A stretch of 64,000 nucleotides of DNA, taken from contig JAUNHC010000007.1 in assembly GCA_030524175.1 (NCBI GenBank), positions 62,001 to 126,000 on the forward strand. Reading direction: 5' to 3'. A program made the translations under genes and the position numbers. The notes below the pieces were generated by a model that did no database searches, was not told the DNA's origin, and saw nothing but the letters and a program-made list of their open reading frames with translations. Shown piece by piece: positions 1-64,000 of the stretch. The stretch's first letter is position 1; each line of letters begins with the position of its first letter. Origin of the DNA: Eubacteriales bacterium. GTDB taxonomy: Bacteria > Bacillota > Clostridia > Lachnospirales > Lachnospiraceae.

Positions 1-1
1 T

Positions 2-931
2 TTTAAGACAATAGATGGTTCTATCCACCAGATTCAGGAGCCCCAGGAAGGCTGCTGGATAGCGTTGACGAATCCCACTGCAACAGAAATCTTTGAGATT
101 TCGGAACAATTTGAGATAGAGGTAGACGATTTGCGTGCCCCTTTGGATGAAGAAGAGCGTTCGCGTATTGAAGTAGAGGATAATTACACTTTGATCCTGG
201 TGGATGTGCCTATGATCGAGGAACGTAATGATAAAGACTGGTACGGCACCATTCCCCTTGGAATTATAGTTACGGATAAAATGATGCTTACTATTTGTCT
301 GGAGGACACCCAGGTACTCACAAGATTTATGGAAGGAAGAGTCCGTAATTTCTTTACTTATATGAAGACACGGTTCATCCTGCAGATATTGTACCGTAAT
401 GCCAGCATGTATCTGCGTTATCTGCGTATTATAGATAAAAAGAGTGAGCAGGTGGAAGAAAAACTTCATCAGTCCACAAGAAACCAGGAGTTGATCGAAC
501 TTCTGGAGCTGGAGAAATCCTTGGTTTACTTCACCACATCCCTGCGTTCTAATGAGGTGGTGCTGGAGAAGCTTCTGAAGGTGGAGAGTATTAAGCATTA
601 TCCCGAGGACACAGAGCTTCTGGAGGATGTTATCATTGAGAACAAGCAGGCTATTGAGATGGCAAATATTTACAGCGGTATCTTAAGCGGTATGATGGAT
701 GCCTTCGCCTCTGTCATTTCCAACAACCTGAACATAGTCATGAAGGTGCTGGCTATCATCACCATTGTGATGAGTATCCCGACCATTATATTCAGTGCTT
801 ACGGAATGAATGTGAATACGGCAGGAATGCCCTTTGCGGGAAGCCCCTGGGGATTCTTGATCATTATTCTGATATCCATGGCGGTGAGCGTCGTGGCAGC
901 CCTGATTCTTTCCAAAAAGAAATTCTTCTGA
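2..931 (+). CDS. corA: CorA-family divalent cation transporter (5'-truncated by window)
   Basis: Membrane channel for Mg2+ or Co2+ uptake. The reading frame stays open back to base 2, so the TTG at 65 is internal and the true start lies left of the window; about 309 residues are visible. The N-terminal part is a soluble, charged, mostly helical cytoplasmic domain. The C-terminus holds two hydrophobic helices (about bases 725-800 and 840-910), the first ending in the CorA signature YGMN, followed by a basic KKKFF tail. This matches the CorA architecture and length. The rhomboid-like gene follows after 47 bp with its own AAGGAG site. The family call is firm; the ion preference is not readable. 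Confidence 0.93.
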   Translation, partial: FKTIDGSIHQIQEPQEGCWIALTNPTATEIFEISEQFEIEVDDLRAPLDEEERSRIEVEDNYTLILVDVPMIEERNDKDWYGTIPLGIIVTDKMMLTICLEDTQVLTRFMEGRVRNFFTYMKTRFILQILYRNASMYLRYLRIIDKKSEQVEEKLHQSTRNQELIELLELEKSLVYFTTSLRSNEVVLEKLLKVESIKHYPEDTELLEDVIIENKQAIEMANIYSGILSGMMDAFASVISNNLNIVMKVLAIITIVMSIPTIIFSAYGMNVNTAGMPFAGSPWGFLIIILISMAVSVVAALILSKKKFF

Positions 932-978
932 TCACAGGAAGAAAATAATGAATCCAATGAAAGTGGAAAAGGAGTTTT

Positions 979-1839
979 ATGAAACTGATAAATAAGCTTG
1001 AGCGGAAATTCGGCAGATTCGGGATTCCCAATCTGACCGTATATATTATTATCTGTTATGTTCTTGGGTATTTGATCATGATGCTCAACCCCAATATGAT
1101 GTATATGCTGAGTTTGGAGCCGGGGCTGATACTTCGCGGACAGGTATGGAGACTGATTACTTGGGTTATTTCTCCGCCTGATACTCAGAATGTAATATTT
1201 TTTATTATTGCTATTTTCTTTTTCTATTATCCAATAGGAACATCTCTGGAACGTACCTGGGGTACTTTCCGCTATACGCTGTACATTTTTTCAGGTTTGC
1301 TGTTTACCGTGATCGGAGCTTTTATCCTGTATTTTATTACAGGAGGAGTGTTGACTGGCTTGGGATATGCTATGTTTTCTACTATCTATATCAGCTTGTC
1401 CATATTTCTTGCATTTGCCCTTTCCTATCCGGATATGCAGGTGCTTTTAATGTTCGTGATACCAATAAAGATGAAGTGGATGGCTATTGTCTACGCTGCT
1501 ATGATTATCTATCAGATTATTGATTATCTGAGGAACGGAGTATGGTTTATGGTATTTCCCATAGTGGCATCCCTTCTCAACTTTATTATCTTCTATTTTG
1601 GTACCAGAGATATGAGCCGCTACAATCCGAAAGAAATCCGCAGAAAGCAGGAATTTAAAAAGGCTGTTTCACAGAGCAGGGTAAATCCGGCTACAGGCGG
1701 GATTTCCAAGCATAAATGTGCCATCTGCGGCCGTACTGAGAAGGATGACCCGAACCTGGAGTTCCGTTTCTGTTCTAAATGCAACGGAAATTATGAATAT
1801 TGCCAGGATCATTTATTTACACATACACACGTCAAATAG
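979..1839 (+). CDS. Inactive rhomboid-like membrane protein with C-terminal zinc ribbon
   Basis: A 286-residue protein with about six hydrophobic helices followed by a soluble tail. The layout resembles rhomboid intramembrane proteases: an LxPGLILRGQVWRLITW start like the rhomboid L1 region, and a later IPIKMKWMA segment like the family's P-x-KW region. The catalytic GxSG motif is replaced by GYAMFSTIY, so it is probably a pseudo-protease. The tail has two CxxC pairs (CAIC, CSKC) plus further Cys/His, consistent with zinc binding. An AAGGAG site lies upstream; its stop codon abuts the pyk ribosome binding site, suggesting co-transcription with pyk. Function unknown; the family link is inferred from pattern only. 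Confidence 0.7.
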   Translation: MKLINKLERKFGRFGIPNLTVYIIICYVLGYLIMMLNPNMMYMLSLEPGLILRGQVWRLITWVISPPDTQNVIFFIIAIFFFYYPIGTSLERTWGTFRYTLYIFSGLLFTVIGAFILYFITGGVLTGLGYAMFSTIYISLSIFLAFALSYPDMQVLLMFVIPIKMKWMAIVYAAMIIYQIIDYLRNGVWFMVFPIVASLLNFIIFYFGTRDMSRYNPKEIRRKQEFKKAVSQSRVNPATGGISKHKCAICGRTEKDDPNLEFRFCSKCNGNYEYCQDHLFTHTHVK

Positions 1840-1851
1840 GGGGACATGGAG

Positions 1852-3288
1852 ATGAAAAGAACGAAGATTATTTGCACCTTAGGGCCTGCAACAAGTAAAA
1901 AGACCACATTAAAATCCTTGATGAGATCAGGAATGGATATTGCCAGGTTTAATTTTTCCCATGGTTCCCACGAGGAACACAGGGAGCGTGTGGACATGAT
2001 CAAAAACCTCCGGGAGGAACTGAATATTCCGGTGGGAATGCTTCTTGACACAAAAGGACCGGAAATCCGTACCAAGCTGTTGAAGGATGGAAAAAAGGTT
2101 ACTCTGGAGACAGGCAGTGAATTCGTTCTTACTACCGGCGATTATGTGGGAGATGAGCATAAGGTTGCCATTACCTACGAGACTCTCCATAAGGATGTAA
2201 AAAAAGGAGGCAGGATTCTTATTGATGACGGCCTTATCGAGTTGGAAATTGAAGATATCAAGCACGGGGATATTATCTGTCGGGTTCTTAACGGCGGAGA
2301 ACTGGGAGAACACAAGGGAGTCAATGTTCCCTACGTAAAAGTGAAGCTCCCCGGTATCACAGAACAGGATAAAGAAGATATTTTGTTTGGTATCCAGCAG
2401 GAATTTGATTATGTGGCAGCCTCTTTCGTGAGAGATGCCAAGGTCATTAAAGAGATACGGAAGCTTCTGGATGAAAACGGAGGCAAGGATATCGGAATTA
2501 TTGCCAAGATAGAGAATGCAGAGGGTGTTGACAATATTGACGAGATCATCCAGGTTTCTGACGGAATCATGGTAGCCAGAGGCGACTTGGGCGTTGAGAT
2601 TCCGGCAAGCCAGGTGCCCCATATCCAGAAAATGATCATACAGAAATGCAATGAGAATTATGTGCCTGTTATCACTGCAACCCAGATGCTGGATTCTATG
2701 ATGCGTAATCCAAGACCAACCAGGGCTGAGGTGGCAGACGTGGCAAATGCCATTTATGACGGTACAGATGCGATCATGCTTTCCGGTGAGACTGCTGCTG
2801 GAAAATATCCCTTGGCCTCTCTTAAGATGATGGTAGAGATCGCAGAGAACGCAGAACCTTACCTGGACTACCGTGCTCATGTGAAAAACCGCAATATGTA
2901 CCGTCACGGACGGGTTTCCAGTGCAGTAGGGCTTGCGGCAGTGCAGACTGCCAGGGACTTGGAGGCGAAAGCTATTGTGACACCTACTATGGCAGGACAG
3001 ACAGCGCTTTTGATTTCCAATTACAGGCCGGAGGTTCCTATTTATGCCATTACCACCAATGAGACAGTACAGCACCGTCTGCAGCTTGCCTGGGGTGTAT
3101 ATCCCTTAAAGGGCTATGAAAAAGACTCCACAGAGCATATTATCTCCCAGGCTATGAGTGTTGTCAGAAGAAAACGTTTGGTGAAGAAAGGTGATTTGGT
3201 AGTATTTACTGCCGGAGATCCGGCAACCAATATGAGGACCGGTGAGGGTGCAGTTACCAATATGCTTCATATCATCGAGGCAAAATAG
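1852..3288 (+). CDS. pyk: Pyruvate kinase
   Basis: Makes pyruvate and ATP from phosphoenolpyruvate and ADP, the last step of glycolysis, in the cytoplasm. Motifs in order: the KIICTLGPAT start, NFSHGSHEEH, LLDTKGPEIRT, and the active-site signature around IIAKIENAEG with MVARGDLGVEIP and ITATQMLDSM, then LSGETAAG. It is the short form of about 478 residues without the extra C-terminal PEP-utiliser domain found in some Firmicutes. An ATG at 1846 is in frame, but the AGGGGG site at 1838-1843 is 8 bp from the ATG at 1852 and only 2 bp from 1846, so 1852 is preferred. lysA follows 20 bp downstream. Confidence 0.96.
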   Translation: MKRTKIICTLGPATSKKTTLKSLMRSGMDIARFNFSHGSHEEHRERVDMIKNLREELNIPVGMLLDTKGPEIRTKLLKDGKKVTLETGSEFVLTTGDYVGDEHKVAITYETLHKDVKKGGRILIDDGLIELEIEDIKHGDIICRVLNGGELGEHKGVNVPYVKVKLPGITEQDKEDILFGIQQEFDYVAASFVRDAKVIKEIRKLLDENGGKDIGIIAKIENAEGVDNIDEIIQVSDGIMVARGDLGVEIPASQVPHIQKMIIQKCNENYVPVITATQMLDSMMRNPRPTRAEVADVANAIYDGTDAIMLSGETAAGKYPLASLKMMVEIAENAEPYLDYRAHVKNRNMYRHGRVSSAVGLAAVQTARDLEAKAIVTPTMAGQTALLISNYRPEVPIYAITTNETVQHRLQLAWGVYPLKGYEKDSTEHIISQAMSVVRRKRLVKKGDLVVFTAGDPATNMRTGEGAVTNMLHIIEAK

Positions 3289-3308
3289 TTTTACGAGGAG
3301 AAATTATT

Positions 3309-4592
3309 ATGAAGAAAAAACCATTTGTAACCTTGGAGAAGCTCAAAGAGATTACAGCGCAGTATCCTACCCCCTTTCATCTCTATGATGAAAAAGGCAT
3401 CCGGGAGAATGCAAAGGCATTAAATGAAGCGTTTGCCTGGAACAAGGGATTTAAGGAGTTTTTTGCTGTGAAGGCTACGCCTAATCCATATCTCATCCAG
3501 ATCCTTCAGGAGTATGGGTGCGGCTGTGACTGTTCCTCAATGACAGAACTGATGCTTTCCAAAGCTATTGGCTGTAAAGAAGGCGATATCATGTTTTCCT
3601 CCAATGATACTCCGGAGGAAGAGTTTAAATATGCCCATGAGATCGGCGGTATTATCAATTTGGATGACATTACCCATATTGAAAGCGTGGAGAGAGCAGT
3701 GGGAGAAATCCCTAAAACCATCAGCTGCCGCTATAATCCGGGGGGATTATTCAAAATCAGCAATGACATTATGGATAATCCGGGAGATTCCAAATACGGA
3801 ATGACAACAGAACAGATTTTTGAAGCGTTCCGTATCCTGAAGGAAAAAGGAGCTGAAGAATTCGGTATCCATGCATTCCTTGCCAGCAACACTGTGACAA
3901 ATGAATATTATCCTATGCTTGCAAAGGAAATGTTTGAGCTTGCAGTCAAGCTTCAGAAGGAGACCGATGCCCACGTTAAGTTTATTAATTTGTCCGGCGG
4001 AATCGGTATTGCTTATAGCCCTGACCAGACACCTAATGATATCAGAGTTATCGGCGAAGGTGTGAGAAAGGTGTATGAGGAAGTCCTTGTTCCGGCAGGA
4101 ATGGGAGATGTGGCTATCTATACAGAGCTCGGACGTTTTATGATGGGTCCTTACGGGTGTCTTGTGACCAAGGCGATCCATGAGAAACACACCCACAAAG
4201 AATATATAGGTGTAGATGCCTGTGCTGTCAATCTCATGCGCCCGGCAATGTACGGCGCTTATCATCATATCACTGTCATGGGCAAGGAGAAACAGGTCTG
4301 TGACCATATGTATGATGTGACAGGTTCTCTCTGTGAGAATAACGATAAATTTGCCATTGACCGTTATCTGCCCAAGATTGACAAGGGAGATCTGCTTGTG
4401 ATCCATGACACAGGCGCCCATGGTTTTGCAATGGGATACAACTATAACGGTAAGCTTAAATCCGCGGAAATCCTCCTTCATGAGGATGGAAGCTTCGAGA
4501 TGATCCGCCGTGCGGAAACTCCCAGGGATTATTTTGCCACCTTTGACTGCTTTCCTGTTTTTGAGAAACTGCTGGAGGATGAAGACAGATAA
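3309..4592 (+). CDS. lysA: Diaminopimelate decarboxylase
   Basis: PLP-dependent decarboxylation of meso-diaminopimelate to lysine, the last step of lysine synthesis. A fold-type III alanine-racemase-like barrel runs through the first 270 residues, with the PLP lysine in FFAVKATPNP near residue 50. A glycine-rich phosphate-binding loop is seen in NLSGGIGI, and ELGRFMMGPYG continues the core. The C-terminal barrel holds GSLCENNDKFA (catalytic Cys/Glu region) and a GAHGFAMGYNYNGK segment. The length of 427 residues is normal. A GAGGAG site precedes the ATG. Ornithine/arginine decarboxylases share the fold, but the sequence pattern fits DAP decarboxylase best. Confidence 0.9.
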   Translation: MKKKPFVTLEKLKEITAQYPTPFHLYDEKGIRENAKALNEAFAWNKGFKEFFAVKATPNPYLIQILQEYGCGCDCSSMTELMLSKAIGCKEGDIMFSSNDTPEEEFKYAHEIGGIINLDDITHIESVERAVGEIPKTISCRYNPGGLFKISNDIMDNPGDSKYGMTTEQIFEAFRILKEKGAEEFGIHAFLASNTVTNEYYPMLAKEMFELAVKLQKETDAHVKFINLSGGIGIAYSPDQTPNDIRVIGEGVRKVYEEVLVPAGMGDVAIYTELGRFMMGPYGCLVTKAIHEKHTHKEYIGVDACAVNLMRPAMYGAYHHITVMGKEKQVCDHMYDVTGSLCENNDKFAIDRYLPKIDKGDLLVIHDTGAHGFAMGYNYNGKLKSAEILLHEDGSFEMIRRAETPRDYFATFDCFPVFEKLLEDEDR

Positions 4593-4675
4593 TATTTAGG
4601 GATGGGCGAAAACATTGGATTCCAGGTGTTTTAATAACCGGCAAATGTTTTTCGCGGCCTGATATAAACAGCAAT

Positions 4676-4739
4676 AAAAAGAGGAGTTTATGAAAAACCA
4701 AGTGTTAAAACACGGGATTTCATAGCGCCTCTTTTTTGA
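4676..4739. terminator. Bidirectional terminator between lysA and the toxin gene
   Basis: A long hairpin pairs AAAAAGAGG near 4676 with CCTCTTTTTT at the right end, with TTATGAAA/TTTCATA continuing the stem and a small inner GTGTT-AAAA-CAC loop. A T-run follows on the + strand and TTTTTA on the - strand, so it can end lysA transcription and the convergent toxin-antitoxin operon. Confidence 0.8.
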
Positions 4740-4774
4740 TGTCTGGAGTTTGGGGATTGTTGGTTGATTTCAGA

Positions 4775-5125
4775 TTAATAACGGTCAAGATTACGGGACA
4801 AATCATGTTTCGTAATACGTTTTTGTGCAATCTCATAGACTTCGTCATCTTCCCGTGCGCCGATTACGACAACAAGCATGTCATCATTATGACGGATAAG
4901 CTGGTACACGATACGCAAACCGGCTCCACGGAGTTTGATTTTCAGGAAGCCGGAAAGATTGGTGTTGTTTTTGTTTCCCAGGAGTTTTCCATAGCCGCCT
5001 TCGTTTTCTGGCAAAGGATTCTTGCAGACTTTCTGAATCGCTTTCCGAATCAGGATTTTCTGGCTGCCGTCCAGTCTGCGGAGGTCTTCAAGGGCTTCAG
5101 GAAGGTATTTGACATCCCAGCTCAT
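4775..5125 (-). CDS. RelE/ParE-family toxin
   Basis: A 116-residue protein of the RelE superfamily, whose members cut mRNA at the ribosome or inhibit gyrase. It starts MSWDVKYLPEALEDLRRL, the usual beta-strand then helix opening, and has the LRGAGLRIVYQLIRHNDDM core strands followed by VVIGAREDDEVYEIAQKR. The conserved Arg (LRIVYQ) and C-terminal basic helix are present, so it looks intact. Its ATG overlaps the antitoxin stop by 4 bp (ATGA), showing translational coupling. Whether it is an RNase (RelE) or gyrase (ParE) type cannot be settled from sequence reading. Confidence 0.87.
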   Translation of the reverse strand: MSWDVKYLPEALEDLRRLDGSQKILIRKAIQKVCKNPLPENEGGYGKLLGNKNNTNLSGFLKIKLRGAGLRIVYQLIRHNDDMLVVVIGAREDDEVYEIAQKRITKHDLSRNLDRY

Positions 5126-5442
5126 TCAAATTCAATGTCATCCGTTTCTTCATAGTCGGAAGGGCTGAATCCAAATTCCTGATCCACCTGTTCCTGGGAG
5201 ATAACGGTGGAGGGGTTGAATTTAGACATACGCTGTGCAGCACTGGCTAAGAGCCTTGCATCATTTACTTCATCCAGAAGGCGGATATATTCTTCCGGTG
5301 AAAGGAGGACACATTCAGGAGAGTTGTTTTTCATAACAACCTTAGCACCATAGCGTTTTACTTCATCAAAGATTTTCCCGGCCAGCCCACGGTTGAACTG
5401 GGAAATAGAAATCGTGTTTTCAATTGCACTTCGGATACTCAT
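5122..5442 (-). CDS. Phd/YefM-family antitoxin
   Basis: A 106-residue antitoxin expected to bind and neutralise the RelE-like toxin encoded immediately downstream, and to repress its own operon through its N-terminal DNA-binding fold. The N-terminus (SIRSAIENTISISQFNRG) and the segment VVMKNNSPECVLLSPEEYIRLL are typical of the Phd/YefM family. The C-terminal third is acidic (DYEETDDIEFE), as expected for the flexible toxin-wrapping tail. In-frame starts also exist at 5448 (ATG) and 5451 (GTG); the AGAGG site at 5452-5456 is best spaced for the ATG at 5442. Confidence 0.87.
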   Translation of the reverse strand: MSIRSAIENTISISQFNRGLAGKIFDEVKRYGAKVVMKNNSPECVLLSPEEYIRLLDEVNDARLLASAAQRMSKFNPSTVISQEQVDQEFGFSPSDYEETDDIEFE

Positions 5443-5463
5443 AATCATCACCTCTTTACTTAC

Positions 5464-5492
5464 AGTATAGGCAACAACAGCATAAAAGTCAA
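5464..5492 (-). promoter_or_regulatory. Toxin-antitoxin operon promoter
   Basis: On the - strand TTGACT (5492-5487) and TATACT (5469-5464) are separated by 17 bp, a near-consensus sigma-A promoter. It lies about 15 bp upstream of the antitoxin ribosome binding site, so the 5' UTR is very short and antitoxin binding there could give autorepression. Confidence 0.75.
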
Positions 5493-5599
5493 TAAATATA
5501 CTGATATAAATACTGCTAAAAATAGTATATGTAATTCTGCATTTTTTATCAATAAAAATAAATCAGATTTTTTACATAGTATCCAGTATGTGAGAAGGA

Positions 5600-5910
5600 T
5601 GTATGGAATCACAAGATGGGGAGCCGATAATTCTTCAAAAAGGTATTCACGAAACAACAGAGTACCTTGAGATGTTTTTGCGTAATCTGCTTTTAAATGA
5701 GAAAAATAAACTGCATAACCATGATCTGCATATAAGCAGAGCATTAGAAATAAAAAAAGTAGATATTGGAATGACTAAAGTAGATATTCAGTAAGAAAAA
5801 GTAGACATTCGAAAAGAAAAAGTAGACATTGATTTTGAAAATCTACTTCAGAAAAAACGAAAGGATTCTCAGATAAGACAATTACCTCCGGGAAGAGATG
5901 TGCAGTCGTG
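5600..5910 (+). pseudogene. C-terminal remnant of a Fic-family protein
   Basis: The frame from 5603 reads HETTEYLEMFLRNLLLNEK then LHNHDLHIS, which resembles the end of Fic (AMP-transferase) domains of the Clostridia type. It is followed by the KVDI repeat tail often seen there: KVDIGMTKVDIQ, a TAA stop at 5792, then EKVDIRKEKVDIDFENLLQ in the same frame. The HPFxxGNGR active site is absent, so the 5' part has been lost and the rest carries a nonsense mutation. The stop interrupts an otherwise continuing repeat, which supports decay rather than a new gene. Family assignment comes from remembered pattern similarity only. Confidence 0.6.
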
Positions 5911-5981
5911 ATGTCTCACTGGCTGCTGTGGCTGAAAAATTTCATATGAATGACAGCTGCCTCTGCCGGATTATCATATAA
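5889..5981 (+). pseudogene. Remnant of an AraC-type helix-turn-helix
   Basis: In a different frame from the Fic remnant, 5889-5978 reads EEMCSRDVSLAAVAEKFHMN and then DSCLCRIII before a TAA. This is the first helix-turn-helix of AraC/YesN-type regulators (usually ...SLxxVAEKFHMNxSYLCRIFK). Only this one motif survives, so it is a fragment of a lost response regulator. Confidence 0.55.
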
Positions 5982-6130
5982 ACATATAATATTGGCGGGG
6001 ATCTGATAATAGAGGACATTTTTGAAGGAGCAGAAAACAAAGACTGGCAAGATGGGATTAAAAAATGGCTTTTGCACATCGAGCAATTATACATATGTTA
6101 TGAAAATAGCTGTGTGCAGTTGGAAATTTT

Positions 6131-6643
6131 GTGCTTACCACACCGGGCGGTATCCAGAAAATATCCACAGACCAATTATATTATGTGGAGGTAAACGGTC
6201 ATTATCTGTACTATCATACAGCCCACGGTGAGTTTAGGCAGAAAGCATCTATGAAAGAATTGGAGGACAAGGAGGCTTTTCTCAGTGAGATGGAGCATGA
6301 TATCATGATCTATGATACCGCTGTCAAGACGGGAAATAAGGCGCTGGATAATGCAATCACTGCGGTTATGCAGATTGATAATCCGGAGATGCGTGTGGTC
6401 AGTTTAAAAACAATCACAAAGAACAAGCTTCTGGTCATACAGATTGAGAACTATTTTGACACGGCCTTGCATTTTGAGGAGGGGTTGTCCCTCACTACGA
6501 AGTACAACCAGCAGGACCACGGATTCGGTATGAAAAGTATCCGCTATATTGCAGAGAAGTATGGTGGAGCTATAACTGTAAATACCGCAGATCATATTTT
6601 TACACTCCAGATTTTAATCCCTCTGAAAGGAGTCAGCCCGTGA
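6131..6643 (+). pseudogene. LytTR regulator / GHKL kinase deletion fusion
   Basis: An open frame of 170 residues that appears to join two former neighbours. Residues 1-46 (TTPGGIQKISTDQLYYVEVN...ASMKELED) match the start of a LytTR DNA-binding domain. Residues about 54-168 match the C-terminal part of an Agr-type GHKL sensor kinase: IYDTAVKTGNK, then ALDNAITAVMQID (N box), NYFDTAL, and GFGMKSIRYIAEKYGG (G box). Within the kinase part a second deletion seems to join TGNK directly to ALDNAI, removing about 40 residues before the N box. The phospho-acceptor His and membrane domain are gone. It starts at GTG without a good ribosome binding site, so it is most likely non-functional. Confidence 0.65.
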
Positions 6644-6659
6644 TGGCTGACTTTTTTTG
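6631..6659 (+). terminator. Rho-independent terminator
   Basis: A perfect 8-bp stem AGTCAGCC / GGCTGACT with a 6-base loop is followed by seven Ts. It closes the former two-component operon whose remnant lies just upstream. Confidence 0.88.
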
Positions 6660-6691
6660 AGGTAAAATGATCTTAGGTCTCAGAGTACAAG

Positions 6692-8410
6692 TTACCGTTG
6701 ACGGCCCCGTGAATTGTAATATTTTTTCTTATCCTCATACATGGCATTATCCGCGCGCACGAAGGTGTGTTCCAGGTTTTCATGTTCCGGTTCTGCTATG
6801 GCATATCCGAAAGCGGCCTCTACCGGAAAGCTGCATAATTCATTCCTCCGGCGTACCTCCGCCTTAAATTCCTGCTCCAGCCTTTCCATTTCAGCCAGAG
6901 TCACATTCTCTAGAATTACGGCAAATTCATCACCCCCGATGCGGTATACCTCTCCGATACTGCCGAAAACCTTTTCCAGTGCCTGGGCGGTTTCCAGAAT
7001 CAGAGCATCCCCTTTTTCATGTCCTAAAGTATCATTGACCTGCTTGAGATGGTTCACATCTGCCATGGCACAGCAGATTTTCCTGCTTGAACGAACCGCA
7101 CTCAGGCTGTCCAGCCTTTGCTGATATGCGGTCCTGTTTCTCAGCTTTGTCATATAATCTGTGAATGCCATCTCCTGAAACATCTGGCTGCGTGTAGCCT
7201 GCTGATAATTTCCCACGATCTGTATACTGATTCCGCCAATCTGCAGCAGAACAAAGAGAAAAATCCCTATCTCAAAGAAAAATCCCTGGAGAGGAAATCC
7301 CAGCCAATAGAAGTTGATCAGCTCCGGCACTGCACAAAGGGCAATGGGAACAAAGGTGAGGATATAGTAGACCACCTGTTTATCCTTTCTTTTCACAGCA
7401 AGGATTAGTATCGCCGCAATCAGGAGTACACAATATACAATGAGCAAATGGGAACCAAGGACATAATACCTGTAGTCCTTTCCAATAAAATTGAGCACAT
7501 TCTGTACTGCAAAATTCCCGGCCATAAGAATTGCTCCAAGCTTCACCGCTTTGGGCCAATAGGAAGGGCAGTTAATAGAAAGCAGTCCAAAAAACGGCAG
7601 ACAGATCAGCTGCAGTGCAACAGCATCCCCGGTATGCACAAGGTAGGAATTTCGCACCAGCAAAAGCGCCAGCTCTGTTTCACAGAAGGAAAATACGCCC
7701 GCCAGCAGAGCAAAGGTGCCCAAATAAAGAATCTGCCCGGCAAACTTAAGCCTGTGTACAAAGAAGCTGAAAAAGATGATGCAAAACCCCAGAAATATTA
7801 ACACAACCGCTCCGCCAAGAGCGAACGCCTCATTATGCAGCATTTCACCCAGAAGAGAAAAGGTGTTTCCCAGAACCGGTGTGCTCATTCTGTAAATTTC
7901 CCTGCCCTTCAGCGAGGGTGTGAGTACCAGACGCAAGCGCATACCGTCATAATTCTGGGGAAGCTTAACGAAATGCACCGTCCTTGCAGGCGTACCGGAA
8001 AAGGGCAGATCCCCCTCACCGAAGGTATAGATCAGATCTTCGTCTGCATATACCTTTACCTTCAGATGCAAAAACTGCAGTTTAAGAATATTGCCCACAT
8101 CCTTCATACTTTCGAGATTTTTTTCCAGGATAATGTCTTGCCCGTAATCACAAGCATAATCATTGGGAAATGAAAAATCTTCACTGCCTTCCTTTGTTAC
8201 TAAACTCCAGCCATCCTGCAGACTTACAACATTCCCGTCCAGATAAGTGATACGGTAAGCGCCGCCCTTCAGCACACACACTGCTAAAATTCCGGCCATG
8301 CAAAGTACAGCGGTGATCATAATTCCCGCAAATATCTTTTCCCATAAGCTTCTAGTTTCCAGTTTCTTCTCCATATATCTTTCCATGTACCTCCCCATAT
8401 TGCTACCCAA
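6692..8410 (-). CDS. Membrane diguanylate cyclase (7TM-type sensor plus GGDEF)
   Basis: A 572-residue protein likely to make cyclic di-GMP from two GTP. One N-terminal helix (about residues 27-47) is followed by an extracytoplasmic domain to about 190 and a block of seven hydrophobic helices (about 200-400), the layout of 7TMR-DISM-like receptors. The C-terminal GGDEF domain starts near TDYMTKLRNRTAYQQRL and carries the intact catalytic loop RIGGDEFAVILE. No EAL domain is present. It is transcribed convergently to the two-component remnant. Several ATGs lie near the start (MGSNMGRYMERYMEKK), so the start is uncertain by up to about 13 residues. The sensed signal is unknown. Confidence 0.87.
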   Translation of the reverse strand: MGSNMGRYMERYMEKKLETRSLWEKIFAGIMITAVLCMAGILAVCVLKGGAYRITYLDGNVVSLQDGWSLVTKEGSEDFSFPNDYACDYGQDIILEKNLESMKDVGNILKLQFLHLKVKVYADEDLIYTFGEGDLPFSGTPARTVHFVKLPQNYDGMRLRLVLTPSLKGREIYRMSTPVLGNTFSLLGEMLHNEAFALGGAVVLIFLGFCIIFFSFFVHRLKFAGQILYLGTFALLAGVFSFCETELALLLVRNSYLVHTGDAVALQLICLPFFGLLSINCPSYWPKAVKLGAILMAGNFAVQNVLNFIGKDYRYYVLGSHLLIVYCVLLIAAILILAVKRKDKQVVYYILTFVPIALCAVPELINFYWLGFPLQGFFFEIGIFLFVLLQIGGISIQIVGNYQQATRSQMFQEMAFTDYMTKLRNRTAYQQRLDSLSAVRSSRKICCAMADVNHLKQVNDTLGHEKGDALILETAQALEKVFGSIGEVYRIGGDEFAVILENVTLAEMERLEQEFKAEVRRRNELCSFPVEAAFGYAIAEPEHENLEHTFVRADNAMYEDKKKYYNSRGRQR

Positions 8411-8776
8411 AGACCGCAGCGCCAGGTTTCCTCAAGGTTACCAGGTTACCGTGCAAGCATTTTTCGCAAGTATTTCCCTCCACAGGCATGTACAATGATA
8501 AATCAGCCTGACTTTTACCTCATATTATCACAAGTTTCCTGTTTTTGCACCATAAATGTAAGTTATCCGGCAGGATTTGCAGGCTATGAATCCCTTGTCT
8601 TGGATAATAAAACGGACAATGGTTCTAACTTTCCTGACGAAAATGAGTTTGATATCCATATTAGCTATATCCTTACCCGGTCACAGGCTAAAAGAAGATG
8701 CCGTTTCACTTCGTATCCGTCAATAGAAAATGACAAATAAGAAATTGAAAAAAATGAAAAAAAGATAAGAAAAAAC
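8411..8776. other. Intergenic stretch without recognised gene
   Basis: The 366 bp between the diguanylate cyclase start and the tRNA promoter contain an open frame of 81 codons (8495-8740) with no ribosome binding site and an unremarkable composition. The left end must hold the diguanylate cyclase promoter on the - strand, but no clear box pair was identified. Confidence 0.4.
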
Positions 8777-8805
8777 TTGCCAAGTATCAGGTTATGTGGT
8801 AATAT
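8777..8805 (+). promoter_or_regulatory. tRNA-Leu promoter
   Basis: TTGCCA (8777-8782), a 17-bp spacer and TAATAT (8800-8805) lie 16 bp upstream of the mature tRNA 5' end. Confidence 0.65.
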
Positions 8806-8821
8806 AATTCTTGGTTCAAGC

Positions 8822-8904
8822 GCCGGCGTGTCGGAATGGCAGACGAGGCAGACTCAAAATCTGTTGTGGGCAACCACGTATGGGTTCAAGTCCCATTGCC
8901 GGCA
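8822..8904 (+). tRNA. tRNA-Leu (CAA)
   Basis: An 83-nt class II tRNA. The acceptor stem pairs GCCGGCG with TGCCGGC and is followed by discriminator A; the D arm contains GAATGGCAGACGAGGCAG. The anticodon stem GCAGA/TCTGT encloses the loop CTCAAAA, giving anticodon CAA (reads UUG). The long variable arm TGTGGGCAACCACG and T arm ATGGG-TTCAAGT-CCCAT complete the fold. The CCA end is not encoded. It is a single-gene transcript with its own promoter and terminator. Confidence 0.95.
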
Positions 8905-8910
8905 GTACCA

Positions 8911-8946
8911 AGTCCAGTATTTCTTCGGAGATGCTGGGCTTTTTTG
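8911..8946 (+). terminator. tRNA-Leu terminator
   Basis: A 13-bp fully paired stem (with G-T pairs) capped by a TTCG tetraloop, AGTCCAGTATTTC / GAGATGCTGGGCT, is followed directly by a T-run. Confidence 0.9.
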
Positions 8947-9105
8947 TTTGTATGGAAATAAAAAAGCACCTGCTCGGCAGGCGGAGAAAGCAGCTTTAGC
9001 TTTAAGTAAAAAATCTCCTATGATCATAGCGGAATACGCTGTGCCGTTCTAAATGGTATAAAACTAAATTCAGAGAGAGTATAAGATAATTAGTGTGAAT
9101 ATTTA

Positions 9106-9133
9106 TTTACAAATTCCTAAAATATTGTATAAT
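9106..9133 (+). promoter_or_regulatory. Promoter of the small 93-residue protein gene
   Basis: TTTACA (9106-9111) and TATAAT (9128-9133) with a 16-bp spacer. The predicted start leaves a leader of roughly 100 nt that includes an AGGAGGTG site at 9164 not followed by an obvious gene, and an imperfect hairpin AACG..CGTT before the real start. Confidence 0.65.
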
Positions 9134-9242
9134 TAAACATATAAGACGGCAGAAGATCAAAACAGGAGGTGACAGCCCATAGCAGTTAGCTGCAAGGCAA
9201 ACGTTCAGGGATATAACGCAAGCAGGCGTTGGGAGGTGCAGT

Positions 9243-9524
9243 ATGAAGAAAGTTAATTTTATCAATCAAAAAACTGTATATAACGGCAGTTCAATGTCGG
9301 AGTTCAACAGGGTAAGAAATATTTTGGAATTATATGATATTGAGTATAAATATAAAACAGTCGATCTGGGGCATAATTCTTACCTGGGCTCACAGGGGGT
9401 GGCAAGAAGCAAGGGCGGAAATTTCGGAAATGTAAATTCGTCTATGTTGTATGAGGTATTAGTAAGAAAAGATAATTATGATGAAGCCATGGGTATTATC
9501 TCCAAACGAATCAATCATAGATAG
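9243..9524 (+). CDS. Small protein of unknown function (DUF2007-like)
   Basis: A 93-residue soluble protein with no signal peptide or membrane helix. GGGAGGTG precedes the ATG. The middle is glycine- and serine-rich (LGHNSYLGSQGVARSKGGNFG). The flanks, RNILELYDIEYKYKT and YEVLVRKDNYDEAMGII, look like a small alpha-beta fold of the kind found in DUF2007-type 'putative signal transducing' proteins, where a residue run reads a position and then a DYxxA helix follows. That link is tentative. It sits alone between its own promoter and terminator, so it is an independent unit, not part of the neighbouring transporter gene. Confidence 0.7.
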   Translation: MKKVNFINQKTVYNGSSMSEFNRVRNILELYDIEYKYKTVDLGHNSYLGSQGVARSKGGNFGNVNSSMLYEVLVRKDNYDEAMGIISKRINHR

Positions 9525-9539
9525 GCTTCTCTGTGTATG

Positions 9540-9587
9540 TACCAGAGCCGGCTCTTTGAATTAAGAGTTTTAGCTCTGGTATTTTTA
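9540..9587 (+). terminator. Rho-independent terminator
   Basis: ACCAGAGC (9541-9548) pairs with GCTCTGGT (9573-9580), with CTCTT/AAGAG continuing inside, followed by ATTTTTAT. Confidence 0.85.
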
Positions 9588-9686
9588 TGTTATGATAAAT
9601 GAAAAATGGAATAAATTGTATTAGAGTGCTGAATATGAATGTGTCGGTACAATGAAAAATGAGACAATTTGAGGGAGAGACAGAAG

Positions 9687-10610
9687 ATGGACAAATTTGA
9701 GAAGACATTGAGAAAGAACTGGGTGATATGCCTGCTGGCTATGATCTGCTGCCTTTTATGGGGAAGTGCGTTTCCTTGTGTGAAAATAGGGTACCGGCTT
9801 TTTGAAATCGGTGCGTCAGATACAGGATCGCAGATACTATTTGCAGGAACCAGATTTACGCTGGCAGGTATTTTGACGATTGCAATTGGAAGCGTTGTGG
9901 GCAGAAAAATTTTGGTACCGGAGAAGGGTTCCTGGCATATGGTCTTCAAACTATGCCTTGTACAGACTGTGATCCAATATCTTTTGTTCTATATTGGTCT
10001 TGCCAATACAACCGGAGTGAAATCATCTATTATTGAGGCTGCTAATGTATTTTTTGCAATTTTGGCATCCAGCCTTTTGTTCCATTATGAAAAGCTGGGG
10101 AAGAAGAAAATAGCAGGATGTATTTTGGGATTTGCAGGAGTGGTCCTTATCAATCTTAACGGTACTGGTTTTGACACATCTATGAGCTTTTTAGGAGAAG
10201 GATGCATTTTGCTTTCCACCGTTTCCTATGCATTTTCTTCTGTGCTTATAAAAAAATATTCTCAGAAAGAAAATCCGGTGACCTTAAGCGGATATCAGTT
10301 TACAGCCGGCGGGCTGGTGATGGCAGCAGCAGGAGCCGTTATGGGCGGCAGACTTCAGGGCTTTTCTGCTGCTTCCGTTGGTCTTCTTGTGTATATGGCA
10401 ATGATTTCAGCAGTGGCATATTCTCTGTGGGGAATTCTTTTAAAATACAATCCTGTGGGTAAGGTAGCTGTCTATGGGTTTATGAACCCTGTGTTCGGCG
10501 TGATTTTAAGTGCGCTTTTATTAGGAGAACAAAATCAGGCATTTACTGTACAGGGATTGATTTCCTTGATCTTAGTGTGCTTTGGAATATACGCGGTAAA
10601 CAGGGAATAG
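9687..10610 (+). CDS. EamA/DMT-family transporter
   Basis: A 307-residue inner-membrane protein with about ten hydrophobic helices in two EamA repeats, the drug/metabolite transporter layout. The first repeat opens with CLLWGSAFPCVKIGYRLFE, the conserved WG-x-x-F-x-x-K/I start, and the second contains SYAFSSVLIKKYSQK and a NPVFGVILSALLLGE end typical of the family. The substrate is not readable; relatives move amino acids, sugars or small solutes. An upstream TTG at 9669 is in frame, but GAGGGAGAG at 9671-9679 overlaps it and is well spaced for the ATG at 9687. It is probably monocistronic, with a terminator 44 bp after the stop. Confidence 0.88.
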   Translation: MDKFEKTLRKNWVICLLAMICCLLWGSAFPCVKIGYRLFEIGASDTGSQILFAGTRFTLAGILTIAIGSVVGRKILVPEKGSWHMVFKLCLVQTVIQYLLFYIGLANTTGVKSSIIEAANVFFAILASSLLFHYEKLGKKKIAGCILGFAGVVLINLNGTGFDTSMSFLGEGCILLSTVSYAFSSVLIKKYSQKENPVTLSGYQFTAGGLVMAAAGAVMGGRLQGFSAASVGLLVYMAMISAVAYSLWGILLKYNPVGKVAVYGFMNPVFGVILSALLLGEQNQAFTVQGLISLILVCFGIYAVNRE

Positions 10611-10653
10611 TTAGGCTGGCTTGTGTGTACAATATAATAGGATATAAGAGGTA

Positions 10654-10692
10654 AAAGACAGCCGCGACAAAGACTGTCTTTCTCCTTTTTTT
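10654..10692 (+). terminator. Rho-independent terminator
   Basis: AAAGACAG / CTGTCTTT stem followed by CTCCTTTTTTT. Confidence 0.85.
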
Positions 10693-10744
10693 ATCCATAT
10701 GCTGCTGTATTTGTGAAAACTTTCTAAATTTTGTTCTAAATAGA

Positions 10745-10773
10745 TTGAAATTTCACAATGGAAGTGCTATTCT
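10745..10773 (+). promoter_or_regulatory. Probable ftsH promoter
   Basis: TTGAAA (10745-10750), 17-bp spacer, TATTCT (10768-10773), about 57 bp upstream of the ftsH start. The upstream flank is A/T-rich, which could act as an UP element. Confidence 0.55.
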
Positions 10774-10829
10774 ACATTCTATCAATCATCACAAGCTAGA
10801 TTTTACCATAGATAACGGAGGAAATATGT

Positions 10830-12716
10830 ATGAACCTAGATAACAAGAAACCGGGTAAACGGCCGCTGTACGTGTATTATATCATTGCAGTGGTGGCTAT
10901 CCTATTGCTGAATATTCTCGTTCTGCCGAGCCTGCAGGAGAGAAGTATTGAGAAAACAGATTACAGCACCTTCCTCAGCAATGTGGACAGAGGAAATGTG
11001 TCAACAGCTAATATTCAGAGTGATTATATCTATTATGTAGTGAGAAAGAACGGCGTGGATACTACCTGCAGGACGGTGAGGATAGAAGATCCGGACCTGA
11101 TAAAACGCCTTTATGCTGCCGGTACGGCAATCGTCCCTGAAGAACCTCAAAAACAGTCTATCATATTAAGCCTTTTGCTTGGATATGTGGTTCCTATCGG
11201 TATTTTTATACTGATCGGGCGCTGGCTGAGTAAGAAGCTTATGAGTTCCATGGGTAACGGAGGACCGGGAGGAATGATGTCCTTTGGCAAGAGTAATGCC
11301 AAGGTGTATGTGAAGTCATCCACAGGAATCAAGTTTTCTGATGTGGCCGGAGAAGACGAGGCCAAGGAGCTGTTGACGGAGATTGTGGATTATCTCCATA
11401 ATCCTCACATTTATACGGAAATCGGAGCTTCGATGCCAAAGGGTGCCCTTCTTGTAGGACCTCCCGGAACAGGTAAAACTCTTCTTGCAAAGGCTGTCGC
11501 AGGGGAAGCGGAAGTTCCGTTCTTCTCCATTTCCGGCTCGGAATTCGTGGAGATGTTTGTAGGTATGGGCGCAGCTAAGGTGCGTGACTTATTTAAACAG
11601 GCAAATGAAAAGGCACCATGTATTGTATTTATAGATGAGATAGACACCATAGGAAAGAAGCGTGACGGTGCAGGATTTTCAGGAGGAAATGACGAGCGTG
11701 AGCAGACATTGAACCAGCTTCTGACAGAGATGGATGGTTTTGACGGTTCCAAGGGTGTTGTTATACTGGCGGCCACCAACCGTCCGGATTCCCTTGACCC
11801 GGCGCTGCTCCGTCCGGGACGTTTTGACAGGCGTATTCCTGTGGAATTGCCTGATTTACAAGGCCGTGAAGAAATTTTGAGAGTTCATGCAAAGAAAATC
11901 AAAATATCTGATTCTGTCCGTTTTGATGAAATTGCCAAGGCCGCTGCCGGTGCTTCCGGTGCAGAGCTTGCCAACATTGTCAATGAGGCGGCATTGCGGG
12001 CAGTACGCGACGGCAGGAAATTTGCCACCCAGCCTGATTTCGAGGAGAGTATTGAAGTTGTGATCGCAGGTTACCAGAAGAAGAACCGTGTACTCTCAAA
12101 CAAAGAAAAGCTGATCGTCTCTTATCATGAGATCGGACATGCACTTGTGGCTGCTATGCAGACAGACTCAGCTCCTGTTCATAAGATTACGATCATACCC
12201 CGTACTTCAGGGGCACTGGGTTATACTATGCAGGTGGATGAGAAAGAACATTTTCTCATGTCAAAGGAAGAATTGGAGAATAAAATTGCAACTTTCACAG
12301 GCGGCCGTGCGGCGGAAGAGTTGATTTTCCACTCCATAACAACAGGTGCATCCAATGATATCGAGCAGGCAACTAAGATAGCCAGAGCTATGATCTCCAG
12401 GTACGGTATGAGTGATGAATTTGATATGGTAGCCATGGAGAATGTAAGCAATCAGTATCTGGGCGGTGATGCCAGCCTTACGTGTTCCTTTGAGACTCAG
12501 ACACTTCTTGACAAGAAAGTAGTGGAACTGGTGCGCAGGCAGCATGAAAAGGCATTGAAAATTCTGCAGGATAATATAGGTAAACTCCATGAACTGGCGA
12601 AATATCTTTATGAACATGAGACCATTACAGGTGACGAATTTATGAAGATATTGGAGCAGCCCCTCCCGGCAGTGGAGACATCTCAGCCTGGAGAACTGTT
12701 AGGTACAGAGGCATAA
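10830..12716 (+). CDS. ftsH: ATP-dependent zinc metalloprotease FtsH
   Basis: Membrane-anchored AAA+ protease that degrades damaged or regulated membrane and cytoplasmic proteins. Two transmembrane helices (about residues 14-34 and 110-128) flank a short extracytoplasmic domain. The AAA module has Walker A GPPGTGKT, Walker B IVFIDEID and the second region of homology [19 protein letters not shown]. The M41 peptidase domain carries the zinc motif HEIGH, in [12 protein letters not shown]. The length of 628 residues is normal. The glycine-rich linker [14 protein letters not shown] after the second helix is typical. It is a single-gene unit ended by a strong terminator. Confidence 0.96.
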
Positions 12717-12782
12717 AAATGACGTAAAATAGTTAGAATTTGTTGAGTATACCTTTTTTATGTGCTAAAATGTAAATAATTG

Positions 12783-12831
12783 GAAGGTAACAGAGGAGTC
12801 TGCCAGGAAACCTCCGTTGCCTTCTTTTTTT
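12783..12831 (+). terminator. ftsH terminator
   Basis: A 14-bp stem GAAGGTAACAGAGG / CCTCCGTTGCCTTC is followed by TTTTTTT. A TAAAAT box with TG extension at 12761-12771 lies just upstream, so a short transcript could also start and end here. Confidence 0.9.
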
Positions 12832-12892
12832 AAACATAACTTTAATTAAGAAAAACGGGGGTTTTTCGTAAAGCATACAAAGGAGGAGACAA

Positions 12893-14419
12893 ATGTATCA
12901 GGAAAAGGAATTATGGATTGGGGCAGCAGAAAATGAAACCAAGGATAAGGTGTGTATTATCCCCAGGATGGCAAACCGACACGGCTTAATAGCAGGAGCT
13001 ACAGGTACAGGGAAGACGATCACTCTGAAGGTGCTGGCAGAGTCTTTCAGTGATTGTGGCGTTCCTGTATTTTTAGCAGATGTAAAAGGGGATTTGGCAG
13101 GGATGTGTCTGCCCGGCAAGGACAGTGAGGATATGCAAAAACGAATTGAGAAATTCGGCTTGGAGGGATTTCAGTATCAGGGATATCCCACTTGTATCTG
13201 GGATGTGCTGGGCGAGTCCGGACATCCTCTGCGCACAACGATCAGTGAAATGGGCCCCACTCTACTGGCAGAGCTTTTGGAGTTAAACCAGACACAAAGT
13301 GATATATTGTCTATTGTATTTAAAATAGCAGATGACAGACAGCTCCTGCTTCTGGACATCAAGGATTTAAGGCTTATGCTGCAATATGTGGGAGAAAATG
13401 CCAAAGATTTTACTTTACAATATGGAAATATTACGAAGCAGAGTATAGGAGCCATATCCAGAGGGCTTGTCTCCTTAGAGGAACAGGGAGGCAATGAGTT
13501 TTTCGGTGAACCTGCGCTGGATATTCGTGACTGGATGCGTACAGATGCGGGGGGTAGAGGCTTTATCAATGTTCTGCATTGTGTGAAGCTGATAAATTCT
13601 CCCAGGCTTTATGCCACCTTCCTTTTGTGGATGATGTCGGAACTTTTTGAAGTGATGCCGGAAGCAGGGGATGAGGAAAAGCCAAGAATGGTCTTCTTTT
13701 TTGACGAGGCCCATCTTCTTTTTGATAATGCGTCTAAAGCTCTGCTTCAGAAGATAGAACAGGTAGTGAAACTGATCCGTTCTAAAGGTGTGGGAATCTA
13801 TTTTATTACCCAAAGTCCTTCAGATATTCCTGACGAGGTGCTCTCCCAGCTTGGAAACAGAGTACAGCATGCACTTCGTGCATATACACCGGCGGACCAG
13901 AAGGCTGTGAAGGCTGCAGCGCAGTCTTTCCGTGCCAATCCTGAATTTTCCACAGAGCAGGTAATTACTGAGATGGGGATTGGAGAAGCGCTGATCTCTT
14001 TCCTGGACGAAGAAGGAAGGCCTGGGATCGTGACCAGATGCCATATTCTGCCGCCCCAGAGCCGCATGGGTTCCATTGAAGAGAATGACAGGAAAAATTG
14101 TCTTCTGAAGGATGGTCTGGGAGCCAAGTATGATACACCCGTGGACAGAGAGTCTGCCTATGAAATCCTGAAGAAACGGTTTGATGAGGAAGCACGGGAA
14201 GAGACGAAGGCTAAGGAAGAAAAGGAAGCGGAAAAGGCACGTAAGGAGAAGGAAAAGGAAGAGCGGGAGGCCGAACGAGAGAAGGAGAAGGAAGAACGTG
14301 AGCGGAGAAAGAAAAATGCTGCATTAGAAAAGGGCATAAACAGTGCGGTTAATACCCTGGGAAGGGAAGTGACCAAAACACTTTTCCGCGGTCTTATGAA
14401 TACTTTAAAGAAGCGATGA
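12893..14419 (+). CDS. HerA-like (DUF853/YjgR) P-loop ATPase
   Basis: A 508-residue cytoplasmic ATPase of the FtsK-HerA superfamily, the bacterial DUF853/YjgR group, whose role is poorly defined. It has Walker A GATGTGKT near residue 36, a VKGDLAG motif, Walker [13 protein letters not shown] near residue 270 and a sensor-like [25 protein letters not shown] segment is characteristic of the group. From about residue 425 the protein is a highly charged Glu/Lys/Arg stretch that should form a coiled coil, followed by a short [14 protein letters not shown] tail. An AAAGGAGGAG site precedes the ATG. It is flanked by terminators and so likely stands alone. Confidence 0.88.
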
Positions 14420-14424
14420 TACAA

Positions 14425-14463
14425 AGCTTCCCATGAACCTCAAAAATGAGGGCATGGGAAGCT
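14425..14463. terminator. Strong hairpin after the HerA-like gene
   Basis: Perfect 11-bp stem AGCTTCCCATG / CATGGGAAGCT with an inner CCTC/GAGG pair. There is no T-run on either strand, so it may act as an mRNA-protecting 3' end or a weak terminator between convergent genes. Confidence 0.5.
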
Positions 14464-14512
14464 GAGAAGATATTACCAAAGAACAGTAATGAGAAAATTT
14501 CAGCGGTAAGCA

Positions 14513-14935
14513 TTATTCCTCAGTACATTCTTTTAATATTTTATACAGTTCCGGCTGGGCTTTTTTCAGAGAGACCAGAGTACCGGCAGAATCGAGAAAA
14601 CAGTGCTTGGTATAGCCGTTGGCACGAAGTTCCCGGGTCTCATGGTCCCGTATTTCGTAGGAAAATTTCAACTTGATACCATTGCTGGATTCCACGCGGA
14701 GAGAAATATCCACCGTATCCCCGAAATAAACCATGGAACGGTACTGGCAGTGACTTTCCAGGACCGGACTTATTAATTTCAATTCCTTTTCCAACCGCTG
14801 ATAGGGATAACCAATCTCTTCCAGAAAAAACACACGCCCCTCCTCAAACCATCGGATATAGTTAGAATGATGGACAACACCCATCTGGTCAGTCTCATAA
14901 TACTGGGTTTTATGGGTACAAGTATAAATTTTCAT
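14513..14935 (-). CDS. Acyl-CoA thioesterase, YbgC/4HBT hot-dog family
   Basis: A 140-residue single hot-dog domain that hydrolyses short or aromatic acyl-CoA thioesters. The N-terminal segment YYETDQMGVVHHSNYIRWFEEGR contains the family's catalytic Asp and the D-x-MGVVHHSNY signature. Later strands include MVYFGDTVDISLRV and ANGYTKHCFLD. The length is standard. An AGAGGTG site is well placed before the ATG. It is convergent with the HerA-like gene. The substrate in this organism is unknown; relatives are also used to clear stalled acyl-CoA from fatty acid or phenylacetate metabolism. Confidence 0.88.
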   Translation of the reverse strand: MKIYTCTHKTQYYETDQMGVVHHSNYIRWFEEGRVFFLEEIGYPYQRLEKELKLISPVLESHCQYRSMVYFGDTVDISLRVESSNGIKLKFSYEIRDHETRELRANGYTKHCFLDSAGTLVSLKKAQPELYKILKECTEE

Positions 14936-15009
14936 TAAGACACACCTCTCAAGTATTTTGTTTCATTATATCACACCTTGTCTTTTTCCGTCCATTCCGT
15001 TATAATCAA

Positions 15010-15106
15010 GAATAGCACCGAGCCGTAGAGCGAGGGGCTATTCGCTACTGATTGACCTTTAGGTCAAGCAGGTACCATAAGAACCACCGAGCCGTAGAGC
15101 GAGGGG
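15010..15106. repeat. Two copies of a 22-bp direct repeat with flanking palindromes
   Basis: CACCGAGCC...GCGAGGGG occurs identically at 15016-15037 and 15085-15106, with repeat starts 69 bp apart. The first copy is bracketed by the inverted pair GAATAGC (15010-15016) and GCTATTC (15037-15043). A palindrome TTGACCTTTAGGTCAA lies between the copies at 15052-15067. The block occupies the 5' region of the zinc-finger membrane protein gene, ending about 25 bp before its start. Confidence 0.75.
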
Positions 15107-15131
15107 TAAAGTATTTACAAGCAGGAGGAGA

Positions 15132-15482
15132 ATGATGAAGTGCCGTGCAGCAGAAGGAATGGTAAACCGTTATATTAACCATACGCTCAGCGTAGAAGAA
15201 CTGGAAGAATTTTTAGAGCATATCAGTACCTGTTCCTCCTGTTATGATGAGCTGGAGACATATTTTATAGTGCATGAAGCGACTCAGCAGCTGGACGAAG
15301 AAGACAGTGATTCTGCTTTTGATCTGAAAGAGCTGCTGGAGCAGGACATCAAAAAATCAAGGAGATATATCCGCAAAAAGAAAGCAAGCCGGTTTTTGGC
15401 CGGCTTTTTAGTGTGTATATTTATTGCAGTCCTGGCTGCATTTTTAGTGTTTATTATTTTGGAAATCAGGCAGACTTTGTAA
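15132..15482 (+). CDS. Zinc-finger (zf-HC2) single-pass membrane protein
   Basis: A 116-residue protein resembling anti-sigma factors. The N-terminal 40 residues hold the zf-HC2 pattern with a conserved Cys at position 4, then HISTCSSCYDEL (H-x3-C-x2-C), typical of zinc-binding anti-sigma domains. An acidic linker (QLDEEDSDSAFD) and a basic patch (KKSRRYIRKKK) precede one hydrophobic helix (about 90-112), placing the zinc finger in the cytoplasm. No sigma factor gene is adjacent, so the partner is unknown. GCAGGAGGAG precedes the ATG at 15132; an in-frame ATG at 15135 is also possible. polA starts 55 bp downstream and may be co-transcribed. Confidence 0.75.
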   Translation: MMKCRAAEGMVNRYINHTLSVEELEEFLEHISTCSSCYDELETYFIVHEATQQLDEEDSDSAFDLKELLEQDIKKSRRYIRKKKASRFLAGFLVCIFIAVLAAFLVFIILEIRQTL

Positions 15483-15537
15483 TAGAAATGGGAAATTACC
15501 ATTGAACAGTAATACAAAATTTTCTGGAGGCAGATTA

Positions 15538-18177
15538 ATGAGTGAAAAAATATTATTGATTGACGGACACAGTATATTAAACCGTGTATTTTACGGATTA
15601 CCGGACTTAACCAATTCCGAAGGCCAGCATACAGGTGCTGTTTATGGCTTTTTGAACATCCTTTTCCGTATGCTGGAGGAGGAGAAGCCGGATTATCTTA
15701 CTGTAGCCTTTGATCTGCATGCGCCCACTTTCCGGCATAAGATTTACGAGGCGTACAAAGGAACCAGAAAAGCCATGCCGGAAGAGCTTCGGGAACAGGT
15801 TCCTCTGATAAAGGAAATGCTCACAGCCATGGATGTAAATATAGTCACCAAAGAAGGCTATGAGGCAGATGATATTTTAGGAACGCTGGCCCGCCGCAGC
15901 GAAGGGCAGGGAATGGATGTAACGATCCTTTCCGGAGACAGGGATTTACTGCAGCTTGCCACAGAGAAGGTAATGATACGTCTGCCAAAGACCTCCCGGG
16001 GCAAAACCACAGTGGAGGATTACCATGCACAGCAGGTTTTAGAGAAATATCAGGTCAGTCCGCCTCAGATCATAGAACTGAAGGCTCTTATGGGGGACAG
16101 TTCAGACAATATACCGGGCATTCCGGGAGTGGGGGAAAAGACAGCAACTAAGATCATAGCCGAGTTTGGAACCATCGAAAACGCCCATGACCATCTGGAA
16201 GAGATAAAGCCGAACAAGGCCAGGGAATCCCTGCGTGATAATTATGAACAGGCTCAATTGAGCAAAGTTTTGGCTACCATAAATACAGAAAGTCCTATAG
16301 ACTTTTCTTATGAAAATGCAAAGATGTCTGAGCTTTATACAAAGCAGGCTTATGAGTTGTGCAAAAGGCTGGAGTTTAAAAATCTTCTTGGACGTTTTGA
16401 CCAGTCCTCTGTGGCTGAGAATTCTATGGAGCAGGAATTCTTTACCTGCGGGGATTTAAGCGGATGCGAGAATCTGTTCAAAAAAGCTTCGGAGCAGGAG
16501 GCTGTAGGAATTGCTCTTATGGCAGAAAATGGCCGGGTTTTTGGCCTTGGACTGGCTCTGGGGAATAAAGAGGTTTACAACATTCCGGCTGAAGGCCTGA
16601 TCACAGAAGGATATCTCTGTGGAAAAATACAAGAGCTGGCAGGGAAAGCGGAACTTTGTGCGCTGGATGTAAAGGCGCTTCTGAAGTATGTGGATATTAA
16701 AGATTCGCAGCATGTTTTTGATACAGGTGTGGCGGCGTACCTTTTAAATCCGCTGAAATCCTCCTACACCTTTGATGATATGGCAAAGGAATATCTGGGA
16801 GGTATGCTTGTCCCCACAAAAGAAGATTTAATAGGCAAAGCATCCATTGAGAAGGCCTGGAAAGAGACAGCGGAAGGTCTGGGTACCTATGCCTGCTATA
16901 TGGCATATGTGGCGCTGGAATGCCGCCTCCCTATGGTCAGTGCGCTGAAGGAAAGCGGTATGTGGAATGTTTACCGGGATATAGAGCTTCCTCTTGTATT
17001 TACACTGGATTCCATGGAAAAATGGGGAATCAAGGTAAAGGGAGAGGAGTTAAAGGATTACGGAAGTAAACTGATGGTCCGTATAGAAGAACTGGAGAAG
17101 ATCATTTATGAACAGGCAGGGGAGCAGTTTAATATTAATTCTCCCAAACAGCTTGGTGTCATCCTTTTCGAAAAGATGGGCATTCCAGGAGGCAAGAAGA
17201 CGAAGACAGGTTATTCCACGGCGGCCGATATTCTTGAGAAACTGGCGCCTGAGCAGCCTATTGTAAATAACATCCTGGAATACCGCCAGCTTACCAAGCT
17301 GAAATCAACCTATGCAGACGGACTTGGAAATGTCATAGGCCCGGATGGACGTATTCATTCCACCTTTAACCAGACGATCACTGCAACAGGGCGTATCAGC
17401 AGTACAGAGCCTAATCTCCAGAATATTCCGGTGAGGATGGAACTGGGAAGACTTATCCGCAAAGTATTTGTGCCGGAAGAGGGATATGTGTTCCTGGATG
17501 CGGATTACTCTCAGATCGAACTGCGCGTATTGGCCCATATGTCAGGGGATGAAAAATTAATACAGGCTTACAAAGAGGCAGAGGACATTCACCGGCTTAC
17601 TGCTTCCCAGGTATTCCATATTCCTTTTGACCAGGTGACACCTCTTCAGAGACGAAATGCCAAGGCTGTAAATTTCGGTATTGTATATGGGATCAGCTCT
17701 TTCGGGTTAAGCCAGGATTTGAGTATCACCAGGAAAGAAGCTGCCGATTATATAGAGAAATACTTTGAAACCTATCCAAAGATCAAAGGTTTCCTGGACG
17801 GAATGGTGGAAGAAGGCAAGGAAAAGGGTTATGTTTCCACTATGTTCGGCCGCCGCCGCCCTGTGCCGGAATTGAAATCAAGCAATTTTATGCAGCGTTC
17901 TTTTGGAGAACGTGTGGCTATGAATTCCCCTATCCAGGGAACCGCGGCTGATATCATTAAAATTGCTATGAACCGTGTATACCGCAGGATGAAGCAGGAG
18001 GGACTTCAGTCCAGACTTTTGCTGCAGGTACACGATGAGCTGCTCATCGAGACGCGGAAAGAAGAAATACCCATGGTTTCCCGGATCCTTGAGGAGGAGA
18101 TGAAGGGCGCAGCTCATCTTGCAGTGGAGCTTGAAGTTGACATGCATCAGGGAGACAGCTGGTACGAGGCAAAATAG
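15538..18177 (+). CDS. polA: DNA polymerase I
   Basis: Repair and Okazaki-fragment-processing polymerase, 879 residues. Residues 1-290 form the 5'-3' exonuclease/flap nuclease (LLIDGHSILNRVFYG, EADDILGTLAR, MGDSSDNIPGIPGVGEKTA). The middle domain corresponds to the 3'-5' exonuclease, but no DxE motif is seen in its first strand, so proofreading is probably lost as in many Firmicutes. The polymerase domain has motif A DADYSQIELRVLAH, motif B RRNAKAVNFGIVYGIS and motif C LQVHDELLIE. A TTG at 15502 is in frame, but the GGAGG site is 8 bp before the ATG at 15538. coaE begins 1 bp after the stop. Confidence 0.96.
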   Translation: MSEKILLIDGHSILNRVFYGLPDLTNSEGQHTGAVYGFLNILFRMLEEEKPDYLTVAFDLHAPTFRHKIYEAYKGTRKAMPEELREQVPLIKEMLTAMDVNIVTKEGYEADDILGTLARRSEGQGMDVTILSGDRDLLQLATEKVMIRLPKTSRGKTTVEDYHAQQVLEKYQVSPPQIIELKALMGDSSDNIPGIPGVGEKTATKIIAEFGTIENAHDHLEEIKPNKARESLRDNYEQAQLSKVLATINTESPIDFSYENAKMSELYTKQAYELCKRLEFKNLLGRFDQSSVAENSMEQEFFTCGDLSGCENLFKKASEQEAVGIALMAENGRVFGLGLALGNKEVYNIPAEGLITEGYLCGKIQELAGKAELCALDVKALLKYVDIKDSQHVFDTGVAAYLLNPLKSSYTFDDMAKEYLGGMLVPTKEDLIGKASIEKAWKETAEGLGTYACYMAYVALECRLPMVSALKESGMWNVYRDIELPLVFTLDSMEKWGIKVKGEELKDYGSKLMVRIEELEKIIYEQAGEQFNINSPKQLGVILFEKMGIPGGKKTKTGYSTAADILEKLAPEQPIVNNILEYRQLTKLKSTYADGLGNVIGPDGRIHSTFNQTITATGRISSTEPNLQNIPVRMELGRLIRKVFVPEEGYVFLDADYSQIELRVLAHMSGDEKLIQAYKEAEDIHRLTASQVFHIPFDQVTPLQRRNAKAVNFGIVYGISSFGLSQDLSITRKEAADYIEKYFETYPKIKGFLDGMVEEGKEKGYVSTMFGRRRPVPELKSSNFMQRSFGERVAMNSPIQGTAADIIKIAMNRVYRRMKQEGLQSRLLLQVHDELLIETRKEEIPMVSRILEEEMKGAAHLAVELEVDMHQGDSWYEAK

Positions 18178-18178
18178 A

Positions 18179-18778
18179 ATGAAAATTATAGGAATCACCG
18201 GCGGCGTTGGCGCCGGAAAAAGTACAGTCCTGGATCATATGGAAAAACAATGGGGAGCATTTGTCATACAGGCGGACAAGGTGGGGCACCTTGTGATGGA
18301 ACCCGGAGAAGAGTGTTATATTCCTATGATTGAACTTTTAGGAAAAGATATTATAAAAGAAGATAAAACTATTGACCGCAGGAGGGTTTCGGATGTAGTA
18401 TTTTCTCAGGCAGAATTACTTGAGAAATTAAACGCTGTCATCCACCCTGCGGTAAAACGCTGTATTAAAAAACAGCTGGAAGACCAGCGCCGTCTGGGAC
18501 GGAAATTGTGTGTGGTGGAGGCGGCGCTTCTTCTGGAGGATAATTACCAGGATTTCTGTGATGAAATCTGGTATATACATACAGATAAGGAAGTCCGCAT
18601 CAGCCGTTTGATGGACAGCCGGGGCTATACCCGGCAGAAGGCAGAAGACATTATTGCAAGCCAGGCACCGGAAGAGTTTTTCCGGGCACACGCAGATTAT
18701 GTCGTAGAAAATAATGGGGATTTGGCGAGTACCTGTCAACAAATCCAAGAAGGGATAAAGAGATATGAGACTTTGTAG
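18179..18778 (+). CDS. coaE: Dephospho-CoA kinase
   Basis: Phosphorylates the 3'-hydroxyl of dephospho-CoA with ATP, the final step of coenzyme A synthesis. The start MKIIGITGGVGAGKSTVLD carries the P-loop, followed by IQADKVGH (the D-x-x-H/A region) and later VEAALLLEDNY and RISRLMDSRGYTRQKAED, the lid and nucleotide-binding helices. The length of 199 residues is typical. The frame is open upstream into polA, but the ATG at 18179 directly after the polA stop gives the normal N-terminus. It overlaps the next gene by 14 bp, so polA-coaE-walJ form an operon. Confidence 0.94.
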   Translation: MKIIGITGGVGAGKSTVLDHMEKQWGAFVIQADKVGHLVMEPGEECYIPMIELLGKDIIKEDKTIDRRRVSDVVFSQAELLEKLNAVIHPAVKRCIKKQLEDQRRLGRKLCVVEAALLLEDNYQDFCDEIWYIHTDKEVRISRLMDSRGYTRQKAEDIIASQAPEEFFRAHADYVVENNGDLASTCQQIQEGIKRYETL

Positions 18779-19562
18779 TATTGCCAGCGGCAGCAGCGGG
18801 AACTGTATTTATGCAGGTTCCGATTGTGCCCATGTACTGGTAGATGTGGGCATGAGCGGCAAGCGTATTGAGCAGGGACTTAACGGCCTGGATCTTACAG
18901 GCAGGGATATTGACGGAATTCTTATCACCCATGAGCATTCCGACCATATCAAAGGCTTGGGAGTGATTGCGAGAAAATACCATATTCCAATCTATACAAC
19001 AGGAGGAACTGTGGATGCCATGATGCGCACCAGTTCCTTGGGAAAGCTTCCGGAAGGTATTTTCCGCGAAATAAAGGAGGACGAACCTTTTTATATAAAG
19101 GATTTGAAAATCCATCCATTTACCATTCCCCACGATGCGGCACAGCCGGTGGGATACCGTCTGGAGTGCGGGGAACAGTCCGTGGGGATTGCTACAGACC
19201 TGGGTAAGTACAATGAGTACATAATTGAGAATCTGAAGGGACTGGATGCCCTTCTTCTGGAGGCAAATCACGATATCCGCATGCTGCAGGTAGGAAAGTA
19301 TCCCTATTACCTGAAACAGAGGATTCTGGGAGACAGGGGACATCTTTCCAATGAAAATGCAGGCAGGCTTCTGTGCCGTCTCCTCCATGACAATATGAAA
19401 GCTGTCTTTCTCGGTCATTTGAGCAAAGAGAATAATTACGAAGAACTGGCATACGAAACTGTATGCTCAGAGGTGACACTTGGGGATAACCCTTACCAGT
19501 CACGGGATTTCAAGATCCAGGTGGCAAAAAGGGATTGCATATCAGAAGTAATTACAGTGTAG
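18765..19562 (+). CDS. walJ: MBL-fold metallohydrolase, YycJ/WalJ type
   Basis: A 265-residue metallo-beta-lactamase-fold enzyme of the YycJ/WalJ group, a 5'-3' exonuclease associated with mismatch repair or cell-wall control in Bacillus. The opening LCSIASGSSGNCIYAG is characteristic of the group. The metal site HEHSDH lies in ILITHEHSDHIKGLG near residue 57; further ligands lie in FTIPHDA, LLLEANHD, GHLSNENAGR and FLGHLSKENN. In Bacillus it usually sits with walRK; here it lies in a polA-coaE operon, which fits a DNA repair role. A metal-dependent nuclease activity is inferred from the family. Confidence 0.88.
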   Translation: MRLCSIASGSSGNCIYAGSDCAHVLVDVGMSGKRIEQGLNGLDLTGRDIDGILITHEHSDHIKGLGVIARKYHIPIYTTGGTVDAMMRTSSLGKLPEGIFREIKEDEPFYIKDLKIHPFTIPHDAAQPVGYRLECGEQSVGIATDLGKYNEYIIENLKGLDALLLEANHDIRMLQVGKYPYYLKQRILGDRGHLSNENAGRLLCRLLHDNMKAVFLGHLSKENNYEELAYETVCSEVTLGDNPYQSRDFKIQVAKRDCISEVITV

Positions 19563-19578
19563 AGAGAGGATAAAGTTT

Positions 19579-19851
19579 ATGAAGAAAACAATCATCACAG
19601 TAGTAGGAAATGACACCGTAGGCATCATTGCAAAGGTATGTGCCTATCTGGCAGATAATAATGTGAATATTCTGGATATCTCCCAGACAATTGTGCAGGG
19701 ATATTTTAATATGATGATGGTAGCTGATACCAGCGGCTGCGGGAAGGACAACGGAACTCTTTCTAAGGAGCTTGCAGCCCTGGGGGATGAAATCGGCGTA
19801 GTCATCCGCTGCCAGCACGAAGATATTTTCAATAAAATGCACAGAATCTGA
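19579..19851 (+). CDS. ACT-domain protein (UPF0237)
   Basis: A 90-residue protein that is almost entirely one ACT domain ([31 protein letters not shown], here read in two halves: the strand then the helix and [10 protein letters not shown] turn). ACT domains bind amino acids or other small ligands and control partner proteins. It is followed 14 bp later by the DUF711 gene, its constant neighbour in many Firmicutes, so the two probably work together. Whether it is a ligand sensor for the DUF711 protein is unproven. Confidence 0.9.
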
Positions 19852-19865
19852 CAGGAGAGAGACTT

Positions 19866-21230
19866 ATGATAAATATTTTTGAAGTAAATGAAACCAATAA
19901 AATGATCGAACAGGAAAATCTGGACGTGCGTACCATCACAATGGGAATCAGCCTCCTGGACTGCATTGACAGTGACCTGGACAAAGTCAACCACAATATA
20001 TATGAGAAAATCACCACCCTGGCAAAGGATCTTGTATCTACAGGGGATAAAATCTCCATGGAATATGGAATCCCCATTGTGAACAAGAGAATTTCAGTTA
20101 CCCCTATCGCCTTGATCGGCGGGGCGGCCTGCAAAACTTCAGAGGATTTCGTCACCATTGCCCGCACACTTGATAAAGCGGCAAAAACAGTAGGAGTGAA
20201 TTTCATCGGCGGATATTCAGCCCTGGTAAGCAAGGGTATGACTCCGGCAGAGGAGCTTCTGATCCGTTCTATTCCCCAGGCTCTTGCAGTGACCGAGCGT
20301 GTCTGCAGTTCTGTAAATGTAGGCTCCACCAAGACAGGGATCAACATGGATGCAGTGAAGCTTATGGGAGAGATCGTCCTTGCCACAGCCGAAGCCAGCA
20401 AAGAACAGGATTCCCTGGGCTGTGCCAAGCTGGTGGTGTTCTGCAATGCTCCTGATGACAATCCCTTTATGGCAGGGGCATTCCACGGTGTTACCGAGGC
20501 AGACTGTATCATCAACGTAGGTGTCAGCGGCCCCGGCGTTGTAAAGACAGCCCTTCAGAAGGTGCGTGGAGCAGATTTTGAGACCTTATGCGAAATGATT
20601 AAGAGGACAGCCTTCAAGGTGACACGTGTAGGCCAGCTTGTGGCACAGGAGGCATCTAAGCGTCTGGGTGTTCCCTTTGGTATTGTAGATTTATCTTTGG
20701 CTCCCACTCCGGCCATCGGCGACAGTGTGGCTGAGATTCTGGAAGAAATCGGACTGGAGAGAGTTGGGGCACCTGGAACCACAGCAGCTCTGGCGCTTCT
20801 CAATGACCAGGTAAAAAAAGGCGGTGTAATGGCCTCCACAGCAGTAGGAGGATTAAGCGGTGCATTCATTCCGGTAAGCGAGGACCAGGGAATGATCGAT
20901 GCAGTTAATTTAGGCGCCCTGACCTTGGAAAAGCTGGAAGCTATGACCTGCGTATGCTCTGTCGGACTTGACATGATCGCCATCCCGGGAGATACCAAAG
21001 CATCCACAATTGCAGGTATCATCGCAGACGAGTCAGCCATTGGCATGATAAATCAGAAAACAACAGCAGTACGTCTCATTCCTGTCATCGGAAAAGGAGT
21101 GGGCGAGACTGTGGAATTCGGCGGACTTTTAGGCTATGCGCCAATTATGCCGGTGAATGCCTTCTCATGTGAAAGATTTGTGGAACGGGGAGGACGCATT
21201 CCTGCGCCTATCCATAGTTTCAAAAATTAA
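19866..21230 (+). CDS. DUF711/UPF0210 family protein
   Basis: A 454-residue cytoplasmic protein of the DUF711 (PFL family, UPF0210) group, of unknown function. The fold is related to glycyl-radical pyruvate formate-lyase-like barrels, but no glycyl radical motif is visible. Recognisable family segments include [10 protein letters not shown] near the start, [25 protein letters not shown] and a C-terminal [12 protein letters not shown]-like stretch (seen as [15 protein letters not shown]). The codon use and length are normal. It is translated from a CAGGAGAG site and ends in a strong terminator, closing the operon that starts with the ACT gene. Confidence 0.88.
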
Positions 21231-21322
21231 CGAAACAGGTATGTCTGCCAACGCAGCCATTACTGATCATAATTGATTATTTCAGGAATAGAACAAAATA
21301 GAGTACTTTCCTGGTATATAAA

Positions 21323-21376
21323 AAACAATGCCTTTGCGTACCTTGTCAGGTGCGGCAGCAGGCATTGTTTTTTTAT
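21323..21376 (+). terminator. Rho-independent terminator after the DUF711 gene
   Basis: AAACAATGCC (21323-21332) pairs with GGCATTGTTT (21361-21370), then TTTTATA. Confidence 0.88.
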
Positions 21377-21466
21377 ATTCATTAAGGTGCCGAAAGGGTA
21401 AATACGCAGACTACAGATGTGTCAGTGAAGGTACATAAATAGCAAGAAAATGGGAATGAACGGTAA

Positions 21467-21496
21467 TTGCGGGTGATTAATGAACAGAAGTATAAT
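21467..21496 (+). promoter_or_regulatory. Probable promoter of the giant surface protein gene
   Basis: TTGCGG (21467-21472), 18-bp spacer, TATAAT (21491-21496). This would leave a 5' UTR of about 160 nt. Confidence 0.5.
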
Positions 21497-21576
21497 ATTG
21501 TTATAGCTGTTAAGAAAGACGAACAGAGACAGTACTATATCTTGGCGCTGGGAGGCAGCTATGAGGTATAGTCAGG

Positions 21577-21660
21577 CAGCAAAACGGATCGGGAATGTCC
21601 GTTTTAGCAAATGCAGGAAACAGCACGTATAGAAATACCTGCAGGAGAGATAGGGGGATA
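21577..21660 (+). promoter_or_regulatory. Structured 5' leader of the giant surface protein gene
   Basis: Two consecutive hairpins lie just before the ribosome binding site. The first pairs AAAACGGA (21581-21588) with TCCGTTTT (21598-21605). The second pairs TGCAGG (21612-21617) with CCTGCA (21638-21643) and ends next to the GGGGG site. No known riboswitch consensus was recognised by eye. Confidence 0.5.
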
Positions 21661-21663
21661 TTT

Positions 21664-24600
21664 ATGAAAAAGAAGGCGTTGGCATGGATTTTGGCACTGA
21701 CAATGACTCTTAGCTGTGCGAATCCTATAATCGCAGCGGATACCGGAGACTTTGACATTCCGGTGTTACAGCAGGAGGAAGAATCCGTCCGGGAGGACCC
21801 GGTGGAAGCGGCAGTCCAGGAAAATCCGGAATCGGACGAAGAGGGAAACAGTACAGAAGGGATTGAGGAAGAAGAGTTTACAGATATGCCGGAAGTCTTT
21901 GAGGATGGAGAGGCGGATGTGTTTTCTTCAGGGGAAGTGGGAGAAAGTGAACCCCAGACATTGTTTTCAGCCGGGGAAACACCGCTGATCACCACAGAAT
22001 CAGCCTTTAAGGTAACCTCTGATGCAAATGGTATTCTGGCATTTGACTTTGCTCCGGGGGAAACAGGAGCATTTGAATTCACAGTTACCAACGGTGTGCA
22101 GTTGTGCGATGAAGATGGTGGATTTCACCCTGTGCTTAGTGAGAATATCAGAAATTTTAACGTGGTAGGCAATAATAAATTTACAATCAGGACAACTTCC
22201 AATGGGACGTATTCTATAAAACTTGAACAGGTAAAACCCAATGAAACATTTTCATTTAAATGGAGAAAGCTTAAAGATATAACTGAGCTGACTATTGCAG
22301 AAGGTTCTGAGAAAATTATTGAGACCGGGGTAATCAAGGGACTGAATTCATGGATGCAGGCTATAGAGTGCACGATCCATTATAAAGGTGGCGCTACTGA
22401 AACAATTGGAAACGGTAAGATGTCTTCGGAAGGATACAGCCTGAATTTTTATATTCCTGAGGAAGATAATTCTAAATATCGTTGTTTTCTGGATATAATT
22501 GGTTCTGACACGAAGAACTTGTACGTGGATGTACCGTTCACAGAGAAATCTTTGGAGGCGTTTAGGTTCCCAAAGTTAGAGGCAGGGAAAGTTTTGAAGA
22601 AAACGGACTTTTCTGAATTATATGCAGATAAGTTTTACTGCTTCTCGGTTGCACCTGAAACAACAGGTGTCTATGCTTTTAAGATTTCCGATGCATATTG
22701 CATAGAGGCCATGAACAACGCTACTCGTGAAAGAGTCGAGGGCAGCAATGTATTTCATTTGGAGCAGGGCAATACCTATACGTTTGTTTTGGAGGCCAGG
22801 AGTGATTTTTCGGTAGAGTTTAATGCGACGAAAGAAGTAGTTGGATTGGCAATTAATGATCCAAGTCAAATCCTCACCGAGATTTTCCAGGGGTTTTCTA
22901 TTCACAGAATAGCAGAGAATGCAGAATTCAATATTACTTATTCTGACGGTAAGACGGAAAAGGTTCCTTACTCGTGGCAAGGAGACAAGGATAATAAACA
23001 AACGTACCATGTGGAAATAGATGGGAATACCATAAATACTACTGTTCCAGGAACGTATAAGGCGAAATTTTATATTTCAGAGTTAGGCAGAGACAATATA
23101 ACCTGTGAGTCGCAAGATATTAAAGTTAAAAATATTACTGAAATGAAATTCCCATATATTGAAGCCGGAGAAAAATATAAAGAAGACACATTTCAGTCAA
23201 AATTGAATGGCAGGTCTTATTGCCTGTTTACTCCTACAGAGACTGCGAAATATGTGGCTGACTGCGATTATGGGACTATAGGAAATATATTTAATGTAAA
23301 AACAGGGCAGCAGTATGGGAATGGCGCATTTATTATGACAGGAGGAGAAACCTATTGTCTTGAAGTTGAGATATATGCAGGGTCTGCGGGAAACTTTTAT
23401 CTCAAGTTAAATAAGGTCAAAGATATAGAACGTCTGGAATTGCTGAATCCAGAAGTTCTCCTATCAAAAGTTTGGTATAAAGATCCTGTAGATTATTTGA
23501 GGAATACAAATTTCAGAATTACATTTAAGGATGGAACGCAAGAGAAAGTATCTTATGGCAATAAAACTGTAGATGGTTTTTGGATTTACGCGCCCATAGA
23601 GGACTATGATGCAGGAAATTTGAAGCCAGGAAAGAGAACGGTTAAATTTGTTCTGGGCAATTATGGAACAGATGAGATATATGTAGAACAGGAAATTGAA
23701 GTGGTAGAGGATTTAAAGGATTTACAGATTCCTACGCTGCAGTTGGAAACTTTATATAACAAGAATAATTTAACCCAGACATATGGCACATATAGTGCTG
23801 GAAAAATTAAAGTCGATGAAGATGGAGTTTATAATGTTTCAAGATACAATGCATATGTTCAATTGATAGATGATGAAGGCAAAGAAGTATACTGGACAGA
23901 GTTTGGATATTCGTTGAAAAAGAATAGGATTTATCTCTTAAAATGCATACCCGGCAGTGAAGAATGGAACTTTAAAATTAATCAGGTCCCTGCTCTTAAA
24001 GACAGTGACGAGGTGAGTGTGAGCGCTGATACCGAAAACCAAGCCAGATTGATTTTTAAGCCATCTCAGGACGGCGTATATAAGATAAAAGTTCCGGAAA
24101 ATGTTATTGAATTTGATGAATATGGTTTTGGTTACACGAGAATTTGTGTTTTTGACGGAGACAAATATCGGGTGTCCGGATATGCCCAGGACTTCTTCGA
24201 CTATTTCAGCAAAGAGAAAACATATGAAATCAGTTATGAACATTTAAAAGACAACATTAAATCCTTTAAAGTCTCGGCCTTAAAGAAAAAAACCATCAAA
24301 AAGATTGAAATTACAAGCGACTTGGAAGCTTTGCCGAAAGACTGGATTTTTGGTGCACATCCATATGATTTTGCGATGGATAAATTAAGATTCGGTGTCA
24401 CATTCGAAGATAATAGCACGATTGACGGAGCAAAACTGAATGTACCTATATCAACCAACGAAGATGAAGACTATACAATTTATTCCAAGTATATATCAAG
24501 TCCTCCAATAATTGGTGATAACGATGAGGAAATCTGGCCTGGGGAATATAAGATTGGCTTTTATGTCGATGGTCTGTATGAGCATGAGCCGGAAAAAATG

Positions 24601-27600
24601 CCTGATTCAATCATTGTGAATGTAAAACGGATCAATGATTTTCCTGAAAATACATTTCCTGTATTGGAAACGGATACAGAATATTCATCAGAGGATTATA
24701 AGCCCAATTATTATAATGGAAAACAATACGTATTCTTAATGAAACCACAATACACAAGTTCATATGATTTTACAGAGATGTTTAGTGCATTTCATGAATA
24801 TAATGAATATCTTGAGATTGTAGGTGAGGATGGTAAATCTTTTGGTTATAATACAAACAAGGTTGGTCTGGAAGCAGGAAAAACATATGCATTGATCGTT
24901 GATGCGGTCCAAGGACCATGGTCCTTTACGATAAAAGGACGGAATGAAATTATAGATTTTGGGTTTGCCGATCCCGAACAGTCAAAAAAATTAGAAGTGA
25001 TCGGTGAACTGGCCAGATATGAAATATTCGATAATATAGAATTTGTGATCACGTACAAAGATAAAGACGGAAGCCACAAGACAGATCCTTTTAGGCTGGG
25101 TAGTTACCAGGATGATTGGCCAAGTATTAGCTATGATACAAAGTATATTGATCCGAAAGACTTTACAACAGGAAACCAGACAATCAGCTTTTATTTAGAC
25201 GGGATTAAAGGTAAGTCAGTCCAGTCTCAGATTTCAATAGTATCCTTAAAGGATTTAGCTGATTCTCTGCCTGAGATTAAAACAGACATAGAATACACAG
25301 AGCTACCAGAGAATTATAATTGTGACAAGTGCTTTAATTTCCGACCAGATACAGATGGAACTTATCTTTTTAGTTTTAGCAATGTATGCTTGGGAACTTA
25401 TGCGGAAGAGAAAAGCTATGCTGGTGAGTGGGGAGGAAGATTCCTGCGTCTGGAAGCAAAAGCAGGTACTCTTTATACCATTTACGCTCATGATTGGGAT
25501 GAGGAAGAGCCGCTGAAGATATCAGTGAAAAAGGTCTCTGAAATATCAAAGCTAGAAGTGATCCATGGGCTGGGGGACACTATCCAATGGCCGGCTGCAT
25601 TCTTTGAAGAGCCGGATGCACTTAAGAACGTTACCTGCCGTCTTACCACAGAGAGCGGACAGACAGAAGAAGTCGTCTGGGGAGAAAAATCAAAGGATTT
25701 CGGGGAATTACGTTATGAATTTGTGGATGAAAACGGAAATGTGTTGGAAATAGACAACGTGATCAACTCTCTCGGAAACTTCCGGCTTCGTTTTTATCTG
25801 GAGGGTATGCCCGAAGTGAAATCTGATTTCATATGGTGTAGTTTTTGTCTTCTGAAAGATATGGGATACACAAAGCTTGGGCTGAACAAAAACACTAAGG
25901 TTCTCACTCCTTTTGTGGATTTTACAACGGAAAAAACATGGGGTGCATTATTCTCACCAGCTAAAACCCAGGAATATCTGATTTCCTGCAGCAGTAATGT
26001 TGAGAATATCAGGATTTATGATGCTGTGCAAGAGAGTGGGGAAGCTTATAGTGCAGAAATGGGGCACAGCCTTGCCATTGAACTAGAGGCAGGTAAAATC
26101 TATGCCTTTGTATTTGCCGGTGAGGATAAAGAGGCTGAAATATATGCAAAGATAACAGCCGCCGGAGCTATTGAAAAAATAACTCTGGATACAGAAGAAT
26201 TAGTGCTGACACCTGGAAAGTCAGGAACCGTAATTGCAACTCCGGATCCGGCGGGATCACAAGAGAAGATCGTGTGGTCTGTAGATTCAGATCAATTTAG
26301 TTTGGATGTAGAAGACGGTGAAGAGGTAAAAGGCGGAGTAAAAGGCGGTTATTCAGTAAAGGTTACACCAGCAGAGAATGCAGATGCTACAAGTACGGCA
26401 ATCCTTACAGCAAAAGCTGAAAACTCGGCTGTCAAGGCAACTTGCAAGCTTACCATTGCCAACATCACAGCAGAGATTCCGAAAATTGGAAATATCACTT
26501 CTGTAGCGCCGCCTTCAGAACCGTTGGTGGGATTTGGAGTGAACAAGGAGACTAATGGACAGAAAAGTGACGCTGAGAAGGCAGCACAGGATTTGCAGGG
26601 AATTACAGCCAGTGTTTCAGAAGGAAAAGGCTCGTTAGGTGCAGCTATTACCCCAGCAAGCGGAATTTCTGCCGGAGGTATTGAGAAAGAGATTAAGGAT
26701 ACAATAGAAAATGGCGGAAGTATTGTCACGGAAGTAGCAGTACAGAAACAAGGACTAAAACAAGAAGAAGCCAGTCAGGTTGCAAATAAAGTAGGAAATC
26801 AGATTAGCAATGCATCTGTAGAACAAAAACTGGATATTACAATTGATATAAAAAAATCAGAGGCAAACTCTGAATCTAAAATTGGTAATATTACAGAACT
26901 TCCTAAATCAAAAGCCCTTATTTTCACCGTTCTTCTTACTCAGGAGCAGCTCGGAAAGAAAATGTATGTGGCATATGATCATGACGGAAAAGTGGATATT
27001 ATCCCGGAACAAGATGTAACTCAAAAGGCAGGTGTGATGACATTTAAAGCCAATAAATTTTCCAGCTACTATTTGGTATCCAGTAATATTGGTTTTACTG
27101 TCTCCTATGAAAATACAACTCCTTACGGCAGTACAGAAAAAGAAACGGGAAATGCCTATGGAGACTTGGCAGCAAACAAGAAGGTATCGGCATCCGGCTA
27201 CAAGTTCCTGGGTTGGTATGACAAGGCTACAAATGAATTGTGGGATTTTGAAAACGAACAGATCACCGGTGATGTTACCCTTGTTGGGAAATGGCAGTAC
27301 AACGCTCCGGTAAATCCTCCGGTGTCCTATTACTCAGTGGTATTTGATTCCCAGGGCGGCTCAAAGGTGGAATCCCAAAGTGTTACTTACGGTCAAAAGA
27401 TTACACAACCCAAATCACCAATAAAGGAGAATTACACCTTCGCCGGATGGTATAAAGACAAAGCTTGTACAACACCATGGGATTTTGCAAAAGATACGGT
27501 AACTGCATCAATGACCCTCTATGCCAAGTGGGATGAAGAGCTGAAGGTGCCTGACCAGGTAACAGATGTGACGTATTCTTCCACAACCGGAGCCATTACT

Positions 27601-28407
27601 TTAAAATGGAAGAAAGCAGACAAGGCAGAGGGATATTATATCCAGGGCCGTACGCAGGGTGAAAAGGAATTTACCTGGACAAAGACAATTGATAAGTCAG
27701 ATGTGCTTACTTGTAAAGATACCGGGCTAAAACCAGGAGTTGTCAGGGAATACATCATTACCCCATACCTTACTGTAAAGGGCGAAAAAGTTTATGGGGA
27801 ACCGTCAAAAACACTCATCGCTGGAACTAAGCCGGGAAATACATCCATTAAAAGCATTTCCTCTAAGAAGGGCTATGTGAAAGTGACAGCAGCCAAGGCT
27901 TCAGGCGCAGAGGGGTATGAATATGCTTACAGTGCCAAGAATCAATGGGATGACGAAAAAGACTATAAGCTTCTTGGAAGAGTGAAAAACCTAACCTGCA
28001 CAAATAAAAAAGTTTCCGCTGGTGTTTACGCAGCCCGTGTCCGTGCCTATAAGACTGTAGAGGGAAAGCGTATTTACGGAAAATGGTCTGCAGTGAAGTG
28101 GTTTGAAATTCCTACAGGAACCATAGCAGCTCCGCAGATCCTAAAGGTGAAAGTAAATAAAAATACTGTTACCGTTACCCTTAAAAACGTAAAAGGAGCA
28201 ACTGGTTATGACTGCGTGCTTGGTACCGCACATAATCCGATCAAACCTACGCCTTACAAATATATTAAGAAAAACCAGAAGACAACGACCATTGTATTTA
28301 AAAAGGTTAAGAAAGGAACTTACTATGTAGGAGCCCATGCTTACAGCATGAAAGGAAAGAAAACTTTCAGCAAATGGTCAAATCAGAAAAAAATCGTGGT
28401 GAAATAA
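21664..28407 (+). CDS. Giant secreted modular surface protein
   Basis: A 2,247-residue secreted protein. It opens with MKKKALAWILALTMTLSCA and a signal peptide, then an acidic low-complexity linker (about residues 40-100). About eight tandem modules follow, starting near residues 108, 296, 492, 684, 778, 990, 1195 and 1397. Each pairs a PPC-like beta domain (L-E-x-x-x-Y...Y-x-F-x-P...) with an Ig-like half (...F-x-I-T-F-x-D-G...); the module at 684 has lost its second half. A Big_2-like domain lies near 1500-1600, two Listeria-Bacteroides (Flg_new) repeats with GWYDKATN and GWYKDKAC near 1810-1957, and three fibronectin-type domains to the end. There is no LPXTG or membrane anchor, so wall attachment is unexplained. 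The ATG at 21664 follows a GGGGG site; the frame is open from 21595. Likely an adhesin; ligand unknown. Confidence 0.85.
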   Translation: MKKKALAWILALTMTLSCANPIIAADTGDFDIPVLQQEEESVREDPVEAAVQENPESDEEGNSTEGIEEEEFTDMPEVFEDGEADVFSSGEVGESEPQTLFSAGETPLITTESAFKVTSDANGILAFDFAPGETGAFEFTVTNGVQLCDEDGGFHPVLSENIRNFNVVGNNKFTIRTTSNGTYSIKLEQVKPNETFSFKWRKLKDITELTIAEGSEKIIETGVIKGLNSWMQAIECTIHYKGGATETIGNGKMSSEGYSLNFYIPEEDNSKYRCFLDIIGSDTKNLYVDVPFTEKSLEAFRFPKLEAGKVLKKTDFSELYADKFYCFSVAPETTGVYAFKISDAYCIEAMNNATRERVEGSNVFHLEQGNTYTFVLEARSDFSVEFNATKEVVGLAINDPSQILTEIFQGFSIHRIAENAEFNITYSDGKTEKVPYSWQGDKDNKQTYHVEIDGNTINTTVPGTYKAKFYISELGRDNITCESQDIKVKNITEMKFPYIEAGEKYKEDTFQSKLNGRSYCLFTPTETAKYVADCDYGTIGNIFNVKTGQQYGNGAFIMTGGETYCLEVEIYAGSAGNFYLKLNKVKDIERLELLNPEVLLSKVWYKDPVDYLRNTNFRITFKDGTQEKVSYGNKTVDGFWIYAPIEDYDAGNLKPGKRTVKFVLGNYGTDEIYVEQEIEVVEDLKDLQIPTLQLETLYNKNNLTQTYGTYSAGKIKVDEDGVYNVSRYNAYVQLIDDEGKEVYWTEFGYSLKKNRIYLLKCIPGSEEWNFKINQVPALKDSDEVSVSADTENQARLIFKPSQDGVYKIKVPENVIEFDEYGFGYTRICVFDGDKYRVSGYAQDFFDYFSKEKTYEISYEHLKDNIKSFKVSALKKKTIKKIEITSDLEALPKDWIFGAHPYDFAMDKLRFGVTFEDNSTIDGAKLNVPISTNEDEDYTIYSKYISSPPIIGDNDEEIWPGEYKIGFYVDGLYEHEPEKMPDSIIVNVKRINDFPENTFPVLETDTEYSSEDYKPNYYNGKQYVFLMKPQYTSSYDFTEMFSAFHEYNEYLEIVGEDGKSFGYNTNKVGLEAGKTYALIVDAVQGPWSFTIKGRNEIIDFGFADPEQSKKLEVIGELARYEIFDNIEFVITYKDKDGSHKTDPFRLGSYQDDWPSISYDTKYIDPKDFTTGNQTISFYLDGIKGKSVQSQISIVSLKDLADSLPEIKTDIEYTELPENYNCDKCFNFRPDTDGTYLFSFSNVCLGTYAEEKSYAGEWGGRFLRLEAKAGTLYTIYAHDWDEEEPLKISVKKVSEISKLEVIHGLGDTIQWPAAFFEEPDALKNVTCRLTTESGQTEEVVWGEKSKDFGELRYEFVDENGNVLEIDNVINSLGNFRLRFYLEGMPEVKSDFIWCSFCLLKDMGYTKLGLNKNTKVLTPFVDFTTEKTWGALFSPAKTQEYLISCSSNVENIRIYDAVQESGEAYSAEMGHSLAIELEAGKIYAFVFAGEDKEAEIYAKITAAGAIEKITLDTEELVLTPGKSGTVIATPDPAGSQEKIVWSVDSDQFSLDVEDGEEVKGGVKGGYSVKVTPAENADATSTAILTAKAENSAVKATCKLTIANITAEIPKIGNITSVAPPSEPLVGFGVNKETNGQKSDAEKAAQDLQGITASVSEGKGSLGAAITPASGISAGGIEKEIKDTIENGGSIVTEVAVQKQGLKQEEASQVANKVGNQISNASVEQKLDITIDIKKSEANSESKIGNITELPKSKALIFTVLLTQEQLGKKMYVAYDHDGKVDIIPEQDVTQKAGVMTFKANKFSSYYLVSSNIGFTVSYENTTPYGSTEKETGNAYGDLAANKKVSASGYKFLGWYDKATNELWDFENEQITGDVTLVGKWQYNAPVNPPVSYYSVVFDSQGGSKVESQSVTYGQKITQPKSPIKENYTFAGWYKDKACTTPWDFAKDTVTASMTLYAKWDEELKVPDQVTDVTYSSTTGAITLKWKKADKAEGYYIQGRTQGEKEFTWTKTIDKSDVLTCKDTGLKPGVVREYIITPYLTVKGEKVYGEPSKTLIAGTKPGNTSIKSISSKKGYVKVTAAKASGAEGYEYAYSAKNQWDDEKDYKLLGRVKNLTCTNKKVSAGVYAARVRAYKTVEGKRIYGKWSAVKWFEIPTGTIAAPQILKVKVNKNTVTVTLKNVKGATGYDCVLGTAHNPIKPTPYKYIKKNQKTTTIVFKKVKKGTYYVGAHAYSMKGKKTFSKWSNQKKIVVK

Positions 28408-28442
28408 AAACTACTCATTAAACATGTAATCTTTTTATAAAT

Positions 28443-28485
28443 ACAGGGAGGCTGTGGATTCTCTTCGAACCACAGGCCTCCCTGT
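28443..28485 (+). terminator. Probable terminator of the giant gene
   Basis: ACAGGGAGGC-TGTGG pairs with CCACA-GGCCTCCCTGT with a one-base bulge. The T-run after it is weak (GTGTTGCC), so efficiency is uncertain. Confidence 0.6.
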
Positions 28486-28754
28486 GTTGCCACTGTCTGT
28501 CTTCCAATGGCTCATTTTTTAGCAGAAGAAATATTGTCTATAGTTATAAATCTGATCATTGGCCATTACTACAGCATACCGCCTGTTTTGTTGTCCGGGG
28601 TTTCCAAAGGGGTCCCCCATTTAGGGCTTTCCCGCCTTGATTACCCTTTAGCAAAGACTGGCTTTGCTATTTGTTCTCTATGTGTATACTACGGCCTAAT
28701 AGCTTCCTGTAAATCATTTATAAAGCAACTGCATGGTATCTGTTGCATACTGCG

Positions 28755-28859
28755 TGATGTTTTTGTTGTAATGCTATATGTGCAAGGCACTTCTTTCAGG
28801 TAATGTTCAAAATATTCTTTTCGTTGCCAGTTGTTTCTGTCAATCACTTTATATTCCAT
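28755..28859 (-). pseudogene. cat: Truncated chloramphenicol acetyltransferase (type A) 5' end
   Basis: From an ATG at 28859 with a GAGG site, the frame reads MEYKVIDRNNWQRKEYFEHY and then LKEVPCTYSI, the N-terminus of CatA-type chloramphenicol O-acetyltransferases. After about 30-34 residues similarity ends and the frame runs on without resemblance to a stop at 28689. The catalytic His region (HHAVCDG) is absent, so the gene is dead. It begins 12 bp after the stop of the GrpB-deaminase gene, so the intact ancestor was part of the same resistance-like operon. Confidence 0.75.
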
Positions 28860-28870
28860 AAAAAATTTCC

Positions 28871-29791
28871 TCATTCTTTCATTACCATTTGGCCTGTACT
28901 CCACCATTCGGGGATTAAAGATTTCAGTCGTATCACCTTTTTCGTTTCATAGTCGCACAAAATTTCTATTTCGCCTGCTGTTTTATTCAATTGCATCATA
29001 AATTCCCGGCAAACTCCACACGGCATACCTGCTTTTCCATCTGGCATGACAGCGACTATTTTTGTGATTTGGCTTTCCCCGTTTGTTATCATATTTGCAA
29101 TCGCATTTCTTTCCGCACACATGCCCAATGAGCATGCCGTATCAATGCAAACGCCGGTATAGATATTTCCTTTTGCTGATAGAAGCGCAGCAGAAACACT
29201 TCCGGCCTCAATCAATGGAGAAAGTTTTCTTTCGTACTGCACTTTCCTTGCGGTAATATACAATTTATCCCATGTCCCGTCGTATTGAGCAAGCGCGCGA
29301 TCTTCCATCTCACGAACAAAATCTTCTTTCCCATCACAATATCCATTTATATCATAGGGAAACTTTTGTGCAAGGTCTTTCTTGATTTTTGCGTATTCGT
29401 TCCGCTCTTTTTCATGGGAACGCATATAATCATGGAATGCAAGGTGCCGTCCAATATTTTTCCAATCGTCTGCTTGAAAAATATGAATTTGATGGGTTCG
29501 TTCATCACCGCCTTTGCGAAGATAACGCCTGCCCACTATTCCAAATTCACCGAGATATTCATAACCTATATTTGAAAACTTTTCTGCAACGGTATCTACC
29601 CTCTCAAGGCTTCTAACGACCACCATAATATCAATAATTGGTTTGGCGGGCAAGCCCGGAACGGATGTACTTCCAATATGGTAGATAGAAATGCAATTAT
29701 CTTTTAGTATTTCAGTAATATAATCCCGCTCTCGTGCATATTTTGACGGCCATTCCGAGTCATAATTTACAACGTTTATATGCTGCGGCAT
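28871..29791 (-). CDS. GrpB-like nucleotidyltransferase / cytidine-deaminase fusion
   Basis: A 306-residue fusion. Residues 1-175 are a GrpB (UPF0157) nucleotidyltransferase-fold domain: YDSEWPSKYARER, IYHIGSTSVPGLPAKPIIDI (the GST...DI motif), YEYLGEFGIVGRRYLRK and HQIHIFQ, DWKNIGRHLAFHDYMR. Residues 176-306 are a cytidine/blasticidin-S-type deaminase with the zinc motifs CAERNAI (proton-shuttle Glu) and PCGVC. Both active sites look intact. A GGAG site within the end of the upstream HTH gene drives it, so the two are co-transcribed. Substrate is unknown; the deaminase could act on a nucleoside antibiotic or nucleoside. Position next to a dead cat gene suggests arrival on a mobile element. 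Confidence 0.85.
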   Translation of the reverse strand: MPQHINVVNYDSEWPSKYARERDYITEILKDNCISIYHIGSTSVPGLPAKPIIDIMVVVRSLERVDTVAEKFSNIGYEYLGEFGIVGRRYLRKGGDERTHQIHIFQADDWKNIGRHLAFHDYMRSHEKERNEYAKIKKDLAQKFPYDINGYCDGKEDFVREMEDRALAQYDGTWDKLYITARKVQYERKLSPLIEAGSVSAALLSAKGNIYTGVCIDTACSLGMCAERNAIANMITNGESQITKIVAVMPDGKAGMPCGVCREFMMQLNKTAGEIEILCDYETKKVIRLKSLIPEWWSTGQMVMKE

Positions 29792-29797
29792 AATAAA

Positions 29798-30127
29798 TCA
29801 CTCCTTATCCAGTTCTTGTAAGCTGTTTTTTTCTGATTGCACAAGCCCTTTCACGGCTCCCTCGGACAAGCCCAATTCAGAAATATCATAGCTTTTGCGG
29901 ACGCTCACGGTAGAAAAGCCCAGTATGTAGTTTGTCGATACCTTAAATTCCTTTGCCGCACCCATGAGAATATCACTGCTGACCGTTTTCATTTCGCTGC
30001 CGACAATACGGCTCAACTGGGAAGCGGAAACGCCTATCTTCTCCGCAAGTTCCTTTTGTGAGATGTGGTACCCGTTGCATAAATCGGAAATCCGCTGTCC
30101 GGGTGTTCCGGGTAAAGCCAAAGACAC
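29798..30127 (-). CDS. XRE-family HTH regulator, probably C-terminally truncated
   Basis: A 109-residue DNA-binding protein with an N-terminal Cro/C1-type helix-turn-helix: ISQKELAEKIGVSASQLSRIV then SSDILMGAAKEFKVSTNYILG. It resembles regulators found beside relaxase genes of Clostridia conjugative elements, which from memory are nearly twice this length; here similarity stops near GAVKGLVQSEKN and a short tail ends the protein. It starts at GTG, 3 bp after GGAGG. Its last codons contain the ribosome binding site of the GrpB-deaminase gene. It may still bind DNA, but the truncation suggests a remnant of a mobile element. Confidence 0.65.
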   Translation of the reverse strand: MSLALPGTPGQRISDLCNGYHISQKELAEKIGVSASQLSRIVGSEMKTVSSDILMGAAKEFKVSTNYILGFSTVSVRKSYDISELGLSEGAVKGLVQSEKNSLQELDKE

Positions 30128-30137
30128 GCACCTCCTC

Positions 30138-30608
30138 TACATACTTCCATTATACAGAATGATTGCAAAAATGCAATTTCCAAAGTGTAAACTTCATCAT
30201 AATGCAATTCTCACAAAATTCCGGGGATTGCATTTTTTTCGTGTAGATTTTGGGTAGTTCATCGATGGATAGCACCTTGAAAACAGAATGATCGTCCGAA
30301 AAGGAATATCCGGCAGGGGAAACACGCAAAGAGCCGGCTTCTGGACAAAGTGTCCAGAGGTGGCTTCGTTCTGCCCGCAAAGCCACTCATACATGGCTGG
30401 CGGGAAAATCATCACTTCCGAACTGGAAGTGGTGGTTTACCAGCAGATGGTGAAGAAGCTGAAAAGTCGCAAGACGCTGACGGGCGGCACCCCTCCCGTC
30501 GGATACCTATCCTGTGTAGTCCCTTATAAACTGCACTTTGCTAAATTTTGAATATTTGGCCTTGAATGATGAATTGTTGAATAAAATTTAATTTAGAACT
30601 AATTTTAG
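30138..30608. other. Mobile-element junction region with no intact gene
   Basis: About 470 bp between the XRE gene and the secreted-protein promoter. The + frame at 30288-30551 reads GKIITSELEVVVYQQM and then VKKLKSRKTLTGG, which has the look of a recombinase or mobile-element protein fragment, but there is no start context and no recognisable domain. Composition shifts sharply from GC-rich before 30520 to AT-rich after it, consistent with an element end near 30520-30560. Confidence 0.4.
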
Positions 30609-30637
30609 TTGAAATATATAAAGGATTTAAGTATAAT
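30609..30637 (+). promoter_or_regulatory. Promoter of the small secreted protein gene
   Basis: TTGAAA (30609-30614), 17-bp spacer, TATAAT (30632-30637), with an AT-rich upstream flank. Confidence 0.75.
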
Positions 30638-30724
30638 TATTATATAAAAAGTTCCCGTAAAATTTATACCTGAAATCTGTTACAAACAAATAAAGATGAT
30701 AATAGCGATAAGGACGGTGATTAA

Positions 30725-31405
30725 ATGAAACGGTTGAAATTTGTATTTCTTGTGGCTGGTATGGTGAGTTTGCTTTGTCCGATTACTGCCAGTGCAAAGG
30801 ATGTGCTTCCTCAGCCAGCTTTTCCGTTGGAGGAAGATGTGATTACCGAAACGCTGGAAAAGGCCGGACTGCCGGGGGAAATCTCCAAGTCAGAAACGAC
30901 TTCTTTCACAGAAGGGCAAATGGCGTATGTGGTGCGTGACCCAATAGAAACATATGATGGTTCCAGCAATAAACTGTTCATTGCAAGGATTAACTCTGCA
31001 GTCTATGAAGGTGAACGGGTACTATTTGCAGCATTTGATCAGAAAGATGTTTCGGATCAAATTGAATGGGAAGACTGGAAACCGCAAATGGTGTTAGCTG
31101 CGCTGCTTTATGGCGGTTTTGAGGATGAAGAAGAGGTTTATCAGGCTTTTCTCGGTAAGGAGATTCCATATACTACTGAAAATCCATATGAAGTATATGA
31201 GAATCCATTTTCGTGGGAAGTTCAGCTCCCGGAGGGATATTGTACGGTGTCCTATTCCTACCGGGGTCAAACGATTTATGACGAGGACGGTTTTCCTGTG
31301 CGGAAACAGTCTGCTATTATGGAAATAAATATCTATGAATCCAAAGAACTTTGCCAAAAGCTTAAGAAACCTCGGGACCAGTCACAGTCCGACGAGGAAA
31401 AATAA
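30725..31405 (+). CDS. Secreted protein of unknown function
   Basis: A 226-residue exported protein. The N-terminus MKRLKFVFLVAGMVSLLCPI followed by TASAKD is a signal peptide with an ASA-type cleavage site. The mature part is acidic, without repeats, membrane segments or anchor motif; it contains one Cys (VQLPEGYCTVSY) and ends in a charged tail. No domain was recognised. It has its own sigma-A-type promoter about 90 bp upstream and lies just before a T-box leader, so it is not part of the tryptophan transporter operon. Confidence 0.75.
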   Translation: MKRLKFVFLVAGMVSLLCPITASAKDVLPQPAFPLEEDVITETLEKAGLPGEISKSETTSFTEGQMAYVVRDPIETYDGSSNKLFIARINSAVYEGERVLFAAFDQKDVSDQIEWEDWKPQMVLAALLYGGFEDEEEVYQAFLGKEIPYTTENPYEVYENPFSWEVQLPEGYCTVSYSYRGQTIYDEDGFPVRKQSAIMEINIYESKELCQKLKKPRDQSQSDEEK

Positions 31406-31418
31406 TAAAAATTCCCTA

Positions 31419-31447
31419 TTGACATCTTTATATTGACGTGTTAAAGT
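31419..31447 (+). promoter_or_regulatory. Promoter of the T-box-controlled operon
   Basis: TTGACA (31419-31424), 17-bp spacer, TAAAGT (31442-31447), directly upstream of the T-box leader. Confidence 0.7.
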
Positions 31448-31453
31448 CTTTAT

Positions 31454-31721
31454 AGAAAAACCGATGAGAAAGAAGAGTAGACAGTTGAGTGACATCACAG
31501 AGAGCGGAGGCTGGTGGGATTCCGTATGAAGCTGATTGTTGAATGGCCTTTCGAGGGCGGCCCGAAATTTCAGGAGAGTAGGCGCCGACGGGAACCGAAC
31601 CCGTTACCAATCAGGAGTGTATGTTTGTACATGAGAAAGTGGACGTTTTGTCAATTTGAGTGGTACCGCGATAATAAGATCCTTATTACCGTCTCAAGCA
31701 TAGCTTGAGGCGGATTTTTTT
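31454..31721 (+). promoter_or_regulatory. Tryptophan T-box riboswitch
   Basis: A tRNA-sensing leader that lets transcription pass when tRNA-Trp is uncharged. The AGAGAGCGGAGGCTGGTG element opens Stem I. The specifier loop reads GAA-TGG (UGG at 31544-31546), coding for Trp. Later parts include GCGCC..GGGAACCGAACCCG (Stem II/III region) and the conserved T-box TTTGAGTGGTACCGCG at 31655-31670, which pairs with the tRNA end. The competing terminator is ACCGTCTCAAGC / GCTTGAGGCGG plus a T-run at 31689-31721. The base facing the discriminator is U, which would pair with the G of tRNA-Trp only by wobble. It fits the TrpXYZ-like transporter downstream. Confidence 0.88.
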
Positions 31722-31936
31722 ATATACTGAAAAGTATTTTGGACAGAGGAATATAACTTTTCGGATATATAAAAACCCTCAGAGGGATGCACAGGTAATT
31801 CCACTTAACAGACGGATTTGTCCTTTCTCACAGACAAGATAAGGAGATTGGCTTATATCCCTTTATCAAAAACTTTTAGTGAGTGACGGAGCAGCTTATA
31901 AGTGCTTGCTTCCATGTAGAGAGAGGAGAAAAAATC

Positions 31937-32941
31937 ATGAAGAAAACAACAACAGCAAAGGTAGTAGGGGCAGCTTTATTGACAATGGCATTGGCAGGAA
32001 CCACAACAGTATACGCCGAGGAGCAGTACACCATCGGTATTGAGCAGTTTGCAGAGCATGGTTCTCTTGATAACTGCCGTGAAGGTTTCCTTGCAGGCCT
32101 GGAAGAGGAAGGAATCGTAGAAGGCGAAAACCTTACTGTGGAATATAAAAATGCGGCAGCAGATATGAGTATGGTGGGACAGATTTCCAGCAGCTTTGCT
32201 TCTTCAAACATGGATTTGATCTGCGGAATTGCCACCCCAAGTGCACAGAGCTGCTACAACGCAGCTATGGATAAAGGGATTCCGGTCATTTACACTGCAG
32301 TGACAGATCCTGAAGCAGCAGAACTGGTGGATGATAGCGGAAATCCGGTAGGAGAGATCACCGGCACAAGTGATAAGCTTCCGGTTGCAGAGCAGCTTGA
32401 AATGATCCGTACCATGCTTCCGGATGCTAAAACAATAGGAATCTTATATACCACCAGTGAAGCCAATTCCGAATCGGCGATCAAAGTGTACGAATCACTT
32501 GCAGCAGACTATGGCTTTGAGATTGAGACAACAGGTATTACGGCAACAGCGGATATACCGCTGGCAGCAGAAGGCCTCCTGGGAAAGGTTGACTGTCTCA
32601 CAAACCTCACAGACAATACTGTGGTAAGCTCTCTTCCCACGATCCTTGAGATGGCAAATGAGAAGAATATCCCGGTATTCGGAAGCGAGATCGAGCAGGT
32701 GAAGATCGGATGTCTGGCAGCAGAGGGACTTGACTATATAGAACTTGGAAAGCAGACAGGAAAAATGGCAGCACAGGTCTTAAAGGGTGAAAAAAAGGCT
32801 TCTGAAATTCCTTACGAGACAATAGCAGAAAGCAGTCTCTATATTAACAGTGCTGTAGCTGAAAACTTAGGAATAGACATTCCAGAGGAGTTATCCGGCT
32901 CTGCAGCAGAAACATTCACAGAGATCGCAGAAGGTAAATAA
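31937..32941 (+). CDS. ABC transporter substrate-binding protein, TrpX-like
   Basis: A 334-residue exported binding protein of the ABC_sub_bind (DUF534) family, here most likely for tryptophan. A signal peptide (MKKTTTAKVVGAALLTMALA) ends in GTTTVYAEE with a VYA cleavage site; the usual lipobox Cys is absent. The mature protein is a two-lobe LivK-like fold with family segments FVEHGSLD-like (here FAEHGSLDNCREGF), IATPSAQSC, YTAVTDPEAAEL and GVLYTTSE-like (IGILYTTSEANS). The Trp assignment rests on the UGG T-box upstream. A GAGAGAGGAG site selects the ATG at 31937 over the open frame from 31883. A strong hairpin follows before the permease gene. Confidence 0.85.
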   Translation: MKKTTTAKVVGAALLTMALAGTTTVYAEEQYTIGIEQFAEHGSLDNCREGFLAGLEEEGIVEGENLTVEYKNAAADMSMVGQISSSFASSNMDLICGIATPSAQSCYNAAMDKGIPVIYTAVTDPEAAELVDDSGNPVGEITGTSDKLPVAEQLEMIRTMLPDAKTIGILYTTSEANSESAIKVYESLAADYGFEIETTGITATADIPLAAEGLLGKVDCLTNLTDNTVVSSLPTILEMANEKNIPVFGSEIEQVKIGCLAAEGLDYIELGKQTGKMAAQVLKGEKKASEIPYETIAESSLYINSAVAENLGIDIPEELSGSAAETFTEIAEGK

Positions 32942-33009
32942 TAAAAAATAAGCTGTCCGGGCAGAGGGGTGACAGGAAGAGATATCCGTCCCAGGCAAAA
33001 GGATGGCGG

Positions 33010-33030
33010 CGGGCCGGCTCAGCCGGCCCG
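33010..33030 (+). terminator. Intercistronic hairpin between binding protein and permease
   Basis: CGGGCCGGC-TCA-GCCGGCCCG is a perfect 9-bp GC stem followed by TTTC. It likely stabilises the binding-protein mRNA end or partly terminates, giving more binding protein than permease. Confidence 0.6.
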
Positions 33031-33055
33031 TTTCATGAACATGGAGGTCAATATC

Positions 33056-33940
33056 ATGATAGATTTTATCATCACAATTCTGGAACAGGGGCTTATTTAC
33101 GGCATACTGGCTTTAGGTGTGTATATAACATATAAAATACTGGATTTTCCGGATTTGACAGCAGACGGCAGTTTCCCTCTAGGGGCAGCTGTGACGGCCG
33201 CACTGATCACCCGGGGAGTAAATCCCTACCTCACACTGCTGGCGTCCTTTGCCGCAGGCGTACTGGCAGGAATATGCACAGGACTGATCCATGTGAAGGG
33301 TAAAGTGCGTGACCTGCTGTCCGGTATTATCATGATGACAGCTCTGTGGACCATTAACCTGCGGGTTGCCGGAACCTCCAATGTTCCTATTTTTTCAAAG
33401 GAAACTATATTTAAGAACAGTTTTCTGGAAGGACTTCTGCCGGAGGCACTGCTTCCCTACAGGACGATCCTGGTGATCATAATCCTCACGGTCATTGCAA
33501 AACTTCTGCTGGATTTCTATATGAGCAGCAAATCAGGTTTTCTTCTCCGGGCGGTGGGCGATAACGACAAACTTGTGACTTCACTTGCAAAGGACCAGGG
33601 AAATGTAAAGATTTTAGGGCTTGCCATCGCCAATGGCCTTATTGCTCTTGCGGGCTGTATTTTCTGCCAGGAGGAGCGCGTATTTGAGATTTCTATGGGT
33701 ACTGGTGCAATTGTTATCGGACTTGCAAGTGTGATCATCGGAACCAGTATATTTAAAAATCTGAGCTTTATGAAAGCAACCACATCCGTGATCATCGGTT
33801 CTATTCTTTATAAGGCATGTACAGCAGTTGCTATGCGGAATTTTGAACCACAGGACATGAAGCTTATAACGGCTGTATTGTTCCTGATCGTGCTTTTGAT
33901 CAGTATGGACAGAAAGAAGAAGGTGAAGACACATGCTTGA
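33056..33940 (+). CDS. ABC transporter permease, TrpY-like
   Basis: A 294-residue membrane protein with about eight hydrophobic helices, of the BPD_transp_2/LivH-like permease group (COG4120). Typical motifs are DFPDLTADGSFPLGAAVTA near residue 30 and GNVKILGLAIANGLIALAGC. It forms the channel for the substrate, probably tryptophan, delivered by the binding protein. Frame is open from 32969, but GGAGG at 33043-33047 is 8 bp before the ATG at 33056. The stop overlaps the ATPase start by 8 bp, showing tight coupling. Confidence 0.87.
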   Translation: MIDFIITILEQGLIYGILALGVYITYKILDFPDLTADGSFPLGAAVTAALITRGVNPYLTLLASFAAGVLAGICTGLIHVKGKVRDLLSGIIMMTALWTINLRVAGTSNVPIFSKETIFKNSFLEGLLPEALLPYRTILVIIILTVIAKLLLDFYMSSKSGFLLRAVGDNDKLVTSLAKDQGNVKILGLAIANGLIALAGCIFCQEERVFEISMGTGAIVIGLASVIIGTSIFKNLSFMKATTSVIIGSILYKACTAVAMRNFEPQDMKLITAVLFLIVLLISMDRKKKVKTHA

Positions 33941-34706
33941 GTTGAAAAATATTTATAAATATTACAATCCCGGCACATTAAATGAAATGTGTCTCTTCCA
34001 GGATTTCAGCCTGAGTGTAAATGACGGGGAGTTTGTGGCTGTGGTGGGGAGCAACGGCTCGGGAAAAACCTCTATGCTGAATATCATTTGCGGAAGTATC
34101 CCCATTGAATCAGGAAGTATTGTACTTCACGGCAAGGATATCACCAGGGAAAAGGAATTCCGCAGAAATGAGCGGATCGGCAGAGTATATCAGAATCCGG
34201 CTCTTGGAACATGTCCAAGTATGACGATCCTGGAGAATATGTCCCTGGCTGACAATAAAGGCAAAAGATATGGATTGGGGCGAGGCACAAACAAAGCACG
34301 CGCTGACTATTACAGGGATTTGCTCCGTCCGCTGAATCTTGGCCTTGAAGATAAGATGGATGTGAAGGTGGGGTCTCTTTCCGGGGGCCAGCGTCAGGCT
34401 ATGGCGCTTCTGATGTCAACCATGACACCTATTGAGTTCCTCATCCTCGATGAGCATACAGCAGCTCTTGATCCTAAAACAGCAGAGATCATTATGGAAC
34501 TGACAGATAAAATTGTGAGGGAGAAGAAGCTCACCACAATTATGGTGACACATAATCTCCGGTATGCAGTGGAGTACGGAGACAGGCTTCTCATGATGCA
34601 TCAGGGCACCAGTGTGATCGATTGTGCCGGTGAGGAAAAGGCAGCAATGAGCATTGACGATATCCTGGTGAAATTTAATGAAATAAGTATCGAATGCGGT
34701 AATTGA
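33933..34706 (+). CDS. ABC transporter ATP-binding protein, TrpZ-like
   Basis: A 257-residue ATPase that powers the importer. Walker A is GSNGSGKTS near residue 40, the Q-loop RVYQNPALGT, the signature LSGGQRQAMAL, Walker B IEFLILDEHTAALD and the H-loop MVTHNLRYA. All catalytic residues are present. The Walker B Glu is followed by HTAALDPKTA, typical of this family. It completes the binding protein, permease, ATPase set under the T-box and is followed by a terminator. Confidence 0.93.
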   Translation: MLELKNIYKYYNPGTLNEMCLFQDFSLSVNDGEFVAVVGSNGSGKTSMLNIICGSIPIESGSIVLHGKDITREKEFRRNERIGRVYQNPALGTCPSMTILENMSLADNKGKRYGLGRGTNKARADYYRDLLRPLNLGLEDKMDVKVGSLSGGQRQAMALLMSTMTPIEFLILDEHTAALDPKTAEIIMELTDKIVREKKLTTIMVTHNLRYAVEYGDRLLMMHQGTSVIDCAGEEKAAMSIDDILVKFNEISIECGN

Positions 34707-34716
34707 AAGAGAGAAT

Positions 34717-34752
34717 GGGCAGGAACCTGCGGGATCCTGCCTGAATTTTTTT
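34717..34752 (+). terminator. Terminator of the T-box operon
   Basis: GGCAGGA / TCCTGCC stem followed by TGAATTTTTTT. Confidence 0.8.
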
Positions 34753-34765
34753 ACCGTTGTGTTCC

Positions 34766-34837
34766 TTGTTACAGGGCCGCTTCACAATCCTGTTGTTGCA
34801 TATCCCTCAAAATGAGGGTACAATTAGTCTGTAACAA
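34766..34837. promoter_or_regulatory. Wide inverted repeat upstream of the LytS-like kinase
   Basis: TTGTTACAG (34766-34774) and its exact complement CTGTAACAA (34829-34837) bracket about 54 bp containing a small CCCTC-AAAAT-GAGGG hairpin. It ends 36 bp before the kinase start and could be an operator or a folded leader. Confidence 0.45.
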
Positions 34838-34872
34838 ATAAAGTATGATTTACAGAAGCTGAGGATGGTTTT

Positions 34873-36171
34873 ATGAGTACGGTTGGATACATTAATATTT
34901 CCCTGGAGATATTCGGCGGATTACTTTCTTTGATTTTTATTCTATGTCTTTCTATTACGAGTTATAAAAAAGAAGAGCTTGAAATGCTGTATATCCGTGT
35001 TTTGTCCATGAACACGGTGGTCCTTTTCTGCGATGCTGCTGCCTGGATTTTTAAGGGGCATATGGATGTCATCAGCTTTTTTATTGTTCGGATCGCAAAT
35101 TTTTTAGTCTTTTCCTTTGGATATATTCTTCTGGCGGTATTTACTGATTATCTTGTATGTTTTGTCTCTACAAAAGCTCCGGGGATATCAAAAAAACCAT
35201 CCTATATCATGTGGTTTCTTACATTTCTGGCTATAGGGCTTGTAATCCTTTCCCAGTTTAACGGTATGTATTATATAATCGATGAAGATAATGTTTATCA
35301 AAGAAGAGAATGGTTCTGGATTTCTCAAACCTTTGGAATATTCTGTATGCTGATAAACGGAGCTATCCTTTTCAGATACAGAAAGTTTATGAAAAGAAAA
35401 GATAAAGCAGCATTGTGGGCCTATATTATAATGCCGGTAGTAGCTATGTTTATACAGATATTTATATACGGTATTGCTGTGCTGTATCTTGCAACTACCC
35501 TCTCAGCCCTGTGTATTTATATCAGCATACAGGTGGAGCAGTCCCGTATCCTCAGTCAGAAAGAATTGGAACTGGAAAAAAGCAGGACAGCCATCATGCT
35601 GTCTCAGATCCGGCCTCATTTTCTCTATAATGCCTTGAATACCATTCACTACCTTTGCAGGACACAGCCGGAAAAAGCGGCAGAAGCAGTGGAACACTTT
35701 TCCGGTTATCTCAGAGGTAATTTGGATTCGCTAACGCAGGAAACTTTGATACCTTTTGGGAAAGAGCTGAAGCATCTGAAGGATTATCTTAGCATAGAGA
35801 AGCTTCGGTTTCCGGATATAAATATTATTTTTGATTTGCAGGCCCGTGATTTTCGGCTTCCTGTCCTTACCTTACAGCCTTTGGTGGAGAATGCGATCCG
35901 ATATGGAGTTACTCAGAGAGATGAGGAGGGCGGTACAGTGACTGTTTCCACATGGGAGGATAACAGTTCGTGGTTTTTGCAAGTGCTGGATGACGGTGTA
36001 GGAATTGATCCGGAACAGACGGAGACAGAGAAACGCAGTCACATTGGAATCAGTAATACCCGGCAGCGCCTGGAATATATGTGCGGCGGGAAGCTGTCTC
36101 TTGCCAGTGAAAAGGGGAAGGGGACGTGTGTTCTCATTACAATACCAAAAAGAGGAGGGAATTACAATTGA
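34873..36171 (+). CDS. LytS/YesM-type sensor histidine kinase
   Basis: A 432-residue membrane kinase. The first 230 residues contain about seven hydrophobic helices, without an extracytoplasmic domain, suggesting a membrane-embedded signal. A short coiled linker (QSRILSQKELELEKS) leads to the His_kinase domain with the phospho-acceptor His in QIRPHFLYNALNTIHYL. The ATPase domain has LQPLVENAIRYGV (N box), DDGVGIDPEQ (G1) and GISNTRQRLEYM (G2). The stop TGA overlaps the TTG start of the SARP-type response regulator (TTGA), so the two proteins are translationally coupled partners. Confidence 0.9.
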   Translation: MSTVGYINISLEIFGGLLSLIFILCLSITSYKKEELEMLYIRVLSMNTVVLFCDAAAWIFKGHMDVISFFIVRIANFLVFSFGYILLAVFTDYLVCFVSTKAPGISKKPSYIMWFLTFLAIGLVILSQFNGMYYIIDEDNVYQRREWFWISQTFGIFCMLINGAILFRYRKFMKRKDKAALWAYIIMPVVAMFIQIFIYGIAVLYLATTLSALCIYISIQVEQSRILSQKELELEKSRTAIMLSQIRPHFLYNALNTIHYLCRTQPEKAAEAVEHFSGYLRGNLDSLTQETLIPFGKELKHLKDYLSIEKLRFPDINIIFDLQARDFRLPVLTLQPLVENAIRYGVTQRDEEGGTVTVSTWEDNSSWFLQVLDDGVGIDPEQTETEKRSHIGISNTRQRLEYMCGGKLSLASEKGKGTCVLITIPKRGGNYN

Positions 36172-36959
36172 AAGCAATTCTTGTTGATGATGAGCAGATT
36201 GCACTGGATAATTTGAAAATTACCTTGGAGGAGTTTCAAGAGATCACAGAAATAAATTGTTTCCGTACTGCTGCTAAGACTTTGGACTGGCTGGGAGAAA
36301 ATTCAGCGGATATTGCATTTTTAGACATTAATATGAAGAAGATGGACGGACTTGTTTTGGCGAAAAAGCTGAAAGAATTATGCCCTGCCTGTGCCGTGAT
36401 ATTTGTTACGGGATATTCTGAATATGCTCTTCAGGCAATCCAGATGCATGCTTCCGGTTATTTGCTTAAGCCTGTGAGCAAGGAAAGCGTCCGAAAAGAA
36501 TTGGATTATATTTTAAGTATGAAACGGGATGTATCCGGGCATAAAAGAATACAGGTGCAGTGTTTTGGGAATTTTGAAGTGTTTACAGACGGTATGCCTA
36601 TGAAATTCCAATACAGTAAAACCAAGGAACTGCTGGCATATTTGGTTGACCGTAAAGGGGCATACTGCACGAACGGTGAACTTATGGGCATTCTGTGGGA
36701 AGAAAAATCAGATAAGGTAAAAAAGTATTCTTATTTCAGGGACTTGCGTTCTGATTTGCTTAAAGCTTTTTCAGCGGCGGGGTGTGCTGATGCAATACAG
36801 AAACAACGTGGAATGATTGCAGTGGTGCCTGAGAAAATCGACTGTGATTACTATGACTGGCTGGAGGGTAAAATCGAAGCAGTCAACCGTTATGAAGGAG
36901 AATATATGGCCCAATACAGTTGGGGAGAATTGACTCTTGGTATTATAAAAATGTCCTGA
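36168..36959 (+). CDS. Response regulator with SARP/BTAD-type output domain
   Basis: A 263-residue regulator. Residues 1-120 form a receiver: VDDEQIALDN acidic pocket, FLDINMKKMDG with the phospho-acceptor Asp near residue 54, FVTGYSEYA and YLLKPVS. A winged-helix domain follows (about 135-220: VQCFGNFEVFTDGMPMKF, TKELLAYLVDRKGAYCTNGEL), the OmpR-like DNA-binding half of SARP regulators, and a short C-terminal tail (CDYYDWLEGK) suggests the start of a bacterial transcriptional activation domain. It starts at TTG, 8 bp after AGAGGAGGG, overlapping the kinase stop. The ORF opening at 36126 inside the kinase gene is not the start. Confidence 0.82.
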   Translation: MKAILVDDEQIALDNLKITLEEFQEITEINCFRTAAKTLDWLGENSADIAFLDINMKKMDGLVLAKKLKELCPACAVIFVTGYSEYALQAIQMHASGYLLKPVSKESVRKELDYILSMKRDVSGHKRIQVQCFGNFEVFTDGMPMKFQYSKTKELLAYLVDRKGAYCTNGELMGILWEEKSDKVKKYSYFRDLRSDLLKAFSAAGCADAIQKQRGMIAVVPEKIDCDYYDWLEGKIEAVNRYEGEYMAQYSWGELTLGIIKMS

Positions 36960-36980
36960 AAAGCTATTTTTTACCGCAGC

Positions 36981-37009
36981 TTTACCGACACTCATTTTGC
37001 TATTATAAC
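36981..37009 (+). promoter_or_regulatory. Promoter of the dCache-GGDEF gene
   Basis: TTTACC (36981-36986), 17-bp spacer, TATAAC (37004-37009), giving a leader of about 77 nt. Confidence 0.55.
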
Positions 37010-37028
37010 AGTGATCAGAGGAAATTTA

Positions 37029-37064
37029 CATAGAGAAGCTTATGTATTATCCTTTGGCCAAAGG
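37029..37064 (+). promoter_or_regulatory. Palindromes in the dCache-GGDEF leader
   Basis: Downstream of the promoter, TACATA-gagaagct-TATGTA can form a hairpin, and CCTTTGGCCAAAGG (37051-37064) is a perfect 14-bp palindrome. The palindrome could be an operator or part of a folded 5' UTR. Confidence 0.45.
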
Positions 37065-37092
37065 TTAGTTTCGGCGAAATGAGGAGGGCAAA

Positions 37093-38754
37093 ATGAAATC
37101 AATTCAGACGAAGTTTCTTATTTTAATATTAGGGTGCGTTATACTATGCTCTGCTGTTATCGGAAGTGCAGGAATACTATGCGCGAAGCGTGTTGTGGAT
37201 ATGGACTCAGCCCAGATCATGAATCTTATGTGCGAGAAAAGGGCAGGGCAGTTGGACGCACTGTTTTACCGTATCGAGCAGTCAGTAGGAACCTTGTCAG
37301 TGTATGCGCAGGAACAGTTGGAAAGTGTGGAGAAACTTAAATCGGATCCTTTATACATAGACGAATACACAGAAAAACTGGAATCAGTGGCTGTAAATGC
37401 TGCCAATAATACAGAGGGAGCGTTGGCGGTTTACATTCGGTTTAACCCGGATTTCACACCGCCCACCTCCGGTATTTTCTGGAGTAAGACAGACAGCAGC
37501 GGTACCTTTCAAAAGCTTACGCCTACAGATTTTTCAAGCTATAGTCCTACAGATTTAGAACATGTAGGATGGTATTATGTTCCTGTGAAAAACGGAAAAG
37601 CTACTTGGATGTCTCCTTACACAAACCAGAATATTAATGAACAGATGGTATCCTATGTGATTCCCCTATACAAAGATAACGTAACCGTTGGTGTGGTGGG
37701 AATGGACATAAATTTTGCTGTGGTGGAGAATCTTGTGGCTGATATCCAGATATACCGGAATGGTTATGGATTTCTGACAGATGAAACAGGAATGGTAATG
37801 TATCACCGGGATTTGGATTTGGGGACACAGATGGGAAGGCTTGACAGCAGTCTTGTTCCGGCGGCAAATGAGCTGGAAAATGAAACCAGCGGAAGTAATC
37901 TGTTTACTTATCAGTGGAACGGACAGGAAAAGAAAATGGCGTTCCGTACCTTAAGAAACGGAATGCGTTTGTCCATTACGGCTCCGGTAAAAGAAATCGA
38001 TCAGTCAAAAAACGATTTGATCAGGCTGATCATCATAGCCGTAGCTATCATTTCAATATTGTCTGTGGTGCTCACCGTTATTTTTACCCGCAGATTAATC
38101 CGTCCATTGAAGGAATTGAATGATGCAGCAAAAAAGATCGCAGACGGGGATTTAAGTATTTCTTTTACACATAAAGCAAAGGATGAAGTGGGCACTTTGG
38201 CAGAAAGCTTTCAGAAGACAGTGTCTCATCTCCAGCAATATATTGATTATATTAATGGCCTGGCATACAGGGATTCTCTTACCGGAGCGAAAAACAAGAC
38301 TGCTTATCAGGAAGCAGAGAAACAGATGGATGAGAAGATACGCCTGGGCCGGCCTGAATTTGCAGTTGCAGTGTTTGATATCAATAATCTGAAGATTGTA
38401 AATGACAATTACGGGCATGATTTTGGGGATATGCTGATCATAGACGCCAGCCGGCTCATCTGCAGGACATTCAGGCACAGCCCTGTATATCGTATCGGCG
38501 GTGATGAATTTGTGGTTATTCTGGAGGATGATGATTTTGAGAAATATTCTGTTTTGCTGGAAGAGTTTCAGAAGAATATTGAGGATCATAACAAGAATGC
38601 CCGTGTGGACAACAGCTTATCTATCGCCAGAGGAATCGCTGTGTATTCCAGTGACACAGACCTTGTTTTCGCAAATGTGTTTAAGCGGGCAGACAGTGCC
38701 ATGTACCAGAATAAAGCTGCAATGAAAGAGCTGGAGCGTGCTGCCCGGATTTAA
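37093..38754 (+). CDS. dCache-HAMP-GGDEF diguanylate cyclase
   Basis: A 553-residue membrane receptor predicted to make cyclic di-GMP in response to an external ligand. One helix (residues 9-28) is followed by an extracytoplasmic dCache_1-like domain (to about 300; LAVYIRFNPDFTPPTSGIFW, and MVSYVIPLYKDNVTVGVVGM are typical), a second helix (about 308-330), a HAMP domain (RRLIRPLKELNDAAKKIADG) and a C-terminal GGDEF domain (DSLTGAKNKTAY, then RIGGDEFVVILED). The I-site RxxD is not obvious. It is the second diguanylate cyclase in the window and lies downstream of a kinase-regulator pair. The ligand is unknown. Confidence 0.9.
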   Translation: MKSIQTKFLILILGCVILCSAVIGSAGILCAKRVVDMDSAQIMNLMCEKRAGQLDALFYRIEQSVGTLSVYAQEQLESVEKLKSDPLYIDEYTEKLESVAVNAANNTEGALAVYIRFNPDFTPPTSGIFWSKTDSSGTFQKLTPTDFSSYSPTDLEHVGWYYVPVKNGKATWMSPYTNQNINEQMVSYVIPLYKDNVTVGVVGMDINFAVVENLVADIQIYRNGYGFLTDETGMVMYHRDLDLGTQMGRLDSSLVPAANELENETSGSNLFTYQWNGQEKKMAFRTLRNGMRLSITAPVKEIDQSKNDLIRLIIIAVAIISILSVVLTVIFTRRLIRPLKELNDAAKKIADGDLSISFTHKAKDEVGTLAESFQKTVSHLQQYIDYINGLAYRDSLTGAKNKTAYQEAEKQMDEKIRLGRPEFAVAVFDINNLKIVNDNYGHDFGDMLIIDASRLICRTFRHSPVYRIGGDEFVVILEDDDFEKYSVLLEEFQKNIEDHNKNARVDNSLSIARGIAVYSSDTDLVFANVFKRADSAMYQNKAAMKELERAARI

Positions 38755-38793
38755 AACTGTGGGGCAGTACCAGCCCCTTTGAGTCCGGGGGAA

Positions 38794-40053
38794 TCATGTG
38801 CAGATGACGATTCTCTGTTCATATTCGTGTACGAAAGGAATTCCTGTTTTGCGGCTGAGCACGGTCTGGTATACATTGGATGCGTAAGCAGTTTCTTCTA
38901 ATAAGCTCATGGCATATTTATCCAGGAAGTTATGTGCGTCGGACAGTTTGGTCACAAGAGGAATGGAACTCTTTTGTTTTATAGTCTTCAGAAGTGCTCC
39001 GCTGTCCCGGCGGAAACCAAGTACACGGGCATAAGGGATTTTCTGAGGAGCAGACTCGATATTCAGCAGTATATGGAGCAATGCCCTCTGGATCCTTGTC
39101 TGAGTTATTTCTTTCGTTTTTAACAGTGCGCTGAACTGCCGGAATCCCTGGAACTGGCTGCGCTGGTTAATGATCCGTTGGGCCAGGCTTTGGGATATGT
39201 CCAGATAGCGGCACAGGCTTTTTGGCGTTTCTGAAAGAAGCCGGTATTGAAGCAGCAAATCAAAATCCTGCTCCAGAATGCAGCTGTTGCTCTTAATGCT
39301 TTTTTCCAGAAGAGCCAGGGCAGGGGCGGGAATTTGGGCAGAAAACACATCGGTGGAATCTCCTGTCCGGATCAGGTGACGGATAGCTGACGCAGATGCA
39401 AATTGTCCTGAACTGATTCCTGTATCGTGGTATCCGTATCCCCTGCGTTTCAGTGTTACAGGCACAATGCTGCTATTTTGTTTCAGAAGGGCCTTACAGT
39501 ATTCAATTCCCAGAATATTATTAGGGCTTGATAGGATCTGTGGGATTTCTGTTGCTGCATCATGAAGCCCGGTATGTCTGCCGGATGGGTTATACCTGTG
39601 TATATATTTTTCCAAGGCCCTGCTGCGGGCAGTTGGATAAGAAAGCCCGTTTTTCAGATTCTCCTTAAGCACCTGCCGGTATTCTTCCGGCTCTCTGTTT
39701 AATATTTCCGCAAGCATCTGTAAGTTTTTTATTTCCCCGGCTTCGCTTCCGAAGCACAAAAAATCCACAACTCCAAGGCTGTCCAGCAGTTCCACGCCGC
39801 ATCCGGCGAAAAATTCCGCACTTGCCGTGGCAGCTGCCACAGGTAGCTCCAAAACCAGATCAGCGCCGCAGCGCAGAGCCATTTCGGCCCTTACATGCTT
39901 TGGCAGCAGGGCAGGGGTACCCCGTTGTACATAGTCACCGCTCATAGCAACAATAACCATGTCTGCTCCCAGTTTTTCTCTTGTATATTCCAGCTGATAC
40001 AGGTGTCCGGCGTGGAAAGGATTATATTCGGCAATGATTCCGGCAGTTTTCAT
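38794..40053 (-). CDS. tmcAL: tRNA(Met) cytidine acetate ligase
   Basis: Makes N4-acetylcytidine at the wobble base of elongator tRNA-Met using acetate and ATP, a Firmicutes alternative to TmcA. The N-terminal nucleotidyltransferase fold carries GIIAEYNPFHAGHLYQL (HxGH), MSGDYVQRGTPALLPK and CGADLVLELPVAAAT. The middle contains LSSPNNILGIEYCKAL and a GYGYHDTG region; the C-terminus holds RKTGIPFVHEYEQR. An upstream in-frame start at 40098 exists, but GAGGTG lies before the ATG at 40053, which gives the family's MKTAGIIAEYNPFH start. The 419-residue length fits. Convergent with the GGDEF gene and divergent from pta. Confidence 0.92.
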   Translation of the reverse strand: MKTAGIIAEYNPFHAGHLYQLEYTREKLGADMVIVAMSGDYVQRGTPALLPKHVRAEMALRCGADLVLELPVAAATASAEFFAGCGVELLDSLGVVDFLCFGSEAGEIKNLQMLAEILNREPEEYRQVLKENLKNGLSYPTARSRALEKYIHRYNPSGRHTGLHDAATEIPQILSSPNNILGIEYCKALLKQNSSIVPVTLKRRGYGYHDTGISSGQFASASAIRHLIRTGDSTDVFSAQIPAPALALLEKSIKSNSCILEQDFDLLLQYRLLSETPKSLCRYLDISQSLAQRIINQRSQFQGFRQFSALLKTKEITQTRIQRALLHILLNIESAPQKIPYARVLGFRRDSGALLKTIKQKSSIPLVTKLSDAHNFLDKYAMSLLEETAYASNVYQTVLSRKTGIPFVHEYEQRIVICT

Positions 40054-40106
40054 GAAATTGCACCTCAAAAAATACGTTCTTGTGTCATATTCTACCATTG
40101 TAATGC

Positions 40107-40135
40107 TTGAAATACAAGATTTCTAGGGGTATAAT
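40107..40135 (+). promoter_or_regulatory. pta-ackA promoter
   Basis: TTGAAA (40107-40112), 17-bp spacer, TATAAT (40130-40135), about 38 bp before the pta start. Confidence 0.8.
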
Positions 40136-40172
40136 AAAATAAGCTATGAAAAATGAAAGGAGCCATTTAATC

Positions 40173-41180
40173 ATGGGATTTATTGATGTACTTAAAGACA
40201 GAGCACGAGCAAGTGTGAAGACGATTGTGTTGCCGGAAACAGAGGATATGAGGACTTTGGATGCAACTGATAAGATTCTCAAGGAGGGTATTGCCAAGGT
40301 TGTTCTTATCGGAAATGAAGAGAGCGTAAAGAAGAGCGCAGCAGAAGGTGGTTTTGATATTTCCGGTGCTGAAATCGTAGACCCGGCAACTTCCGAGAAA
40401 ACCCAGGGTTATATCGACAAATTAGTAGAATTAAGACAGAAGAAAGGTATGACTCCGGAACAGGCAAAAGATATTTTGTTAAACCAGTACCTGTACTACG
40501 GTGTTATGATGGTAAAAATGGGAGACGCAGACGGAATGGTATCCGGTGCCTGCCATTCTACAGCAGATACCTTAAGGCCATGTCTGCAGATCCTGAAAAC
40601 AAAACCAGGAACAAAACTGGTATCCGCATTTTTCCTGATCGTAGTTCCGGACTGCGAGTATGGCGCCAACGGTGCATTTGTATTCGGAGATTCAGGACTT
40701 GTACAGAACCCGAATCCGGAAGAACTGGCAGCTATTGCAGCTTCCTCAGCAGAATCCTTCGAACTTCTCGTTCAGGAGGAGCCGGTTGTGGCTATGCTTT
40801 CTCATTCCACAATGGGCAGTGCTAAGCACGCAGATGTAGACAAAGTAGTAGAGGCTACCAAGATTGCAAAAGCAGAGCATCCGGAGCTGAAACTGGACGG
40901 CGAATTCCAGCTTGACGCAGCTATCGTTCCAAGCGTAGGCGCATCCAAAGCACCCAACAGTGCAGTTGCAGGAAAAGCTAACGTTCTTATTTTCCCTGAC
41001 CTTGATGCCGGAAATATCGGCTACAAGCTGGCACAGCGTCTTGCAAAGGCAGAAGCCTACGGACCTGTAACCCAGGGTATTGCTAAGCCTGTAAATGATT
41101 TGTCCCGCGGCTGTTCCGCTGATGATATCGTAGGTGTGGTTGCCATCACAGCAGTACAGTGCCAGGCAGCAGATAAATAA
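40173..41180 (+). CDS. pta: Phosphate acetyltransferase
   Basis: Converts acetyl-CoA and phosphate to acetyl phosphate, the first half of the acetate-forming, ATP-yielding path. The protein has 335 residues, the short class I form. Motifs include IVLPETEDMRTLDATDKIL, MVKMGDADGMVSGACHSTADTLRP, FGDSGLVQNPN, ELKLDGEFQLDAAI and the C-terminal GPVTQGIAKPVNDLSRG with the catalytic region. An in-frame ATG at 40146 exists, but GGAG is placed for the ATG at 40173. ackA follows after 41 bp, so acetyl phosphate is passed to acetate kinase. Confidence 0.96.
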   Translation: MGFIDVLKDRARASVKTIVLPETEDMRTLDATDKILKEGIAKVVLIGNEESVKKSAAEGGFDISGAEIVDPATSEKTQGYIDKLVELRQKKGMTPEQAKDILLNQYLYYGVMMVKMGDADGMVSGACHSTADTLRPCLQILKTKPGTKLVSAFFLIVVPDCEYGANGAFVFGDSGLVQNPNPEELAAIAASSAESFELLVQEEPVVAMLSHSTMGSAKHADVDKVVEATKIAKAEHPELKLDGEFQLDAAIVPSVGASKAPNSAVAGKANVLIFPDLDAGNIGYKLAQRLAKAEAYGPVTQGIAKPVNDLSRGCSADDIVGVVAITAVQCQAADK

Positions 41181-41221
41181 GTAATAATTATAAAACCATA
41201 AGAAATCAGGAGAGTAAAATC

Positions 41222-42415
41222 ATGAATGTATTGGTAATTAACTGTGGCAGTTCTTCTCTGAAATATCAGCTTATCAATTCTGAGACAGAGGCAGTTCTTG
41301 CAAAAGGTCTGTGTGAGAGAATCGGCATTGACGGAAGACTGGTTTACCAGAAAAGCGGATGTGACAAGGAAATCACAGAAGCAGCTATGCCCACACATAA
41401 GGAAGCCATCCAGATGGTACTGGAAGCATTGACAAATGAGAAAACCGGAGCAATTGCAAGCCTTACAGAGGTAAATGCAATCGGGCACCGTGTTGTACAC
41501 GGCGGTGAGAAATTTGCCTCCTCCGCAGTTATCACAGACGAGATGATACAGGCAGTGGAAGAATGCAATGACCTTGCACCTCTTCATAATCCTGCAAACC
41601 TTATCGGTATCCGTGTATGTGCAGAATTAATGCCAGGCGTACCTCAGGTTGGTGTATTTGACACTGCTTTCCATCAGACAATGCCGGCTAAGGCATATCT
41701 GTACGGACTTCCCATCGAATATTACAGAGATTATAAAGTGAGAAGATATGGTTTCCACGGAACCTCTCACAGCTTTGTATCAAAACGTGCAGTGGATTTC
41801 CTCGGCCTTGACAAGGACAACTCCAAAGTTATTGTGTGCCATTTAGGAAACGGTTCCTCCATCAGTGCTGTTGTAAACGGTAAATGTATTGATACTACCA
41901 TGGGTCTGACTCCGCTGGAAGGTGTTGTTATGGGTACACGTTCTGGAAATATTGACCCGGCTATTATGGAATATATTGCAAAGAAAGAGAACCTGGATAT
42001 TACAGGAATCATGAATGTCCTGAATAAGAAATCCGGTCTTCTCGGATTGTCCGGCGGACTTTCCAGTGATTTCCGTGACTTGAGCGAAGCTGCAGAGAGC
42101 GGTAACGAAGATGCTGCAAATGCTATCGAAGTTCTGTGCTACGGAATTGCTAAATTCGTAGGCGGCTATGTGGCAGCCATGAACGGTGTTGATGCTATTA
42201 TTTTCACAGCAGGTATCGGTGAGAATGCTATGCTTGTCCGTGAGAAAGTTGTAAGCTATCTTGGTTATCTGGGAATCACTCTGGATAAAGATGCCAACAG
42301 CAAACGCGGTGAGGAAATTGTCATCTCCACAGCAGATTCCAAAGTGAAAGTGGCAGTTATTCCTACTAACGAAGAGCTTGCTATCTGCAGAGAGACTGTA
42401 GCGCTTGTTAAATAA
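41222..42415 (+). CDS. ackA: Acetate kinase
   Basis: Transfers phosphate from acetyl phosphate to ADP, yielding ATP and acetate. The protein has 397 residues. The acetokinase fold shows VLVINCGSSSLKYQL at the N-terminus, GHRVVHGGEKF near residue 90, VFDTAFHQTMP, RRYGFHGTSHSFVS and the adenosine-binding GTRSGNIDPAI; the catalytic Asp lies in GVFDTAFHQ and Arg in the GHRVVHGG stretch. A CAGGAGAG site precedes the ATG. It forms a two-gene unit with pta and is followed by a terminator before the L,D-transpeptidase gene. Confidence 0.97.
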   Translation: MNVLVINCGSSSLKYQLINSETEAVLAKGLCERIGIDGRLVYQKSGCDKEITEAAMPTHKEAIQMVLEALTNEKTGAIASLTEVNAIGHRVVHGGEKFASSAVITDEMIQAVEECNDLAPLHNPANLIGIRVCAELMPGVPQVGVFDTAFHQTMPAKAYLYGLPIEYYRDYKVRRYGFHGTSHSFVSKRAVDFLGLDKDNSKVIVCHLGNGSSISAVVNGKCIDTTMGLTPLEGVVMGTRSGNIDPAIMEYIAKKENLDITGIMNVLNKKSGLLGLSGGLSSDFRDLSEAAESGNEDAANAIEVLCYGIAKFVGGYVAAMNGVDAIIFTAGIGENAMLVREKVVSYLGYLGITLDKDANSKRGEEIVISTADSKVKVAVIPTNEELAICRETVALVK

Positions 42416-42496
42416 TTAAAAAGGCAGTATGATAACTGTCTTGCCGTCTGTTGAAAAACGATGACAGTGCTGATACAGAATATGACAGATAATGGG

Positions 42497-42528
42497 AGGG
42501 TGCGCCAATTGGGCAGCACCCTTCTTTT
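42497..42528 (+). terminator. Terminator of pta-ackA
   Basis: AGGGTGC / GCACCCT stem with a 12-base loop, followed by TTCTTTT. The L,D-transpeptidase start lies 18 bp beyond, so some read-through may occur. Confidence 0.7.
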
Positions 42529-42545
42529 AAAAAGCAGAAGGAGTT

Positions 42546-43343
42546 ATGAAATTGAAGAGAAAAACATGGACAGCCCTGATATTATTCTTTGCGTTATTTA
42601 TGGCAGTGCCTCTGACAGTCCAGGCGGGATGGAAAACCAATTCCTCCGGCGATTCTTACTATTACAACAATAAAGGTGTTTTGCAGAAAAACAAATGGAT
42701 AGGCCGCCGTTATGTAGACAAAAAGGGGAAATGGGTTAAGAACCGCAGTTATGTCGAAATATCAAAATATTCCAAAAAACTGAACCAGCTTGTTCTTGTG
42801 GAGGCAAACGGCAACCGTGCCACAGTATCCCTCCATACAAAAAATGCCAAAGGACAGTGGGATGTCAAGCTCACTGCGTCCGGTTATGTAGGGCGGAACG
42901 GTGTAGGCAAAACACGGGAAGGAGATATGAAGACACCTTCCGGAATATTCACTATGAGCAAAGCCTTCGGAATAAATAAAAATCCCGGAACCTCCATGGC
43001 CTACCGCAAGGTAGACAATACATGGTACTGGGTATCTGATCCGTCATCTAAATATTATAATAAATTTGTCACTACCAAGAAGGTTAAACGTGACTGGAAT
43101 GAGGCAGAACGTATTATAGATTACAGGACAGCTTACAAATATGTATTGTCTGTTGATTACAATACAAAATGCATACCGGGAAAAGGCTCGGCTATTTTCC
43201 TTCATTGCTCTACAGGAGGTCCTACTGCAGGCTGTGTCAGCGTGCCGGAGAGCAGTATGAAGAAAATCCTTTGCCAGATAAAACCTGGAGCAAGGATAGC
43301 TATAGGAACAGCCGGAAGCCTGAAGAAACTGCTGGGATGTTGA
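42546..43343 (+). CDS. Secreted L,D-transpeptidase (YkuD)
   Basis: A 265-residue exported cell-wall enzyme that forms 3-3 peptidoglycan cross-links or attaches proteins. A signal peptide (MKLKRKTWTALILFFALFMA, ending VQAG) is followed by a short wall-binding-like repeat (GDSYYYNNKGVLQKNKW). The YkuD domain (about 95-250) has the motif HCSTGGPTAGCVSVP, with His and Cys as catalytic residues, and KTREGDMKTPSGIF earlier. A second Cys (LCQIK) near the end is unusual. AGAAGGAG lies just before the ATG. It lies directly behind the pta-ackA terminator and has its own terminator. Confidence 0.9.
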   Translation: MKLKRKTWTALILFFALFMAVPLTVQAGWKTNSSGDSYYYNNKGVLQKNKWIGRRYVDKKGKWVKNRSYVEISKYSKKLNQLVLVEANGNRATVSLHTKNAKGQWDVKLTASGYVGRNGVGKTREGDMKTPSGIFTMSKAFGINKNPGTSMAYRKVDNTWYWVSDPSSKYYNKFVTTKKVKRDWNEAERIIDYRTAYKYVLSVDYNTKCIPGKGSAIFLHCSTGGPTAGCVSVPESSMKKILCQIKPGARIAIGTAGSLKKLLGC

Positions 43344-43380
43344 GGTTTGGCGGAACCCGGTATTAAGGCATATGATATTT

Positions 43381-43433
43381 TAAGGATGGTAACAGTTCAG
43401 GAGAAGGCCTCAGTTGTTACCATCCTTATTTTT
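43381..43433 (+). terminator. Terminator of the L,D-transpeptidase gene
   Basis: A 14-bp stem TAAGGATGGTAACA / TGTTACCATCCTTA followed by TTTTTC. Confidence 0.88.
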
Positions 43434-43457
43434 CTGGCAAAAGAAGACAAAATATCG

Positions 43458-43486
43458 TTGACAAATACTGGTGTGATATGTATAAT
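43458..43486 (+). promoter_or_regulatory. Promoter of DUF177-rpmF
   Basis: Consensus sigma-A promoter: TTGACA (43458-43463), 17-bp spacer, TATAAT (43481-43486), 26 bp before the start. Confidence 0.88.
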
Positions 43487-43512
43487 TTATTAGGTGTGGA
43501 TAGGAGAGAATT

Positions 43513-44040
43513 ATGCAGATACATTTATCAGATATTTCATCCAGCGAAGGGAAATGTATTCAGATAACAGCGACGTTTGAGATGGATGCCATCACCTTCC
43601 AACTGGGAACTTTTCCGGTACTCGCCAGAGAGCCGGTAGAGCTTACCATCACGAATACAGGAAATAAGGTCCTTGAGCTTCTGGGGACAGGCATGATTAC
43701 CATTGGTATTCCCTGTGACCGTTGTCTTACGGAGGTTCCTGTTGATATTCCTTTGCAGATTAAGAGGAAACTTGATATGAAGCTTACGGATGAAGAGCGG
43801 GTGAATGATCTGGATGAGAGCGCCTATCTCGCCGGTATGGACCTGGATGTGGACCAGCTGGTCTATCTTGAGGTGCTGATGAGCTGGCCTTTGAAGGTTT
43901 TATGCAAAGAAGACTGCAAAGGAATCTGTAGCCAATGTGGGAAAAACCTCAATGACGGTCCCTGCGGATGCGCGGATGAGCCAAAAGACCCCCGCATGGC
44001 AGCTATCAGTGATATATTTAGTAAATTTAAGGAGGTGTAA
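43513..44040 (+). CDS. DUF177/YceD family protein
   Basis: A 175-residue protein of the DUF177 (YceD) family, which is nearly always encoded next to rpmF and is linked to 23S rRNA accumulation in some bacteria. The C-terminal region has four cysteines in CKEDCKGICSQCGKN and a further CGC, the probable metal-binding cluster. An earlier CDRCLTEV pair is also typical. A GGAGAG site precedes the ATG. It ends 3 bp before rpmF with GGAGGTG spanning the junction, so the two are translated together. Confidence 0.9.
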   Translation: MQIHLSDISSSEGKCIQITATFEMDAITFQLGTFPVLAREPVELTITNTGNKVLELLGTGMITIGIPCDRCLTEVPVDIPLQIKRKLDMKLTDEERVNDLDESAYLAGMDLDVDQLVYLEVLMSWPLKVLCKEDCKGICSQCGKNLNDGPCGCADEPKDPRMAAISDIFSKFKEV

Positions 44041-44043
44041 TAT

Positions 44044-44226
44044 ATGTCCATCTGTCCAAAGAATAAAACATCTAAAGCAAGACGCGATAAGAGAAGAGCA
44101 AACTGGAAAATGAGCGCTCCGAACTTAGTTAAATGCAGCAAATGTGGTGAGCTGATGATGCCTCACAGAGTTTGCAAAGCTTGCGGAAGCTATAACAAAA
44201 AAGAAATCATTAAAATTGAGGACTAA
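44044..44226 (+). CDS. rpmF: 50S ribosomal protein L32
   Basis: A 60-residue ribosomal protein, start MSICPKNKTSKARRDKRRAN. The zinc-binding CxxC pairs are CSKCGE and CKACGS; the basic N-terminus contacts 23S rRNA. The GGAGGTG site is within the end of the upstream gene. In many relatives plsX follows rpmF; here the operon ends with a terminator and the next gene is on the opposite strand. Confidence 0.97.
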   Translation: MSICPKNKTSKARRDKRRANWKMSAPNLVKCSKCGELMMPHRVCKACGSYNKKEIIKIED

Positions 44227-44238
44227 AAGAAATGTTTT

Positions 44239-44284
44239 AAAATGGAGGTTTTCGGATATCGAAATTCCTCCATTTTATTTTGCA
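44239..44284 (+). terminator. Terminator of DUF177-rpmF
   Basis: AAAATGGAGG / CCTCCATTTT stem enclosing a second TTTCG/CGAAA stem, followed by TATTTTGC. Confidence 0.88.
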
Positions 44285-44320
44285 CTTTTTTACAAGTTTA
44301 TAGTTGAAAGTGACTGCATA

Positions 44321-45901
44321 CTATTTGTTTTTCAGAGTGCTGATGCTTCGGTATTCATTGGGCGTGACACCGATATTCTTTTTAAAGATACGGTTGAAAT
44401 ATTTTGGGTCATGATAACCGGAAGCATCTGCAATCTGATTGATTTTCATGTGGGTGTTCTGCAACAGGTTTTTAGCCTTTTCCAGGCGTATGTGGGTCAG
44501 GTACTCCACAACATTCATCCCTGTTTCTTCCTTAAAATGACTGCTGAGATAATTGGGACTCACTTGTACTTTATCTGAGAGAAGGTCAAGGGATAAATCT
44601 TCGCGGAAATATTCCTGTATATATTGCATGACGTATTGTACAATTCTGCTTTGTTGTTTGGAGTACAGGTTTTTATATAATTGACAACTGTAATTTACAA
44701 GACCGGAAAGGGCGTCCTCAAATTCCTTTGGGCAATGTATTTCATTTAGATCCTGCAGCGCTTCAAAAAACTGAAAAAAAGTATGATCCAGGGAAAAGGA
44801 ATTTTCCAGACAGCGCATGATGCTGTAGGAAAAGCGCTGGGATGCTTTTGTGAGCATAAATATGTCAGGGCTTGAAGACAGCAGGGCATTACACCATTCT
44901 TTTTGATAAATTTGTGCTTCATCAACATTTCCCGTGCGGATTGCATTTATTACTTTTTCCTCCAGGACGGAGTCATAAGTGAAGGCAGGGGCATAATCGG
45001 ACGCTTTATAGCAACGGTATATTGGGGGACCCGGTTTTAAAAGAAAAGATTTTGCCGCTGTATAGGCCTGGTGAAAGCAGTCCCCAAAGGAGTTTTGTAT
45101 CCCGGACAACTCACTGATTCCGAAAACGGCCGTTATCATCTCACGGTCCATCAGATAGCTGTACAGATATTCCAGGAATGGGACAAGCTGTGCATAGTCT
45201 CTGCCTGGAATCACAAGTCCCCATACAGTCGTATTACGGAAGAATACAAGACACTGAGAAAAATAGGTTCTGCTGATTTTCTTCAGGGTACTTCGTAATT
45301 CGGTCTGAACTCCAGAGGGGGAAACAGACTTTTGGAGCTCATGTAAATTGATGTCCATACATACCAGATAATAGGAAGCAAATATATCAGGGAAGAGCGG
45401 GAATAATATTTCTTCCGCACTGGCATTCCCATTGAGGAGTTCATTGATGACGGAATTAGTATGCTGGATTTGCCTGTTTTCCTCGTACAGGGACTGCTGC
45501 TCCCGTTCGCTGAGAGCGGCTTCCACCTGGACCATAGCAGCCCGGAACTCATCCAGGTTGACAGGTTTGAGGAGATAATGAGTGACCTTATTATGCATGG
45601 CACGTTTTGCGTATTCAAAGTTGTCATATCCGCTTATAATGATCACCTCCAGATTTGACCTGGCAGCTTTCAGTGTTTCAATTAAGTCCAGACCGTTCTT
45701 ATCAGGCATTTGGATATCGGTGATTAACAAATCGAGATCCTGTGAGCCGAGAATACGGTAAGCTTCCTCATAGGAAGCGGCACTTCCCACTACTTCCCAA
45801 TGAGGGTAATTGGTGTGGATAATGGAGGAAAGCCCATTTCTGATATAGATTTCATCGTCTACAATTAATACGCGGCAGCGCCTCTTCAGTTGTTTTTCCA
45901 T
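44321..45901 (-). CDS. YesN-type response regulator with AraC output
   Basis: A 526-residue regulator. The receiver (first 120 residues) has VDDEIYIRNG, LLITDIQMPDKNG with the phospho-acceptor Asp near residue 62, IISGYDNFEYA and YLLKPVN. A long middle domain follows, and a C-terminal AraC helix-turn-helix pair (LSLDLLSDKVQVSPNYLSSHF, MKINQIADASGYHDPKYFNR). GAGAGGG precedes the ATG at 45901; a TTG at 45907 is in frame but lies too close to the site. It is encoded after the YesM-like kinase on the - strand, with 30 bp between them, divergent from the sugar transporter it probably controls. Confidence 0.88.
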   Translation of the reverse strand: MEKQLKRRCRVLIVDDEIYIRNGLSSIIHTNYPHWEVVGSAASYEEAYRILGSQDLDLLITDIQMPDKNGLDLIETLKAARSNLEVIIISGYDNFEYAKRAMHNKVTHYLLKPVNLDEFRAAMVQVEAALSEREQQSLYEENRQIQHTNSVINELLNGNASAEEILFPLFPDIFASYYLVCMDINLHELQKSVSPSGVQTELRSTLKKISRTYFSQCLVFFRNTTVWGLVIPGRDYAQLVPFLEYLYSYLMDREMITAVFGISELSGIQNSFGDCFHQAYTAAKSFLLKPGPPIYRCYKASDYAPAFTYDSVLEEKVINAIRTGNVDEAQIYQKEWCNALLSSSPDIFMLTKASQRFSYSIMRCLENSFSLDHTFFQFFEALQDLNEIHCPKEFEDALSGLVNYSCQLYKNLYSKQQSRIVQYVMQYIQEYFREDLSLDLLSDKVQVSPNYLSSHFKEETGMNVVEYLTHIRLEKAKNLLQNTHMKINQIADASGYHDPKYFNRIFKKNIGVTPNEYRSISTLKNK

Positions 45902-45931
45902 AATCAATCCCTCTCTTTAAAACAATGTGTG

Positions 45932-47734
45932 TTAATCTATGGATAGGTTGCCCATCTTGGGATAAAGAATCTCCACAGATGTTTCTTGTCCGGGTATACT
46001 GGAAATTTTAATACCATATTCAGGTCCGTATTTTAACTGAAGAAACTGATTGATATTATAAATTCCGATACTATCCGTTTTGCCGGATAAAATGTTGGAT
46101 ATTTTCTCCTGGGTCATTCCGCAGCCGTTATCCTTGACTGTAATTAAAATACAGGAGCCTTGGTCCTCCATAAGAAGTACGATAATGCCGTGCCGCTTAA
46201 GATTGTTGATGCCATGGTTGATGGCATTTTCAAGGAAGGGCTGAATGATGAGCCTGTCAATGGGACGGGGAAGAATACAGTCGTCTATCTGGTATTCCAC
46301 ATCAAAAGCATGATTGAAACGGCATTGCTGAATATACACATAGTCTTTTAATATTTCCAGTTCGTCCTTGAAAGTGACGGACTGGTATTTTTTTCCGATA
46401 CTGTAGCGCATGATTTTTGACAGGGCCTGAATCATCCTGCATATATTTTCCGCATTTAGGGAGACGGCCATCCAGTTAATTGCATCCAGTGTATTATAAA
46501 GAAAATGCGGATTGATCTGGGCGTGGAGGGTAAGAAGCTCCTGGTTCAGCTTCTGTTCGTGGAATCTCGTTTTCTGTTTCAGCAAAAGACGGATTCTCTG
46601 CTGCATTTCCGTAAAGCTCTTATATAAAATACCGATTTCGTCATTTGCACTGTGCTTCAGTGGATAAGGAACAGCTGAAATGTCATCTGTTGGTTCAATG
46701 GCATGCATATAAACAACAAGACGTTTAATAGGTTTTGTCACAAGCTGATAAAAGCTGAAGGTGCCTAAAACAAAAACAGCAATACATACAAGTATGATAA
46801 TCATCGAAAATAGCTTTAACGGCGCAATTTTACTTTCAAGATTGCTTTGAGGAGTAAGCATATAGTATATCCAGGAGTTATAATCAGATGTCTTCTTTGT
46901 GGCATAGTAATCCACACCGTCTATTTTGTAAATCTGACTGTCTGATAAACTGTTTTCCCTGCTCTCCGGTACAACCTGCTGAAGGGGCATGGCCGTCCAA
47001 TTTTCGTTTGGAGACCAGATTATGTTTCCCCTTGAATCTGTGATGAGAAATTGCAGCGACGGGTCATCAGTGAGATTTGAAAAACAATTGTTAAAAAAGT
47101 TCACATCAATATTCTGTACAAGATAGCCGATAGGTTCCAGTTTATTTGTGGTATTTTTAAATATCCGTCCCACAGAAAAGTTCTGTTGAATAACCTGCTT
47201 GTTAAAATTGATATCCTTCATAGTAAAACTGGGAAACCAATAGCATTCGCCTCCCGGATACTGGTCCAGTACGTTGGAATGATCCTGGGAAGCAAACAGG
47301 GAGCGGTATTGGCGGATGAAGGTATATAAGCGTGTTTTGGCAGTGCTTATGGTTTGCCCGTTGTTGAGAAATAAGTGGATGGAATTGGTGAACGGCTGTT
47401 CCAGTATATACTTGTGTAGCTCAGCCTCGATCTGTGCCAGTTCAAGGAGGGTAAAGCTGTCCGGGTTGGAATGAAAATGCTCCATGAGAGCAAGATTGTT
47501 ATATAAATTTTTCTGAGCGTCATTCATTTCTTCCAGACGGTATTCCACATGCTGGGACATCATCTGGAGAATATGCGTATCACTGTTGATCTGTTCATTC
47601 CGAAAGGCGTTCAGGGAAGTCTGATGGATGTAGGAGGAAGTAAACGCCAGGGGTAAGATCACAAAAAGAAGAAATATAGAGGAAAGTTTAATAAATATGG
47701 GACAGTAAAATCCTGAAGTTTTTTCTCGTTTCAT
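45932..47734 (-). CDS. YesM-type sensor histidine kinase
   Basis: A 600-residue membrane kinase. One helix (about 18-34) and a large extracytoplasmic dCache-like domain (35-290) precede a second helix (about 300-325), a HAMP domain (TKPIKRLVVYMH), the His_kinase domain with His in QINPHFLYNTLDAINWM, and an ATPase domain with IIQPFLENAINHG (N box) and DNGCGMTQEK (G1). A GGGAGG site precedes the ATG. It lies 30 bp upstream of the response regulator on the same strand and divergent from the binding-protein gene, the normal arrangement for carbohydrate-sensing systems. The sugar is unknown. Confidence 0.88.
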   Translation of the reverse strand: MKREKTSGFYCPIFIKLSSIFLLFVILPLAFTSSYIHQTSLNAFRNEQINSDTHILQMMSQHVEYRLEEMNDAQKNLYNNLALMEHFHSNPDSFTLLELAQIEAELHKYILEQPFTNSIHLFLNNGQTISTAKTRLYTFIRQYRSLFASQDHSNVLDQYPGGECYWFPSFTMKDINFNKQVIQQNFSVGRIFKNTTNKLEPIGYLVQNIDVNFFNNCFSNLTDDPSLQFLITDSRGNIIWSPNENWTAMPLQQVVPESRENSLSDSQIYKIDGVDYYATKKTSDYNSWIYYMLTPQSNLESKIAPLKLFSMIIILVCIAVFVLGTFSFYQLVTKPIKRLVVYMHAIEPTDDISAVPYPLKHSANDEIGILYKSFTEMQQRIRLLLKQKTRFHEQKLNQELLTLHAQINPHFLYNTLDAINWMAVSLNAENICRMIQALSKIMRYSIGKKYQSVTFKDELEILKDYVYIQQCRFNHAFDVEYQIDDCILPRPIDRLIIQPFLENAINHGINNLKRHGIIVLLMEDQGSCILITVKDNGCGMTQEKISNILSGKTDSIGIYNINQFLQLKYGPEYGIKISSIPGQETSVEILYPKMGNLSID

Positions 47735-47902
47735 GGAACAGCCTCCCTTATGTTGAATTAAATGAATTATAGCATAGCAGTGCGTTGTTGTGAATATACA
47801 CCGGAGAAAAGTCCACTTTATAAGAAAAAATTGGAATTTAAATATAAGTTTACAAATGATATTATAAATTCACAGGAATAAGCGCGGAATTCCGGCTGAT
47901 AA

Positions 47903-47914
47903 AATAACGTTATT
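47903..47914. promoter_or_regulatory. Palindrome upstream of the sugar binding-protein gene
   Basis: AATAACGTTATT is a perfect 12-bp palindrome in the 244-bp divergent region between the kinase and the binding-protein gene. It may be an operator; no clear -35/-10 pair was found near it. Confidence 0.35.
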
Positions 47915-47978
47915 AAAAAAAACAGGTGGTAACAAAAGGTACTTATAGTTACAAAATCAAAGAAAAGAGGGAATGGAT

Positions 47979-49265
47979 ATGAAGAAAAGGTATAAAAAAA
48001 TTGCATCTGTGGTGTTATGTACGGCCATGCTGGCAACAGGACTTTCCGGTATGGAGGTAATGGCAAAGGAGACTGACGGGGAAGAAGTGACACTGGAAGT
48101 GTGGTCCCATCACTCAGCTCCTCAGGCAGACCTGCTGGCTTCATTGGGAGAGAGGTATTCAGAGGCAACAGGGCAGAAGGTTAAGGTCAATTATACGGAG
48201 GTAGCCTGGGATGACTATATTGGTACAAAGCTTACTACCGCATTTGCGTCAGGGGATGGACCGGATATTTTTACCACTTGTCCGCCGCAGATAGCCCGTT
48301 ATGTATCTGCCGGAATCGCTATGCCTTTGAATGATTATCTGCCCCAGGACGTATTGGATGATTTTAATCCATCATTTATCCAGGGCGTGACCTTTGGAGA
48401 TGACATTTGTGCAATTCCTACCCAGGGAGAGCTTCTGGCTCTGTATTATGATGCAGATCTTTTCGAAAAGGAAGGCATTGCTCCCCCAAAAACCTGGGCA
48501 GAAATGATAGAAGCTGCGAAAGCACTGACAACTGATACGAGAGCCGGAATGACAATGCGTGTTGCGGATGACAGCTCTGTGGTATTTGACTGGCTTCCGT
48601 TTCTGTGGATGACCGGCGCAGACGTGATGGACGTGGAAAATAAAAAGTCGTTGCTGGACAGCCAGGGAGCGGCGGATTCTCTGCAAATATACCATGATTT
48701 AATGGAAGCAGGGGCATTGAATGTGAAACCGTCAAGAAATGCCGATGAAATCGGAATTTTGTGCGAGGGTGAAACGGCAATGCAGATCAGTGGTACTTGG
48801 GCAATCCAGCAGATAGAGGACAACTATCCGGATTCAAACATTGGTGTTCTGCCCATACCGGTACAGAAGGAAGGGGATACCAGCGCAAGTGCAGCGGGAG
48901 GATGGCAGATGGTAGTTAATTCCCAGAGTGAAAATGCAGACATCGCTGCTAAAATGCTGGCCTGGGCTTTTGCCGAGGATATGGAAATCCCAACAGAGTG
49001 GTGTACAGAGGTGAGCTTCTGTTATCCGGCACGGAAATCAATTTTGGAAGCTGCTTCTGATGTGTATGAAAAAGGCCTTAGAAAAGTTTATACAGAGGAA
49101 ATCTTTGGTACAGAAAAACCGGAGCTGCGTGCACCGGCAGACGTATATAAAATTTTGCAGGATATGATTCAGCAGAGTATGTATGAAAGCGACGGAAAAA
49201 CAGCAGCCATGGAAGCACATGAAAAACTGCAGGAATTTCTCGATGAGTACGAGGATGTTATTTAA
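47979..49265 (+). CDS. Sugar ABC transporter substrate-binding protein
   Basis: A 428-residue exported binding protein of family 1 (SBP_bac_1). A signal peptide (MKKRYKKIASVVLCTAMLAT) ends near EVMAKE with an AxA-like cleavage site; the lipobox Cys is missing (GLSGMEV). The mature protein has family segments LEVWSHHSAPQADLL, FASGDGPDIFTT, AIPTQGELLALYYDADLFEK, PPKTWAEMIEAAK and MQISGTWAIQQIED. The nearby GH172 and GH2 enzymes suggest a plant- or microbe-derived glycan. AGAGGG at 47966 fits the ATG at 47979 better than the in-frame ATG at 47973. A hairpin separates it from the permease gene. Confidence 0.9.
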   Translation: MKKRYKKIASVVLCTAMLATGLSGMEVMAKETDGEEVTLEVWSHHSAPQADLLASLGERYSEATGQKVKVNYTEVAWDDYIGTKLTTAFASGDGPDIFTTCPPQIARYVSAGIAMPLNDYLPQDVLDDFNPSFIQGVTFGDDICAIPTQGELLALYYDADLFEKEGIAPPKTWAEMIEAAKALTTDTRAGMTMRVADDSSVVFDWLPFLWMTGADVMDVENKKSLLDSQGAADSLQIYHDLMEAGALNVKPSRNADEIGILCEGETAMQISGTWAIQQIEDNYPDSNIGVLPIPVQKEGDTSASAAGGWQMVVNSQSENADIAAKMLAWAFAEDMEIPTEWCTEVSFCYPARKSILEAASDVYEKGLRKVYTEEIFGTEKPELRAPADVYKILQDMIQQSMYESDGKTAAMEAHEKLQEFLDEYEDVI

Positions 49266-49281
49266 GCATGGAGCATACCAG

Positions 49282-49303
49282 GGAGGATGCAGACGCATCC
49301 TCC
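49282..49303 (+). terminator. Intercistronic hairpin after the sugar binding-protein gene
   Basis: GGAGGATGC (49282-49290) and GCATCCTCC (49295-49303) form a perfect 9-bp stem followed by TTT. As after the TrpX-like gene, it may give the binding protein a higher mRNA level than the permeases. Confidence 0.65.
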
Positions 49304-49331
49304 TTTAGAAAGACGGAAGGAGAGTTGCCCG

Positions 49332-50225
49332 ATGAACGAGAGAAGATCTATGCTGACGTTGAGAAAAAAAGAAGAACGTACGGCTTGGCTGATGCTGCTT
49401 CCCAACACGATTGGCCTGTTTATATTTGTTTTTATTCCCGTTATCTATGCCTTTTATATCAGCTTTCATTCGTGGAACGGACTGACGGAAATGAAAGCGG
49501 TTGCTTTAAAAAATTATGTGAAACTGTTTACAGATAAAGATTTTATTGAATCCCTGAAAATCACACTGAAATATGCATTGATGTATGTGCCGTCACTGTT
49601 TGTTTTATCTCTGACCTTTGCCGTACTGGTCAATTCTCTGACAAAGAAGCTCCAGGAGTTTGTCAGAACTATGATATTTTTTCCATATTGTATATCAGCA
49701 GTCATATCCGGCCTTTTATGGAGCTTTTTATTTGACCCGCTGAACGGATATTTTAATCAAATACTAAAAATAGCGGGCTTTCCGAAACAGATGTTTTTGG
49801 GAGATCCCAACCAGGCTCTGGGCTGTATTGCAGTCACCAGTATCTGGATAAATGTGGGGTATAATATGGTCATTATCCTCGCGGCCATCAAGGATATTCC
49901 AAAAGAATATTATGAGGCCTCAAGTATTGACGGTGCGAACTGTATCCAGCAGTTTTTCAAAATTACGCTGCCGCATTTGAAAAACGCTGCCTCTTTTGTG
50001 CTTGTTATCTCTACTATTAACTCATTCCAGGTTTTTGACCAGATTAAACTTCTTACAAGCGGAGGCCCTAATGGCTCTACTACAACCTCGGTACTGTTTG
50101 TATTTCAGCAGGCATTTGAACAGAACAAAATTGGTTATGCGTCTTCAGCGGCTTTCGTGTTGTTCGTCATCTTAATGATATTGTCGCTGATCCAGCTGAA
50201 ATTAATCTCAACAGACGAGGCATAG
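49332..50225 (+). CDS. Sugar ABC transporter permease (MalF/UgpA type)
   Basis: A 297-residue inner-membrane protein with six helices. The BPD_transp_1 signature EYYEASSIDGANCIQQFFKI near residue 205 is the EAA loop that contacts the ATPase. The start follows GGAAGGAG at ATG 49332; the frame is open from 49287 but overlaps the hairpin there. It pairs with the second permease gene 13 bp downstream to form the channel. Confidence 0.93.
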   Translation: MNERRSMLTLRKKEERTAWLMLLPNTIGLFIFVFIPVIYAFYISFHSWNGLTEMKAVALKNYVKLFTDKDFIESLKITLKYALMYVPSLFVLSLTFAVLVNSLTKKLQEFVRTMIFFPYCISAVISGLLWSFLFDPLNGYFNQILKIAGFPKQMFLGDPNQALGCIAVTSIWINVGYNMVIILAAIKDIPKEYYEASSIDGANCIQQFFKITLPHLKNAASFVLVISTINSFQVFDQIKLLTSGGPNGSTTTSVLFVFQQAFEQNKIGYASSAAFVLFVILMILSLIQLKLISTDEA

Positions 50226-50238
50226 GGAGGAGGACATC

Positions 50239-51060
50239 ATGAAAAAATCAAAGAAAGTGTTATCTGTTGTTTTAGTGATCATTGGCCTGATCATTTCCGT
50301 GACGTTATTTTTCCCTATTTTAGTAATGTTTATTACATCTATAAAGGGAGACACGGAAATCTTTCATTTGAGCCTGATACCTAAGAGCATCAGTTTCGAA
50401 GGATATGTGAAGATCTTTACAGAATACGGATTTTTAAAAAATATAGGAAATTCTCTGTTTGTTGCAACTGTTACTACTTTTCTTTCCTTATTTTTACAGT
50501 CTACATCGGCATATGCGTTTGCCAGACTGCGGTTCCGGGGAAAGAAAATTTTCTTTTTAATTGTGCTGAGCACAATGATGATACCATTTTCAGTTATTAT
50601 GATACCATTGTTCCTGATTACGAAAACACTGCATTTAACAAATACGTTGTGGGGGATTATTATTCCTATTGCGGCAAACGGATATGGTGTATATCTGCTG
50701 AGACAGTTTTTTGTTACAATTCCCAGGGATTTGGACGAATCGGCCCATATTGACGGGGCGACACATTTTCAGATTTTCAGGAAAGTCCTTCTGCCTTTGT
50801 GTAAGCCGATTTTGGTGACACTGGGTACTTCTTATTTTATTGCTAACTGGAACAATTATCTGTGGCCATTGATCGTGACCACGAAGCCGGAACTGAAATT
50901 AGTCCAGGTGGCCATTGCCGGGTTCCGCTCGGAAAGACAGACGCTTTGGAATCTGATCTTTGCAGCTACGGTGGTGGCATCGGTACCTATATTTTTATTA
51001 TTTTCCTATTTTCAGAGTTATATTGTAGAGGGAATTAAAAGCAGCGGTGTGAAAGGATGA
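50239..51060 (+). CDS. Sugar ABC transporter permease (MalG/UgpE type)
   Basis: A 273-residue membrane protein with about six helices. The EAA loop reads LDESAHIDGATHFQIFRKVLL near residue 175. A GGGAGGAGG site precedes the ATG. Together with the first permease it forms the transmembrane part of the importer. No ATPase gene is present in this operon, so energy must come from a shared MsmK/MsmX-like protein encoded elsewhere. Confidence 0.93.
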   Translation: MKKSKKVLSVVLVIIGLIISVTLFFPILVMFITSIKGDTEIFHLSLIPKSISFEGYVKIFTEYGFLKNIGNSLFVATVTTFLSLFLQSTSAYAFARLRFRGKKIFFLIVLSTMMIPFSVIMIPLFLITKTLHLTNTLWGIIIPIAANGYGVYLLRQFFVTIPRDLDESAHIDGATHFQIFRKVLLPLCKPILVTLGTSYFIANWNNYLWPLIVTTKPELKLVQVAIAGFRSERQTLWNLIFAATVVASVPIFLLFSYFQSYIVEGIKSSGVKG

Positions 51061-51064
51061 AAAT

Positions 51065-52156
51065 ATGTTGTTAGAAAAAATGAACGGATTGGAAATTTTA
51101 GAGAAGAAACAAAGCCGCGCCGTCAATGCGGAAAATCATACAGGACAGAAGGGGATGGGGGGCTGTTCCACTGATGGAGCAGCGAAAGCATGTGCCAGGG
51201 AGCTGGGACAGGGATGGAAGGTATCCCCGTATTTCATCATTTCTCCCGGGGTGGAATTTTGTCTGGCGGATGTAGAAGGACCGGGACAGATAGAAAGTAT
51301 GTGGTTTGGCGGAAATATGTCCAGAAATTATATCCTTCGTCTTTACTGGGAAGGAAATGAAAGGCCTGGGGTGGAATGTCCTCTCCCGGAATTCTTTGCT
51401 TATGGATGGCAGAAGGACAGTGACAATCCCTTTGCAGGTCCTTTTTATCCCCTGAATTCAGCGGTTGTGGCAGTCAATCCCAATAAAGGAATGAACTGCT
51501 TCTGGCCAATGCCTTTTCGGAAACACTGTAGGATTACAATTGAGAACAGAACCGAAAAAGAATACGTATGTTATTACCAGATCAATTACTGTTTAAAAGA
51601 GATTCCGGCCAATGCAGGATATTTTCATGCACAGTACCGCCAGAAAAAAGGCATGGGATATAAAGAGGAATACGTTATTCTTGATGGCGTAAAGGGAAGC
51701 GGAAAATATGTGGGAACAGCACTGTTCGCAGGACTGAACGGAGAAGGAAACTGGTGGGGGGAAGGGGAGATGAAGTTCTATCTGGATGATGATGACAAAT
51801 TTCCTACCATCTGCGGCACGGGAACAGAGGATTACTTTGGCGGATCCTATGACTGGGAGGTGGACGGAGTCTATGAAATGTACAATGGACTGTATATGGG
51901 AATGCACCAGCTTATCCAGTCAGACGGTCTGTATGACCATCAGACTAGATTTTCCATGTATCGCTGGCATATTACAGATGGGGTATGCTTTGAGAAAAAT
52001 ATTAAAGTCACCCTCCAGGATTTAGGATGGAAAATCCCGGGAGGTCTATACTTATCCCGGAGAGATGATTTTGCTTCCGTGGCCTACTGGTACCAGGACA
52101 GTTCCGCATTAGAGAAATCGGTTCTTCCTGATGAAAAAGAAATGTTTCTGGCGTAA
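51065..52156 (+). CDS. Glycoside hydrolase family 172 (DUF2961)
   Basis: A 363-residue cytoplasmic protein of the DUF2961 family, now GH172, whose members act on difructose dianhydride or on D-arabinofuranosides. Family segments: GGCSTDGAAKACARELG (serves as the N-terminal beta strand region), DVEGPGQIESMWFGG, LRLYWEGNERPGVECPL, FFAYGW, NCFWPMPFRK and TGTEDYFGGSYDW, which carries conserved acidic residues. It follows the second permease by 4 bp, so the importer and this enzyme work on the same compound. No signal peptide, so hydrolysis is intracellular. The substrate (fructan or arabinofuranose-containing) is a family-based inference. Confidence 0.88.
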   Translation: MLLEKMNGLEILEKKQSRAVNAENHTGQKGMGGCSTDGAAKACARELGQGWKVSPYFIISPGVEFCLADVEGPGQIESMWFGGNMSRNYILRLYWEGNERPGVECPLPEFFAYGWQKDSDNPFAGPFYPLNSAVVAVNPNKGMNCFWPMPFRKHCRITIENRTEKEYVCYYQINYCLKEIPANAGYFHAQYRQKKGMGYKEEYVILDGVKGSGKYVGTALFAGLNGEGNWWGEGEMKFYLDDDDKFPTICGTGTEDYFGGSYDWEVDGVYEMYNGLYMGMHQLIQSDGLYDHQTRFSMYRWHITDGVCFEKNIKVTLQDLGWKIPGGLYLSRRDDFASVAYWYQDSSALEKSVLPDEKEMFLA

Positions 52157-52159
52157 ATT

Positions 52160-53995
52160 CTAAACAGGAGGCTGAGGCGACAGGCTATTTTTCAGTTTGG
52201 CATTCCATTTCTGCAGGATAAGGGGATGAAATTTCATCTTCTTGCGGTCATAGGTAAGAATACCGTTGACCTCCTCCTCAATGTCGGAAAGCTGGGTGTA
52301 AATTATGGCGGACATTCCTTTTTTTATTGTGGGAAAAACGGTTTCTTTCATCAAGCTGTCATATCCTGCTGTGAGGGTGTCCCGGCTGTGGTAAATCTGG
52401 TAGCCATACACTCCGGGACAGGCACTGTGTTCTGGTATGCGCCAGGAATATCCCCCCAGTTCTGACAGGGCCAGTACCCGGGAATCCCGGGGAACACGCA
52501 GTTTAAAAAAGTAGTAGTGCAGGCTTCTGATATCACCGCAGCCCTGGTCAAACCAGCCGCTGGCGGAATCAACCAGTCTGTTAGGGTCAAGACGGTTCAG
52601 CAGGTTTGTGACTTTTTTCGTGGAAAATTGTCCCCAGCCTTCATTAAATGGAACCCAGCAGACAATGGAAGGGTGGTTGTACAATGTGCGTACCATTTCT
52701 CTCAGCTCATTGACGTATTCCTGGCGGCCGAGACGGCTTCTGCGGGACAGGATAGTGCGGTGGGTATCCTTAACATCAAACCGCAGAAACTGGAATAATG
52801 TGGCCAGGTAGGTGACGAACCAGTGGTGATAGGAAGTGCCTCCGTTCACCATGTCCTGCCACACCAGCATACCTAGTCTGTCACAGTGGAAATACCATCG
52901 TTGAGGTTCCACTTTTGCATGCTTGCGGAGCATATTGTACCCCAGGTTTTTCATTGTCTGGATATCATAGATAAGGGCTTCGTCCGTGGGGGCCGTATAC
53001 AGGCCGTCAGGCCAGTAGCCCTGGTCCAGAACCCCTGTCTGGAAATAAGGACGATTGTTCAGAAAAAGCCTTGGAGTCCCTTGGGAATCTATCTGTACAT
53101 TGCATTTCCGCAAAGCGAAATAGCTGTAAACAATGTCCTTGCCGCAGATGATACGGACAGGATACAGCCAGGGCGTTTCCGGTGTCCAGGCCTTCATATG
53201 AGGGATTGTGACTGCCGTTTCGCGGCCTGGGATAATTTCCTTTTCTGTCACTAACTCCTCACAGCAGGAAGTATTAACACCCTCTGCGCCCAGATGTACC
53301 GGTGCGAAAACCTCACAGCTTACAGAAGAGCATGGCGCATCCTGGGAATGGGGAGTGCCTTGGATACAGACGCGGATTTTTGCGGAGGCTGTGTCGTAAT
53401 CAGGGGTGATACGCAGGCTGCTGATATGCTGGGCAGGAACAGATTCCAGCCATACTGTCTGCCAAATCCCGCTCTGGGCAGTATAGAACATTCCGCCTCT
53501 TCTCAACTGCTGCTTGCCGCGGCTGTGGTAGGAGGTATCACTGGCATCCCTGATCCCGGCAAGGATAGAAAGCGGCTGTCCATAATGTACCATGGAGGTG
53601 ATATCCATGGAAAAGGGCAGATAACCTCCGCTGTGAGAACCAACACACTTCCCGTCCACATAGACACAGCAGAATTGATCGGCTGCACCGATATGGAGAA
53701 TCAGCTTTTCCCCAGTTTGGTAAAAATCTTTAGGCAGCAGGACGGATTTATAATACCATAAAGTTTCGTCCGGCTTTAACTGCTGGTTCACGCCGGACAA
53801 TCTGGCTTCCGGGGAAAAGGGCACACGGATTTTTCCTGAGAAATTCTTTGGTATTTTTTGATCCCCGGTAATGGCATAATCCCAAAAACCGTTTAAGTTT
53901 ATCCATTTTTCCCTTACCATCAGGGGCCTTGGATATTGGGGGAGGGGTTTATCATTGCAGGCTTCTTTTGTCCATGGTGTTTCCAGGTGCTTCAT
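52160..53995 (-). CDS. Glycoside hydrolase family 2 enzyme
   Basis: A 611-residue cytoplasmic glycosidase. The sandwich N-terminal domain (WINLNGFWDYAITGD, VDGKCVGSHSGGYLPF), a middle Ig-like domain and the TIM-barrel are in the usual GH2 order. The acid/base Glu lies in CWVPFNEGWGQF and the nucleophile candidate in LALSELGGYSW. A GGAAAGGA site precedes the ATG at 53995; the frame is open from 54025. The stop lies 4 bp from the convergent GH172 stop. Beta-galactosidase, beta-glucuronidase and beta-mannosidase are all GH2; specificity cannot be chosen here. It is shorter than LacZ. Confidence 0.88.
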   Translation of the reverse strand: MKHLETPWTKEACNDKPLPQYPRPLMVREKWINLNGFWDYAITGDQKIPKNFSGKIRVPFSPEARLSGVNQQLKPDETLWYYKSVLLPKDFYQTGEKLILHIGAADQFCCVYVDGKCVGSHSGGYLPFSMDITSMVHYGQPLSILAGIRDASDTSYHSRGKQQLRRGGMFYTAQSGIWQTVWLESVPAQHISSLRITPDYDTASAKIRVCIQGTPHSQDAPCSSVSCEVFAPVHLGAEGVNTSCCEELVTEKEIIPGRETAVTIPHMKAWTPETPWLYPVRIICGKDIVYSYFALRKCNVQIDSQGTPRLFLNNRPYFQTGVLDQGYWPDGLYTAPTDEALIYDIQTMKNLGYNMLRKHAKVEPQRWYFHCDRLGMLVWQDMVNGGTSYHHWFVTYLATLFQFLRFDVKDTHRTILSRRSRLGRQEYVNELREMVRTLYNHPSIVCWVPFNEGWGQFSTKKVTNLLNRLDPNRLVDSASGWFDQGCGDIRSLHYYFFKLRVPRDSRVLALSELGGYSWRIPEHSACPGVYGYQIYHSRDTLTAGYDSLMKETVFPTIKKGMSAIIYTQLSDIEEEVNGILTYDRKKMKFHPLILQKWNAKLKNSLSPQPPV

Positions 53996-54136
53996 AAATA
54001 GTCCTTTCCGGCAAAAAGCTGCCATGAAATATTATTGTAATTATACACGCTTTTCATGCTTTTGAAAAGCCATGATGAGGATGGCTGGAACCGGTTTCCA
54101 TATTTCGATTTCCTGGCATATTAATTTTTTAGGCTT

Positions 54137-54169
54137 CTCCACCGTAACTTCACATTCCTGTGATATACT
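54137..54169 (+). promoter_or_regulatory. Repeat-type promoter 1 (before first response regulator)
   Basis: Direct repeat CTCCAC (54137-54142) - 5 bp - CTTCAC (54148-54153), then exactly 10 bp and the -10 box TATACT (54164-54169). No -35 box; the repeat takes its place, as in activator-dependent promoters. The same design recurs at 56268, 59665 and 61819. Confidence 0.7.
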
Positions 54170-54189
54170 TGATGCCGGAGGTAGTATAA

Positions 54190-54861
54190 ATGGAGAAAAA
54201 AATACTGATCATAGAGGACGAGCGTCCCATTCAGAATATATTGAAAGCCTTTTCAACTGACGCCGGATATGCTGTAACTTTGGCTTGTGACGGTTTAGAC
54301 GGAATCACAGCTTTTCATAAAGAACGATTTGACCTTGTTTTACTTGATATTATGATGCCGAAACTGGATGGCTACACTGTCTGCAGGATGATCCGCAAAG
54401 AAGGCAATACGCCGGTCATTCTGCTCACAGCACTGGACGATGAGGAAAGCCAGATGAAAGGTTTTGATCTTTTAGCGGATGATTACATTACTAAGCCGTT
54501 CTCTGCACCGCTTGTGCTGCGTAGAATAGAAGCCGTGCTGCGGCGGGTACAAGCCGGAGAGGACGGCGGGGGAATTTTAACCTACCGGGAGATCCAGCTT
54601 AATCCCTATACCTACAAAGTTTTTGTTTCCGGAAAAGAGGTTGTATTCACTGCCCGTGAATTTGAAATCCTGCGTCTTTTTTTAGAGAATAAAGGGCGTG
54701 TGTTTACAAGGGAACAGCTGTTGGACCGGATTTGGAATTACGATTATATAGGGGATGATAAAATTGTAAACACCCACATCAAGAATATCCGCAAAAAGCT
54801 GGGTGGGGACTACATCGAAACGATCAGAGGGGTGGGATATCGAATTGATACAGAAAATTAA
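54190..54861 (+). CDS. OmpR-family response regulator
   Basis: A 223-residue regulator. The receiver has IIEDERPIQN acidic pocket, VLLDIMMPKLDG with Asp near residue 54, LLTALDDEE and DDYITKPFSAP. The winged-helix DNA-binding domain contains ARFEIL-like AREFEILRLFLENKGRVFTRE and the recognition helix ending in VNTHIKNIRKKL and GVGYRID. A GGAGGT site precedes the ATG. It overlaps the kinase start by 17 bp and is driven by repeat-type promoter 1. It likely binds that repeat to regulate itself and the ABC transporter downstream. Confidence 0.93.
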   Translation: MEKKILIIEDERPIQNILKAFSTDAGYAVTLACDGLDGITAFHKERFDLVLLDIMMPKLDGYTVCRMIRKEGNTPVILLTALDDEESQMKGFDLLADDYITKPFSAPLVLRRIEAVLRRVQAGEDGGGILTYREIQLNPYTYKVFVSGKEVVFTAREFEILRLFLENKGRVFTREQLLDRIWNYDYIGDDKIVNTHIKNIRKKLGGDYIETIRGVGYRIDTEN

Positions 54862-56197
54862 AAGCAGTCTGTTTCTGAAAATATTTTTATTGCTGGCAGT
54901 ACTTCTGTTTTCTGTAAGTTTCCTGCTTTATGGGATTGTTATGGCGGTTATGCCGGGGAGTTATCAGGCGCTGGCGGCATCTGATTACAATGAGCAGGTA
55001 AGAAAGCTTGTAACCGGATTGGAGGGAAGTTCCTTAGAAGAAGCAAATGACCGGCTCTATCATTTTTGCTTTGAATACAATGCTGCTGTTAAATTAGAGG
55101 GGAATGGTGATATTATTTCCTATGGCGGGGAACCGGAGCAGAAAGATACGAATGCTGTGCAGACAGCAACTGCTGTTTTAGAGTTGTCAGACGGAACATA
55201 TCAGCTTTATGTCAGCAGTTCCGGCAAGTTAGCAAATCAGATTACAGAGACTTTTTGGCGGCTGCTCCCTGTGATCACAGTGATCGTCCTCATTATTTCT
55301 TTTGGGGCAGCATTTTTTGTTTCGCGATTTCTGACGAAGCCAATTATAGAAATCAGCGGGATTTCCAAACGTCTGACTGCACTGGATATGACTTGGAGAT
55401 GTGACACTTCACGTACAGATGAAATTGGAATCCTTTCTGCAAACCTGAATACAATGGCGGGCCGCCTGGATAAAGCTCTCAATGAATTGACGGAAGCAAA
55501 TAAAGAATTGCAGGCAGATATTGAACGGGAACGCCGTCAAGAGAAATTGAGGGTGGATTTTTTTCGGTCAGTTTCACACGAGTTAAAAACCCCGGTTACT
55601 GTTCTGAAAGGTGAATTGGAGGGTATGATCTACCAAGTGGGTGAATACAAAGACCGGGACAGACATCTTCGGCAGTCTATGCGGACAGTGAATGAAATGG
55701 AATTATTGCTGCAGGAAATTCTTTCAGCTTCCCGGATGGCGGGTACAGATTTTAATCTGGCGGTTTCTGATGTGGATCTGAGTCGTCTTATCCGTGAGTG
55801 CTGCCGTAAATGGCAGGGTGCCGCGGAGGACAGGGAGCAACGGTTTACAACGGAGATTGAAGATTTCTGCCGTTATCAAGGCGACTTTGTTTTCCTGCAG
55901 AAAGCTGTTTCCAATGTGATTGGGAACGCTGTCCTCCATTCCCCAAAATGTGGAGCTATTACGGTTACTTTCAAAGACAGAGAGCTGCGTGTGGAAAATA
56001 CCGGAACTTTCATTGCGGATGAAGACCTGGACCATATTTATGAGCCGTTCTATCGGATTGACGCTTCTCGCAACAGCAAAACCGGCGGCAGTGGTTTAGG
56101 GCTGTATATTGTGAAAAACATTTTGGAACGCCATGGTTTACGGTATCAAATCTCAAATACCGACAATGGAGTATGTTTTACTATTGATTTTTCATAG
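54845..56197 (+). CDS. Sensor histidine kinase
   Basis: A 450-residue membrane kinase. Two helices (about 10-35 and 135-160) surround a short extracytoplasmic domain, then HAMP (TKPIIEISGISKRL), the dimerisation His in FRSVSHELKTPVTV, N box VIGNAVLHSP, and G2 box TGGSGLGLYIVKNI. The G1 box reads VENTGTF instead of DxGxG. It starts at TTG 54845, well spaced from GAGGGGTGGG; the open frame from 54803 extends into the regulator gene. Small sensor domain and position before ABC transporter genes match BceS/antimicrobial-peptide-type systems. Confidence 0.9.
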   Translation: MIQKIKSSLFLKIFLLLAVLLFSVSFLLYGIVMAVMPGSYQALAASDYNEQVRKLVTGLEGSSLEEANDRLYHFCFEYNAAVKLEGNGDIISYGGEPEQKDTNAVQTATAVLELSDGTYQLYVSSSGKLANQITETFWRLLPVITVIVLIISFGAAFFVSRFLTKPIIEISGISKRLTALDMTWRCDTSRTDEIGILSANLNTMAGRLDKALNELTEANKELQADIERERRQEKLRVDFFRSVSHELKTPVTVLKGELEGMIYQVGEYKDRDRHLRQSMRTVNEMELLLQEILSASRMAGTDFNLAVSDVDLSRLIRECCRKWQGAAEDREQRFTTEIEDFCRYQGDFVFLQKAVSNVIGNAVLHSPKCGAITVTFKDRELRVENTGTFIADEDLDHIYEPFYRIDASRNSKTGGSGLGLYIVKNILERHGLRYQISNTDNGVCFTIDFS

Positions 56198-56267
56198 TTA
56201 TAATATTATTGAGCCGGGGTGTTCATATGAGCAGTCCGGCTCAAACTATATCAAAACTTCCCCTGGG

Positions 56268-56300
56268 CTCCACCGGAGCTTCACTTTTCTTCTGTATGAT
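56268..56300 (+). promoter_or_regulatory. Repeat-type promoter 2 (before first permease)
   Basis: CTCCAC (56268-56273) - 5 bp - CTTCAC (56279-56284), 10 bp, -10 box TATGAT (56295-56300). Both hexamers are identical to those of promoter 1. Confidence 0.7.
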
Positions 56301-56330
56301 CACCCTATCAACTTACAGGAGGAACTATTT

Positions 56331-57623
56331 ATGAATGTAGTAAAACGAGCGGTTTTTTATATCATCCGCAAGTGGAAAAAGAGCTTTTTAATCTTTTCTA
56401 TTCTATTTGCAGCTTCGGTGCTGGTCCTATCCGGGCTTGCCATTTCGGATGCGCAGGAAGAACAGACGGAAGAGCTGCGGGGAACAACCGGTGTAAGCTT
56501 TACCGTAAGCCGTAATACGGCAACTGGCGGTTGGAGCAGCGGTGCAGGCGGATCATACAGTACCCAGGAATTTCTTTCTGACAAAATGCTGGAGAGCATT
56601 GGAAGCATTGACGGAGTCAAGGGTTATAATGCCTCGGTCAGGACAATCCTCTGCCTGTCTGATATGGACGGGCGTTGGCTGGAACAAATGCTGCCAAAAG
56701 GATATCCAATGGTTGACTGCCAATTCTACTCCTACGGCTGCATTAACTCAGAATACAATTCCCTGTTTCTTTCAGGAGCGTTAGTTATGTGCGAGGGCAC
56801 AACGATCACACCGGAAAAAGACAACGGAATCGTTATCAGCAGGGAGATTGCCCATAAATACGGTTTCAAGGCAGGCGATACGCTGCAGGCGGTGAACAAT
56901 CCTCTTTCTGACGATAAAACACTGACATTAGAGATCACAGGCATTTTTGATATTGCCGCGGATAAAACCGATGAAAAGAATAATTATAATGAAGCCTCCT
57001 ATTATGACTACGCTAACTATGCCTTTGTCAGCGAAGCAGCTATGAAAGACTTGTTGGAAAACTATGCTGATGTGGGCTATGCATCTGCGGATTTCTTTGT
57101 ATCAGACCCCGGGCAGCTGGACGCAGTCATACAAGAAGCACAGCGGATGGATTCTGTCAACTGGAACAACTTTGTTGTAACTGCCAATGATGAAGTATAT
57201 GAGAGGGTGGAATCTGCTGTATCGGATATGGGAACTCTGCTTTCCACACTCATTGTACTGATAACCGCAGTGAGTGCGGCCGTAGTGGTTTTGATTCTCT
57301 CTATGTGGATGCGAAGCCGTACAAAAGAGATTGGAATTTTACTGTCCGTTGGAATCCCGAAGGTTTTTATTCTTTTACAGTATGTATTAGAAACGTTGTT
57401 CATTGCAGTTGTATCTTTCCCCTTATCTTATTTCTTTGCCGGGAGAGCAGCAGGAAGCTTAGGGAGGATATTTGGAAAAACAACTGCGGTCATTTTAGTC
57501 ACTCCCCAGCATTTTATGACAGCGGCTATTGCGGGAACAGTCCTCTTAGTGTTTTCAACGCTTCTTTCCTGTATTCCCGTAATGCGTTACCGGCCGATAG
57601 AAATTTTGTCTCAAATGGAGTAA
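56331..57623 (+). CDS. MacB/FtsX-type ABC permease (first)
   Basis: A 430-residue permease with one N-terminal helix (MNVVKRAVFYIIRKWKKSFL, then the segment), a large extracytoplasmic domain (about 45-290) and three C-terminal helices in an FtsX domain (TKEIGILLSVGIPKVFILLQ coupling region). Within the external domain is the family stretch ITPEKDNGIVISREIAHKYG. The ATG at 56331 follows AGGAGG; the frame is open from 56133 but overlaps the kinase. It pairs with the next permease and an ATPase to form an exporter or peptide-sensing complex. Confidence 0.88.
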   Translation: MNVVKRAVFYIIRKWKKSFLIFSILFAASVLVLSGLAISDAQEEQTEELRGTTGVSFTVSRNTATGGWSSGAGGSYSTQEFLSDKMLESIGSIDGVKGYNASVRTILCLSDMDGRWLEQMLPKGYPMVDCQFYSYGCINSEYNSLFLSGALVMCEGTTITPEKDNGIVISREIAHKYGFKAGDTLQAVNNPLSDDKTLTLEITGIFDIAADKTDEKNNYNEASYYDYANYAFVSEAAMKDLLENYADVGYASADFFVSDPGQLDAVIQEAQRMDSVNWNNFVVTANDEVYERVESAVSDMGTLLSTLIVLITAVSAAVVVLILSMWMRSRTKEIGILLSVGIPKVFILLQYVLETLFIAVVSFPLSYFFAGRAAGSLGRIFGKTTAVILVTPQHFMTAAIAGTVLLVFSTLLSCIPVMRYRPIEILSQME

Positions 57624-57629
57624 GTATAT

Positions 57630-58970
57630 ATGAACAGTATAAAACGAGCGGGTTTTTATTTGGTACGGAAAAAGGGCAAGAGTCTCTCTTTGCTGTTGTT
57701 CCTGTTGGTAATGGCAACCATGATGTTGACCTGTATTTCCATACAGACCGCGGCCAAAGACGCAGGGGCTAATGTGCGCAAAGCTCTAATGGGAAGTTTT
57801 ACCGTCAATGCAAAAACACTTGAACATGGATTGGAAGAAAGTTGTATTGAGCAGATTCTCTCCATAGACGGGCAGAGCGGAAACTATAATCTGCGCTCTT
57901 ATACACAAGCCGTTTTCTTTGATAAAGAGGGCAATCCTCTCACGATCAGAACAGAGGGAGCGGCTGCAGTGCCGGAGGGGTATGAACATGCCGGGAAGGT
58001 TGCAGCAAACAGCTGCTCTGAAAAGGACACCTATTTCACCGAGGCAGGGTTCTCTTTGACAAAGGGGAAAGCTATTACACCAGAAGATAAAAATGCAGTA
58101 CTGCTCCACGAAGATTTTGCAGAACGAAACGGACTTACCCTTGGAGATACGTTATTTTTAGGAAGTGTTACAGAAGAGGATATAAAAACTGAAGTAACGG
58201 TACAGGGGCTTTTTACCAACACAGCTGAGCAAGATTCTCTTGGAAGGGCACCTTCCTATGATCTCTATGAAAATGTGGTGTTTACCGATATCTCTGCGTG
58301 TTCTATGCTGGTCTATGGTGAAACCGGATACTGCCAATATGGTGATTTCTATGTAAATGATCCGGAAATGCTGGATTCTATCATAGATAAGGTGAAAAAA
58401 ATACCCGGTATGGAATGGCAAAAATGTATTGTCACGAAATACGACAAGGACTATCAAAACGCAAAATCGTCATTAGAATCGCTGCATAATATCCTTCTTG
58501 CTTCTATGACAGTTATCACTGGCATATGTTTTCTCATTTTGGTCCTGCTTCTCATTTTCCGGATGAGAAACAGAGTACACGAGGTTGGAGTGCTGATGGC
58601 AATGGGGATCTCTAAGAAATCTATTTTAATACAGCAATTACTGGAAGTGTTTGCAGTGGCAACCATATCATTGGTGCTGACCTTTCCTGCCAGCTCTCTG
58701 ATCTCCGGTCAGACGGCAAGTTCACTGCTCTCACAGGCAGACACTGCCGAATATGAAGTGGTCAATCTTGTGGGAAACACCAAACAATCCAATACACAAG
58801 CATTATCTCCCCAGGGAACATTATTGGCAGAAATTCAAGTATCTATTTCAGCAAAAGACTATTTATCAGTTTGGGCGATAGGGCTTACACTTTGCGGTGC
58901 AGCGACTTCCATCGCATTGTGTCCCGTACTAAGGATGAAGCCAAAAAACATTCTATCGCAAATGAGTTAA
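57630..58970 (+). CDS. MacB/FtsX-type ABC permease (second)
   Basis: A 446-residue paralogue of the permease upstream. It starts MNSIKRAGFYLVRKKGKSLS and has the same 1+3 helix plan. The external domain has ITPEDKNAVLLHEDFAERNG; the FtsX coupling segment is VHEVGVLMAMGISKKSILIQ. It begins 6 bp after the first permease stop and ends 16 bp before the ATPase gene, so a heterodimer of two permeases with one ATPase is likely. Confidence 0.88.
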   Translation: MNSIKRAGFYLVRKKGKSLSLLLFLLVMATMMLTCISIQTAAKDAGANVRKALMGSFTVNAKTLEHGLEESCIEQILSIDGQSGNYNLRSYTQAVFFDKEGNPLTIRTEGAAAVPEGYEHAGKVAANSCSEKDTYFTEAGFSLTKGKAITPEDKNAVLLHEDFAERNGLTLGDTLFLGSVTEEDIKTEVTVQGLFTNTAEQDSLGRAPSYDLYENVVFTDISACSMLVYGETGYCQYGDFYVNDPEMLDSIIDKVKKIPGMEWQKCIVTKYDKDYQNAKSSLESLHNILLASMTVITGICFLILVLLLIFRMRNRVHEVGVLMAMGISKKSILIQQLLEVFAVATISLVLTFPASSLISGQTASSLLSQADTAEYEVVNLVGNTKQSNTQALSPQGTLLAEIQVSISAKDYLSVWAIGLTLCGAATSIALCPVLRMKPKNILSQMS

Positions 58971-58986
58971 AGGAGGCAGGATCATT

Positions 58987-59622
58987 ATGAATATTTTAGA
59001 GGTAAAGGGCGTAGAGTACGCCTATGAAAACAAAAGAAAGATTTTGAAAGGGATAGACGCCCAATTGGAGCAAGGGAAAATGTATGCCATTCTTGGTCCC
59101 TCCGGATGCGGTAAAACAACGCTGCTTTCTCTGTTGGGAGGGCTTGATGCGCCAAGCAGGGGCAAGATACTTTTTGAAGGACAGGACATTGCCGAAACCG
59201 GACTGGCGGAACACCGCCGTCATCATATTTCATTCGTGTTTCAAGGGTATAATCTTATCGACTATTTGACCCCAGCCGAGAATGTTGCGCTCACCAGCAG
59301 TCTGCCGCCCCTGCCTGTTTTAGAACGGCTGGGACTTACCAAGGAGGAATCAAAACGGAATGTGCTGAAGCTCTCCGGCGGCCAGCAGCAGCGTGTAGCC
59401 ATTGCCCGGGCATTGGCAAGTGAAGCCCCCATAATCCTCGCAGATGAGCCAACCGGAAATCTTGATGAGGACACGGCACAGGACATTACAAAAATACTCA
59501 AAGCCAGCGCACATGAACAGGGAAAATGCGTGGTGATGGTCACCCATTCTAATGAGTTGGCAAACCAGGCAGATGTTATCTTTTGGTTGAAGAAAGGGGA
59601 ATTAAGTGACGGTCTAAGGTAA
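58987..59622 (+). CDS. ABC exporter ATPase (LolD/MacB type)
   Basis: A 211-residue ATPase for the two permeases upstream. Walker [10 protein letters not shown], signature [16 protein letters not shown], Walker [14 protein letters not shown]-loop MVTHSNELA. The ALA...DEPTGNLD pattern is typical of the LolD/MacB/BceA group. An AAAGGAGG site precedes the ATG. Slightly short at the C-terminus, as usual for the group. Confidence 0.93.
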
Positions 59623-59664
59623 TGTATTCGGATTAAAACGGCATACTACAGATTTTTCGTGAAA

Positions 59665-59697
59665 ATTCATATTAGCTCCACAATAGTGTGATAAAAT
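59665..59697 (+). promoter_or_regulatory. Repeat-type promoter 3 (before second response regulator)
   Basis: ATTCAT (59665-59670) - 5 bp - CTCCAC (59676-59681), 10 bp, -10 box TAAAAT (59692-59697). The left hexamer is degenerate but the spacing is identical to the other three sites. Confidence 0.6.
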
Positions 59698-59722
59698 CCA
59701 ATAGAAGGAGGTAGGTACATGG

Positions 59723-60388
59723 ATGGCTACACTATTGATTGTTGAGGATGATATGGACACAAATGAGGCAGTATGCGAATACCTGCAGGAAGCGGGGTAC
59801 CATACAATATCTGCATTGGATGGGGAAGAAGCAATCCTGCTTTTTTCCAAACATAAAATTGATCTTGTTGTTTTGGATATTATGCTGCCGAAAATCAGCG
59901 GCCTGGTTGTCTTGAATACCATTCGCAAAACAGACCAGACACCGGTTCTCATGCTGACGGCTATGGAGGATGAATACACGCAGATTGCAAGTTTTGACGG
60001 ATTGGCTGACGACTATATAACGAAGCCCTTTTCTATGATTATTCTGGGCAAGCGGATTGAGGCCTTACTGCGCCGGAGCTGCCGGAATGAAAACGCAGTA
60101 ATATGGAAATACGGTACATTGACGGTTAATTTTTCTGCCTATTCCGCCCAGGATTCCAGGGGCGAGATTGATATCACCGCCAAGGAACTGGAACTGCTCA
60201 GGTTCTTGGTGGAACATAGGGGGCTGGTGCTGTCCCGTACACAGATTCTGGACGCGGTATGGGGGGAAAGCTCCTATGTCATTGACCGTTTGGTGGATAC
60301 TTATATTAAAAATCTGCGTAAAAAGCTGAGTCTTGACTGTATCAAAACAGTGAAAGGCGTTGGCTATAAACTTGAGGAAGAGAAATGA
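59723..60388 (+). CDS. OmpR-family response regulator (second)
   Basis: A 221-residue regulator similar to the one at 54190. The receiver has IVEDDMDTNEA, VVLDIMLPKISG with Asp near residue 51, LTAMEDEY and DDYITKPFSMI. The winged helix ends with DRLVDTYIKNLRKKL and GVGYKLE. A GGAGGT site precedes the ATG. Its end overlaps the next kinase gene by 4 bp (ATGA). It sits behind repeat-type promoter 3. Confidence 0.93.
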   Translation: MATLLIVEDDMDTNEAVCEYLQEAGYHTISALDGEEAILLFSKHKIDLVVLDIMLPKISGLVVLNTIRKTDQTPVLMLTAMEDEYTQIASFDGLADDYITKPFSMIILGKRIEALLRRSCRNENAVIWKYGTLTVNFSAYSAQDSRGEIDITAKELELLRFLVEHRGLVLSRTQILDAVWGESSYVIDRLVDTYIKNLRKKLSLDCIKTVKGVGYKLEEEK

Positions 60389-61797
60389 AAAAGTTAAAAA
60401 TATTTCCGAAGACTTTTTTATATACCTTGGGCCTGATGCTGATCATTGTGCTGCTTTCCCATGGGCTGATTTACTTCCTTATGCCAAAGGCGTACCACCA
60501 TCAGAAACAAAAGGCATTAGAAACGGATATTTTTTTGTTGGAGCAGGAAATTACCGATGCGGCACCGGAGGACAGGCTTTCTGCGGTGACCTCTTTTGCT
60601 GCCGGATGGAAAGCAAATATTTCTGTATATTATGAGGGCCTTACCTATGAGGTGAATTTACTCGGGGAGGAAAGTGATACCTTTGACGCCCCGGGGAGTA
60701 AGAAAGATACCATTGTCAGATTCAGTAAAGATGATCACGGTTCAAAAATATCCTTGGCTGAAAATACGACCGGCGGTGCTGACTTTTTTAGGGTTTCACA
60801 GAAGTTTTCAGATGGGAAAGGGCACGTTCAGGCGGTGGTTTCCCGTCAGCAGATAGAGGAGGCTGTCAGTGCTGTATTGGCCATACTTCCATTGACCGCT
60901 GCGATATGTACTATTATTTCTGCTCTGTTTGCATTTTTTTATTCCAGAATGCTTACAAGGCCTATTTGTCAGATCAGCAGTGCCACGGAAAAGATGCAGC
61001 GGTTAGAGCCGGAGGCCCGTTGTATGAATGAAACGCAGGATGAGATTGGTGTGCTGGCTGACAATGTGAATGGTTTATACCATAATCTTCTGACAACCAT
61101 TCATGAATTAGAGCAGGAGATCAGGAAAGTGGAAGAGGCAGATGTGCAGAAAACTAATTTTCTCCGGGCAGCGTCCCATGAACTGAAAACTCCGGTTACA
61201 GCCGTGAACGCCATACTGGAGAATATGATTTTGGGCGTAGGCAGGTATAAAGACCGGGATACCTATCTCGCCAGATGTAAAAAGCTGATGGAAGGACTTG
61301 CAGATATGATACGGGATATCCTTGACACAACCAGGACGGAGTTTTCAGGCGGGCAGGAGCTTATAGAAGTTGATCTTGCAGATACCCTCAAAGGTGTGGC
61401 AGAGCCGTATGAAATCATAGCAAAGACAAAAGGAATTAAGTTTGACATGCAGCTTGAGGAGCCTTTTGTTGTGCAGCTTCCAAGGGGAATGATTGAGAAG
61501 GCCCTCTCTAACATTGTGGCAAATGCGGTTTCCTATACAAGAGAAGGAGGTATCATTTCTGTTTATTTAGGGGAGGGCCGGATTATTATAGAGAATGAGT
61601 GTGCCGTTATATCGCCGGACCATCTTTCCCATATCTTTGAGCCATTTTACCGGACGGACTATGGGCGCAGCAGAGTGACAGGCGGAAATGGGCTGGGGTT
61701 GTATATTGTTTCGTCTATTCTGAAGTCTCTCAGCATCAAATACAAATTTGTTCCCTCTGAGGTGCTCAACGGGATGTCCTTTCAGATTTTATTCTAG
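60385..61797 (+). CDS. Sensor histidine kinase (second)
   Basis: A 470-residue membrane kinase with two helices (about 12-32 and 170-190), a small external domain, HAMP (TRPICQISSATEKMQ), the His in LRAASHELKTPVTA, N box IVANAVSYTREGG and G2 box VTGGNGLGLYIVSS. The G1 box is replaced by IIENECAVI, lacking the usual Asp-x-Gly-x-Gly. It is translationally coupled to the regulator upstream and precedes the second permease set. Confidence 0.9.
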   Translation: MKKLKIFPKTFLYTLGLMLIIVLLSHGLIYFLMPKAYHHQKQKALETDIFLLEQEITDAAPEDRLSAVTSFAAGWKANISVYYEGLTYEVNLLGEESDTFDAPGSKKDTIVRFSKDDHGSKISLAENTTGGADFFRVSQKFSDGKGHVQAVVSRQQIEEAVSAVLAILPLTAAICTIISALFAFFYSRMLTRPICQISSATEKMQRLEPEARCMNETQDEIGVLADNVNGLYHNLLTTIHELEQEIRKVEEADVQKTNFLRAASHELKTPVTAVNAILENMILGVGRYKDRDTYLARCKKLMEGLADMIRDILDTTRTEFSGGQELIEVDLADTLKGVAEPYEIIAKTKGIKFDMQLEEPFVVQLPRGMIEKALSNIVANAVSYTREGGIISVYLGEGRIIIENECAVISPDHLSHIFEPFYRTDYGRSRVTGGNGLGLYIVSSILKSLSIKYKFVPSEVLNGMSFQILF

Positions 61798-61818
61798 CTT
61801 TATATTTTGAGATTCTGA

Positions 61819-61851
61819 TTTCATACTGGCTCCACATACTGCCCATATAGT
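61819..61851 (+). promoter_or_regulatory. Repeat-type promoter 4 (before third permease)
   Basis: TTTCAT (61819-61824) - 5 bp - CTCCAC (61830-61835), 10 bp, -10 box TATAGT (61846-61851). Same geometry as the other three. Confidence 0.6.
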
Positions 61852-61903
61852 TTCCATATACAGTTGTTAAGATACCTCCATCACACGATAGGAGGTATTC
61901 TTT

Positions 61904-63136
61904 TTGGACATTTTTAAGCGGGCCGTTCTTTTTAATATACGGAAAAAAGAAAAAAGCCTGACACTTTTTTTGCTTTTTGCATTGATCACATTATTCACTA
62001 CAGTGGGTTTTTCCGTTCTGAATGCAGCACAGTCGGCAGCAGCCAGGCTCCGGGAAACCATAGGGGCATCTTTTACGCTGCAGGGGAAGCCTGAGGAATT
62101 CGATTTCAGTACAGACGGGAAACATTACAGCACACAGCTGGTTCCTATATCACAGCAGATGATTGATGGGATCACAAATAATAAGGAGATAAAAGGGTAT
62201 AATGCCCGGCAGTCAGCTCCGGTGTATGCAGATGGTCTGTACTTCACCTCCGGCACTTCATACGGAACAATTTCCGCAAATACTGCGACAGAGTGGAACC
62301 GCAATTTCACCAACGGAACCCTGACTCTGGAGAGGGGGAAACATATTACGGGAGAAGGACATGGGACGGCCCTGATCAGCCGGGAGCTGGCAAAGGAAAA
62401 TAATCTGGATGTGGGTGACTGCATATCTATTTCTTATGCAGAAGATAATCTGGCTGCAAATGCAGTGCCTTTACAGATTGCAGGTATCTATGTGAGCGAT
62501 GCGGATATGGAGTTTGACAATGACACAATTTTTACAGGACATGATAGTTATTGGGAATTAACCGGGGATACCCCAGGTACTTTTTCAGGCGGCGTGGACT
62601 TTTTTGTAACTGATCCGGCCAGGCTTGATCTGGTCATAGAGCAGATTCGGAAAAATGAATCTGTCATGTGGGATAATTATATACTGCAGGCGGACGCGAC
62701 GGAATATAAGGCCATAGCTGATCAGCTGGCATCTATGAGACGGCTTACCACACTCTTGATTGTTTCATCGGTGGTTGTCAGTGCGGTTATCCTGTTTCTG
62801 ATTCTTTCTATGCGGATAAAGAGCCGTATCCATGAGACGGGTATATTGCTTGCGGTTGGAGTTTCTAAAGGTGCAGTCATTTTGCAGTTTATAACAGAGA
62901 CAATGGTTCTCCTGTTTCTGGCAATCTTGGTTTCCTGCCCCATTGGTTATGCAGCAGCAGTGCAGATTGAGACTTTCCTCCAGGACAGGATAGGGGTGAT
63001 CAGCATAGGTGTTCCCGTTCCCACACTTTTACTGCAATATTCCGTTGAGACAGTCATTGTCCTGTTTGGCGTGGCGGCAGCGGCTTATCCTATTATCAAA
63101 CTGAAACCAAAAGACATTTTATCCAAAATGAGTTAA
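61904..63136 (+). CDS. MacB/FtsX-type ABC permease (third)
   Basis: A 410-residue paralogue of the permeases at 56331 and 57630. It starts at TTG 61904, 8 bp after AGGAGG, as MDIFKRAVLFNIRKKEKSLT. The external domain contains ITGEGHGTALISRELAKENN, matching the other paralogues, and the FtsX region HETGILLAVGVSKGAVILQF with three helices. The next permease begins 11 bp after the stop. Confidence 0.88.
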   Translation: MDIFKRAVLFNIRKKEKSLTLFLLFALITLFTTVGFSVLNAAQSAAARLRETIGASFTLQGKPEEFDFSTDGKHYSTQLVPISQQMIDGITNNKEIKGYNARQSAPVYADGLYFTSGTSYGTISANTATEWNRNFTNGTLTLERGKHITGEGHGTALISRELAKENNLDVGDCISISYAEDNLAANAVPLQIAGIYVSDADMEFDNDTIFTGHDSYWELTGDTPGTFSGGVDFFVTDPARLDLVIEQIRKNESVMWDNYILQADATEYKAIADQLASMRRLTTLLIVSSVVVSAVILFLILSMRIKSRIHETGILLAVGVSKGAVILQFITETMVLLFLAILVSCPIGYAAAVQIETFLQDRIGVISIGVPVPTLLLQYSVETVIVLFGVAAAAYPIIKLKPKDILSKMS

Positions 63137-63147
63137 GGAGAAAAATT

Positions 63148-64000
63148 ATGAATTTATGGAAACGGGCATTGTTGTATACAATGCGTAAAAAAGGAAAAAC
63201 CGGGATTCTGTTTCTTGTTCTGTTTGTCATGTCCACCTTTGTCCTCACCGGACTTTCTATCCGGTCAGCAGCCGGCCAGTCGGCAGGAGAGCTGCGGCAG
63301 TCTGTAGGCGGCAGCATCAAACTGATCCGGGATGAGGAGAAAAGCCAGAATTGGACCTATGAACAGGGAATAGGCGGTACAATGATCGGTTACACCGGTA
63401 CGCCCATCACGGATAATGAGATAGAAAAGATCATGCAGGTAGAAGGAATACAAAGTTATAACGGCATAGGATATGGAAGTGTTTATGCACGGGATTTTTC
63501 CTTTATTTCAGGGATTCAATTCAGTGCCGGGAGCGATTACAGCAGTCTGCCCTCTGTAACCTACTCTGAATCTTTCAATTATTTTAGGAGAAAGGCTTTT
63601 CAGTTAGTGCAAGGGCGGCATATCATCCCGGAGGATGACCATGTTGTCTTGATCAGCACTGCTCTTGCAGAAAAAAACGGTTTAAAGCTGGGCGATACGA
63701 TCACAGTGCAATGTGCCAATGATGCAGGGGGGTATCCGGATGTGACACTGAAGATCATCGGAATTTATAAAAGTACAATAGAAGAAGGGCAGTTTAATAC
63801 GACTTCCACAGATAAGAGAAACCGCTTGATCATTGACCACCGGGCTATGAAGGAGATCATGCAGACAGACACCATACAGTATGATAATGGTGTGGAGTTT
63901 TTTGTAGACGACCCAAAGGAAATTGAGAGGATTACGGCAGAGATTCAGAAGCTGGATCTTGACTGGGGCTGCTTTAAGCTGACAGTGGATAATTCTGCAT
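63148..64000 (+). CDS. MacB/FtsX-type ABC permease (fourth, 3'-truncated by window)
   Basis: Starts at ATG 63148 after AAGGAG; 284 residues are visible and the frame is open to the window end. MNLWKRALLYTMRKKGKTGI is the family start, followed by the N-terminal helix and an external domain with IIPEDDHVVLISTALAEKNG. The C-terminal FtsX helices and probably an ATPase gene lie outside the window. Confidence 0.88.
   Translation, partial: MNLWKRALLYTMRKKGKTGILFLVLFVMSTFVLTGLSIRSAAGQSAGELRQSVGGSIKLIRDEEKSQNWTYEQGIGGTMIGYTGTPITDNEIEKIMQVEGIQSYNGIGYGSVYARDFSFISGIQFSAGSDYSSLPSVTYSESFNYFRRKAFQLVQGRHIIPEDDHVVLISTALAEKNGLKLGDTITVQCANDAGGYPDVTLKIIGIYKSTIEEGQFNTTSTDKRNRLIIDHRAMKEIMQTDTIQYDNGVEFFVDDPKEIERITAEIQKLDLDWGCFKLTVDNSA

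Follow-up and report, generated by a model that had tools for sequence, protein, structure and literature searches.

Does a gut bacterium that carries two two-component systems side by side, each next to an ABC transporter, run them as one regulon or as separate circuits? The question is raised by an array at the end of the stretch of DNA analysed here (the window, 64 kb), which holds the following genes.

54190..54861, + strand: RR1, OmpR/PhoB-family response regulator, 223 aa (Pfam Response_reg and Trans_reg_C; recognition helix GDDKIVNTHIKNIRKKL by alignment)
54803..56197, + strand: HK1, sensor histidine kinase (HAMP, HisKA, HATPase_c; start taken at GTG, uncertain)
56331..57623, + strand: permease 1 of the first transporter, FtsX-like (Pfam PF02687)
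57630..58970, + strand: permease 2 of the first transporter, FtsX-like (Pfam PF02687)
58987..59622, + strand: ABC ATPase of the first transporter (Pfam PF00005)
59723..60388, + strand: RR2, OmpR/PhoB-family response regulator, 221 aa (Pfam; recognition helix VIDRLVDTYIKNLRKKL by alignment)
60385..61797, + strand: HK2, sensor histidine kinase (Pfam HisKA, HATPase_c)
61904..63136, + strand: permease 1 of the second transporter, FtsX-like (Pfam PF02687)
63148..64000, + strand: permease 2 of the second transporter, running past the window end
L002:16456-17226: ATPase of the second transporter, after permease 2 and beyond the window end

Both regulators combine a receiver with a winged-helix Trans_reg_C domain, as members of the OmpR/PhoB family do, and exceed both Pfam cut-offs. 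The original prediction described the fourth transcription unit as permease-permease; both permeases are present, but the unit so described is incomplete, its ATPase lying past the window end. A VncRS-Vex module is defined as two FtsX permeases and one ATPase (together Vex) beside a two-component system, and gene order and Pfam matches give the same layout in the array. Among NCBIfam models, VanR-B/VanS-B ranks first for RR1 and HK2 and second for RR2 and HK1. Both regulators score far below the VanR-B cut-off (NF000402, 480 bits; RR1 203.2, RR2 171.6), and no vancomycin-resistance genes were noticed beside the array among the ORFs of L002 and L003, judged by eye from their first 60 residues.

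Four putative promoters of one geometry

Each of the four units is preceded by two hexamers 11 bp apart and, after a further 10 bp, a −10 box.

54137..54153, + strand: putative operator 1, RR1 class, CTCCAC-CGTAA-CTTCAC, then N10-TATACT; upstream of RR1-HK1
54161..54169, + strand: extended −10 of the RR1 promoter, TG-A-TATACT, its −10 box 10 bp past operator 1
56268..56284, + strand: putative operator 2, RR1 class, CTCCAC-CGGAG-CTTCAC, then N10-TATGAT; upstream of the first transporter
56295..56300, + strand: −10 box TATGAT, 10 bp past operator 2, without the extended-10 TG
59665..59681, + strand: putative operator 3, RR2 class, ATTCAT-ATTAG-CTCCAC, then N10-TAAAAT; upstream of RR2-HK2
59689..59697, + strand: extended −10 of the RR2 promoter, TG-A-TAAAAT, its −10 box 10 bp past operator 3
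61819..61835, + strand: putative operator 4, RR2 class, TTTCAT-ACTGG-CTCCAC, then N10-TATAGT; upstream of the second transporter
61846..61851, + strand: −10 box TATAGT, 10 bp past operator 4, without the extended-10 TG

A direct reading of the letters confirmed the predicted sequences, spacings and coordinates exactly at all four sites. The pattern HTYCAY-N5-YTYCAY-N10-TANNNT, which was composed after the sites were known, matches the window four times with both strands counted together, always at one of these sites; in 200 randomised versions of the window (first-order Markov) the mean was 0.035 matches and the maximum 1. As had also been claimed, a −35 box is absent, and no sigma-70-like −35/−10 pair (9 of 12 or better) was found at any of the four sites. 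The missing −35 box and the fixed distance from operator to −10 box are the marks of a PhoB-type promoter, in which the operator substitutes for the −35 element.

PhoB itself binds head-to-tail to two 11-bp direct repeats, as a passage of PMC4415409 describes, and according to part of PMC3348028 the Pho box overlaps the −35 region of the phoA promoter. RR1 and RR2, likewise of the OmpR/PhoB family, are predicted to bind head-to-tail on 11-bp repeats. The observed spacing suits the head-to-tail dimer of an OmpR/PhoB-family regulator that was proposed earlier for the −35 position, and in the relatives described below the sites are conserved with the regulator genes and the −10 box is held at +10. 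In contrast to PhoB, the two regulators have other hexamers and, as predicted targets, only their own operon and the adjacent transporter; both also stay below the PhoB equivalog cut-off (TIGR02154, 296.2 bits; RR1 187.7, RR2 181.5).

A regulator bound at these sites might repress instead of activate, and the regulator promoters with their extended −10 could fire without an activator. We consider this very unlikely, since all four sites lack a −35 box and keep a fixed spacing to the −10 box, and the transporter promoters, devoid of both elements, would be almost silent. Across the region, 13 sigma-70-like pairs were found (15.2 expected by chance); one of them, TTTACT/TATAAT (10 of 12, 56177-56204), lies roughly 65 bp upstream of site 2 and could be another promoter. 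A terminator-like hairpin at 56265-56281 overlaps operator 2, but hairpins of this kind are no more frequent than chance predicts (7 found, 7.4 expected).

Two operator classes

The original prediction merged the four sites into a single consensus and proposed one regulon covering both systems. Neither idea was borne out. The consensus joins two operator types that no one model fits: an RR1 class, CTCCAC/CTTCAC (sites 54137 and 56268), and an RR2 class, WTTCAT/CTCCAC (sites 59665 and 61819). Scored with matrices from other genomes, site 54137 reached 20.8 bits with the RR1-class matrix and −1.7 with the RR2-class matrix, and site 56268 reached 18.2 and −4.7, respectively. Site 59665 scored 15.5 bits with the RR2-class matrix and −1.3 with the other, site 61819 25.1 and −8.7. 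The RR2-class matrix stems from ten hand-copied sites with eight unique sequences, one of which equals site 61819 letter for letter; the looser-looking sites of L150 and L151 were omitted. At every window site the own class was thus preferred by more than 16 bits. The sites of L042, another genome in which the two modules adjoin, divide into the same two classes. On these two results we rejected a single regulon for the four promoters.

The proteins differ in their recognition helices (KIVNTHIKN versus RLVDTYIKN), as well as in regulator alpha-1 and in the kinase residues that follow the phosphorylated histidine, both of which we take to be specificity positions. These differences, like the matrix scores, speak against joint action of RR1 and RR2 at all four promoters, which we regard as unlikely in spite of the common geometry and the CTCCAC half-site present in both classes. 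Precedents for such sharing exist: a passage of PMC11034029 states that VncR controls vex123 in pneumococcus and that VncR and CbpR both induce it, and in part of PMC10858260 PsdR is described as binding ApsR promoters. Because the CTCCAC half-site is common to both classes, weak cross-binding may occur.

We therefore favour, with a probability of about 80%, two modules that work in parallel, each activating itself through PhoB-like promoters. The kinase of each module would phosphorylate its own regulator, and a head-to-tail regulator dimer would bind the two hexamers 11 bp apart, which take the place of a −35 box and end 10 bp short of the −10. The bound dimer would then recruit RNA polymerase to the promoter of its own RR-HK operon and to that of the adjacent FtsX-type ABC transporter. 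RR1 would read CTCCAC-N5-CTYCAC (54137, 56268), and RR2 would read WTTCAT-N5-CTCCAC (59665, 61819). From the DNA we infer binding, transcription, dependence on phosphorylation, and activation rather than repression.

Compatible with these parallel modules, system 1 could be cross-regulated with a paralogue on contig C31 (perhaps also with C55) and not with system 2. In the C31 array, the regulator promoter and the permease promoter alike carry an RR1-class operator (RR1-class scores 23.5 and 23.6). Its regulator shows a near-identical recognition helix and an identical IQNILKAF stretch in alpha-1, and in its kinase the LKGELEGMIYQVGEYKDR stretch after the histidine region is identical to that of HK1. 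Overall identity, however, is only 64% between the regulators and 45% between the kinases, and the sensor parts of the kinases differ, so that we hold this cross-regulation for a tentative proposal at somewhat less than even odds. If there is cross-talk at all, C31 is the likelier partner of system 1.

Specificity and conservation of the motif

Run over the complete 5.95 Mb assembly, YTYCAY-N5-CTYCAC-N10-TANNNT gave five matches (reversed-pattern control, one): three window sites and the two corresponding promoters of the paralogous C31 array. Site 59665 falls outside this pattern, its first letter being A. Across 98 relatives the loose pattern alone matched 28 times against 17 for the control, with 6 of the 28 at such arrays and 22 elsewhere; on these counts it was rejected as a diagnostic. 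A tighter pattern matched 13 times, in 8 of 397 family genomes, against none for the control, and all 13 matches precede RR1 or permease homologues. Genome-wide searches with mismatches showed no enrichment, either for the RR2-class pattern at one mismatch (5 matches, control 8) or for the RR1-class pattern at two (7 matches, control 6); in these searches only the top matches are meaningful, i.e., 61819 at 0 mismatches and the four array sites at 0–1. One of the two-mismatch RR1-class matches precedes the C55 regulator.

Ahead of the regulator gene, the site plus TANNNT at +10 is found in 56 of 79 RR1-family loci, the 79 being those with at least 60 bp upstream (L086, with 17 bp, was dropped from 80); 22 of the 79 have no site even if one mismatch is allowed. 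Since the loci are related, counts across them are not independent. The TANNNT offset is 10 in 43 of 44 unique sites and never 9 or 11. A matrix of the regulator promoters found 39 further matches away from such promoters in 938,450 bases from 80 loci, and none in one Markov control. Of these matches, 35 sit 23–195 bp ahead of a permease or ATPase homologue; at the other four a transporter homologue does not follow directly. Of six stretches with an RR2 homologue (at least 59.8% identity), five show RR2-class sites ahead of RR2 as well as ahead of the permease next to it. No such site was found in L148, one of the six, or within 170 bp in the RR2-like L169.

In an unprompted period test, a hexamer recurred exactly at shift 11 in 30 of 44 RR1-site loci and in 16 of 74 other loci, with at most 5 in either set at any other shift from 7 to 20. 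This excess at shift 11 agrees with the tandem direct-repeat operator of about 11-bp period that is typical of OmpR/PhoB regulators. Among the helix classes ER, RR2b, VKK and other, none of 26 passed a strict 5-of-6 test at fixed spacing. A phylum-wide search with RR1 covered 398 genomes, of which 10 gave E values of 1e-60 or better; of the nine loci outside the source genome, L190 carries an RR1-class operator and L191 a CTACAC repeat seen by eye.

The motif might still be the target of an unrelated regulator or a core promoter element rather than a site of the adjacent response regulator. This appears extremely improbable: the motif accompanies this regulator family in all 13 tighter-pattern matches, and the hexamers vary by recognition-helix class at a constant 11-bp period, most clearly in the HIMN class.

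Relation to known systems

The mechanism of the favoured parallel modules is itself already textbook; the motif was not found in the literature searched (open-licence full texts). In group B streptococcus (GBS), VncS once activated switches on the operon that encodes it together with an adjacent gene, as stated in part of PMC11502775. The VncRS/Vex123 systems of pneumococcus and GBS resemble the array in layout, a two-component system lying beside a transporter that it controls or, in the array, is predicted to control. A passage of PMC11034029 gives the motifs of VncR and CbpR as unknown in 2024; these belong to relatives of a widespread family of sensor-transporter modules in gut bacteria, for which the present sites offer a testable operator. 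RR_1586 of Clostridioides difficile, of the OmpR family, binds direct repeats whose unit is 11 bp long, one such site lying at its own operon (in the passages of PMC6222199), but differs in its TTAAG-type hexamer and broad predicted regulon. The PsdRSAB and ApsRSAB systems of Lacticaseibacillus are likewise paralogous sensor-regulator-ABC modules; they are Bce-like, and cross-binding is shown there (both in part of PMC10858260), whereas the operators of the present array diverge. In place of the guessed shared regulon stands a sharper prediction: two modules work in parallel, their divergence in half-sites insulates them, and the paralogue on C31 is the likely partner in cross-talk.

Extended −10 elements and a possible specificity series

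A recount on all 97 matches found an extended −10 at 36 of 42 unique RR1-class regulator promoters and at none of 27 unique other sites, two of which are not ahead of an identified transporter gene. An earlier count drew on 22 transporter promoters copied by hand, with some matches left out. The contrast is weaker in the RR2 class (6 of 7 regulator versus 2 of 5 transporter promoters). Since they carry an extended −10, the regulator promoters would be expected to show basal, regulator-independent transcription; the transporter promoters of the window, which lack it, would depend more on the activator. These basal and induced roles are predictions, as would be any statement on what the transporters export or sense.

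At about even odds, we suggest that the clade forms a natural specificity series, in which recognition helix and hexamer vary in step while the geometry stays fixed (a period of 11 bp and 10 bp from operator to −10 box), which would insulate duplicated sensor-transporter modules at the DNA. A two-tier rule would complement it, with an extended −10 for regulators (basal) and none for transporters (activator-only). Such a series could help to study how specificity changes after duplication in OmpR-family regulators. Its helix-hexamer pairs are KIxNTHIKN with CTCCAC/CTYCAC, DRxxDTYIKN with TTTCAY/YTCCAY, and VNFHIMN with ACTAAT.

Paired hexamers in the window and in paralogous arrays

The paired hexamers at window positions 54137 (upstream of the regulator RR1), 56268 (first transporter), 59665 (regulator RR2) and 61819 (second transporter) have exactly the sequences given in the original prediction. 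HTYCAY-N5-YTYCAY-N10-TANNNT matched the 64-kb window four times, always at these sites, and 200 first-order Markov copies of the window gave a mean of 0.035 matches and a maximum of one. This pattern was post hoc, so the weight is carried by the conservation, two-class and genome-scan evidence instead. RR1 and RR2 belong to the OmpR/PhoB family of regulators, and the two kinases, HK1 and HK2, are of the HisKA type; the remaining array proteins are FtsX-type permeases and one ABC ATPase. The second transporter had been noted as permease-permease; both permeases are there, and an ATPase is also present just beyond the window end. By eye, site 2 is possibly a triple repeat (CTTCCC, CTCCAC and CTTCAC at 11-bp steps, 56257-56284), and an inverted repeat without a T run (TTGAGCCGG ... 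CCGGCTCAA, 56209-56244) lies between HK1 and this operator.

Across the 5.95-Mb assembly, the strict pattern gave five matches versus one control match. Two of the five lie outside the window, both in an array on contig C31, one before the regulator and one before the first permease.

Paralogs of the system in the same assembly
L001:107-10113, contig C31, paralogous array, RR-HK / permease-permease-permease-ATPase
L152:8637-10986, contig C55, third paralog, regulator 55% identical to RR1, kinase of 564 aa

The C55 paralog carries CTCCAT-N5-CTCCAT 85 bp upstream of its regulator gene, with no transporter or ABC permease directly adjoining. In the C31 array, a hairpin similar to that before site 2 occupies the equivalent place, there with a T run. 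Genes upstream of this array resemble a mobile element by eye (exonuclease-like, primase-like, small regulator), and hence the array may have been acquired.

Conservation in relatives

Of 80 loci with RR1 relatives, 79 had sufficient upstream sequence; among these, 56 show both hexamers, allowing no more than one mismatch, followed by TANNNT at +10, and 57 show the hexamers when the −10 requirement is dropped. TANNNT stood at offset 10 in 43 of 44 unique sites and never at offsets 9 or 11 (20 and 15 at offsets 5 and 15), and the consensus reads CTCCACCnAAACTCCAC-N10-TAcACT. We scanned the same loci (938,450 bases) with a matrix trained on the regulator promoters and obtained 97 matches of at least 16 bits, versus none in one Markov control. 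Regulator promoters account for 58 of them, which follows from how the matrix was made, and the other 39 lie elsewhere. Among the 39, 35 lie 23-195 bp upstream of a permease or ATPase homolog, and for three no such homolog was found after the site, one having only 266 bases to examine. The last is 886 bp upstream of its RR1 homolog (L041:6083-7001); in near relatives (L043, L044) the operator starts 61 bp before the regulator, and L041 may thus carry an insertion of about 0.8 kb between operator and gene.

In an independent scan of 397 family genomes, a consensus pattern matched 13 times in eight genomes, two matches being in the window's own genome, versus no control match. All 13 precede an RR1-family regulator or a permease, counting the window's own site, for which the listed best match was HK1, although the coordinates place RR1 20 bp downstream. 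In 98 relatives, matches to a looser pattern were largely background (28 matches versus 17 in the control; 6 of 28 at arrays). The paired hexamers make up a well-conserved operator family of a known promoter type, apparently undescribed in the literature searched.

Two operator classes

RR2 orthologs (at least 59.8% identity) had TTTCAY-N5-YTCCAY before the regulator and the adjacent permease in five of six fetched stretches, two of the five being near copies; the sixth, L148, had no RR2-class site, and its recognition helix differs. From other genomes we built class matrices of 24 unique RR1-class and eight unique RR2-class sites, and leave-one-out assigned all 24 and all eight to their own class. 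RR1/RR2 scores were 20.8/-1.7 and 18.2/-4.7 for 54137 and 56268, and -1.3/15.5 and -8.7/25.1 for 59665 and 61819, one RR2-class training site being letter-identical to 61819. L042, from a separate genome with adjoining RR1 and RR2 modules, has exactly four sites, which split into the same classes (28.6/3.1, 27.4/3.1, 5.8/22.9 and -4.5/23.9; the gene following the fourth is beyond the contig end). The original observation is confirmed and extended, whereas a single regulon for both systems is not supported, given the two classes and their recurrence in L042.

In genome G249, some 19 kb separates two RR2 modules (L144, L149), one of which is nearly identical to that of G273 (L146). L144 and L146 have 617-aa and 177-aa ORFs in common, which suggests a mobile element.

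Recognition helix and hexamer

Searched with no hexamer specified, exact six-base repeats were in excess at shift 11, both in the RR1-site loci (30 of 44) and in the remaining loci (16 of 74); no other shift between 7 and 20 reached more than five loci. Grouped by recognition helix, upstream regions had a 5-of-6 repeat of period 11 with the −10 at its fixed place in 45/54 RR1-class and 9/17 HIMN-class cases (HIMN operator ACTAAT-N5-ACTAAT), where other periods gave at most one, and in 3/12, 2/9, 0/10, 0/3, 0/7 and 0/6 of the remaining classes. In L168, L187 and L188, RR2-like regulators have [GS]R replacing KN in this helix, and by eye the second half-site reads TGACA(C/A), with its spacing to the −10 unchanged, which may reflect a switch in specificity. 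Several ER-class loci show CTACAC-N5-TCACAA by eye.

Possible cross-talk and proposed mechanism

Identity is 44% between RR1 and RR2 and 33% between HK1 and HK2, compared with 64% between RR1 and the C31 regulator and 45% between HK1 and the C31 kinase. The C31 regulator has the RR1 recognition helix bar two residues and the same alpha-1 stretch IQNILKAF, and its kinase has LKGELEGMIYQVGEYKDR in common with HK1. System 2 departs from system 1 at all three places, which we take to be specificity positions. Judged by these residues, C31 would therefore be the likelier cross-talk partner of system 1, rather than the second window regulator, first raised as a possibility.

On sequence grounds, the best reading is that each cognate regulator would activate, PhoB-like, its own operon and the neighboring transporter. 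Excerpts of two reports describe the Pho box as two 11-bp direct repeats bound head-to-tail (PMC4415409) and, at phoA, as overlapping the −35 region (PMC3348028). In an excerpt on GBS VncS, the kinase locked active turned on its own operon and an adjacent gene (PMC11502775), a logic similar to that proposed here. By analogy with related systems, we might guess that the array transporters export peptides or antimicrobials.

An extended −10 TG was present in 36 of 42 unique RR1-class regulator promoters versus 0 of 27 unique other sites, even though the matrix that found the latter itself favors TG, and in 6 of 7 regulator versus 2 of 5 transporter promoters of the RR2 class. In the window, sites 2 and 4 lack this TG, and sites 1 and 3 carry it.
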